NCBI GenBank assembly: GCA_903927465.1
Contig: CAIYMY010000119.1
Span: 1 to 35,377 of the forward strand
Reading direction: 5' to 3'
Length of the DNA stretch: 35,377 nucleotides
DNA from: an uncultured Rhodospirillales bacterium
GTDB lineage: Bacteria; Pseudomonadota; Alphaproteobacteria; Acetobacterales; Acetobacteraceae
The notes below the pieces were generated by a model that did not search any database, was not told where the DNA came from, and saw only the letters and a list, made by a program, of their open reading frames with translations. The position numbers and the translations under genes were made by a program. Positions within the stretch are counted from its first letter, which is position 1. Every line of letters begins with the position of its first letter. Shown here piece after piece: positions 1 through 35,377 of the stretch.

Positions 1-1
1 C

Positions 2-124
2 GAACAACTCATCAAGGCGGGGAAAGCCCCAAAACAGGCCATCACCGCCGTCATGCGAAAGCTCATCATCCTCGCAAACGCCCTACTCAAAAAAGGTAGA
101 CAATGGCAACTACGGGCGGCTTGA
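2..124 (+). CDS. IS110-family transposase, C-terminal end (partial)
   Basis: Only the last 40 codons lie in the window; the reading frame is open from base 2 to the TGA at 122-124. The tail has a lysine-rich segment, then AITAVMRKLIILANALLKKG and a short basic end, the typical close of the transposase_20 (IS116/IS110/IS902) domain of IS110-family DEDD recombinases. These enzymes move IS110 elements using a bridge RNA, known from the family. With only about 30 bp between the stop and a REP-like palindrome, there is little room for a bridge RNA on this side, so it would more likely lie upstream, outside the window (inference). Whether the copy is intact cannot be judged. Confidence 0.75.
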   Translation, partial: EQLIKAGKAPKQAITAVMRKLIILANALLKKGRQWQLRAA

Positions 125-148
125 CCATCACGGATACTCTAGTCGCAT

Positions 149-189
149 TTTCTGAGCCACCGAGTGATTTCACTTAGCTTGAAAATGCT
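149..189. repeat. REP-like palindrome, copy A (diverged)
   Basis: Aligns without gaps to the palindromes at 687-731 and 9345-9390 around a core of the form CCRAGTGAnnYCACTTRG, followed by the shared end ATGCT. The arms are imperfect, so this is the most decayed of the three copies. It begins about 25 bp after the IS110 transposase stop codon. Confidence 0.55.
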
Positions 190-193
190 GTTG

Positions 194-225
194 ATGGCGT
201 GACCCGTCGAAACGGGTCACGCCAT
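194..225. terminator. Perfect 13-bp stem-loop, likely terminator of the glyoxalase-fold gene
   Basis: ATGGCGTGACCCG (194-206) and CGGGTCACGCCAT (213-225) are perfect inverted repeats around a 6-nt loop TCGAAA. The hairpin lies 8 bp past the stop codon of the minus-strand glyoxalase-fold gene, where a terminator is expected. There is no good U-tract on either side, so it may instead protect the 3' end of the message. Confidence 0.5.
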
Positions 226-233
226 GCGCCTGA

Positions 234-611
234 TCACCCGCGATGCAGCGCGCAAAGCTTGTTGCCGTAAGGGTCGCGCACATAAGACAGGTATAGCCGC
301 ACCGCGCCGCCTTCGCGCCAGCCGGGCGGGTCTTCAATGCTGGTGCCGCCATTGGCCACGGCGGCATCATGGAAGGCCTTCACCTTTTCTGGGCTGTCGC
401 AGGCGAAACCAATCGTGCCGCCATTGGCGCCGGAGGCGGGCTTGCCATCAATCGGCTTGCTGATGCCAAGCGTGCCAGTTGGCGTGCGATAGAAAACGCG
501 CCCTTTGGGGTCCATCTTGCCTTCCGCCACACCAATGGCACCCAGCGCGGCGTCATAGAATTTCTTGGAAACGGCAACGTCATCCGCGCCGACAAAGATA
601 TGAGAGAACAT
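234..611 (-). CDS. VOC/glyoxalase-fold family protein
   Basis: A 125-residue single-domain protein of the vicinal oxygen chelate superfamily (glyoxalase/bleomycin resistance/dioxygenase). It opens with MFSHIFVGADDVAVSKKFYD, the first beta-alpha unit, with His4 as a probable metal ligand. It continues with an R-V-F-Y-R-TPTGTLGISKPIDG segment and ends with LSYVRDPYGNKLCALH, the usual closing strand containing a D-P-x-G-N turn. The frame is open 12 codons further upstream, but the ATG at 611 was chosen because AAGGGGTGG sits directly before it and the family begins there. Many relatives are uncharacterised metal-dependent lyases or thiol-conjugate enzymes, so the substrate is unknown. The gene stands alone on the minus strand, with a hairpin after its stop and REP-like DNA on both sides. 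Confidence 0.85.
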   Translation of the reverse strand: MFSHIFVGADDVAVSKKFYDAALGAIGVAEGKMDPKGRVFYRTPTGTLGISKPIDGKPASGANGGTIGFACDSPEKVKAFHDAAVANGGTSIEDPPGWREGGAVRLYLSYVRDPYGNKLCALHRG

Positions 612-686
612 TTCCACCCCTTTTGCGTTAGTGCGTGTCCGGTTCACATGCGTTTACCGGGGGCGCATCATACCTTAAATCAGTCG

Positions 687-731
687 TATGTCCCTAGTCG
701 CCAAGTGATTCCACTTGGCTCGGACATGCTC
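687..731. repeat. REP-like palindrome, copy B
   Basis: Core inverted repeat GCCAAGTG (700-707), loop ATTC, CACTTGGC (712-719), with outer partly complementary flanks TGTCC and GGACA. It matches copy C at 9345-9390 over the whole palindrome, including the shared end ATGCTC. A further partial match to the left flank of copy C (GTTAGTGCGTGTCC) lies at 628-641. Confidence 0.7.
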
Positions 732-802
732 CAGGTGCCCCGGTGAAGGGCGCAGGACCATCATCAGTCAGTCCGCCCCGATTGCGAGCCAATCTGACAG
801 TT

Positions 803-1159
803 TTATTCCGGCTTCAGCCCAACAGCACGCACCACCGCGCCCCATTCGCCATACGGCTTCCATCGCCGCGCGCATGTTGGCTGGGTTCGTGTGCCAAGCC
901 TCGGCACATTGTCACTCCGCAGATGAATGCGCCTGGCGATGATTTCCGTGCCCGATGCGGCGCCACCGCGGAAGGGCACATGGGTGCTGACAACGCTGGC
1001 TATGTGCTGCAGTAATTCACCCGCCAGATGCGGGCTGCTGCCACTGCCGGATCTGGCAAATGTCATACGCCCCGGCTTAGTGCGGGCGCGCGCCAATGGC
1101 GAATTTCTTAGGTCGTTGCGGAGTTCTAAAGGAAGGCTAACCGGCCAACCCGCAATCAT
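803..1159 (-). pseudogene. TctC/Bug-family solute receptor remnant, internally deleted
   Basis: This 118-codon open frame is a remnant of a tripartite tricarboxylate transporter receptor (Bug/TctC family, normally about 320 residues). Residues 25-65 match a well conserved part of the family: RTKPGRMTFARSGSGSSPHL, AGELLQHI, then THVPFRGGA. Soon after a SDNVP motif (normally FDNVP) similarity is lost, then WGAVVRAVGLKPE and a stop follow, which is the usual extreme C-terminus of Bug proteins. So the signal peptide and N-terminal lobe are missing, and most of the segment between FDNVP and the C-terminus has been deleted. No start with a ribosome binding site is visible. The frame has stayed open, suggesting a fairly recent deletion. 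Receptors of this family bind small carboxylates in the periplasm; this fragment cannot. Confidence 0.7.
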
Positions 1160-1185
1160 GCCCTGCCGACAAATAGCTTCGGATT

Positions 1186-1605
1186 TCAGGCGTGCTTATT
1201 CAAACCAGTAGTTGAAGATGCTTGACCCTCAATGCTGACAACTGGTGGGGATTCTGCTTCCTGTGGCATCGGTATACCAGGGCGCGCTGAACTTGGAGCA
1301 CCGGGAGTGGAGTTCATGTCCTTTAAGTCGGCTGGCATATCAGCACCAAACATGATGGCTGCACGATAGGCTTCTATCTCGCGCGGGGTCGGTAGGCTCA
1401 CACTCACGCGGCCAACCGAATCGCGGAACTCAATCACCACCATGCCTAGATCACGATCAATTCGCATGCGAGGGTTGGCGGGCCCAACCTCCGGCGAGGC
1501 AGCCGGTGGGGCGGCCCCTGTAGGGCGCTCAGCACCAACCGACCCCGAAGATGGGCGGAAGGCATCTTTCATCAGAGCTTGGGGCGCTAGCAATTGATTG
1601 ATCAT
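1186..1605 (-). CDS. Hypothetical protein, possibly FlaG-like
   Basis: A 139-residue protein with Pro/Ala/Ser-rich, probably disordered ends and one folded-looking centre (about residues 47-80). The centre reads MRIDRDLGMVVIEFRDSVGR, then a VSLPTPREIEAYR segment. Two short hydrophobic strands separated by D..G turns, followed by a P..E helix start, resemble the FlaG family of small flagellar proteins; this is resemblance by eye only. The ATG at 1605 was preferred over the ATG at 1638 because CGGAG lies 9 nt upstream of it, while the upstream start has no binding site. No flagellar genes are in the window, so if it is FlaG-like it is an orphan. It is convergent with the TctC remnant's strand context and divergent from the next hypothetical gene. 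Confidence 0.55.
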   Translation of the reverse strand: MINQLLAPQALMKDAFRPSSGSVGAERPTGAAPPAASPEVGPANPRMRIDRDLGMVVIEFRDSVGRVSVSLPTPREIEAYRAAIMFGADMPADLKDMNSTPGAPSSARPGIPMPQEAESPPVVSIEGQASSTTGLNKHA

Positions 1606-1737
1606 GTCTATAAACTCCGAGCAGATAGTCGCAAACATTCAACGTCAAAGTCAAGAAGTTTGTTAATTTCACTGCGAAAATCCTGACAAATTCAGTTAGA
1701 ATCGCTAGAAGTTATCCATGAGGGTGATCAACAGGGG

Positions 1738-1760
1738 GCTCAATCGCTCAAAGATTGAGC
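1738..1760. other. Stem-loop at the start of the 1764 gene
   Basis: GCTCAATC (1738-1745) and GATTGAGC (1753-1760) form a perfect 8-bp stem with a 7-nt loop GCTCAAA. It ends 3 bp before the ATG at 1764, where a ribosome binding site would be expected, so it could occlude initiation, or it may be a terminator for transcription from upstream. Function not shown. Confidence 0.4.
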
Positions 1761-1763
1761 ATA

Positions 1764-2105
1764 ATGACAGCCATGAAACTTAATTTCCACGCTGATGGGC
1801 GCCCAATCCCGATCCTGGAGGTTGGAGACCTTGTGCGGCTGACCCGTGCCGAGGCCGGCCCTGCCCCAACGGCTCAGGCCGGGGAATGGGGAAAAATTCG
1901 CCGCATCACAGAACGGGGTAGCCTGGATATCGTGTTTGCAGGCTATTCGCGCCCGCGTGGCGCGACGCTGGCCATGGTGAGCGATTTTCCGGCGATCAAT
2001 GTTATCCCCTGCGACCATCGCGGCTTGGCACTGGAGTTGCCGAAATGGTCCAATTGGCGGCATTCGAACGACAGCGGGTTCAGCTCTCGCAAAGATAGGA
2101 TCTGA
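1764..2105 (+). CDS. Hypothetical protein
   Basis: A 113-residue protein that I do not recognise. The middle (about residues 12-75) has alternating hydrophobic strands: a PILEVGDLVRLTR segment, then AGEWGKIRRI, SLDIVFAGYS and MVSDFPAINVIP. The order G-D-x-V-R-L, then G-x-W-G-x-I, resembles a small SH3-like or KOW-like barrel, but this is only an impression. The C-terminus is polar. Possible starts are TTG 1755, ATG 1764 and ATG 1773; none has a clear Shine-Dalgarno and a stem-loop covers the upstream bases, so the start is uncertain. An overlapping frame on the other strand (1740-2063) is less protein-like. Confidence 0.5.
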   Translation: MTAMKLNFHADGRPIPILEVGDLVRLTRAEAGPAPTAQAGEWGKIRRITERGSLDIVFAGYSRPRGATLAMVSDFPAINVIPCDHRGLALELPKWSNWRHSNDSGFSSRKDRI

Positions 2106-2181
2106 CAGCGCCCAAAAGCGGAAGCCAGTCCTGGGTGCGCCGCAGAATGGCAGGGCCGGAAACCAGCCCCGCCTTACCCCC

Positions 2182-3513
2182 TTACGCCGCCATCAGCGGC
2201 TTGCGAGAAGCGCAGAATTCCTCCACCGCCGCTATATAGCGGTCGAGTTCAGCGTCACCCACCGGCAGGCTGAGCGCTACCATCCCACGCCGCGCGATGT
2301 AGATCCCGGCCTTCATCATATCCAGGAAGAACAGCTCTCTCAGCCCATCTTCCTGCGCGCTCGCAGTATAGGGCCGCAGTATCTGGCCAAGGCGGAAATG
2401 CGGCTGCACCATGCTGCCAATGCCGGTGAATTGCATGGCCACACTATGCTTGGCGCAAATCGCATTCAGCGCATCGCGCAGCCCATCGCCGCGCTTGCGC
2501 AGCGCCTCTGCCGCACTGTCATCAAAAATCTCGCCCATGGCCAGCATACCAGCGGACATGGAAAGGACGTTATTGTTGAAGGTCCCCGAATGCACCAAGG
2601 CGCCGGGCTTGTGTGAGTCAAACACCGACATGACATCCGCCCGCCCGCCAAAGGCGCCGAAGGACATGCCGCCCGCGATGTATTTGCCCAGCGTTACCAG
2701 ATCAGGCGTGATGCCATGCAGCTTTTGCAGACCGCCCGCGGTGTGCCGGCTGGTCATGACCTCATCGAAAATCAGCATGGCGCCCACTTCGCGCGTGGCG
2801 TCCCGCAGCCCGGCCAGAAATTCTCGGCTGGCGGGGATGCAACCGCCGCTGCCCATCATGGGTTCCAGCAGCACGGCAGCCAGATCGGCGGCGTGTTCAC
2901 GGATCAGCGCCAGCGTGCCGGGCAGGTCGTTATATTCGGCGAGTGTCACCGAAAATGGCGCATTCACCACGCTGCCACCCGTGACGAAGCTCATCACCCC
3001 GCCATGATAGCCACCGCGGAAGGCGATGATCTTGCTCCGCCCAGTATGCGCGCGCGCTGCCGCGACGGCCATCAGATTGGCTTCTGTGCCGCTATTGGTG
3101 AAGCGCACCAATTCCAAAGCCGGGAAGCGCGCACATAAAATAGCGGCAAGCTTCGCCTCATTCTCGCCGACTGAGGCCAGGCTGATGCCGTTCTGGATAA
3201 CCTGATGCAGCATTGCCTGAATGCGCGGATCCGAATGGCCAAAAAGCCCCGCAGTATATTCGCCGCAAAGGTCCAGGTATTTGTTGCCGTCTATATCTTC
3301 CAGATAGCAGCCCTGCCCGCTTTTCATCGCCGTTGGATAGGGCGTGTAGAAAAGCGTGGTGCGCGTATTCCCGCCCGGCATGACAGCGCGTGCCGCCTCG
3401 TGCGCGGCGGCGCTTTGCGGGCGGGCCGTGGTATAAATATCCCGCGCTTCGGCCAGCGCAGCCTCTAAATCGGAATTGCGCGGCGGGGTCGCGGTATCAA
3501 GCGGCGGGGTCAT
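2182..3513 (-). CDS. Class III PLP-dependent aminotransferase (glutamate-1-semialdehyde aminomutase-like)
   Basis: A 443-residue fold-type I PLP enzyme of aminotransferase class III. Visible landmarks are VMPGGNTRT near residue 45 (typical of the glutamate-1-semialdehyde aminomutase branch), the cofactor-phosphate loop SGTEAN (141-146), GGYHG (167-171), the Asp of IFDEVMTSR (Asp250) and the Schiff-base lysine in LGKYIAGG (Lys277), then SGTFNNN. The ATG at 3513 has GGGAG 8 nt upstream, and that site sits on the stop codon of the substrate-binding protein gene 12 bp before it, so the two genes are almost certainly one operon. Because it is tied to an amino-acid uptake gene, and the long N-terminus differs from a housekeeping HemL, a catabolic aminotransferase is more likely than haem synthesis. 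Its substrate cannot be read from sequence. Confidence 0.85.
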   Translation of the reverse strand: MTPPLDTATPPRNSDLEAALAEARDIYTTARPQSAAAHEAARAVMPGGNTRTTLFYTPYPTAMKSGQGCYLEDIDGNKYLDLCGEYTAGLFGHSDPRIQAMLHQVIQNGISLASVGENEAKLAAILCARFPALELVRFTNSGTEANLMAVAAARAHTGRSKIIAFRGGYHGGVMSFVTGGSVVNAPFSVTLAEYNDLPGTLALIREHAADLAAVLLEPMMGSGGCIPASREFLAGLRDATREVGAMLIFDEVMTSRHTAGGLQKLHGITPDLVTLGKYIAGGMSFGAFGGRADVMSVFDSHKPGALVHSGTFNNNVLSMSAGMLAMGEIFDDSAAEALRKRGDGLRDALNAICAKHSVAMQFTGIGSMVQPHFRLGQILRPYTASAQEDGLRELFFLDMMKAGIYIARRGMVALSLPVGDAELDRYIAAVEEFCASRKPLMAA

Positions 3514-3525
3514 GGCGGTTTCTCC

Positions 3526-4560
3526 CTATTGCCAGAGCCAGGACATCAGCATCCCGCCCTCAGTCCAAATCTTATTGGGGCCACGTTCCATGCCAAGCAT
3601 CTTACCGGGGCCTCGATCAAAGACTTCACCATAATTGCCAACCTGGCGCACCACCTCATACGCCCAGGAAGCTGGCAGCCCCCAACCTGTGCCGACATTT
3701 TCCGTCAGCCCTAAAAAGCGACGAATTTTCGGGTCCTGGCTGGTCTCACGCGTTTGCGTCACATTGGCCTGGGTCAGGCCTAATTCTTCCGCCTGGATCA
3801 GGGCGAAGACCGCCCAACGTGTCAGTGCTGTCCATTCCTGATCGCCATTGCGCACCAGAACGCCATGCGGTTCCTTGAAGATAATGTCCGGCAGCAGGAT
3901 CAAATCCTGCGGGTTCGGCGCTGCCACGCGATTGGCGGAAAGATTGATCATGTCATTGCTGATCGCATCGCAACGCCCGGCCAGAAAAGCCTGCAAAATC
4001 GTGGGCGGTGTATCATACGGGATGGTGGTGATGCGCAGGTTCTTCTGCCGCGCCCAGTCAGCCAGGTTCCGTTCGATTTCACTGCCCTGTGTGGCGCAGA
4101 AAGTGGCGCCATCAAGCTGTTCCGCGCGGGTGATATTGGCCGCGCGGCGCACCAGCACGCCCTGGCCGGTGAAAAAATGCGGCACCGTGATGTTGATGCC
4201 CAATTGGCTATCGCGGGCAAGCGTGAGCGCCGTGGTGCGCGTCAGCATATCCACCTCACCGGATTGCAGGGCGGTGAAGCGGTTTTGTGCCGTTGTGGGC
4301 ACGAAGCGCACCTTTTCGGCATCGCCAAATACCGCGGCAGCCACGGCGCGGCAGATATCCGCGTCAAAGCCGCGCCATACCCCCTGGCTGTCGGGCTGGG
4401 ACATGCCCGCCACCGCCCCGGAAACCCCGCAGCGCACATGGCCATTGCGCTTGATAGCATCGAGTGTCGCGCCCGCTTCAGCGGTAGGGGCGGTGAAAAG
4501 CCCCCAGGCCGCGACAGAAGCAGCCAGAAAACCACGCCAGAAACGGCGATGATCGATCAT
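3526..4560 (-). CDS. Amino-acid ABC transporter substrate-binding protein (AapJ-like)
   Basis: A 344-residue periplasmic binding protein of family 3 (SBP_bac_3), closest in style to AapJ/BztA of the general L-amino-acid transporter. It has a signal peptide (residues 1-29, ending APTAEA), then LDAIKRNGHVRCGVSG, GFDADICRAVAAAVFGD, RFTALQSGEVDMLTRTTALT (the alpha-carboxylate/amino-binding region), FCATQGSEIERNLADW and a C-terminal RGPGKMLGMERGPNKIWTEG segment. The ATG at 4560 is preceded by AGGAGGAAGAG; the frame is open 21 codons further upstream, but without a site or signal. It is the first gene of an operon with the class III aminotransferase. No permease or ATPase genes follow, so it either lends its ligand to a transporter encoded elsewhere or acts as an orphan receptor. 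Confidence 0.9.
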   Translation of the reverse strand: MIDHRRFWRGFLAASVAAWGLFTAPTAEAGATLDAIKRNGHVRCGVSGAVAGMSQPDSQGVWRGFDADICRAVAAAVFGDAEKVRFVPTTAQNRFTALQSGEVDMLTRTTALTLARDSQLGINITVPHFFTGQGVLVRRAANITRAEQLDGATFCATQGSEIERNLADWARQKNLRITTIPYDTPPTILQAFLAGRCDAISNDMINLSANRVAAPNPQDLILLPDIIFKEPHGVLVRNGDQEWTALTRWAVFALIQAEELGLTQANVTQTRETSQDPKIRRFLGLTENVGTGWGLPASWAYEVVRQVGNYGEVFDRGPGKMLGMERGPNKIWTEGGMLMSWLWQ

Positions 4561-4741
4561 CTTCTCTTCCTCCTTGTTTCGCGTTGGGGGGCGGGTCAAA
4601 AACCGCCGAGGGTATGTCATCACAGATGGAAAAGCAGCCTAGTCACGTTACGCGGGCCCCCGCAAGCGCGCCGAAGCTTATCAACCGCCGCATTGGACCG
4701 GTGGTTTTGCACCCTCCGCGCCTGGGTGGCATAAGCGCCTC

Positions 4742-5410
4742 GTGCGGATTCTGTATCACCTTCCCCTCTCCCCCTATGCGCGCAAGGTAAGGCTTGCCTT
4801 GGCGGAAAAGCGCATTCCCTTCGATCTTCGGGTCGAAAGGGTGTGGGAGCGGCGCGAGGAGTTTCTTGCCATCAACCCCGCCTGCACTGTGCCTGTTTTG
4901 CAGGAAGAAAATGGCTTCTGCATCATCGATTCCTACGCCATTTGCGAATATCTGGATGAAGCCTATCCGGATATGCCGCTACTTGGCCGGTCACTCGGCG
5001 AAAGGGCGGAAATCCGCCGTCTGGTTGCCTGGTTTGATGGTAAGTTCCACCTGGAAGTCGGGCGGAACCTGCTGTTTGAAAAGCAGATGAAGCAGCTTCT
5101 GGGCCGCGGCAATCCGGATGCCGGGGCCATTCGCGCGGGCTATGCCAATTTGCGCCCACATCTGGATTACCTGGGCTGGCTCGCGGAAACGCGACCCTGG
5201 CTGGGCGGGAACGCTCTGTCACTCGCGGATTTGGCGGCAGCGGCACAACTTTCGGCGCTGGATTACCTGGGCGATGTGGATTGGGCGCTGAATGATGCCG
5301 CCAAGGATTGGTATGCGCGGGTGAAATCCCGCCCATCCTTCCGCCCCTTATTGCAAGACCGGATCAGCGGCCTGATCCCGCCCGAGCATTACGCCAATTT
5401 GGATTTTTGA
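4742..5410 (+). CDS. Glutathione S-transferase family protein
   Basis: A 222-residue cytosolic GST. The thioredoxin-like N-terminal domain (1-80) holds LYHLPLSPYARKVRLALAEK (Ser or Tyr near position 9-11 activates the glutathione thiol), the cis-Pro motif CTVPVL and the glutathione-binding IIDSYAICEYLDE. The all-helical C-terminal domain carries the N-capping box SLADLAAAAQLSALDYLGDV. It starts with GTG at 4742; no better in-frame start is seen. It diverges from the amino-acid binding protein operon across a 181-bp gap in which no convincing promoter was found. GSTs of this type conjugate or transfer glutathione; the electrophile is unknown. gshA, which supplies glutathione, lies about 7 kb downstream. 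Confidence 0.9.
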   Translation: MRILYHLPLSPYARKVRLALAEKRIPFDLRVERVWERREEFLAINPACTVPVLQEENGFCIIDSYAICEYLDEAYPDMPLLGRSLGERAEIRRLVAWFDGKFHLEVGRNLLFEKQMKQLLGRGNPDAGAIRAGYANLRPHLDYLGWLAETRPWLGGNALSLADLAAAAQLSALDYLGDVDWALNDAAKDWYARVKSRPSFRPLLQDRISGLIPPEHYANLDF

Positions 5411-5477
5411 CGCGCTTCGCTTCAACATAACACGAGGCTAATTGACCTGCTGGGCAAGTGTTCCGAGGAGCCTTGCC

Positions 5478-5579
5478 ATGACTGCCGGACCCATGCCGGC
5501 CCGCGAAGCGGCCTTCCTGAGCAACACCAAAACCACCCAGACAGCGCATGCTGATGGCTATTCTCAGACAGGCTGCTAG
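5478..5579 (+). CDS. Possible small protein (33 codons)
   Basis: A short ORF beginning ATG ACT GCC, 7 nt after a good Shine-Dalgarno (GAGGAG at 5465-5470), and ending in TAG. The product starts MTAGPMPAREAAFLSNTKTT and ends with a cysteine (GYSQTGC). It is polar, with no signal peptide or membrane helix, and I do not recognise it. It lies between the GST gene and the petABC terminator, in the GST direction. The spacing of the binding site is the main support; without conservation data it may be chance. Confidence 0.3.
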   Translation: MTAGPMPAREAAFLSNTKTTQTAHADGYSQTGC

Positions 5580-5591
5580 CGTCGCAGCCAT

Positions 5592-5623
5592 AAAAAAACA
5601 CGCGCCCTAGAAAGGGCGCGTGT
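5592..5623 (-). terminator. Intrinsic terminator of petABC
   Basis: ACACGCGCCC (5598-5607) and GGGCGCGTGT (5614-5623) form a perfect 10-bp GC-rich stem with a 6-nt loop. Read on the minus strand it is followed at once by seven U residues (A-run at 5592-5598). It lies 26 bp after the cytochrome c1 stop codon, the textbook position for an operon terminator. Confidence 0.9.
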
Positions 5624-5649
5624 TCTTCAAAACCTGGCCTAAACCGATT

Positions 5650-6417
5650 TCAGTGTTCGACGTCAGCCCAAACCTTGCGCTTCACCGCATAGGTCAACCC
5701 CGCCAGAATGGTCAGGAAGATGATGATCTTCACGCCCAAGGCCCGGCGCTGTTCAAGTTCAGGCTCAGCAGCCCATTGCAGGAAGGTGCTGACATCGCGC
5801 GCCATCTGTTCAACGGTGGCCGAGGTGCCATCGGCAAATTCAACCTGATCTGGGTTGAGCGGCGCGCCCATGGCGATGGCGTAGCCAGGGAAGTACTTGT
5901 TGTAATGCGCTCCGTCAGCCAAAACGAAGCCAGGGGGCGGATCCTCATAGCCTGTCAGCAGCGCAAGAAGATAATTCGCGCCACCCGCCCGCGCCTTGGT
6001 CATGACCGAAAGATCGGGCGGAGCTTTGCCGTTATTCGCCGCCGCCGCCGCCGCTTCATTCGCAAAGGGGCGACGGAAGCGATCAGATGGCCGGCCCGGA
6101 CGTTCGAACATCTGGCCTTCATCATTCGGGCCATCAACGATCTGAAACTGGGCCGCGATGGCTTCCACCTGTGCCTCTGTCAGCCCCAATTCGCGCAAAT
6201 TGCGATAGGAAACCAGACGCATCGAATGGCAGGCAGAGCAGACTTCCTTGTAAACCTGGAAGCCACGCTGCGCGCTGGCGCGATCATAGGTGCCGAACAT
6301 CCTGTCAAAGGAGAATTTCGCATCGGGGATGGCAATCGCCTCCCCCGCCGCGTGGGCAGGGGCGGCGGCGAAAAGGCTGATGGCCAGGGCCAGAGCCTTG
6401 AAGGAGTTGCGCAACAT
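5650..6417 (-). CDS. petC: Cytochrome c1 of the bc1 complex
   Basis: A 255-residue membrane-anchored c-type cytochrome that passes electrons from the Rieske protein to soluble cytochrome c. It has a signal peptide (1-23, ending APAHA), the haem attachment motif CSACH (60-64) within EVCSACHSMRLVSYRNL, a PDLSVMTKAR segment, GYAIAMGAPL with the probable axial Met ligand, and one C-terminal membrane helix (VKIIIFLTILAGLTYAVKRKVW) that keeps the haem domain in the periplasm. The ATG at 6417 lies 2 bp after the petB stop codon, and its Shine-Dalgarno (GGAGAAGG) is inside the petB end. The open frame runs 79 codons further upstream, but that part is antisense-like overlap with petB and lacks a signal peptide. 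Last gene of petABC. Confidence 0.95.
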   Translation of the reverse strand: MLRNSFKALALAISLFAAAPAHAAGEAIAIPDAKFSFDRMFGTYDRASAQRGFQVYKEVCSACHSMRLVSYRNLRELGLTEAQVEAIAAQFQIVDGPNDEGQMFERPGRPSDRFRRPFANEAAAAAANNGKAPPDLSVMTKARAGGANYLLALLTGYEDPPPGFVLADGAHYNKYFPGYAIAMGAPLNPDQVEFADGTSATVEQMARDVSTFLQWAAEPELEQRRALGVKIIIFLTILAGLTYAVKRKVWADVEH

Positions 6418-6419
6418 GA

Positions 6420-7688
6420 TTAGGCCTTCTCCATCGGCTTGGCAGCGGCGCCCGCAGGCAGCGGCCCCCCACCCAAGACCGGGCGGGATATGCTTTCCGG
6501 CAGCGGGAGCGGACGCTCCAACCGGGCAAGCAGCGGTAGGATCACCAGGAAATACGCGAAGTAATAAGCGGTTGCGATCCGCGCGATCAGCACATAATGG
6601 CCTTCCGCCGGCTTGCCACCAACCCAGAGCAGGACCAGGAAATTCACCGCCCAAAGCAGGAAGAACGGGCGCGCGAGTGGGCGGAACCGCATGGACCGCA
6701 CCGGGGAACGATCAAGCCAAGGCAGCACGAACCAAATCAGGATCGAGCCAAACATCAGCAGCACGCCGCCAAGCTTGTCCGGCACCGCACGCAGGATCGC
6801 GTAATAGGGCAGGAAGTACCATTCCGGCACGATATGCGGCGGCGTCACCAGCGGATTGGCCGGAATGTAATTATCCGGATGGCCCAGATAATTCGGCGCA
6901 AAAAACACCAGCACCGCGAAGACGATGAAATACACCACCAGCCCCACGCTATCCTTCGCCGTGTAATACGGGTGGAAGGGCAGGGTATCCTGCGGCCCCT
7001 TGGGTTCGATCCCAAGCGGGTTGTTGGACCCGGTGATGTGCAGCGCGGCCACATGCAGAAAGACCACGCCAAAGATTACGAAGGGCAGCAGGTAATGCAG
7101 GCTGAAGAAGCGGTTGAGTGTGGGATTGTCCACGCTAAGACCGCCCCAAAGCAGTTGCACGATAAATTCACCCACCACAGGAAAGGCGCTGAAAAGATTG
7201 GTGATCACGGTGGCGCCCCAGAAAGACATCTGACCCCAGGGCAGCACATAACCCATGAAGGCGGTCGCCATCATCAGCAGGAAGATCACCACGCCCAAAA
7301 TCCACAGCAATTCGCGCGGCGCCTTGTAGGAACCGTAATACATGCCGCGGAAGATGTGGATATAGACCACGATGAAGAACATGCTGGCGCCGTTCATGTG
7401 GACATACCGGATCAGCCAGCCTGCATTCACATCGCGCATGATGCGTTCGACGCTGTCGAAGGCAAGGCTGGTATTCGCGACATAATGCATGGACAGGAAA
7501 ATACCCGTCGCGATCATGATCATCAGCGTGACCATGGCCAGCGCACCGAAATTCCAAAAGTAATTGAAATTCTTCGGCGTTGGGAAGGTTCCGTATTCCT
7601 TCTGCATCATGGTGAAAACCGGCAGGCGCTGATCTACCCAGCGCACCACCGGGTTCTTGAATTCGCTATTATGCAACCCGATTGACAT
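6420..7688 (-). CDS. petB: Cytochrome b of the bc1 complex
   Basis: A 422-residue polytopic subunit that binds both b-type haems and the Qo and Qi quinol sites. Visible landmarks include the haem ligands in [17 protein letters not shown] and [20 protein letters not shown], the second pair in [20 protein letters not shown], the Qo-site motif [21 protein letters not shown] with its invariant PEWY, and [20 protein letters not shown]. About eight membrane helices are expected, and the length is normal for bacteria. Its ATG is preceded by GAGGA, which overlaps the petA stop codon region 12 bp upstream, so translation is probably coupled. Middle gene of petABC. Confidence 0.97.
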
Positions 7689-7700
7689 GTTTGCTTATCC

Positions 7701-8243
7701 TCAACCGATTCTGACTTTGGTGTCGGATGTGAAGGCGTATTGCGGAACGTCAAGGTTTCTTGGCGCAGGACCTTTGCGAATTCTGCCTGACGTGTCGTAA
7801 TGGCTGCCATGGCAGGGGCAGAACCAGCCGCCGTAATCGCCGCGCGCATCGGTGGTCCTTTGGCCAGTCGGGACGCAACCCAAATGCGTGCAAATGCCGA
7901 CCAGGATAAGCCACTGATCCTTCTGAACGCGGGATTGGTCGGTCGCCGGATCGGGCAGGGAATTGGTCGGCACGGCGCGGGCTTCCTGGATTTCCTTGGC
8001 CGTGCGGTTGCGCACGAACACCGGCTTGCCGCGCCACATCACCGTGATGGCCTGGCCTTCCGTAATCGGGGCCAGATCCACATCGGTGTTCGCCAGCGCC
8101 AGCGTATCCTTCGCCGGTTGCAGGGATGCGATGAAGGGCCAGGCAATGGCGCCAACACCGACCGCAGCGAAAGCGCCGGTCACGAGTTTCAAAAAGTCAC
8201 GCCGCGGTGCGCCATCGGGCGCCGCATGAGCGATATTAGCCAT
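7701..8243 (-). CDS. petA: Ubiquinol-cytochrome c reductase Rieske iron-sulfur subunit
   Basis: A 180-residue Rieske protein. The N-terminus is a Tat-type uncleaved anchor: RRDFLKL, then a hydrophobic helix to about residue 40. The [2Fe-2S] cluster motifs are CTHLGC (118-123) and CPCHGSH (142-148), each giving one Cys and one His ligand plus the disulphide cysteines. The start was set at the ATG 8243, 9 nt after AAAGGG; an ATG at 8252 lies right against that site, and the frame is open to 8300. First gene of the petABC operon; a plausible promoter lies at 8381-8410. Confidence 0.95.
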   Translation of the reverse strand: MANIAHAAPDGAPRRDFLKLVTGAFAAVGVGAIAWPFIASLQPAKDTLALANTDVDLAPITEGQAITVMWRGKPVFVRNRTAKEIQEARAVPTNSLPDPATDQSRVQKDQWLILVGICTHLGCVPTGQRTTDARGDYGGWFCPCHGSHYDTSGRIRKGPAPRNLDVPQYAFTSDTKVRIG

Positions 8244-8380
8244 CCTCACCATCCCTTTGCAGCGGGGAACCCTCTTGCCGAGGGCTTCACTTCGCCGCAC
8301 GATTTAGGCCAGCACCCCTGGGGTGCCAAGATCACAACGAAACGGTGGCGCCGGAGTTTCGGCCCCGCCAAGACGCGGTT

Positions 8381-8410
8381 CTTATAATAGGTGGGTTTGC
8401 AAGGTGTAAA
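8381..8410 (-). promoter_or_regulatory. Predicted petABC promoter
   Basis: On the minus strand, TTTACA (8405-8410) and TATAAG (8381-8386) are separated by 18 bp, a reasonable sigma-70-type match about 135 bp upstream of the petA start. It lies in the divergent region between petA and hemF. Predicted by eye only. Confidence 0.45.
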
Positions 8411-8440
8411 TGCGCCCCCGTGTAACATTGGAAGCCTGCC

Positions 8441-9334
8441 ATGGAAAAAACTGCCGCCGGCCCTCAGGGCCACCCCTTTGTGGCCCCCGCCCGCGCCTGG
8501 TTCGAGGAATTGCGGGACCGGCTTTGCGCCGCCTTTGAAGCGATTGAGGATGATCTGGCCCAAGGCCCGCATACCGGCCTGCCGCCTGGGCGATTCGCCC
8601 GCACCGCCTGGGAAAGGCCGGAAGGGGGCGGGGGGGTCATATCCGTCATGAAGGGACGGGTTTTCGAAAAAGTGGGGGTGAATGTCTCCACGGTGTTTGG
8701 CGAATTCTCCCCCGAATTCCGCAAGCAAATCCCGGGCGCCGAGGAAGACCCGCGCTTTTTGGCGACAGGTGTGTCGCTGGTGGCACATATGCAAAACCCG
8801 CGCGTGCCGGCGGCGCATATGAATACGCGCTTCATCGTGACCCGGAATGCCTGGTTCGGTGGCGGGGGGGACCTGACGCCCATGACGCCCGAAGCACCGG
8901 AAGCCCAAGCCGATGCGGCGGATTTCCACGCGGCCTTCAAGGGCGCCTGCGACAAGCATGACGAAACCTACTACCCGCGCTTCAAGAAATGGTGCGATGA
9001 GTATTTCTTTCTGCCCCATCGCGGGGAACCGCGCGGGCTGGGCGGCATTTTCTACGATTGGCTGGGCGACCGCACGCCGGGCAAGGGGATTGATGCGGAT
9101 TTCACTTTCACCCGCGATGTTGGGCTGGCCTTCCTGCAATCCTATCCCGCCATTATCCGCAAGCGGATGCATGAAGCCTGGACCGAGGCGGAGCGCGAGC
9201 ATCAGCTGATCCGCCGCGGGCGCTATGTGGAATTCAACCTGCTGCATGACCGGGGTACGATTTTCGGCCTGAAAACTGGGGGCAATGTGGAGGCCATCCT
9301 GATGTCTATGCCACCAGCGGTGAAGTGGCCGTGA
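8441..9334 (+). CDS. hemF: Oxygen-dependent coproporphyrinogen III oxidase
   Basis: A 297-residue enzyme that oxidatively decarboxylates two propionates of coproporphyrinogen III to give protoporphyrinogen IX in haem synthesis, using O2. Conserved segments include [67 protein letters not shown] and [20 protein letters not shown]. The length is normal. It diverges from petABC across about 200 bp; pairing haem synthesis with the bc1 operon makes sense because both bc1 catalytic subunits need haem, and this neighbourhood is common in alphaproteobacteria. It ends about 10 bp before a REP-like palindrome that separates it from the convergent sulfurtransferase gene. Confidence 0.97.
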
Positions 9335-9344
9335 GACGGTTAGT

Positions 9345-9390
9345 GCGTGTCCCGAGCCGCCAAGTGAGGCCACTTGGCGCGGGCATGCTC
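9345..9390. repeat. REP-like palindrome, copy C, between convergent genes
   Basis: Core GCCAAGTG (9359-9366), loop AGGC, CACTTGGC (9371-9378), with outer CCCG and CGGG arms. The same unit as at 687-731. It fills the gap between hemF and the sulfurtransferase gene, touching the latter's stop codon, and may end transcription from both sides. Confidence 0.75.
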
Positions 9391-10265
9391 TACCCCACCT
9401 CCATCGGCAGGCTTTCATCCTTCGCCCATTCATTCATGGAAGCGTCATAAACCGCGATATCCTCATGCCCCAATTGATGCAGCAGGAAGGCATCAAGCGT
9501 CGCTGCAATGCCGCCGCCGCAATAAATCAGCTTGCGCTTGCCCTTATCCGCGCCAACCGCGGCGAAGGCCGCAGCCACCTGGTCCGGCGCCTTTAGTCTG
9601 AAGTTGCCCGCTTCAAACAACGACGCCGCCGGCAGATTGACGCTGCCCGGAATACGCCCCGGCCGGCCATAGCGCGGATTTGCCCCGCTATGCAGATCAG
9701 GCGCCAGCGCATTGATGGAACATGTGGCGCCATCACCAATCGCGGCCAGCATCTCATCGCGCCCCACAAACAAACCAGGCCGCAGTTTGGCTTGCAGCGT
9801 CGTGGGGGCATAACGCGTCTCAGTGGTGGAAATCGCGCGACCTTCCGCCATCCAGGCATCAATCCCGCCATCCAATATCGCGGCATTGTCAAAGCCAATC
9901 GCGCGCATCATCCACCAAACGCGCGTCGCCCATTGCGGTGTCTTGCGGGAATAGAGCACCACGCGCGTGCCATCCCCAATGCCACACGCCGCAAGCCGCG
10001 CTGCCAGATCATCCGGCGTTGGCATGGTGAAGTTAAAGCGGCTGGTGCGGTCCGAAAGTTCGGCTTGCAGATCAAGAAACCCCGCGCCGGGAATATGGCC
10101 GGCATCGTAATCAGCCCGCCCGCTTTCGATGCGATAAGGCCGACCTGTGCCGGCTTCATATAGTAGATAGGTGGTGCAATCGAACAAGCGCAGCGTCGGG
10201 TCACTTAGATTGGCCGCAAGCCATGCGGTGCTGACAATCGCCTCTGGGTGCGCATAAGCGGCCAT
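9390..10265 (-). CDS. Thiosulfate/3-mercaptopyruvate sulfurtransferase
   Basis: A 291-residue tandem rhodanese. The N-terminal domain (about 8-145) has lost its cysteine, as is usual, and ends LDGGIDAWMAEGR. The C-terminal domain (about 165-291) carries the active-site loop YCGGGIAAT with Cys249 as the persulfide carrier. CGGG resembles the CG[ST]G loop of 3-mercaptopyruvate sulfurtransferases more than the CRxG loop of thiosulfate enzymes, so SseA-type specificity is favoured but not certain. The ATG at 10265 has AGGAGG 5 nt upstream; the nine codons before it lack a site. The protein moves sulfane sulfur to cyanide or thiols in the cytoplasm. It lies downstream of the methyltransferase gene on the same strand with a 63-bp gap. 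Confidence 0.9.
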   Translation of the reverse strand: MAAYAHPEAIVSTAWLAANLSDPTLRLFDCTTYLLYEAGTGRPYRIESGRADYDAGHIPGAGFLDLQAELSDRTSRFNFTMPTPDDLAARLAACGIGDGTRVVLYSRKTPQWATRVWWMMRAIGFDNAAILDGGIDAWMAEGRAISTTETRYAPTTLQAKLRPGLFVGRDEMLAAIGDGATCSINALAPDLHSGANPRYGRPGRIPGSVNLPAASLFEAGNFRLKAPDQVAAAFAAVGADKGKRKLIYCGGGIAATLDAFLLHQLGHEDIAVYDASMNEWAKDESLPMEVG

Positions 10266-10328
10266 GGGTTCCTCCTGAATTTGTGACACCAAGCCTGCAC
10301 TGATAGCGGCGCGAACCGCAAGCGCAGA

Positions 10329-10970
10329 TCACGCAAGCAAGCGATGGATCGTCACGTCGCGCACCTCGCGATCTTCCAATTCGCGCGTGGTCGGCACGCT
10401 GTAGCGCGCAATCGGCGCCAGCCCCGCTTTCGGCAAATAGGCGCGGCCCGGATCGGCGATCAGCACCTCTGCCCCCGCCGCCACCAGGCCACGCAGCCAG
10501 GGCAGGATAAGCGCTGTCATAGGCGCTTCGTAGCAGACATCGCCGGCGAAAATAACATCCCAGCGGCAGGGTGCGCCCACCACATCGCCAGGCGGGGTTG
10601 CGACGGCGACGCCATTCAACGCTGCATTCAGCCGCACGGCGGCCAGCGCCAAGGGGTCAATTTCGGCGGCTTCCACCAAAGCGGCGCCCGCTTGCGCGGC
10701 GGCAATGGCGGCAATGCCGCAGCCGGCGGCGAAATCCAGCACGCGCTTGCCGGCCACCAGCTTAGGATCATCCAGCACCGCCCGCGCCAGGGCTTGCCCG
10801 CCCGGCCAGGCGAAGGCCCAGAAGGGCGGTTCAATGTTTTGTTCGGCCAACCAAGCCTCGGTCGCTTGCCAGATTGGCGTGATCTCAGTCGCCAAATGCA
10901 GCGCGATTTCCGGCACCAAGGGCGCGCGTGCAATCATCGTTTGCGAGGCAACGAATTCCTCCGGCGTCAC
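10329..10970 (-). CDS. Class I SAM-dependent methyltransferase (ETF-beta lysine methyltransferase-like)
   Basis: A 213-residue Rossmann methyltransferase. Motif I is LDFAAGCGIAAIAAAQAGA, an acidic residue follows in EAAEIDPLALAAVRLNAALN, and the post-motif reads WDVIFAGDVCYEAPMTA. PFWAFAWPGGQALAR in the N-terminal part and GDVCYE are typical of the Nnt1/ETFBKMT branch of seven-beta-strand methyltransferases, some of which methylate lysines of electron transfer flavoprotein beta. It starts at GTG 10970, whose GTGA overlaps the ubiA stop TGA by 4 nt, indicating translational coupling; the longer open frame upstream lies inside ubiA. The family is known; the substrate is inferred. Confidence 0.8.
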   Translation of the reverse strand: MTPEEFVASQTMIARAPLVPEIALHLATEITPIWQATEAWLAEQNIEPPFWAFAWPGGQALARAVLDDPKLVAGKRVLDFAAGCGIAAIAAAQAGAALVEAAEIDPLALAAVRLNAALNGVAVATPPGDVVGAPCRWDVIFAGDVCYEAPMTALILPWLRGLVAAGAEVLIADPGRAYLPKAGLAPIARYSVPTTRELEDREVRDVTIHRLLA

Positions 10971-11866
10971 AGCCGGCCCAGCAGGAATGCCGCGGCAATG
11001 GCAAGCCCGACATCTCGATTGGCCTTGAACAGGCGAAGGCAAAGCGCGGGGTCAGCGATATCAAGCTGTATCACCTGCCGCGCCAACATCGCCCCCGGAA
11101 GCGCGAGCCCCAGCAAATACCAAGGCGCCAGCCCCGCCAGCCACCCGGCAAGCACCAGCAAGCCCATCGTCAGCCCGTAGCAAAGGATCAGAAAGGGCCG
11201 GGTTTTCTCTCCAAGCCGCAACGCGGAGGAACGAATTCCGACCAGCGCATCATCTTCCCGGTCCTGATGCGCATAGATCGTGTCATAGCCCAAGATCCAG
11301 AAAAACCCCGCGGCCCACAGCGCCAAAGCCGCGCCATCCAGCCCGCCCATCGCCGCCGCATATCCCATGGGCGCGGCCCAGGAAAATATCACCCCAAGCA
11401 CCGCCTGCGGCCAATCCGTTACACGCTTGGCCAGCGGATAAAGCACCACCGGCAGCAGCGATGCCACGCCAAGCCACTGCGCCGCGCGGTTCAATTGCAG
11501 CAGGATCAACAACGCCGCCGCCAGCACCAGCGCCAAAAACACTAAAGCATGCCGAGCTCGTAGCGCCCCGGAAGCGAGTGGCCGCCCCGCCGTGCGCTCC
11601 ACCTGCCGGTCCAAATCCCGATCCCATAAATCATTCACGACGCAGCCCGCGCCGCGCATCAGCATCGCCCCCAGGCCGAACAAGGCGGTCAGCCACAACC
11701 CTTGGCGCCAATCCGGCGCCACCATGGCAAAGGCCCAAAGCCCCGGCAGAAACAGCAGCCAGGACCCGATGGGCCGATCCAGGCGCATCAGCAGCGCATA
11801 GGGGCGCCAAGCTTGCGGCAGGCGCGCCACCCAGCCGCCACTACGGATATCGGTATGGCCACTCAT
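10967..11866 (-). CDS. ubiA: 4-hydroxybenzoate polyprenyltransferase
   Basis: A 299-residue integral membrane prenyltransferase of ubiquinone synthesis, attaching the polyprenyl chain to 4-hydroxybenzoate. The first Asp-rich motif is NDLWDRDLDRQ and the second is GYDTIYAHQDREDD, which bind Mg-diphosphate. LMRLDRPIGSWLLFLPGLWA is the characteristic start of the first membrane helix. About eight to nine helices are visible. The start is uncertain: ATG 11866 gives MSGHTDIRSGG, the usual beginning; ATG 11896 and GTG 11902 are also open but overlap the divergent rsmE start. It is coupled to the downstream methyltransferase by a 4-nt overlap. Ubiquinone feeds the bc1 complex encoded nearby. Confidence 0.95.
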   Translation of the reverse strand: MSGHTDIRSGGWVARLPQAWRPYALLMRLDRPIGSWLLFLPGLWAFAMVAPDWRQGLWLTALFGLGAMLMRGAGCVVNDLWDRDLDRQVERTAGRPLASGALRARHALVFLALVLAAALLILLQLNRAAQWLGVASLLPVVLYPLAKRVTDWPQAVLGVIFSWAAPMGYAAAMGGLDGAALALWAAGFFWILGYDTIYAHQDREDDALVGIRSSALRLGEKTRPFLILCYGLTMGLLVLAGWLAGLAPWYLLGLALPGAMLARQVIQLDIADPALCLRLFKANRDVGLAIAAAFLLGRL

Positions 11867-11894
11867 GGGGCTATAAGGGGCATGGAAACCCGCC

Positions 11895-12614
11895 ATGTCC
11901 ACCCCGCGCCTTCATCTTGAAACCCACCTCGCCGCCGGCCTTGAGATCGAGGCTGAGCCCGGGCAGGCGCATCATTTGGGCGCCGTGCTACGCCGTGGCC
12001 CCGGCGATGCCGTGGCAGTCTTCAATGCGCGGGATGGCGAATGGGCTGGGCGGATCACGGCTCTCCGCAAGGATCGTTGCCGCATCGCGCTGGAAACCCA
12101 AAGCCGCGCGCCCCAGCCGGAACCTGATCTCCGCCTGATGGTCGCCGCGCTGAAGCGCGATGCCATGGAATGGTTGGTGGAAAAAGCGACCGAACTTGGT
12201 GTTGCCGCCATTCATCCCGTCCTCACGCGCCGGTCTGTCGCGGATCGGGTAAACCAGGCGCGGCTTGCCGCCATTGCTCGCGGCGCGGCGGAACAATGTG
12301 AAAGATTAAGCCTGCCCGTGATCCACGCAGCCATGCCCCTGCATGCTGCGCTGGCCGTCTGGGATGGCGTGCCGCTTTTTATCGCAGCTGAGCGCGCCGA
12401 TGCGCCCGCCCTTCCGCAAGCGCTATCTGGGCAGCGCCTGCCGCTTGGCCTATTGATCGGCCCGGAAGGTGGCTTTGACCGCGCCGAACTTGACGCCGCC
12501 CAAAGCTACCCCTTTGTTAAGCCCATCGGCCTTGGCCCCCGCATCCTGCGGGCGGAAACGGCGGCGGTTGCGGGGCTTTCGGTCCTCGCCGCCCTGGCGG
12601 GTGACTGGTCCTGA
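11895..12614 (+). CDS. rsmE: 16S rRNA (uracil-1498-N3)-methyltransferase
   Basis: A 239-residue SPOUT methyltransferase that methylates U1498 of 16S rRNA using SAM. The N-terminal PUA-like domain has AHHLGAVLRRGPGDAVAVFN. The C-terminal knot has KRDAMEWLVEKATELGVAAI, RRSVADR, then ARGAAEQCERLSLPVI, LLIGPEGGFDRAELD and LGPRILRAETAAVAGL. All are classic RsmE motifs and the length is normal. It is divergent from ubiA, with starts only about 28 bp apart, so the two share a very compact control region. gshA follows 42 bp downstream in the same direction and may be co-transcribed. Confidence 0.95.
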   Translation: MSTPRLHLETHLAAGLEIEAEPGQAHHLGAVLRRGPGDAVAVFNARDGEWAGRITALRKDRCRIALETQSRAPQPEPDLRLMVAALKRDAMEWLVEKATELGVAAIHPVLTRRSVADRVNQARLAAIARGAAEQCERLSLPVIHAAMPLHAALAVWDGVPLFIAAERADAPALPQALSGQRLPLGLLIGPEGGFDRAELDAAQSYPFVKPIGLGPRILRAETAAVAGLSVLAALAGDWS

Positions 12615-12656
12615 TTATGTTTCGCGTCGTCCCGGCGGCGCCCCTGGAAGGTTTTG

Positions 12657-14000
12657 ATGTCCAATCCCGGCGAGTCCGATCCCACGCCCATCACCTCCAC
12701 CCGCCAAATGGCGGAATGGTTCGCCGCCGGCTGTAAGCCCAAATCCGCCTGGCGCATCGGTACCGAGCATGAAAAATTCGGCTTCCGCCTGACGGATTAT
12801 GCCCCGCCGCCCTACGAACCGCAGGGCATTCGCGCCATGCTGGAAGGGCTGATGGCGAAGGGCTGGGAGCCGATACTCGATCGCGGCAACCCGATTGGCC
12901 TGAAGCGCGGCGCCGCTTCCGTCAGCCTGGAACCAGGCGGGCAGTTTGAGCTTTCTGGCGCGCCCTTGGCGAATATGCATGAAGTGGCTGCCGAGCTTTT
13001 CGAACATTTGGACGATGTGCGCGAAGTCGCCGCGCCCTTGGGCCTGGGCTTTGCGCCTATTGGCTTTCATCCGTTGGCGAAGCGCGAAGATATGCCCTGG
13101 ATGCCGAAGGGTCGCTACGAGATCATGCGCCAATATATGCCGCGCGTCGGCGCCATGGGCCTTGATATGATGCTGCGCACCTGCACGGTGCAGGTGAACC
13201 TCGATTTCGGCGATGAAGCGGATATGGTGGAAAAGCTTCGCGTCTGCCTTGCGCTGCAACCGCTGGCGACCGCGCTATTTGGCAATTCGCCGATTTCTGA
13301 GGGCAAGAAGAACGGCTATCGCAGCCTCCGCGCCCGGGTCTGGACAGATACGGACCCGGACCGCACCGGCATTCCCGCCGTGGTGTTTGAAGATGGCTTC
13401 GGCTTTGAACGCTTTGCCGAATGGGTGCTGGATGTGCCCATGTATTTCATCATGCGCGATGGCCAATGGCTGGATGCGGCGGGGCAGAGCTTCCGTGCCT
13501 TCTTGAATGGCAAGGCAGAAAAACTCGCCGGGCAATCTGCCACCATGGGCGATTGGGCGGATCATGTGACGACGGTATTCACCGATGTGCGGTTGAAACG
13601 CTTTCTGGAAATGCGCGGCGCGGATGCGGGGGCACCTTCCATGCTGAATGCGCTGCCGGCCTTTTGGGTGGGCTTGATCTATGATGACGCCGCGCAAAAG
13701 GCAGCGCGCGCGCTGACGCGCGGTTGGAGTGTCGCGGAAATCCGCGCGCTGCGTGAAGCCGTGCCACGAGAGGGCCTGACCGCCACCATCCAGGGCCGGT
13801 CGCTCCGCGATGTGGGCCGCGACGTCCTGGCGATTGCGCGTGATGGGATGAATGCGCGCGGGCTGGAAGAAGCGCTGTTTCTTGACCCGCTTGATGCAAT
13901 TTTAGCCACAGGTGAAACCCAGGCGGATCGTTGGCTTCAACGATTTGATAAGATTTGGCATGGCGATGCGCGCATGATGCTGCGGGAAGCGGCGATTTAG
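12657..14000 (+). CDS. gshA: Glutamate-cysteine ligase (plant/alphaproteobacterial type)
   Basis: A 447-residue GCS2-family enzyme that makes gamma-glutamylcysteine, the first step of glutathione synthesis. Recognisable segments are RIGTEHEKFGFR, RGAASVSLEPGGQFELSGAP, RYEIMRQYMPRVGAMGLDMM, CTVQVNLDFGDEADM, LFGNSPISEGKKNGYRSLRA and MGDWADHVTTVFTDVRLKR. The ATG at 12657 has GGAAGG 5 nt upstream; a TTG just before it is not needed. The final 244 bp (13757-14000) are repeated at 16452-16695, so the gene's 3' end marks the left edge of an inserted islet. The main copy is full length and should be functional. A G-run/C-run hairpin follows the stop but lacks a U-tract. Confidence 0.95.
   Translation: MSNPGESDPTPITSTRQMAEWFAAGCKPKSAWRIGTEHEKFGFRLTDYAPPPYEPQGIRAMLEGLMAKGWEPILDRGNPIGLKRGAASVSLEPGGQFELSGAPLANMHEVAAELFEHLDDVREVAAPLGLGFAPIGFHPLAKREDMPWMPKGRYEIMRQYMPRVGAMGLDMMLRTCTVQVNLDFGDEADMVEKLRVCLALQPLATALFGNSPISEGKKNGYRSLRARVWTDTDPDRTGIPAVVFEDGFGFERFAEWVLDVPMYFIMRDGQWLDAAGQSFRAFLNGKAEKLAGQSATMGDWADHVTTVFTDVRLKRFLEMRGADAGAPSMLNALPAFWVGLIYDDAAQKAARALTRGWSVAEIRALREAVPREGLTATIQGRSLRDVGRDVLAIARDGMNARGLEEALFLDPLDAILATGETQADRWLQRFDKIWHGDARMMLREAAI
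13757..14000 (+). repeat. Direct repeat, left copy: 3' end of gshA
   Basis: 244 bp that recur at 16452-16695 with 12 substitutions and no gaps (hand count). Similarity starts abruptly at AGCCGTGCCACG and ends at the stop codon. This copy is part of the intact gshA. Confidence 0.9.
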
Positions 14001-14052
14001 GGGGGGTACCACAAAACCCCCACAATTTATTCAGAGCCGCGCAGGTGAACCA

Positions 14053-14223
14053 TGACAAGCCAAGCCAAAGCTTGAGGGCTAAGCAAAATACGAAAAATCG
14101 GTATTGTTAGACGAATGGGCCACCGCGCTCTAAGCCCACCAGGGGTAGATAACGCCCAAAAGACAAAGCGTTCCGGTCATGACACTACGCTGAGGCGAAA
14201 GCCTCAAAGCTAGAAATAGTGTC
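14053..14223. other. Stem-loop-rich non-coding stretch, candidate structured RNA
   Basis: The 14001-14227 gap has no convincing gene. It contains consecutive hairpins: one around 14060-14080 (AAGC/GCTT with flanking AGCC/GGCT), one around 14085-14112 (AATACGA pairing with TCGGTATT, one bulge), GGGC/GCCC around 14118-14140, and the best at 14181-14223. In the last, GACACTA and TAGTGTC enclose TGAGGC, a GAAA tetraloop and GCCTCA. A GNRA-capped stem inside a second stem is typical of functional RNA. I match it to no known family and the strand is unknown. It lies in the inserted islet next to the 28-codon ORF. Confidence 0.35.
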
Positions 14224-14227
14224 TAAA

Positions 14228-14314
14228 TCAGGGCCTTACGGCACCCTGCGCCAGAGCCACGAGAGGCGCCAGAACCAACAGAGCGCTGAAAAACGCAAAC
14301 ACAACGGACTTCAT
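14228..14314 (-). CDS. Small hydrophobic peptide, 28 codons
   Basis: A short ORF reading MKSVVFAFFSALLVLAPLVA, then LAQG and four more residues. It has a charged start, a 19-residue hydrophobic core and a possible signal peptidase site ALA-Q, so it looks like a bare signal peptide or a single-helix membrane peptide. GAGGAG lies 8 nt before the ATG, and a TTGACT promoter element lies about 55 bp upstream, so expression is plausible. It could be a small inner-membrane peptide (as in type I toxins), a decayed 5' end of a secreted-protein gene, or a leader. It is downstream of the 622-residue membrane protein gene on the same strand, inside the islet. Confidence 0.45.
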   Translation of the reverse strand: MKSVVFAFFSALLVLAPLVALAQGAVRP

Positions 14315-14345
14315 GGAACAACTCCTCAAGGGAACTTACCCTATT

Positions 14346-14374
14346 TACCTGCCACGCCTGCAGCAAAAAGTCAA
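14346..14374 (-). promoter_or_regulatory. Possible promoter of the 28-codon ORF
   Basis: TTGACT (14369-14374, minus strand) is a five-of-six match to the -35 consensus, in AT-rich DNA between the membrane protein gene and the small ORF. The -10 partner 17 bp away (CAGGTA) is weak; TAAATA a few bases further is better but widely spaced. Only the -35 is convincing. Confidence 0.3.
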
Positions 14375-14486
14375 GAACTTTCAACCTGGCAAATTCAACA
14401 ACCTCGCCTGTAAAAAGCTATTTGAAAAGTTTTTCTCTTGTGAAATCAACAACTTATAATCCAATCGCCCCCGCCCGGACGCGGCT

Positions 14487-16355
14487 CTAGCGTGGTGTCT
14501 CCGCAGAGAAGCGGCGCGCAGTTTCGAGAATGGGCCGGAAGGGATAGTTTTGAAACAGGTTTGTCAGGTCCCTGCGATCCCCCCCTTCCTGTGCTTCGCG
14601 CCATTTAGCTTGTGCTGCCTCTAACTCGTGCAAGCCCATGCGTAGGGTATTCTCGGCCTCCTTCTGCAATTCCCGAGCCTGCTCACGCGACACAACAGGC
14701 TCTGCTGCCCAGGCGCGAGCAACGCGCGCATAGGTAATTTGGAAAACAGCACCCCAAGCCTGACTGTCATAGGGCTTAAGGTTGGCTGGGAAGCAAGCAA
14801 GGTCGGCGTCCCTTAGCGCGGTAGCCAGGCGCATATGATGGGCTTTCAGACGGTTTGCGGGATCAGGGTTGTCAACCACAGCGAGCAGCATACGCGCTAA
14901 TAAAGATGCGCGTGTAAGGAAGAGGCTGGCATCCAAACCTAATGGGTCAGGACTATCATGAATTTTTGGGCAGGCACTTCCATTGCTTCGAACTGTCGTA
15001 CGCGCATAATGTTCCAGGCGCGGCAAGCCGGGAAGGGCCTCGAACTCCCCAACAGCTACCTCAAGCGCAGCACGCGCCGAAGCTGGTTCGGGACGGCCAA
15101 AGGTGCTGGGCAGAATTATTACAAGTTCGATCAGCGTGCGTACACGCAACCAAGCCAAGGTCACATCTGGCTTGTCAGGCGCCAGTGTATTCCGTTTATC
15201 AGCCAGCCAGTTGGTCAGCAACCTTGCCGACATGCTTGGTTCCTTATAGGCGGCACCCAACCAGGCGGCTGCCAGCGTGATATAGGGCGCAGATCTTGTC
15301 TCATTCCAGACACCATCGAGTCGGTTCTGTCGCCCCTTATCTTCGGACTGTTTATCGGCACTAGACGCTGGATCAGGCTGTGCTGGTGATCCTTGGGAAC
15401 TTTGGCACTTGTTATTCTCTCCACTTTGAAATCCATCCATATAGAGTCCCATATCATTCTGCAGCCTCACTTCGTTCATGTGCAAAGTATGTAATAACTT
15501 ACTCGCATGGTCCGAGGATCCGCCGCTTTGTCGTTCCCTTATCGCGCGCTCTAAGACCACAAACGCGAGCGGAACATCAACACCGGCAATCGCGACCAAG
15601 CGAGTATCATTGCTTTTCCTTATATAATTATCTAGACAAAGAACCGTGCTTCTAAACATACCCAAAAATCGTCTATATTCTTGGAAAACATTATCTTGGA
15701 TTGTCAGATTTTGATTTGGTTCCGCCAACCGCCGGATGATTTCATAGTCTCGTTGGATCATGTTTCTCTTTTCGTCTGGGTCGGTAAGGTCGAGCAGCGC
15801 TGCGATGTTGGGAAAGGCTTGGTCCTGTCTCTCGCCATTGGTCGTTAGCGATTGACTCGGCAAAATCTCATCTCGCTTGCTCGCCCGTTCCAATGGCTGT
15901 AGCGATACCTTCATCCCACCCGCTTCCAAACCGACAATGCGCTCCAGCACCCCATCTCGTGACAGAAGTGCAACCGCGAGGAACAAGGCGGCGGGCAGAA
16001 CGACAATTGCTGAATTTTTTAACGCCCCCTCCGATTCAGCACTCATCTCTTGGGTACGTCGAAAACCCTCATAAAGTATGATACCTGCCAATGCACCGCC
16101 GATAAGTTCGGCCGACTGATAATTTTCAAGTGAGCTGAGCGTCCTTATCACGGCTGCAATTGCGTCCTTGGAATGGGCCTCACGCGCATTGATCCAGGCA
16201 GCCAGTAAGGCCCAGAAAAGCGATACCCCTCCAACCACAATGGCGGCCCAAAAACAGGGCAATAAACTAACCATTCCGCCATCGTGCTTGGTACGACGGC
16301 CAAACCATCGAGCTAGAATAAACACTAAACTGGCCGCAAGGAAAAATAGCGCCAC
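14487..16355 (-). CDS. Unrecognised 622-residue membrane protein in the islet
   Basis: I do not recognise this family. The N-terminal 135 residues hold about four hydrophobic helices (near 2-18, 28-52, 83-98 and 115-132); basic clusters RWFGRRTK and GFRRTQ after helices 1 and 3 suggest those loops are cytoplasmic, which would place the long C-terminal part in the periplasm (inference). The C-terminal 480 residues are polar and mostly helical in style, with a Ser/Gln/Pro-rich linker near 315-345 and an amphipathic Glu/Ala-rich end (EAENTLRMGLHELEAAQAKW). No Walker, nuclease or protease motif was seen. It starts with GTG at 16355, about 6 nt after GAGGAGAGG. Base composition is far below its neighbours: 39 of 120 bases are G or C at 15601-15720. 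This and the flanking gshA repeats suggest lateral acquisition. Confidence 0.75.
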   Translation of the reverse strand: MALFFLAASLVFILARWFGRRTKHDGGMVSLLPCFWAAIVVGGVSLFWALLAAWINAREAHSKDAIAAVIRTLSSLENYQSAELIGGALAGIILYEGFRRTQEMSAESEGALKNSAIVVLPAALFLAVALLSRDGVLERIVGLEAGGMKVSLQPLERASKRDEILPSQSLTTNGERQDQAFPNIAALLDLTDPDEKRNMIQRDYEIIRRLAEPNQNLTIQDNVFQEYRRFLGMFRSTVLCLDNYIRKSNDTRLVAIAGVDVPLAFVVLERAIRERQSGGSSDHASKLLHTLHMNEVRLQNDMGLYMDGFQSGENNKCQSSQGSPAQPDPASSADKQSEDKGRQNRLDGVWNETRSAPYITLAAAWLGAAYKEPSMSARLLTNWLADKRNTLAPDKPDVTLAWLRVRTLIELVIILPSTFGRPEPASARAALEVAVGEFEALPGLPRLEHYARTTVRSNGSACPKIHDSPDPLGLDASLFLTRASLLARMLLAVVDNPDPANRLKAHHMRLATALRDADLACFPANLKPYDSQAWGAVFQITYARVARAWAAEPVVSREQARELQKEAENTLRMGLHELEAAQAKWREAQEGGDRRDLTNLFQNYPFRPILETARRFSAETPR

Positions 16356-16451
16356 GTGAACCTCTCCTCAAGAACCTGAAACGCAAGCAAAACAAGGCTT
16401 CTTGTTGTTAACTCGTTTGTCAAGCAATAATTAATCATAATCCCTTCCGGC

Positions 16452-16695
16452 AGCCGTGCCACGAGAGGGCCAGACAGCAACCATCCAGGGCGGGTCGCTC
16501 CGCGATGTGGGCCGCGATGTGCTGGCGATTGCGCGTGATGGGATGAATGCGCGCGGGCTGGAAGAAGCGCTGTTTCTTGACCCGCTTGATGTAATTTTAG
16601 CCACAGGAGAAACCCAGGCAGATCGTTGGCTTCAACGATTTGATAAGATTTGGCATGGCGATGCGCGCATGATGCTGCGGGAGGCGGCAATCTAG
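16452..16695 (+). pseudogene. gshA 3'-end fragment, right direct repeat of the islet
   Basis: Codes in frame for the last 80 or so residues of glutamate-cysteine ligase and its stop, with no start or upstream gene. Compared with the intact gshA end at 13757-14000 there are 12 substitutions; nine are silent third-position changes and three change residues (Leu to Gln, Arg to Gly, Ala to Val). That bias means the copies diverged while still under protein-level selection, so one came from another strain's functional gshA rather than from decay of a local duplication (inference). Confidence 0.85.
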
Positions 16696-16790
16696 CTAAT
16701 TTTTGCGCAGAGCGTGCGCGTGCCACAAAACTGAAACCCTTCTTTCATCACCTTCAGCGATGATGCCTTACTTTCGCTGGAGGATTTTCT

Positions 16791-19091
16791 ATGGCTGTTA
16801 CCGCGCGTCGTTTATCGGGGTTGCGCCCCCGCTTGCTCATGCTGGGTCTTTTGCCGGCGATTTTCGCTGGCTTGCTGGCCGCCACCGGCGCCTTCTGGGC
16901 GGTCAAGAATGACCATCAGGCGCAGATGCAGCAGGCCCTGACCCGCGCCGTTGGACTGGCAGAACGTGATTTGCATGACGCCGCGCAGCGCATGGCCGGC
17001 TACACGGCAAGCTTCGCGCAACGCCCAGACCTGATTGCTGCACTCGCGGCGGGTGATGCCGCCGCACTGCGCAACATACTAGTTCCTGGATTTGCAGCCA
17101 TGCGCGCGGTGGACCCGACGGTTTCAGTGCTTGAAGTCACGAATAAATCAGGCCGCGTGATCATGCGCGGGCATGATCCGAATCGTGTGGGTGATGACAA
17201 ATCACGCCTGCCGGATGTGGCTTCCGCGCTGATGGGTACTGGAAAGTTGGGCAGTGAAGTTTCGCCTTCATCCGGCCAGTTCGCGACCGGCGCGGCGCTG
17301 CCAGTGAAGGATCAATCCGGCCAGATTATTGGCACACTGAAGGTTGCAACACGCCTGACGCCCGCTGTGGTCGCGGAACTTGGCCAAGTGGTGGGCGGTG
17401 AGGCGGCGCTGTTTGGCGCGGGCCGCCTGGTGACCTCCACCGTCGAAGGGCTTACCATTGATGCACTGCCCGAAGCGGTGCTTACAGCGCAGCGCGATGG
17501 CCAAGCGATCAGTGGCCTTGATCTTGTGCTGCCTGGGCGCGGCGCGCATGTGCTGGCGGTGCAGCCGCTCCGGGATTTGAGCGGCAATGCCGCTGGCGCC
17601 ATGATGATCGCCCTGCCGCGCGCGACTTTCGATGCGGCGATGGATAAGGTGCTGTCCATCATCGGTTTTGCCGCGCTTGCGGTACTTGGCATCACCATTC
17701 CGGTGGCGCTGATTGCGGCGCGGCGCATCGCCAATCCGCTGAGCGACTTGGCCGGTGCCATGGGCCGTTTGGCCAAAGGCGATACCGCGCTGGAAATTCC
17801 AGGCCGTGGACGCAGTGATGAGGTCGGCAGCATGGCCGAAGCGCTGGAGAAATTCCGCGAGCAAGCGGAAGCCAATGCCGCCTTTGAAGCCAACGCCGCC
17901 ATTGAACGCGCGGCGCGGGATCGGCGCCAGGCCATGGTGGAAAGCCTGACGCAGGAATTTGGTGGCTCGGTGGCGTCCATCATGGATCGGCTGCGCGATT
18001 CTGCCGGCGGCATGCGTGACGCCTCGATCTCCATGGCCTCGGCCACGGAACAAACTCGCAATCGCGTGGCCGATACCGCGGATGGGGCGCAGCTGAATTC
18101 AAGCAATCTTGCAGCAGTTGCCGCCGCTACCGAGGAAATGACCGCGTCAGTCACCGAAATCTCGCGCCAGGTGGCGGAAGCGGCACGCGCGGCGCAGGAC
18201 GCAGTGGAACGCGCCCATGCCACGGGTGCCACCGTGCAAGGCTTGGCAGAATCGGCCAATCAGATTGGCGATGTGGTGCGCCTGATCACGGATATCGCCC
18301 GGCAGACCAACCTACTGGCGCTGAACGCCACCATCGAAGCGGCGCGTGCTGGTGATGCCGGCAAGGGCTTCGCGGTTGTGGCATCCGAAGTAAAGACCCT
18401 TGCTGCGCAAACTGCGCGTGCGACGGAACAAATCAGCGCGCAGATCAGCGCCATTCAGGCTGCCAGCGGCGACGCGGTGGGCGCGGTTCAGGAAGTGGCC
18501 AACGCCATTCAGCGCGTGAGTGGTGTGGCCAGTGCAATCGCCGCCGCCGTTGAAGAACAGGATGCGGTGACGCGCGACATCTCAGCCAGCGTACAATCTG
18601 TCGCCAAGCAAAATGACGAAGCCGCACACGCCATGCGGGAAGTTTCCGATGTTGCCGAAGGGGCGCGCACATCCAGCGGCACGGTGAAAGTGGCAGCCGA
18701 GACGGTTGCCGATGTCACGGGCCGGCTTGGTGAACAGGTGGATGGCTTCCTGACAGGCATGCGCACCGATTGGGAAAGGGTGGATGGCGCCGGCACGCCC
18801 ATGCTGATCGCCACCAAGGGCGGCAAGGCGGAGGAAGCGGGGTTGATTGAAATCGCGCGTGACGGAGCGAGCCTGAAGAGTGATGGCGCCTTCACGCCCG
18901 GCATGATGGTGGAACTGGCCATGCCTGGTGCCGGCGCGGCCTTGCCAACGCGCGTGGTGCTGGCGGAAGGTGGGCGGCTTGGGCTTGCCTTCGCACAAAA
19001 CGCCGAAAACATCGCGGCGGTGGATCGGTTGATCGCGGCAGTGCAGGCCGCGATCAAGGCCGCGGGGCAGGGGGTGAAGCGCGCGGCCTGA
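16791..19091 (+). CDS. Methyl-accepting chemotaxis protein with C-terminal PilZ-like domain
   Basis: A 766-residue chemoreceptor that relays a ligand signal to CheA/CheW. It has one N-terminal membrane helix (about 15-37), a periplasmic sensor domain (about 40-285) of the single-Cache type, a second helix (287-310), a HAMP domain (about 311-363), the signalling coiled coil with its conserved hairpin [20 protein letters not shown] near residues 500-520, and from about 665 a small beta-rich domain ([15 protein letters not shown], then RLGLAFAQN) resembling PilZ. PilZ domains bind cyclic di-GMP through RxxxR and D/NxSxxG; the second motif is loosely present and the first is not evident, so binding is uncertain. 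The ATG has GGAGG 8 nt upstream. No che genes are nearby. A stem-loop follows the stop. Confidence 0.93.
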
Positions 19092-19110
19092 CCAGACGCT
19101 CGAGCCATAT

Positions 19111-19136
19111 TCGATCTGATGGAATCATCAGATCGA
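19111..19136 (+). terminator. Stem-loop terminator of the chemoreceptor gene
   Basis: TCGATCTGATG (19111-19121) and CATCAGATCGA (19126-19136) pair perfectly over 11 bp with a GAAT tetraloop, followed by GTTTCTT. It lies 19 bp after the stop codon. Confidence 0.65.
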
Positions 19137-19171
19137 GTTTCTTGCTCCAGAAAACATCAGCTTCTCTAGGG

Positions 19172-19205
19172 TTTGGTGTGATCCTTCAAAACGGATCACA
19201 CCAAA
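19172..19205. terminator. Second stem-loop between convergent genes, likely mutY terminator
   Basis: TTTGGTGTGATCC (19172-19184) and GGATCACACCAAA (19193-19205) form a perfect 13-bp stem with an 8-nt loop. It lies 5 bp beyond the mutY stop codon on the minus strand. No long U-tract is present, but the A/T ends of the stem allow it to work in either direction. Confidence 0.6.
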
Positions 19206-19210
19206 GCAGA

Positions 19211-20269
19211 TCAGGCGCTTCCGTGAAGCCCCACCAGCACCAGCAATTTCCGCATGACACTCGGCAGGGCATGTGCTGCTTCCGCCGGTGCCAGCCATTC
19301 GCCCTCAGGCCGTTTGGCCCGCGCCGACAACCGCGCATGATAAAGCTGCATGGTCAGCGCGAAATGGGTGAAGACATGCCGCGCCTCACCATCCACTGGC
19401 TGCCAGGCAAGCGCGATGGGTGCTTGGGCCAAAGCCTCGGCCGCGGTCCAGGTAGTCTCCCGCCAGGAAGTGCCGGGGATTTCCAGCATGCCGCCCAAAA
19501 GCCCGCGCGGAGGGCGCCGCCTTAGCCAAACCTGGCCCTGCGCATCCGTCAGCAGAAAATGTACGCCATGGCGCGTGGGGCGCTCGGGCTTCGGCGCCTT
19601 GCGCGGCAGGGCTTCCGCCAAGCCGAGCTTTTGCGCCTTGCAGGCCTTCTGCCAGGGGCAAAGCGCACAGGCGGGTTTGCGCGGCGCGCAAATACCCGCC
19701 CCCAGATCAAACAAAGCCTGGGTGAAATCGCCAGGCCGGGTGCGGGCGGCCTTATCGGCCAGAAAACCCTGCGCCAGCGCATCAAGCCGGGGTTTGGCAC
19801 CGGGCAGCGCTTCCTCCACCGCGAAGACCCGCGCGGTGACGCGTTCCACATTGCCATCCAGCGGCACCACGGGCGCATTGAAGGCAATGGCTGCGATGGC
19901 GGCGGCGGTATAGGGGCCAATGCCGGGCAGGGCGGCCAAGCCCTCACGCGTTTCTGGAAAGCCGCCCAAGGCCAGGATCTGCCGCGCCGCCGCATGCAGA
20001 TTGCGCGCCCGCGCATAATAGCCAAGCCCGGCCCATTCCGCCGCCACATCCTCCCACGGCGCTGCGGCCAGGCTGGCCAAATCGGGGAAGCGCGCCAGAA
20101 AACGCGCGAATCGCGGCCCTACTGTTGCCACCGTGGTCTGTTGCAACATGATCTCTGAAAGCCACACGTGATAGGGTTCCGCCCGCTCCCCAGGCGGGGC
20201 GCGCCATGGCAGGATGCGGCGGTGCCTGTCATACCAGTGCAGCAGATCGGTGGCGGAAGGGGGTTTCAC
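19211..20269 (-). CDS. mutY: A/G-specific adenine DNA glycosylase
   Basis: A 352-residue base-excision enzyme that removes A mispaired with 8-oxoguanine. The HhH-GPD domain shows WLSEIMLQQTTVATV (Glu39 catalytic), the helix-hairpin-helix ALPGIGPYTAAAIAAIAF and the catalytic Asp138 in VVPLDGNVERV. The [4Fe-4S] cluster ligands are Cys194, 201, 204 and 210 (spacing C-x6-C-x2-C-x5-C). A NUDIX-like C-terminal domain follows, used to read 8-oxoG. The likely start is GTG 20269, which gives normal family length; it has no Shine-Dalgarno. The ATG of the divergent DUF721 gene is only 3 bp away, so the two genes' control regions must lie within each other's coding sequence. Confidence 0.95.
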   Translation of the reverse strand: MKPPSATDLLHWYDRHRRILPWRAPPGERAEPYHVWLSEIMLQQTTVATVGPRFARFLARFPDLASLAAAPWEDVAAEWAGLGYYARARNLHAAARQILALGGFPETREGLAALPGIGPYTAAAIAAIAFNAPVVPLDGNVERVTARVFAVEEALPGAKPRLDALAQGFLADKAARTRPGDFTQALFDLGAGICAPRKPACALCPWQKACKAQKLGLAEALPRKAPKPERPTRHGVHFLLTDAQGQVWLRRRPPRGLLGGMLEIPGTSWRETTWTAAEALAQAPIALAWQPVDGEARHVFTHFALTMQLYHARLSARAKRPEGEWLAPAEAAHALPSVMRKLLVLVGLHGSA

Positions 20270-20272
20270 GGC

Positions 20273-20743
20273 ATGTCCCGGAATGAGGAAGAAAGGCGGT
20301 TCTTTGGGGGGCCTAGACCCCTCGGCGCCCTGATTCCAGCCCTGACGCGCCCGGCCTTCAAACGCAAGAGCCCCGCCGCCGCGCAGATCATGGCGGATTG
20401 GACCGCCCTGGTCGGCCCGGCGCTGGCCGCCGTGACCCAACCGCTGCGGCTGACCGCCGGCAGCCTGACCATCGCCTGTTCCGGTCCGATTGCCATGGAA
20501 CTCAGTCATTTGGCGCCAGAACTCATGGCCCGGATCAATGGCGGGCTGGGGCGCGTGGCGGTGGAGCAGCTGCGCTTCGTGCAGACCAATCAGCCGGCCC
20601 GGGCCGCGGCCAAACCCGCCCTGCCGCCCCGCCCCGTGGCGCTGCCCGCCCGAGTCGCCACCGCTTTGGACAGTTTACCCACAGGGGATTTGCGCGAGGC
20701 GCTGGAAAGATTGGCGCGCGGCGTCTATCGAAAACAAGGCTGA
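20273..20743 (+). CDS. DUF721 (DciA-like) protein
   Basis: A 156-residue protein with one DUF721 domain: PLGALIPALTRPAFKRKSPA near the start, then MADWTALVGPALAAVTQPLR and the strand AGSLTIACSGPIAMELSHLA, followed by a low-complexity Pro/Ala linker and a short helical tail. DUF721 proteins include DciA, which helps load the replicative helicase DnaB in many bacteria that lack DnaC; the role is assumed for this gene by family. The ATG at 20273 has AAGGGGG about 9 nt upstream, inside the mutY codons. It is followed closely by the DsbA-like gene and smc in the same direction, an order common in alphaproteobacteria. Confidence 0.85.
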   Translation: MSRNEEERRFFGGPRPLGALIPALTRPAFKRKSPAAAQIMADWTALVGPALAAVTQPLRLTAGSLTIACSGPIAMELSHLAPELMARINGGLGRVAVEQLRFVQTNQPARAAAKPALPPRPVALPARVATALDSLPTGDLREALERLARGVYRKQG

Positions 20744-20825
20744 GGGGGCCGAGTCGCCCCGCAAGGCCAAATCGGCCCGCGCGCTTCCCCCCGAAAAGGC
20801 GCGCCGGTTCCGGAGGAGAAAAGTA

Positions 20826-21524
20826 ATGCCTGATCGTCGTTTGCTATTGGCTGGATCGGCTGCTGTGGTTTTGGCTGGCGGTTTTGCCGCTTGGCGCTGG
20901 ATGGCTGCGCCAACCGCGCCGGTCGCGACTGCGCCAACAACGCCCCCAGCCCCCGCCCCGGCGGCGCCTTCCGCACAACCTAGCCCAACCACTGCCGGCG
21001 GCTTGGATGAACGCAGCCTTGGCCGCGCCGATGCCCCTGTGACAGCAATTGAATATTTCTCCCTGACCTGCAGCCATTGTGGCGCCTTTCACCGCGATAC
21101 TTGGCCGCGCGTGAAGCGCGAATTGGTGGAAACCGGGCGCGTGCGCATGGTGTTTCGTGACTTCCCGCTGGATGAAATCTCGTTGCGTGCTCACGCCGTG
21201 GCGCGCAGCTTCCCAGCCGATCGCTATGAACCTTTCGTCTCCGCGCTATTCGCCACGCAGGATCGCTGGGCCTATGCGCGCGGCGTGGATCACAAGGCGG
21301 AAATCGGTAAAATCGCCGCACTCGCCGGCATGAGCGCCGATACGTTCAACGCTGCCTGGGCGGATGACGCTTTGGCGCGCGCCATTTTGGAAGCGCGCCA
21401 GAAGGGGGAGGCAGAACATCAGGTAAGCGCCACCCCCACCTTCATCATCGGTGCGCAAAAGCTGCCCGGCGCGATTTCTTTTGAGCGCTTCGAAGCCGCG
21501 GTGCGGGAAGCGCCACCCCGCTAA
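20826..21524 (+). CDS. DsbA-family thiol:disulfide oxidoreductase
   Basis: A 232-residue secreted thioredoxin-fold protein. A signal or anchor helix (DRRLLLAGSAAVVLAGGFAA, residues 3-22) is followed by a Pro/Ala/Thr-rich linker to about 60, then the fold: AIEYFSLTCSHCGAFHRDTW with the CSHC active site and the cis-Pro loop SATPTFIIG. It resembles DsbA-like/Com1-type exported oxidoreductases that handle disulphides in the periplasm. GGAGGAGAAAAGTA leads to the ATG at 20826; the frame is open further upstream, but that part overlaps DUF721. Its stop TAA shares one base with the smc ATG (TAATG), so translation of smc is coupled to it. Confidence 0.9.
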   Translation: MPDRRLLLAGSAAVVLAGGFAAWRWMAAPTAPVATAPTTPPAPAPAAPSAQPSPTTAGGLDERSLGRADAPVTAIEYFSLTCSHCGAFHRDTWPRVKRELVETGRVRMVFRDFPLDEISLRAHAVARSFPADRYEPFVSALFATQDRWAYARGVDHKAEIGKIAALAGMSADTFNAAWADDALARAILEARQKGEAEHQVSATPTFIIGAQKLPGAISFERFEAAVREAPPR

Positions 21525-24500
21525 TGGAAGAAGCGGTCCCCCCCGCCCCGGCCGAAGCGGAAGTCAGCGCGCCCGAAGCTGAAGCCGTGCGCAGCGAAGA
21601 CCAGGCGCGCGCTGCGCATAACGCCAAGCTGTCGCGCATTCGTATCGCCGGCTTCAAATCCTTCGCGGAAGCAACAACCGTTGAAGTGCTGCCAGGGCTG
21701 ACGGGCATTGTCGGCCCCAATGGCTGCGGCAAATCCAATGTTGTTGAAGCGCTGCGCTGGGCCATGGGGGAAACCTCGCCCAAGGCGATGCGCGGCGGCG
21801 AAATGGATGATGTGATTTTCGCCGGCACCGCAACGCGCGCCGGGCGCAATGTCGCGGAAGTGATGCTGTTTCTGGAAGATGCTGCAGGGTTGGCGCCGTC
21901 ACCCAATAACGACATCTCCGAATTGGAAGTGACGCGGCGGATTTCGCGTGGCGAGGGCAGTAATTTCCGCGTCAATGGCAAGGAACTGCGTGCGCGAGAT
22001 GTGCAGACCATGTTCGCCGATATCGGTTCCGGCGCGCGGTCCTCAGCGCTTGTCAGCCAGGGCCGGGTTGCCGCGCTGATTCAGGCCAAGCCCGATGATC
22101 GGCGCGGCGTTTTGGAAGAAGCCGCCGGCATTGCCGGGCTGCGCACCCGCCGCCATGAAGCGGAATTGAAGCTGCGGCAGGCGGAAACCAATATGTCACG
22201 CGCCGAGGATTTGCTCGGCCAATTGGATGCGCAGCGCCAGGGGCTGCAACGCCAGGCGCGCCAGGCCAATCGCTATCGCAATATTTCGGGCCTGGTGCGG
22301 CAGGCGGAGGGCGAATGGCTCGCGCTGCTGGCGGCGCGCGCCAATACCGCGCTTTCCACCGCCGCAACCGCGCTGGAAGCCGCGCGCAGGGCGACCAGCG
22401 CGGCAGAACAGGAAGCCGAAGCTGCTGCGATTGCTTTGCATGAAGCCGAACAAGGGCTTGCCGCGCCGCGCACCGATGAAGCCGCCGCGCGCACGGCCCT
22501 GGAACGCCGCCGCGTTGAAGCGGAAGGCATGGAAGCGGAAGAAAGCCGCGCCCGCGCCGCACTTGAAGCCGCCGAAGCGCGCCTGGCCGAACTCCGCCAG
22601 GATCTGTCGCATGCTGAGGCTATGGCCCAGGATGCCGATGCCGCACGCGCGCGCATTACGGAAGAAGATTCAAGCCTGGTTGAACGCGAAGCCGCCCTGC
22701 CCGCGCGGCGTGACGCAGCCGCCGCAGCGCTTGCGGAGGCAAGTGAAGCGGTGCGCGATGCCGAACGCGCTGCCAATCACGCAACGGAGGCCGCTGCCGC
22801 AGGTGCGGCGCAATTGCAGGCCGCGGAAGCGGAATTGGCCGCGGCTGAAACACGGCTACGGCGCGCGCGCGAAGCCCATGCGGCGCTAAGTTCGGATCGT
22901 GATGCCGCAGAGGCGCGCGCGGTGACGGACGCAGAAAAGCAAGCCTCCGTGCAGCATGTTTCCGAGGCCGAAGCAGCTTTCGCAGCGGCGCGTGAAGCTT
23001 TGGAGCAGGCGGAAGCAACGCGTACCGAAGCCGTCGCCAAACACGCCGAAGCGCGCCGTACCGCCGAGGAAGCCAGCGCCGAAGCCACGCGCCGCGAAGC
23101 CGCGCTGCAGGCCGCTGATGACCGCCACCGGCGCATTGTCGCGCAATATGCAGCCCTTTCTGCCGAACGCGATGCTGCACTCGCGGAACGCATTCCTGAA
23201 GTCGCGCGCGATGCCGCGCATTCCTCCGCACGCTCGGCAGAAGCCGCGCTGATTGGCAGCGCGGCGCGGTTGACGGAAGCCGAAGCGGCACGCGCCACAG
23301 CATCTGAAGCTTTGGTGCAAGCGCGCCGCAATGCCGCCGAAGCGGGCGCCGCACGTGCGCGCATCGCCGCTGAAGTTGCGGCGCTGACAGAAGTGTTGGA
23401 AGCGCGCGGCACAGAATCCGCCCAACCCATTCTTGATCAGGTGCGGGTGCCGCCTGGCTTGGAAGCGGCGCTTGGCGCTGCTTTGGGTGAGGCTTTGGAA
23501 AGCCCATCTGATGCCTCTGCCGCGCGGCATTGGCGCAACTTGCCGCCGCTTGCTGTCGCGCAAGCTTTGCCTGATGGCGCGGTGCCGCTTTCGCGCCTGG
23601 TGGAAGCGCCGGCGGCTTTGGCGCGTGCGCTTTCGCAAGTGGGCTTGCTCGCGCGCGGCATGGATGGTGCAGCGCTGCAAGTGGGGCTCCGCCCTGGTCA
23701 GGCTTTGGTGACGGAAGAAGGCGCTGTCTGGCGCTGGGATGGCCATACGTATCACGCGGGCACACCCACGCCGGGTGCCGTGCGGCTTGCGCAACGCAAT
23801 GCGCTGCGTGCGGCTGAAGCGCGGCTGGATCAGGCCGAAGTCACGGCGGCGGAGGCGGAAGCCGCGCGCATTGCCGCAGAAGCCGCAGAAGCGGAAGCCG
23901 CCAGCGCCGAAGCCGCCGCGCGCAATGCCCGCAGCGCCGCTGAAGTCGCGGCATCCGCCGCGCGTCGGGCTGAGGGTGAATTGGCCGCACGCGATGCCCG
24001 CGCCGAAAGCCGCATCGCGGCGCTTGAACCGCAATTGACGCGCCTTGCCGAAGACCGCGCCGAAGCCGATGCCACACGGGCCGAGGCAGAGGCGCTGTAC
24101 ACCACGCGCCCCGATATCGTGCTGCTGCGCCAGGCAGAACAAGCGGCAGCCCGCACAGAAGCCGAGGCGCGCAATGCTGAGGCCAATGCGCGTGAGGCGC
24201 GTCGTCGTGCTGAACTGGCGCTGGCTGAATCGCGCCAGCGTCAGGCGGCGCTGCTGAACCGTGCGTCTGAGGTGGAAAACCGCCTCGCCGCGCTTTCCCC
24301 GCAATTGGAACGCATCGGCGCGGAATTGGCCGAAGCGGAAGCCGCGCGCGGCGCAGCCGCGCAAGCGCGCGAAGCAGCACCTGATCTGGCGCAGCTTCGT
24401 GAAACTGTTGAAGCAGCGCGCGCCAATCTGGCGGAACAGCGCGCGGCTGAGGCTGCTTCGCGAGACGCGCAAGGCGCCTTGGCAGCTGAGGTTGGTTCCA

Positions 24501-25618
24501 TCGCCGCGCGACGCGGCAGCCTTGCCAATGAAGCGAGCCTTTGGTCTGCGCGCGCCGAAGATGCCTCGGCCCGGGTTGCTGATCTGCGCCGACGCGATGC
24601 GGAAGCGGAGGCCGAGCGTGAGGCGCTGGCCGCCGCACCAGAAGCGGCAGCACTCCGCCGCGCTGAAGCCGCGCGGCTGCTGGAACAAGCAAGTGAGGCG
24701 CATGCAACCGCTGCCGCCGCACTCGCTGCCGCTGAACGGCGCGTGAGTGAAGGCAGCCAGGCGCGGCGCAGCGCTGACACGGGTTTTGCTTTGGCGCGTG
24801 AAGAACAAGTGCGCGCCCAAGCCGCGACGGAAGCGGCGGAAACCGCCTCGGCCGCTGTTGCCGCGCGCATTGGCGAACGCCTGGGCGAGGGTGCGGAATT
24901 GCCGCCGGCGCCTGAAGAACTTTCGGACATTGCGGAAGACAAGGCGCGGCGCAAGGTAGAACGCCTGGTGCGTGAGCGCGATGAAATGGGCCCGGTCAAT
25001 CTGCGCGCGGATATCGAAATTGCGGAGATTGAAGAACGTATCGGCCAGATCACGCATGACCGTGATGAGGTGATGAATGCGATTGCCAAGCTGCGCGGTT
25101 CCATCGGCCATTTGAACCGCGAAGGCCGAGAGCGCCTGCGTGAGGTTTTTGACCGTGTGGACATTGAATTCCGCAGCCTGTTCACGCGGCTTTTTGGTGG
25201 TGGGCGTGCGCATCTGGCGCTCGTTGGTTCGGATGACCCGCTTGAAGCAGGGCTTGAGATTTACGCCGAACCGCCGGGCAAGAAGCTTTCCACCCTGTCG
25301 CTGCTATCCGGTGGCGAACAGGCATTGACGGCGCTGTCGCTGATCTTTGCCGTTTTCCGCTGCAACCCCGCGCCGGTTTGCGTGTTGGACGAAGTGGATG
25401 CGCCTTTGGATGACGCGAATGTGGAACGGCTATGCGATTTGCTCGATGCCATGGCCGCCGAAAGCGGCACGCGCTTTTTGATTGTGACGCACCATCCGCT
25501 GACCATGGGGCGGATGCACCGGCTTTACGGCGTGACGATGCAGGAACGCGGCGTGTCGCGCTTGCTGAGTGTTGATCTTGGCCGCGCAATTGAATTGGCC
25601 GAGACGTCGCTGTTGTAG
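21524..25618 (+). CDS. smc: Chromosome segregation protein SMC
   Basis: A 1364-residue structural maintenance of chromosomes ATPase that organises and separates the chromosome. The N-terminal half-ATPase has SRIRIAGFKSFAEATTVEVL and Walker A GPNGCGKSN (from residue 64); a hinge-like segment lies at about 625-755; the C-terminal half has LLSGGEQALTALSLIFAVFR (signature) and Walker B VCVLDEVDAPLDDANVERL. Between them run two very long coiled coils made almost entirely of Ala, Glu, Arg and Asp. Bacterial SMCs are usually about 1,150-1,200 residues, so the arms are extended. The acidic/Ala-Pro leader of some 34 residues before KLSRIR is extra. The ATG overlaps the stop of the DsbA-like gene. No scpA/scpB are nearby. 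Confidence 0.95.
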   Translation: MEEAVPPAPAEAEVSAPEAEAVRSEDQARAAHNAKLSRIRIAGFKSFAEATTVEVLPGLTGIVGPNGCGKSNVVEALRWAMGETSPKAMRGGEMDDVIFAGTATRAGRNVAEVMLFLEDAAGLAPSPNNDISELEVTRRISRGEGSNFRVNGKELRARDVQTMFADIGSGARSSALVSQGRVAALIQAKPDDRRGVLEEAAGIAGLRTRRHEAELKLRQAETNMSRAEDLLGQLDAQRQGLQRQARQANRYRNISGLVRQAEGEWLALLAARANTALSTAATALEAARRATSAAEQEAEAAAIALHEAEQGLAAPRTDEAAARTALERRRVEAEGMEAEESRARAALEAAEARLAELRQDLSHAEAMAQDADAARARITEEDSSLVEREAALPARRDAAAAALAEASEAVRDAERAANHATEAAAAGAAQLQAAEAELAAAETRLRRAREAHAALSSDRDAAEARAVTDAEKQASVQHVSEAEAAFAAAREALEQAEATRTEAVAKHAEARRTAEEASAEATRREAALQAADDRHRRIVAQYAALSAERDAALAERIPEVARDAAHSSARSAEAALIGSAARLTEAEAARATASEALVQARRNAAEAGAARARIAAEVAALTEVLEARGTESAQPILDQVRVPPGLEAALGAALGEALESPSDASAARHWRNLPPLAVAQALPDGAVPLSRLVEAPAALARALSQVGLLARGMDGAALQVGLRPGQALVTEEGAVWRWDGHTYHAGTPTPGAVRLAQRNALRAAEARLDQAEVTAAEAEAARIAAEAAEAEAASAEAAARNARSAAEVAASAARRAEGELAARDARAESRIAALEPQLTRLAEDRAEADATRAEAEALYTTRPDIVLLRQAEQAAARTEAEARNAEANAREARRRAELALAESRQRQAALLNRASEVENRLAALSPQLERIGAELAEAEAARGAAAQAREAAPDLAQLRETVEAARANLAEQRAAEAASRDAQGALAAEVGSIAARRGSLANEASLWSARAEDASARVADLRRRDAEAEAEREALAAAPEAAALRRAEAARLLEQASEAHATAAAALAAAERRVSEGSQARRSADTGFALAREEQVRAQAATEAAETASAAVAARIGERLGEGAELPPAPEELSDIAEDKARRKVERLVRERDEMGPVNLRADIEIAEIEERIGQITHDRDEVMNAIAKLRGSIGHLNREGRERLREVFDRVDIEFRSLFTRLFGGGRAHLALVGSDDPLEAGLEIYAEPPGKKLSTLSLLSGGEQALTALSLIFAVFRCNPAPVCVLDEVDAPLDDANVERLCDLLDAMAAESGTRFLIVTHHPLTMGRMHRLYGVTMQERGVSRLLSVDLGRAIELAETSLL

Positions 25619-25640
25619 TGGCGGCAAACCTGGTGGCGTT

Positions 25641-26708
25641 TTATCGCCAGGAAGCTTCCATCAAGCCGAGAGTGATTGTCACATTGCGCTTGCGCGAAGC
25701 GCCTGGCTCCAAAATTCCAATGGTAAGACTCTCATTTGGTTTTTTGCCTCGTACCAGTGCCAAGAAACCGTTCACTGTCGCTACCCTCCGCCCCTCAGCC
25801 TCAATGACCAAATCCCATTCTTTCACGCCAGCGCGTGCCGCAGGCGCATTTTGCGTAACTGTAGTGACAAAAAGCCCCTCGATTTCTGCAGGAAACAGAC
25901 GATGATAATTCGGATGCTGCCGCGAAAGCTCGGACAAGATCATTCCCAAAAGGGGTGTCGCCGCGTTTTGGCGGCTGGTGAGCAGTTTGCGGATAGCCTC
26001 ACTGGGGCTTGCAAATAGGAAACCGGCCGGCGCCTCGTTCTGCATCGTCCCGCCCACGAGAACTCCCAGAAGCGCCCCTTTAGTATCAAGAAAAGAGCCG
26101 CCGGAACTGCCGCGCGGCATGCTCGCCGCCAGAGTCATGACGGGAATGTAACCAATATCCCGGAAATGGGTGAAGGCGATGCCCTCGCCCGAAACCATCG
26201 CGCGAAGCCAGACCGGCTTTTGCATCGGCACTGGAGTGCCCATGTAAAACACGTCTGCACCTGGGCCGGGTAATTCCTCGGCCAAGGGTAGGAAGGGGTA
26301 GCCACCTTCACGTACTGGCAGGCGGAGCAGCGCCAAATCATGGCCCAAATCAACCGCAATTACCTCAGCGCCAAGCCTCTCAGCCGAGGTCGAAACGACT
26401 TCAATGCGCTTGCCCTTTTGGATGATCACATGTGCCGCCGTAATGGCGAAACCACCCGCATCAATCAGGGTACCGCTACCCCTTTGCTGACCATCTACCA
26501 GAATCATCAGGGACGCCGCCTTCAGGCGCGCAAATACACCGCCCTCAATTACCGCACTGCCATCAGCCGCAATCGCCCGCTTGCTGTTAAGTTGCGAAGC
26601 CCCTGCCAGCAAAGCGCCAGCCGCAAGCTGTAAGGCAAAATCTCGGCGGGGTAAGTTATTAGGCGCAACGGCAAGGCCAGAAGTGGAACGCCAAAAGCAT
26701 TTGGACAT
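25641..26708 (-). CDS. HtrA/DegP-like serine protease with PDZ domain
   Basis: A 355-residue exported trypsin-like protease. It begins with a probable Tat signal (PRRDFALQLAAGALLAG, residues 20-36). Catalytic residues fit His93 in TAAHVI, Asp124 in LGHDLALLRL and Ser202 in PRGSSGGSF. HtrA proteases normally have GNSGGP at the serine; here it is GSSGGS, still compatible with activity. A PDZ domain follows at about 253-350 (LFVTTVTQNAPAARAGVKEW). ATG 26708 is preferred over ATG 26726 because GGGAGG lies about 9 nt before it. The gene stands alone on the minus strand, convergent with smc; the stop codons are 22 bp apart. Confidence 0.85.
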   Translation of the reverse strand: MSKCFWRSTSGLAVAPNNLPRRDFALQLAAGALLAGASQLNSKRAIAADGSAVIEGGVFARLKAASLMILVDGQQRGSGTLIDAGGFAITAAHVIIQKGKRIEVVSTSAERLGAEVIAVDLGHDLALLRLPVREGGYPFLPLAEELPGPGADVFYMGTPVPMQKPVWLRAMVSGEGIAFTHFRDIGYIPVMTLAASMPRGSSGGSFLDTKGALLGVLVGGTMQNEAPAGFLFASPSEAIRKLLTSRQNAATPLLGMILSELSRQHPNYHRLFPAEIEGLFVTTVTQNAPAARAGVKEWDLVIEAEGRRVATVNGFLALVRGKKPNESLTIGILEPGASRKRNVTITLGLMEASWR

Positions 26709-26799
26709 TCGGCAGGTCCTCCCCATTTCTCAGCCGCAGAGGTATCCTGACGTTATTCGCGGGCTTTCTGCAACCAGAAGGTGTGAGCCCCCCGCGCAT

Positions 26800-26928
26800 T
26801 CACCCCTCCGCCTTCGCCACCACCACCATGGCGGGCTTCAGCAGCGGGCCATTCTGCGTCCAGGCAGACCTCCAGCTTTGGATCACCGTCCCAGGCGCCA
26901 CACCTCTCAGCGCGGGGTGTTCCGCCAT
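26800..26928 (-). pseudogene. GrpE-like 3'-end fragment
   Basis: A 42-codon open frame starting MAEHPALRGVAPGTVIQSWR and ending with LLKPAMVVVAKAEG. This looks like the beta-domain end of the DnaK nucleotide-exchange factor GrpE, where relatives have PGTVVQ.....Y..NGRLLRPA.V.VAK. Everything upstream (coiled coil and most of the beta domain) is missing and no ribosome binding site is seen, so it is probably a remnant rather than a gene. It lies just upstream of the tRNA-Pro promoter. GrpE assignment is by eye and moderate. Confidence 0.45.
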
Positions 26929-27034
26929 AGCCTAGCGCTTCTCCGGGTCAAAGGGCTGGCCCCTGCGGTCAAGGAGGCACGCAAGGAAAAATCTAAACAT
27001 ATTGAACAAATTCCCGGCATTCCGCCAATAAGGC

Positions 27035-27063
27035 TTGCCCCGCAGCGCGGCTCCCCATAGGTT
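27035..27063 (+). promoter_or_regulatory. Predicted tRNA-Pro promoter
   Basis: TTGCCC (27035-27040) and TAGGTT (27058-27063) are 17 bp apart, 9 nt before the mature tRNA-Pro 5' end. The bases between the -10 and the tRNA are GCGCGCG, the GC-rich discriminator typical of stringently controlled stable-RNA promoters. Confidence 0.45.
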
Positions 27064-27072
27064 GCGCGCGTT

Positions 27073-27150
<78 letters not shown>

Positions 27151-27201
27151 TGTTTTCGAAAATCGACGCAGTTCGGTGGGTTGGGTGCCTCGTCAGGCAA
27201 G

Positions 27202-27228
27202 ATTTTTGCCCGTTTACGGGCGAAAAAT
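27202..27228. terminator. Bidirectional terminator between converging tRNAs
   Basis: ATTTTTGCCCG (27202-27212), loop TTTA, CGGGCGAAAAAT (27217-27228): a GC stem with T5/A5 ends (one bulged base), so transcripts from either side end in a U-run. It directly abuts the 3' end of the minus-strand tRNA and lies 51 bp after tRNA-Pro. Confidence 0.8.
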
Positions 27229-27300
27229 GGGCCCGGCAGGACTCGAACCTGCAACCAAACCGTTATGAGCGGTCCGCTCTGACCATTGAGCTACAGGCCC
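27228..27300 (-). tRNA. tRNA with CAT anticodon (Ile2 or elongator Met)
   Basis: A complete cloverleaf on the minus strand. Acceptor GGGCCTG pairs with CGGGCCC (one G-U); the D arm is AGCTCAATGGTCAGAGC; the anticodon loop CTCATAA between GACCG and CGGTT gives CAT; the T arm is GCAGG TTCGAGT CCTGC. The discriminator is A and the next bases are TTT, so CCA is not encoded and must be added enzymatically. CAT is read as Met, or as Ile (AUA codons) if C34 becomes lysidine; the two cannot be told apart safely by eye. It is not an initiator tRNA. Confidence 0.9.
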
Positions 27301-27310
27301 GTCAGCACTC

Positions 27311-27339
27311 TGATAGCGCCGAGACCGCCCCGAAATCAA
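27311..27339 (-). promoter_or_regulatory. Predicted promoter of the CAT tRNA
   Basis: On the minus strand TTGATT (27334-27339) and CTATCA (27311-27316) are 17 bp apart, leaving a 10-nt leader to the tRNA. The -35 overlaps the mfd stop codon. Confidence 0.4.
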
Positions 27340-30300
27340 ACCCGCTTCGCTTCCCCCGCCAAGCGCGCCAGCACGCGCAGCAAATCCCGCGCCCGCTTTA
27401 CCCGTTCCGCCAGGTCCATGTCGCGGATCAGCGACAGCTTGGCATCCGGGCGGAGCTTCACGGCCCCCTTCTGCCCCTGGATCCAGGTAATCAGCCCGCC
27501 GGGATTGGCGAAATTCTGCCCCCGGAAGCTCAGCACCAGCCCCTTCGGCCCAGCATCCAGCTTTTCCACCCCCGAATCCCGACAGAGCCGTTTGATGGCG
27601 ACCACTTGCAGCAGGTTCTCAACCTCAGCAGGCAAGGGACCGAAGCGATCCGCCAATTCTGCCGCCATGGCGTCATTCTCGCCATCCGTGGCCAGGCCCC
27701 CGATGCGCCGATAAAGCCCAAGCCGCACGGGTAGATCGGTCACGTAGTTTTCCGGGATTAGCACCGGAAGGCCAAGGTTGATCTGCGGCGTCCAATCCCG
27801 CTCACTCTCTCGCCCCTCAGCGCCGGCTTTGATATCGGCCACGGCTTCTTCCAACATTTGCTGGTAAAGTTCGATCCCCACTTCGCGGATCTGGCCGGAT
27901 TGTTCCTCACCCAAAAGGTTACCGGCGCCGCGAATATCCAAATCATGCGACGCCAACGTGAAGCCGGCACCCAGATTATCCAGCGTCTGCATCACTTCCA
28001 GCCGCTTTTCCGCCGCTGCCGAAAGCCGATGCGCTTCCGGCCAAGTCAGGTAAGCATAGCTGCGCAGCTTCCCGCGCCCAACGCGCCCGCGCAGCTGATA
28101 AAGCTGTGCGAGGCCAAACATATCCGCGCGATGGATGATCAGCGTATTCACCGCCGGCATATCCAAGCCGCTTTCAACGATATTGGTGGACAGCAGAATA
28201 TCATGCTTGCCATCGCCGAATTCGGTCATGACGCGTTCAAGTTCGGTGGGCGTCAAGCGGCCATGCGCCTGGATCATGCGCGCTTCCGGCACAATCTCAG
28301 TCAGGCGTTCGGCCAGCTTCGCCATATCTTCAATGCGCGGCACCACACAGAAAATCTGCCCTCCACGGAAGCGTTCGCGCTGAATGGCTTCGCGCAGCAC
28401 CACAGCATCCCAGGGCATGATGAAGGTGCGCACGGCCAGCCGATCCACCGGCGGCGTTGCGATCACGCTCATCTCACGCACGCCCGTCAGCGCCAATTGC
28501 AGCGTGCGCGGAATGGGCGTGGCCGTCAGCGTCAGCACATGCACATCGGATTTCAGCGCCTTCAGCGCTTCCTTATGCCGCACACCAAAATGCTGTTCCT
28601 CATCCACCACCAGCAGGCCCAGATCGGCAAATTCAATCCCCTTCGCCAAAAGCGCATGGGTGCCGATGACGATATTGATATCCCCGCGCTTCATGCCTTC
28701 GCGCACTTCCGCCGCATCCTTGGCGGTCACCAGGCGCGAGAGTTGCGCGATGCGCAACGGAAAGCCTTCAAAGCGCTTCTGGAAAACACGATGATGCTGG
28801 CGCGCGAGCAGCGTGGTCGGCACCACCACGGCAACCTGTACGCCGGACATCGCCACCACAAAGGCAGCGCGCAGCGCGATTTCCGTCTTGCCGAAGCCAA
28901 CATCGCCGCAAATCAGGCGGTCCATGGGCCGGCCGGCGGAAAGGTCTTCCAACACATCGGCAATGGCGCGGGATTGATCTTCCGTCTCCGCAAAGGGGAA
29001 GCGGGCACAAAACTCATCCCACATACCCTCAGGCGGCGTCGCCAAAGTGCCATCCTTCATGCGCCGCATGGCCGCGGTGCGAATCAGTTCCGCCGCCATG
29101 TCGCGGATGCGTGACTTGGCCTTGGCCTTACGATTCTGCCAGGAAACACCGCCAAGCTTGTCCAGCGCAACGCCAGTGCCTTCCGAACCAAAGCGGGAGA
29201 GGATTTCGATATTCTCGACAGGAACGAAAAGCCTGTCCCCACCATCATAAATCAGCTTCAGGCAATCATGCGGCGCGCCTGACACTTCGATGGTGACCAG
29301 GCCTTCATAGCGGCCAATGCCGTGATCCTGATGCACCACCAGATCGCCCTCGGCGATCTCCGTCGCATCCGCGATGAATTGATCAGCCCTGCGACGCCGG
29401 CGCGGCGGGCGAGCAATGCGTTCACCCAGCAAATCCTGCTCAGCCGTGACCGCGATGCCTTCCGCGATGAAGCCGCGCTCAATCCCCATCACCACCAGGG
29501 CCACAACATCTGCCGGCAGCGCGCGCGCGGCTTTCCAATCCTCAGCCGTCTCCGCACGCAAGCCATTTTCGCGCAGCAGATTGCCAAGCCTTTCACGAGA
29601 CCCGCGTGACCAGGCCGCCAGCACGGGCCGGCGCTTGGCCTTGGCTTCCCCCTGCACCATGGCGGCATAGGCCGCGAAGACATTCTCGCCGGCGCTGCGT
29701 GCTTCCGCGAAAAGCGGGCCGGGGCGCCCGCCTGCGGCAATGCCATCCGGCACGGCGAAAGGCGAAAAGCGCAGCACGCGGCAATCGGCCAGCATCGCCA
29801 CCCAGCCGGCTTCATCCAGATAAAGCGTTGCAGGCGGCGCGGGGCGATACGGCACATCGCCTTCCCCAATGCGGGAAGGCACGCGGCGCGCTTCGTAATG
29901 ATCCATGATCATCTCAAGCCGCGCCTTCAGCACTTCCTCTGCCTGGTGATCGAAGCTGATTTCGGCGCCGGGCAGATAGTCGAACAAGGGCACCATGTTG
30001 TCATGGAATAGCCCCGCCCAATGTTCCATGCCAGGATAGCGTCGCCCGGCACTGATCGCGCCATAAAGCGGATCATCCGCCGCCGCCGCGCCGAATAAGT
30101 CGCGGTAGCCGCTGCGGAAGCGCGTGCGCGATGCCTCATCCAAAAACACCTCGCCCACTGGGCGAAGCGAAAGCGCGGGTACTACCTTGCCACTGCGTTG
30201 GCTGGCGGTGTCGAAGCGGCGCATATCCTCGATCTCATCACCAAAAAAATCGAGTCGTATGGGCTCTGCCTCGCCTGCCGGGAAAAGATCAATAATGCCG

Positions 30301-30767
30301 CCGCGCACAGCATATTCGCCATGTTCCATCACTGTGCCGGTGCGGTGATAGCCATTGGCTTCCAGAAATTCGGTCAGCTTTTCCGGCTGAATCCGCCCTG
30401 CCTTGGTCAGCGAAAGTGTGGCCCCTTCAAACACCGAAGGCGGCGCCACTTTCTGCACCAGCGCATTCACCGTGGTCAGCAATACGCGCGGGCGTTTGCC
30501 CGCTTCCAACAATCGCGTCAGCGTCGCAACACGTTCGGCAATGATTTCAGGATTGGGCGAAACACGATCATAGGGCAGGCAATCCCATGCCGGCAGGCGC
30601 AGCACCTCAATCTCCGGCGCGAAAAAGCCCAAAGCCTCCGCCATGCGGGCCATGCGCGCATCATCGCGGCAAACATGGGCGATGGGGGCTTCAATCTCCG
30701 CCCGACGACGCGCGACCAGCAAGGCATCGAAACCCTCAGGCGCGCCATGGATGGTGATGGGCTTCAT
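27336..30767 (-). CDS. mfd: Transcription-repair coupling factor
   Basis: A 1143-residue ATP-driven translocase that removes RNA polymerase stalled at lesions and recruits UvrA. The N-terminal UvrB-homology part includes LPAWDCLPYDRVSPNPEII and GGIIDLFPAGEAEPIRLDFF. The RNA-polymerase-interaction domain follows (DLVVHQDHGIGRYEGL). The superfamily 2 helicase core has Walker A CGDVGFGKTE, box VVDEEQHFGVRHKEALK and TLTATPIPRTLQLALTG, then motif VI YQLRGRVGR, and a TRCF C-terminal domain. Normal length. Its ATG overlaps the end of sdhE by 4 nt (ATGA), so the two are translationally coupled. The CAT tRNA gene follows closely downstream on the same strand. Confidence 0.97.
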   Translation of the reverse strand: MKPITIHGAPEGFDALLVARRRAEIEAPIAHVCRDDARMARMAEALGFFAPEIEVLRLPAWDCLPYDRVSPNPEIIAERVATLTRLLEAGKRPRVLLTTVNALVQKVAPPSVFEGATLSLTKAGRIQPEKLTEFLEANGYHRTGTVMEHGEYAVRGGIIDLFPAGEAEPIRLDFFGDEIEDMRRFDTASQRSGKVVPALSLRPVGEVFLDEASRTRFRSGYRDLFGAAAADDPLYGAISAGRRYPGMEHWAGLFHDNMVPLFDYLPGAEISFDHQAEEVLKARLEMIMDHYEARRVPSRIGEGDVPYRPAPPATLYLDEAGWVAMLADCRVLRFSPFAVPDGIAAGGRPGPLFAEARSAGENVFAAYAAMVQGEAKAKRRPVLAAWSRGSRERLGNLLRENGLRAETAEDWKAARALPADVVALVVMGIERGFIAEGIAVTAEQDLLGERIARPPRRRRRADQFIADATEIAEGDLVVHQDHGIGRYEGLVTIEVSGAPHDCLKLIYDGGDRLFVPVENIEILSRFGSEGTGVALDKLGGVSWQNRKAKAKSRIRDMAAELIRTAAMRRMKDGTLATPPEGMWDEFCARFPFAETEDQSRAIADVLEDLSAGRPMDRLICGDVGFGKTEIALRAAFVVAMSGVQVAVVVPTTLLARQHHRVFQKRFEGFPLRIAQLSRLVTAKDAAEVREGMKRGDINIVIGTHALLAKGIEFADLGLLVVDEEQHFGVRHKEALKALKSDVHVLTLTATPIPRTLQLALTGVREMSVIATPPVDRLAVRTFIMPWDAVVLREAIQRERFRGGQIFCVVPRIEDMAKLAERLTEIVPEARMIQAHGRLTPTELERVMTEFGDGKHDILLSTNIVESGLDMPAVNTLIIHRADMFGLAQLYQLRGRVGRGKLRSYAYLTWPEAHRLSAAAEKRLEVMQTLDNLGAGFTLASHDLDIRGAGNLLGEEQSGQIREVGIELYQQMLEEAVADIKAGAEGRESERDWTPQINLGLPVLIPENYVTDLPVRLGLYRRIGGLATDGENDAMAAELADRFGPLPAEVENLLQVVAIKRLCRDSGVEKLDAGPKGLVLSFRGQNFANPGGLITWIQGQKGAVKLRPDAKLSLIRDMDLAERVKRARDLLRVLARLAGEAKRV

Positions 30768-31036
30768 CGCCCACCGCCGGCTTCGGCCATGATACGGCGC
30801 AACAGCGGGTGGTCATGTTCGGGCGGAATCGGGCGTCGGCCAGAAAGCCAATCGGCCAAATCCACATCCCAAAGTTCCAGGATTTCCTCCAGGGCCGCCA
30901 CATCGGCATCCGAAAGGCTGCCGATGTGGCACGCGACAAAGCCACCGATCAGGATATCGGTTTCCTTGGTGCCGCGGTGCTGGGCGCGAAAAACAAGGCG
31001 GCGGCGGCGGGCATCGAGTTCTGTTGGGTCTGGCAT
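30764..31036 (-). CDS. sdhE: FAD assembly factor SdhE
   Basis: A 90-residue DUF339/Sdh5-family protein that promotes covalent attachment of FAD to the succinate dehydrogenase flavoprotein. The core has LVFRAQHRGTKETDILIGGF with the RGxxE flavinylation motif, followed by helix segments ALEEILELWDVDLADWLSGR. Length is typical. It is the first gene of a two-gene unit with mfd (4-nt overlap) and diverges from recG, whose start is 37 bp away, so a short shared promoter region serves both sides. Confidence 0.92.
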   Translation of the reverse strand: MPDPTELDARRRRLVFRAQHRGTKETDILIGGFVACHIGSLSDADVAALEEILELWDVDLADWLSGRRPIPPEHDHPLLRRIMAEAGGGR

Positions 31037-31073
31037 ATCGCTCTAGTCTCAAGGCGCTGGCATATAGAGGCTG

Positions 31074-33191
31074 ATGGGAATCCTGTCAGCCCGCCCCGAA
31101 CCGCCCGCCGCCGCCGAGGACCCCCTCGCGCGGCTACTGGCGCCTATTGAAAGCCTGCCCGGGCTGCGCAAGCCGGAATTGCTGACGCGCGCGGCGGGTG
31201 GGGGGCGGGTGCTGGATTTGCTTCTGCATTTGCCAGAACGCGTGCAGCATCGCCCGGTTTTGCGCGGGCTGGCGAGCGCGATTGAGGGGCAGGAAGTAAC
31301 GCTGGAACTGCGCATTACCGGCGCCCCAGCAGGCGGGGGACGCGGGCCTTGGACGGTACCGGCGATTTGCGGCGCCGATCCGGTGGCGTTGATCTCCTTC
31401 TCCCGCGCCACTTGGGCGGGCACGGCGCTGGCGCGCGCCCTCCCGCAGGGGGCGGAGCGGCGCGTGGCGGGGCGGCTCAAGGCCTATCAGCGCGCCTGGC
31501 AATTGGAATTGGATGCGGACCCGCTGGTGGAACCGCCGCTCAGCATCCCGCTTTGGCAGCCAATGTGGCCGCTGACGGCCGGGCTTTCCTGGCGGAATAT
31601 GGCCGATGCGCTGGATGGGGCGCTCAAAGCCCTGCCTGATATGCCGGAATGGGTGGATGGCCCGTTGCTGAAGCGCGAAGCCTGGCCTGGCTTTACCGAG
31701 GCTTTGCGCGCCCTGCACGCGCCCCAGGCACAAAGCGCCGAGGCGCCTCGCCGGCGGCTTGGCTATGATGAATTGCTGGCAGGGCAGATCGCCCTTGGCC
31801 TGGTGCGGCGCCGGTCGCGCGAAAGACCAGGCAGGGCACTGATGGGCGATGAGCGTCTGCGCGGCCCTGCCTTGGCCGCCTTTGGCCATGCGCCAACGCC
31901 TTCCCAGCTTCAGGCCATGGCCGAGATAGATGCTGATCTGGCGGCGCCCCGGCGCATGCTGCGCCTGCTGCAAGGCGATGTCGGCGCCGGCAAAACCCTG
32001 GTCGCGCTGATGGCCATGCTGCGCGCGGTGGAAGCCGGCGCCCAGGCCGCCTTGATGGCACCGACCGAATTGCTCGCCCGGCAGCATGTGCGGAGTTTTG
32101 AGCGGCTTTGCGGCGCCGCAGGGGTGCCGGTGGCGCTGCTCGCAGGCAGTGTGAAGGGCAAGGAAAGGCGCCGGGTGCTGCAAGGGCTGGCGGATGGAAC
32201 ACTCCCCATCGTGATTGGCACTCATGCGCTGTTTCAGGAAGGGGTCGCCTTCAAGGATCTGGGCCTGGCCGTGGTGGATGAACAGCACCGCTTTGGCGTG
32301 GCGCAGCGCCTATTGCTGGCGGAAAAGGGCCAGGCTGCGGATATGCTGGTCATGACCGCAACGCCCATTCCGCGCACACTGTTGCTGACGCAATGGGGCG
32401 AAATGGCCGTCAGCCGCATGGAAGGCAAACCCGCCGGGCGCCAGCCCATCGCAACGCGCATCTTGAGCCAGGAACGCCTGCCGGAGATCGTCGCCCGCCT
32501 GCATGAAGCGGTGGCACGCGGCGCCCGCGCCTATTGGGTGGTGCGCGCCATCACCGGCAGCGAAAAGGATGACAGTGTCGCCGCCGAGGACCGCTTTGCT
32601 GAGCTTTCCGCCCATTTCCCGGGCCGCGTTGGCCTGGCCCATGGCATGCAAGATGTCGCGGTGCGCGAAGCTGCTTTGGGCGATTTCGCCGCCGGGCGGA
32701 CCAATATCCTGGTCGCCACCACCGTCATTGAAGTGGGCGTGGATGTGCCGGAAGCGACCATCATGCTGATTGAACAGGCAGAACGCTTCGGCCTGGCCGC
32801 GCTGCATCAGCTGCGCGGGCGCGTCGGGCGGGGGCGGGAGGCATCATCATGCCTTTTAGTGCATTCCCCGGGCCTGAGTGACGGCGAAAGGCGGCGCTTG
32901 CTGGTGCTACGCGATACCGAAGACGGTTTCGTGATCGCTGAGGAGGATTTGAAATCCCGCGGCGGCGGTGATGCTTTGGGTGCGCGCCAGGCCGGGCTGC
33001 CCGGCGCCCGGCTATTTGATGCGCGGGAAGACCCGGATGAGTTTTCGCGGCTGGTGCAGATTGCCCATCGCGATGCGGAAGCGCTGCTGACGCGCGATGC
33101 GGCGCTTGCCTCCCCGCGCGGGCAGGCGGCGCGGCTTTTGCTCAGGCTTTTTGGCCATGATCTTTCCATGGCGCCGCTGGATGCCGGCTGA
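31074..33191 (+). CDS. recG: ATP-dependent DNA helicase RecG
   Basis: A 705-residue branch-migration helicase that remodels stalled forks and Holliday junctions. The N-terminal wedge/OB domain includes LLLHLPERVQHRPV. The helicase core has Walker A LLQGDVGAGKTLVALMAML, MAPTELLARQH, VVDEQHRFGVAQR (the DEQH box typical of RecG), VMTATPIPRTLLLTQWG and motif VI ALHQLRGRVGRGRE. The C-terminal domain begins about RDTEDGFVIAEEDLKSRGGG. Length is normal. Its start is 37 bp from sdhE on the other strand. The related translocase mfd lies next door, divergently; the two share the motor type. Confidence 0.95.
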   Translation: MGILSARPEPPAAAEDPLARLLAPIESLPGLRKPELLTRAAGGGRVLDLLLHLPERVQHRPVLRGLASAIEGQEVTLELRITGAPAGGGRGPWTVPAICGADPVALISFSRATWAGTALARALPQGAERRVAGRLKAYQRAWQLELDADPLVEPPLSIPLWQPMWPLTAGLSWRNMADALDGALKALPDMPEWVDGPLLKREAWPGFTEALRALHAPQAQSAEAPRRRLGYDELLAGQIALGLVRRRSRERPGRALMGDERLRGPALAAFGHAPTPSQLQAMAEIDADLAAPRRMLRLLQGDVGAGKTLVALMAMLRAVEAGAQAALMAPTELLARQHVRSFERLCGAAGVPVALLAGSVKGKERRRVLQGLADGTLPIVIGTHALFQEGVAFKDLGLAVVDEQHRFGVAQRLLLAEKGQAADMLVMTATPIPRTLLLTQWGEMAVSRMEGKPAGRQPIATRILSQERLPEIVARLHEAVARGARAYWVVRAITGSEKDDSVAAEDRFAELSAHFPGRVGLAHGMQDVAVREAALGDFAAGRTNILVATTVIEVGVDVPEATIMLIEQAERFGLAALHQLRGRVGRGREASSCLLVHSPGLSDGERRRLLVLRDTEDGFVIAEEDLKSRGGGDALGARQAGLPGARLFDAREDPDEFSRLVQIAHRDAEALLTRDAALASPRGQAARLLLRLFGHDLSMAPLDAG

Positions 33192-33251
33192 CGCGCTTCC
33201 CCTGGGGGCTTGCAAGGCGGCGCGGGAAGGGTCAAATCGCGGCGCGCCACT

Positions 33252-33281
33252 TTGCAAAAAATTGAGTTGAGGCAGGATAAT
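33252..33281 (+). promoter_or_regulatory. Predicted promoter of the Gld-type ABC operon
   Basis: TTGCAA (33252-33257) and GATAAT (33276-33281) are separated by 18 bp in a short AT-rich stretch after recG. The transcription start would fall close to the GGGAG binding site and TTG start at 33294, giving a very short leader. Confidence 0.5.
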
Positions 33282-33293
33282 GGGAGATAGGCT

Positions 33294-34022
33294 TTGGCCG
33301 CGCTGATCGAAATCGAGCGCCTGACCAAGCGCTTTGGCGCCTTCACCGCTGTTGATGATGTGTCCTTCACGGTGAATCGTGGAGAGGTTGTTGGCTTCCT
33401 TGGCCCCAATGGCGCCGGCAAATCCACCACCATGAAAATGCTGGCGGGTTTTGTCACACCCAGCGCCGGCACGGCACGCATTTGCGGGCAGGATGTCATT
33501 GAAGCCCCCGTCGCGGCCAAGCGCGCGCTTGGCTATCTGCCGGAAGGCGCGCCCACCTATCCTGAAATGACCGTCACGGGGTTTTTGGCCTTCATCGCGC
33601 GCATTCGCGGTTTCAGCGGGGCCGAGGCAACTGAACGCATGGCCCGCGCCATGGCGATGACGCAGTTGGAAGGCGTGCGCCTGCAACCCATCGAAACGCT
33701 GTCCAAGGGTTTCAAGCGCCGCGTTGGCCTGGCTCAGGCGCTGCTGCATGACCCGCCCGTTCTAGTGCTGGATGAACCGACCGATGGCCTGGACCCGAAC
33801 CAGAAGCATGAGGTGCGTGAATTGATCCGCCGCATGGCGCCCGAAAAGGCCATCGTGATTTCAACGCATATCCTGGAAGAAGTGGATGCGGTCTGCACCC
33901 GCGCCATCATCATCGCGCGCGGCAAGGTGCTGGCCGATGCCACGCCCAAAGAATTAGAGGCCCCCGGCAAAACCCTGGAACAAGTCTTCCGCGATTTGAC
34001 CCTGAAGCAGGAGGCCGCCTGA
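33294..34022 (+). CDS. Gld-type ABC transporter ATP-binding protein
   Basis: A 242-residue ABC ATPase of the GldA/CcmA-like group. Walker A GPNGAGKST (from residue 37), signature LSKGFKRRVGLAQALLHDPP and Walker B VLVLDEPTDGLDP are all present, and the H-loop lies in IVISTHILEEVD. It starts at TTG 33294, about 7 nt after GGGAG; no ATG is available nearby and homologues begin IEIERLTKRFG. Its stop overlaps the permease ATG by one base. The ATPase, permease and GldG-like protein form one operon. In Bacteroidota GldAFG act in gliding; in proteobacteria the same trio occurs without gliding and its cargo is unknown. Confidence 0.92.
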   Translation: MAALIEIERLTKRFGAFTAVDDVSFTVNRGEVVGFLGPNGAGKSTTMKMLAGFVTPSAGTARICGQDVIEAPVAAKRALGYLPEGAPTYPEMTVTGFLAFIARIRGFSGAEATERMARAMAMTQLEGVRLQPIETLSKGFKRRVGLAQALLHDPPVLVLDEPTDGLDPNQKHEVRELIRRMAPEKAIVISTHILEEVDAVCTRAIIIARGKVLADATPKELEAPGKTLEQVFRDLTLKQEAA

Positions 34023-34753
34023 TGCGCGCTGCCCTGCTGGTCGCTCGCCGGGAATTGTCCGGCTATTTCGCGACCCCCGTTGCTTACGTCTTCATCGTGA
34101 TTTTCCTGATGATGGCCGGTGCCATGACCTTCAGTCTGGGCGGTTTCTTCAATCGCGGCCAGGCTGATCTTGGCCCCTTCTTCGGTTTCGTCCCTTGGCT
34201 GTTCCTGTTTCTGGTGCCTGCATTGACGATGCGGCTTTGGGCGGAGGAACGCCGGCTTGGCACGATTGAATTGCTGCTGACTTTGCCCATGGCGCAATGG
34301 CAGGCGGTGCTTGGCAAGTTCCTCGCCGCTTGGGCCTTTTGCGCCATTGCACTGGCGCTGACCTTTCCGCTGGTGATGACGGTGAATTTTCTGGGTCGCC
34401 CCGATAATGGCGTGGTCGCTGCCGGCTATGGCGCCTGCCTGCTGATGGCGGGCGCTTATCTGGCGATCGGTTCCGCCATGTCGGCCATGACCAAGAACCA
34501 GGTGATCGCCTTCGTACTGGCCGTGGCAGTTTGCTTCCTGTTTGCCGTCGCCGGCAGCGCTTTGGTGACGGATTTCCTGAGCCAGCGCATGCCGGTATTG
34601 GCGGAGGTCGCGCGCGCGCTATCGCTCACGGAACGCTTCAACGGCCTCACGCGCGGCGTGATTGCGCTGCGTGATGTGGTGTTTTTTGCGTCCTTCATCG
34701 GATTCTGGCTTTTCGTGAATGCGGTGGTGCTTGACCATCGGAAGGCTGACTAG
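34022..34753 (+). CDS. ABC transporter permease (GldF-like)
   Basis: A 243-residue ABC-2-type inner membrane subunit with about six hydrophobic helices. The start reads ALLVARRELSGYFATPVAYV, the usual opening of GldF-type permeases (a helix beginning E-L-x-x-Y-F-x-T-P-x-A-Y-V), and FVPWLFLFLVPALTMRLWAE and ERRLGTIELLLTLPMAQWQA are typical of the family. The ATG at 34022 shares a base with the preceding stop (TGATG), so it is translationally coupled to the ATPase. The next gene begins 3 bp after its stop. Confidence 0.92.
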   Translation: MRAALLVARRELSGYFATPVAYVFIVIFLMMAGAMTFSLGGFFNRGQADLGPFFGFVPWLFLFLVPALTMRLWAEERRLGTIELLLTLPMAQWQAVLGKFLAAWAFCAIALALTFPLVMTVNFLGRPDNGVVAAGYGACLLMAGAYLAIGSAMSAMTKNQVIAFVLAVAVCFLFAVAGSALVTDFLSQRMPVLAEVARALSLTERFNGLTRGVIALRDVVFFASFIGFWLFVNAVVLDHRKAD

Positions 34754-34756
34754 ACC

Positions 34757-35377
34757 ATGGCTGATCAAATGAAGGCAAAGCCCGGCACGCGGCGAATCTG
34801 GTCCTCGGCGCTTGGGGTGGTGGCGGCGCTGGCGCTGGCCATCGGCGTCAATATGTTGGTGGAGCGTTTCGCGCCGCGCGCGCGGCTCGATCTGACAGCG
34901 CAAAAACTTTACACGCTGTCGGATGGTACGCGCAGCGTGCTCTCTGGCCTGCAAGACCCGGTGACGCTGCGGCTGTTTTATTCACGCAAGCTCGGCACTG
35001 CTGTCCCGGCCTTCGGTGCCTATGCGGAACGTGTGCGCGCGATGCTGGATGAATATGTCGCGGTCTCGGGCGGCAAGCTGCGGCTTGAAGTGCTGGACCC
35101 AGAGCCCTTCAGCGAAACCGAAGACCGTGCGCTGGCTTTTGGCTTGCAAGGCGTGCCGGTGGATCAGTCTGGTGAGCAGGTTTATTTCGGCCTGGTTGGC
35201 GCGAATTTACTGGATGACGAACGCAATATCCCCTTCTTCCAGCCGGACCGTGAACGCTTTCTGGAATTTGATCTGACGCGCTTGGTTTATGAGCTTTCCA
35301 ACCCGCGCCGCCCGGTGATTGGCGTGATGTCGCCCTTGCCTTTGAATGGCGATCCGCGCGCGATGATGATGCGCCAG
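34757..35377 (+). CDS. GldG-like ABC-type auxiliary protein (truncated by window end)
   Basis: The first 207 codons of a larger gene. There is one membrane helix near residues 17-35 (ALGVVAALALAIGVNMLVER), then the GldG/ABC_transp_aux start ARLDLTAQKLYTLSDGTRSV, a first strand VTLRLFYSRKLGTAVPAFGA, LEVLDPEPFSETEDRALAFG and YFGLVGANLLDDERNIPFFQ. Family members have a large extracytoplasmic domain with a second membrane helix at the far end, not seen here. It is the third gene of the Gld-type operon, starting 3 bp after the permease stop. Confidence 0.85.
   Translation, partial: MADQMKAKPGTRRIWSSALGVVAALALAIGVNMLVERFAPRARLDLTAQKLYTLSDGTRSVLSGLQDPVTLRLFYSRKLGTAVPAFGAYAERVRAMLDEYVAVSGGKLRLEVLDPEPFSETEDRALAFGLQGVPVDQSGEQVYFGLVGANLLDDERNIPFFQPDRERFLEFDLTRLVYELSNPRRPVIGVMSPLPLNGDPRAMMMRQ

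What the first reader, a model, noticed from the sequence alone, without database searches (positions are those of the whole stretch)
13757..16695. Islet flanked by a 244-bp direct repeat of the gshA 3' end
The last 244 bp of gshA recur intact, stop codon included, 2695 bp downstream. Everything between (small peptide ORF, stem-loop stretch, 622-residue membrane protein) is AT-richer than its surroundings (39 of 120 bases G or C at 15601-15720). Of 12 differences between the copies nine are silent, so the second copy looks like the tail of another strain's functional gshA, not local decay. An element that lands at the 3' end of a core gene, or homologous recombination that swapped the neighbouring DNA, would leave exactly this mark. 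No integrase is seen.
Basis: partly seen in the sequence, partly recalled or inferred. Interest (0 to 1): 0.85.

Follow-up and report, generated by a model that had tools for sequence, protein, structure and literature searches.

The report
Gene islet between two gshA tails
A short stretch of foreign DNA carrying one unknown membrane-protein gene was added just behind a core metabolic gene in this bacterium, leaving a spare copy of that gene's end as a scar; this looks like ordinary recombination with DNA from another strain, not a new kind of mobile element.

Summary
The last 244 bp of gshA recur at 16452-16695 (95%, 12 differences, 9 silent), and the 2451 bp between are AT-richer (51.9% against 61.8% GC). 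The islet is in none of the 34 other held genomes of the genus. In 14 of them the tail runs straight into the downstream MCP gene: the empty site. So it is a lineage-specific insertion.

Copy 2 looks like the resident tail (it continues into the native spacer and MCP); copy 1, in frame with gshA, may carry an imported 3' end. The 244 bp are too short for a tree to decide. No integrase was found in the islet, and 1 of 299 sampled genomes of the order has two gshA tails, so this is no gshA-specific hotspot. The position behind gshA is content-variable, though, and one relative has a mirror-image scar: a decayed mutY tail and other cargo before intact mutY.

Best explanation: one-sided homologous recombination in gshA with an illegitimate join at the other end, a known process. 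The 622-aa membrane protein has no convincing relative in the collections searched; most likely a strain-specific accessory gene.

The parts
12654..14000 (+). gshA-type glutamate-cysteine ligase, 448 aa, intact; its last 244 bp are copy 1
   Evidence: Pfam GCS2 E 4.8e-83; ORF
13757..14000 (+). repeat copy 1, end of the intact gshA; differs from G022 by 8 silent changes
14001..16451 (.). islet, 2451 bp, 51.9% GC, absent from the other 34 held genomes of the genus
14001..14232 (+). structured non-coding stretch (hairpin 14002-14021 directly after the gshA stop; nested hairpin about 14181-14223); no Rfam family
   Evidence: fold z -2.95 on + strand, -2.18 on - strand; hairpin; Rfam none above cut-off
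14228..14314 (-). 28-codon ORF, signal-peptide-like by eye; coding status unproven
   Evidence: Pfam: one hit far below cut-off
14487..16355 (-). 622-aa ORF, hydrophobic N-terminal segments then a long, probably helical part; no convincing relative
16440..16451 (+). 12 bp that abut copy 2; exact inverted copy at 14534-14545 inside the 622-aa ORF (possible templated insertion at the join)
16452..16695 (+). repeat copy 2, orphan gshA tail, read as the resident relict
16696..16790 (+). native spacer of the kind that follows gshA in 14 congeners
16791..19091 (+). methyl-accepting chemotaxis protein, native right-hand neighbour of gshA in the close clade
19211..20509 (-). mutY, convergent core gene on the far side of the variable region
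   Evidence: 274 bits, just under the NCBIfam cut-off of 286.5

Best explanation
Additive, one-sided homologous recombination. A linear DNA fragment from another strain, holding a gshA 3' end followed by the islet, recombined by homology within gshA. Its other, non-homologous end was joined illegitimately to the resident chromosome about 244 bp before the end of gshA. The result is gshA with a donor tail, then donor cargo, then the resident's own now useless gshA tail, spacer and MCP gene. Shown: the insertion, the empty site, the tail duplication and the synteny of copy 2 with the native flank. Inferred: the linear donor, the direction, and the illegitimate right-hand junction. The cargo is most likely a strain-specific accessory gene for a membrane protein; its function is a guess.
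For: Empty site in 14 of 34 congeners (spacers; in G045 the contig starts at the tail). Islet DNA in 1 of 35. Copy 2 plus spacer plus MCP aligns as one piece to G022 (90.1% over 2642 bp); the upstream region with gshA aligns at 93.8%. At repeat positions 67, 70, 169, 238 and 241 copy 2 equals G022 and copy 1 does not; 241 C is seen only in G022, G008 and copy 2. Copy 1 against G022: 0 amino-acid and 8 silent changes; copy 2: 3 and 7. Mirror case in the genus (G050 C136 and a nearly identical G048 contig): gshA, decayed mutY 3' end (283-nt repeat, 82%, in-frame TGA), MCP remnant, radical-SAM/SPASM gene, intact mutY. With it, tail duplications at this locus hit two different genes, which fits a general recombination process better than one integrase with one target. 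The 12 bp abutting copy 2 (16440-16451) have an exact inverted copy at 14534-14545; 2 of 2422 islet positions end such a 12-mer match, as a templated insertion at an illegitimate join could leave; seen after the fact. No recombinase family in the islet ORFs scanned, no phage or plasmid kin of its DNA or protein. ComEC is present, as in 10 of 14 control genomes.
Against: The 244-bp tree is unresolved: AU tests reject neither copy 1 + copy 2 as sisters (p 0.39), nor copy 2 + G022 (0.13), nor copy 1 + G022 (0.39). Copy 1 is nearer to G022 overall (8 against 10 differences) and agrees with it at 7 of the 12 differing sites. No donor was found. The imported stretch of copy 1 rests on five sites, and no breakpoint is visible in rsmE-gshA. 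Strictly private changes are few (copy 2: 3 replacement, 1 silent; copy 1: 0 and 2). No Ku gene was found, so end joining would have to be of another kind. In the mirror case neither mutY tail has a clear nearest relative, so its direction is open, and it lies in two drafts with 3% and 8% contamination, so it counts once.
Confidence: 0.55

Rival explanations
1. Site-specific integration at the 3' end of gshA. An element whose attachment site restores the gene end inserted by a tyrosine recombinase that has since been lost or acts in trans. The left copy would be host up to the crossover and element after it, the right copy the reverse.
For: Islands that restore the 3' end of their target gene are well known (recalled; the trmE case was seen in the start of an abstract). 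The pattern of differences also allows a crossover between repeat positions 42 and 66: against G022, copy 2 differs at 21, 25, 28, 41 and copy 1 at 67, 70. A stretch inside the islet (14234-14280) resembles the right junction (16442-16481), reached by 1 of 300 shuffles, while the same test with copy 1 is reached by 26 of 300.
Against: No recombinase family in the islet ORFs scanned. 1 of 299 sampled genomes of the order has two gshA tails. No gshA tail confirmed in viral contigs or phages; on plasmids 12 records, all under 60% identity, on replicons of 1 Mb or more. It does not explain the mutY-tail mirror case.
Confidence: 0.2
2. Campbell-type integration: a circular molecule that had captured a gshA tail next to the cargo integrated by a single homologous crossover in the tail.
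For: Gives the same final structure as seen, and needs no integrase.
Against: No plasmid relative of the islet DNA or of its protein, no replication or transfer family in the islet ORFs scanned.
Confidence: 0.12
3. The reverse direction: the islet was the resident neighbour of gshA, and a fragment with gshA tail, spacer and MCP from a G022-like strain was added on the right.
For: Copy 2 plus MCP is G022-like. The logic is the same as in the best explanation, with roles exchanged; copy 1 is the tail nearer to G022 overall.
Against: MCP and the upstream region diverge from G022 in about the same proportion as from G047 (90.1% and 93.8% for G022; 84.0% and 89.6% for G047), as expected for vertical descent of both. 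gshA-MCP is the common arrangement in the close clade (14 congeners), and the islet is in no other held genome of the genus.
Confidence: 0.08

Closest known systems
Homology-facilitated illegitimate recombination (Acinetobacter, Streptococcus pneumoniae, Pseudomonas stutzeri, E. coli conjugation; start of abstract of PMC3240628 seen in the listing, passages of PMC2884548 read)
   Same: Homology at one end, non-homologous join at the other; adds foreign DNA next to a homologous anchor.
   Different: Here inferred from sequence in a genus where I know of no such test; the donor is unknown.
Sequential displacement of T6SS effector modules with shifted-back 3' ends of old effector genes in Vibrio cholerae (PMC5361080, passages read)
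   Same: Incoming module lands in a gene's 3' part, and the old 3' end is pushed behind the new cargo.
   Different: Here the anchor is a housekeeping gene that stays intact, not an effector, and no immunity gene is seen.
Integrase-less gene-transfer hotspots flanked by recombining core genes (PMC5635113, abstract and passages read)
   Same: Variable content next to core genes, without recognised mobile-element genes.
   Different: That model is double homologous replacement; here one tail stays as a scar, so cargo was added, not swapped.
Integrative elements targeting 3' ends of genes (e.g. SGI1 at trmE, islands at dusA; PMC8409611, start of abstract seen in the listing)
   Same: Repeated gene end flanks cargo.
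   Different: No integrase found, no recurrence at gshA in 299 sampled genomes of the order.

Membership tests
Integrase-borne genomic island in a gene 3' end | Repeat of the target gene's end at both borders | tested here: met
Integrase-borne genomic island in a gene 3' end | Recombinase gene inside | tested here: not met
   622-aa ORF in Pfam, NCBIfam, PADLOC, PHROGs, 12 further ORFs in Pfam
Integrase-borne genomic island in a gene 3' end | Same target used by other elements in relatives | tested here: not met
   1 of 299 sampled genomes of the order with two tails (23 of them of this genus); strongly decayed second tails could be missed. G048 also gave two tails, on separate contigs, read as mixed strains; G050 a decayed second one
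Homology-facilitated illegitimate recombination product | Empty site with single gene end in relatives | tested here: met
   14 of 34 congeners
Homology-facilitated illegitimate recombination product | Functional gene end from donor, orphan end from recipient | tested here: inconclusive
   site patterns lean that way, tree unresolved
Homology-facilitated illegitimate recombination product | Non-homologous junction with few matching bases to the donor | not testable with these tools
   no donor sequence found; a possible templated 12-bp insertion at the right end is only suggestive
Integrase-less hotspot between core genes | Different content at the same place in relatives, conserved neighbour on the other side | tested here: met
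   rsmE upstream in 31 of 34 loci (from 33 of 34 congeners; G042 not examined), the other 3 cut by contig ends; downstream 1.2 kb of these loci falls into 10 groups by single linkage
Transposon / insertion sequence | Terminal inverted repeats pairing both ends, and a short target duplication | tested here: not met
   of 36 inverted pairs of 10 nt or more within the islet (25 longest listed) none of those listed joins its two ends; the duplication is 244 bp

The most novel reading that the evidence does not exclude
The islet is a self-contained two-gene module of unknown type (orphan 622-aa membrane protein, 28-aa signal-peptide-like peptide, structured RNA) spread between strains at the gshA-mutY convergent junction by recombination alone, and the orphan gene tails left on either side (gshA here, mutY in a relative) are readable scars that record the order and direction of cargo additions.
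Probability: 0.15. Interest if true: 0.55.

Novelty: new member of a known kind. Interest (0 to 1): 0.3.

Why it matters
Gene-tail scars at both sides of one locus (gshA here, mutY in a relative) show how small cargo can be added beside core genes without a recognisable mobile element, and hint at which flank was resident. It gives a cheap marker to look for such events in other genomes. The orphan protein itself becomes of interest only if it is shown to be expressed.

Tried and rejected
Relatives of the 622-aa protein: none in the 34 other held genomes of the genus, in 384 others sampled from the class, in GTDB contigs by two pattern scans, the second with the C-terminal 270 aa alone, in viral contigs by patterns, plasmids and phages; no family above cut-off in Pfam, NCBIfam, PADLOC or PHROGs; one PDB chain at E 0.92. 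In 397 genomes sampled from the family, 13 others gave partial hits at E <= 0.1, the best 7.1e-4, 34% over 77 residues of the hydrophobic part: taken as chance. Structure prediction without an alignment was poor (mean pLDDT 42.8), so no fold search was made.

RNA: no Rfam family in 12000-18500 (two hits far below their cut-offs). tRNA or tmRNA in the islet: none. An attC-like site was considered by eye and dropped for want of a second box (motif recalled, no call). A third 10-mer CCACGAGAGG inside the islet at 14257 led to the alignment; found after the fact, weak.

Direction from the mirror case: neither mutY tail of G050 has a clear nearest relative (best 87% and 88%, several close behind), so nothing was drawn from it. 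Breakpoint scan in rsmE-gshA: none seen.

Assembly artefact: thought unlikely, since the two tails differ at 12 sites and the right junction has no long repeat to misjoin on; reads were not available.

Single-linkage grouping may have chained unlike neighbours together (7 genomes of the distant part of the genus fall in with the MCP group), so 10 groups is rough.
Full report
What is there. The window is contig C119 (35377 bases) of a 3.78-Mb, 220-contig genome, 98.5% complete. gshA (12654-14000) is followed by the islet 14001-16451, then by a 244-bp second copy of the gshA end (16452-16695), a spacer, an MCP gene (16791-19091) and mutY on the other strand (19211-20509). The repeat is 95% identical, 12 differences, 9 silent. 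The islet is 51.9% GC against 61.8% for the window; its 622-codon ORF has GC3 52.0%, while the 16 other genes of the window tested range from 58.3 to 76.4%.

It is an insertion. In 35 held genomes of the genus (own included), islet DNA occurs only in the window's genome, and its protein likewise. In 14 of the 34 others the sequence runs from the gshA tail through the spacer into MCP without interruption (spacers printed). In two (G008, G014) gshA is followed directly by mutY, without MCP. Of 34 loci from 33 congeners, rsmE lies upstream of gshA in all 31 that are long enough to show it, while the downstream 1.2 kb falls into 10 groups (single linkage, rough).

Which tail is native. Copy 2 with its flank aligns to G022, the nearest genome (95.5% over rsmE-gshA), as one piece. 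Compared with 20 other tails, copy 2 differs from G022 and from copy 1 at repeat positions 21, 25, 28, 41, 141, 157 and 232; those at 21, 41 and 141 change an amino acid, and those at 25, 28 and 157 are shared with some other genomes. Copy 1 differs from G022 and from copy 2 at 67, 70, 169, 238 and 241. Copy 1 against G022 has only silent changes (0 replacement, 8 silent); copy 2 has 3 replacement and 7 silent. This reads as: copy 1 is in use, copy 2 is a released relict of the resident gene end, and the last part of copy 1 came with the islet. The counts are small, and copy 1 is nearer to G022 overall. A tree of the 244 bp (21 rows) leaves the nearest rows unresolved, and none of three clade tests rejects (p 0.39, 0.13, 0.39). 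A scan for a breakpoint in rsmE-gshA against G022 shows none.

A mirror case. In G050 (contig C136) and on a short contig of G048, gshA is followed by a decayed copy of the mutY 3' end, an MCP remnant, a radical-SAM/SPASM gene (read on the G050 contig) and then mutY (intact in G050, cut by the contig end in G048). The two mutY ends form a 283-nt direct repeat, 82% alike, 2205 bp apart. In G050 a further MCP lies on another contig (C293) behind a 71%-identical gshA-tail relict, with a transposase pair and ABC-transporter genes upstream (the names IS3 and phosphonate are by eye). These drafts carry 3% and 8% contamination, so I count them as one supporting case. Which mutY tail is resident could not be told.

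How it most likely arose. One-sided homologous recombination plus an illegitimate join explains an intact tail beside the cargo and an orphan tail beside the old flank, for gshA here and possibly for mutY in the mirror case. It needs no element-encoded enzyme. The process is described for naturally transformable bacteria and for E. coli conjugation (PMC3240628, start of abstract in the listing; PMC2884548 passages) and was invoked for shifted-back 3' ends in Vibrio effector loci (PMC5361080 passages). Integrase-less hotspots at recombining core genes are known (PMC5635113 passages). At the right end, the 12 bp that abut copy 2 are an exact inverted copy of 14534-14545 inside the islet; only 2 of 2422 islet positions end such a match, one of them this one. 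A templated insertion at an illegitimate join would look so, but this was seen after the fact and may be chance. Own-genome checks: ComEC present, Ku not found. An integrase-based origin is less likely: no recombinase family in the 13 islet ORFs scanned, and 298 of 299 sampled genomes of the order give a single gshA tail; viral and phage collections gave none, plasmids only distant gshA-like hits.

What the cargo is. The 622-aa ORF has hydrophobic N-terminal segments and a long, probably helical remainder (low confidence). No convincing relative was found in the collections searched. A 28-codon ORF with a Shine-Dalgarno-like sequence and a signal-peptide-like sequence (both by eye) lies downstream of it, and the stretch 14001-14232 folds better than most shuffles (z -2.95 plus strand, 3 of 200 as good; -2.18 minus strand, 5 of 200). 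None of these has a demonstrated function.

Verdict. It is a new member of a known kind. The interest lies in the paired scars at one locus and in the orphan protein, not in a new mechanism.

Noticed in passing
L065:4609-7113 (G050 C136), L066 (G048 C358): Mirror arrangement: decayed mutY 3' end, MCP remnant and (G050) a radical-SAM/SPASM gene between gshA and mutY.
   Followed up: partly
L064:6207-8869 (G050 C293): MCP gene behind a decayed gshA-tail relict, away from gshA, with transposase ORFs upstream.
   Followed up: partly
G008 C81, G014 C3 (L079, L078): MCP is missing behind gshA; gshA and mutY are direct convergent neighbours.
   Followed up: no
16440-16451 and 14534-14545: Exact 12-bp inverted match between the islet's right end and the 3' part of the 622-aa ORF.
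   Followed up: partly
14234-14280 and 16442-16481: Islet stretch resembling the right-hand junction (reached by 1 of 300 shuffles); may be chance.
   Followed up: partly
14001-14232: Stable predicted fold on both strands, no Rfam family.
   Followed up: partly
28481-28673 / 32208-32400: Long inverted repeats at about 70% complementarity; they lie in two helicase genes on opposite strands (mfd- and recG-like), so probably domain homology.
   Followed up: no
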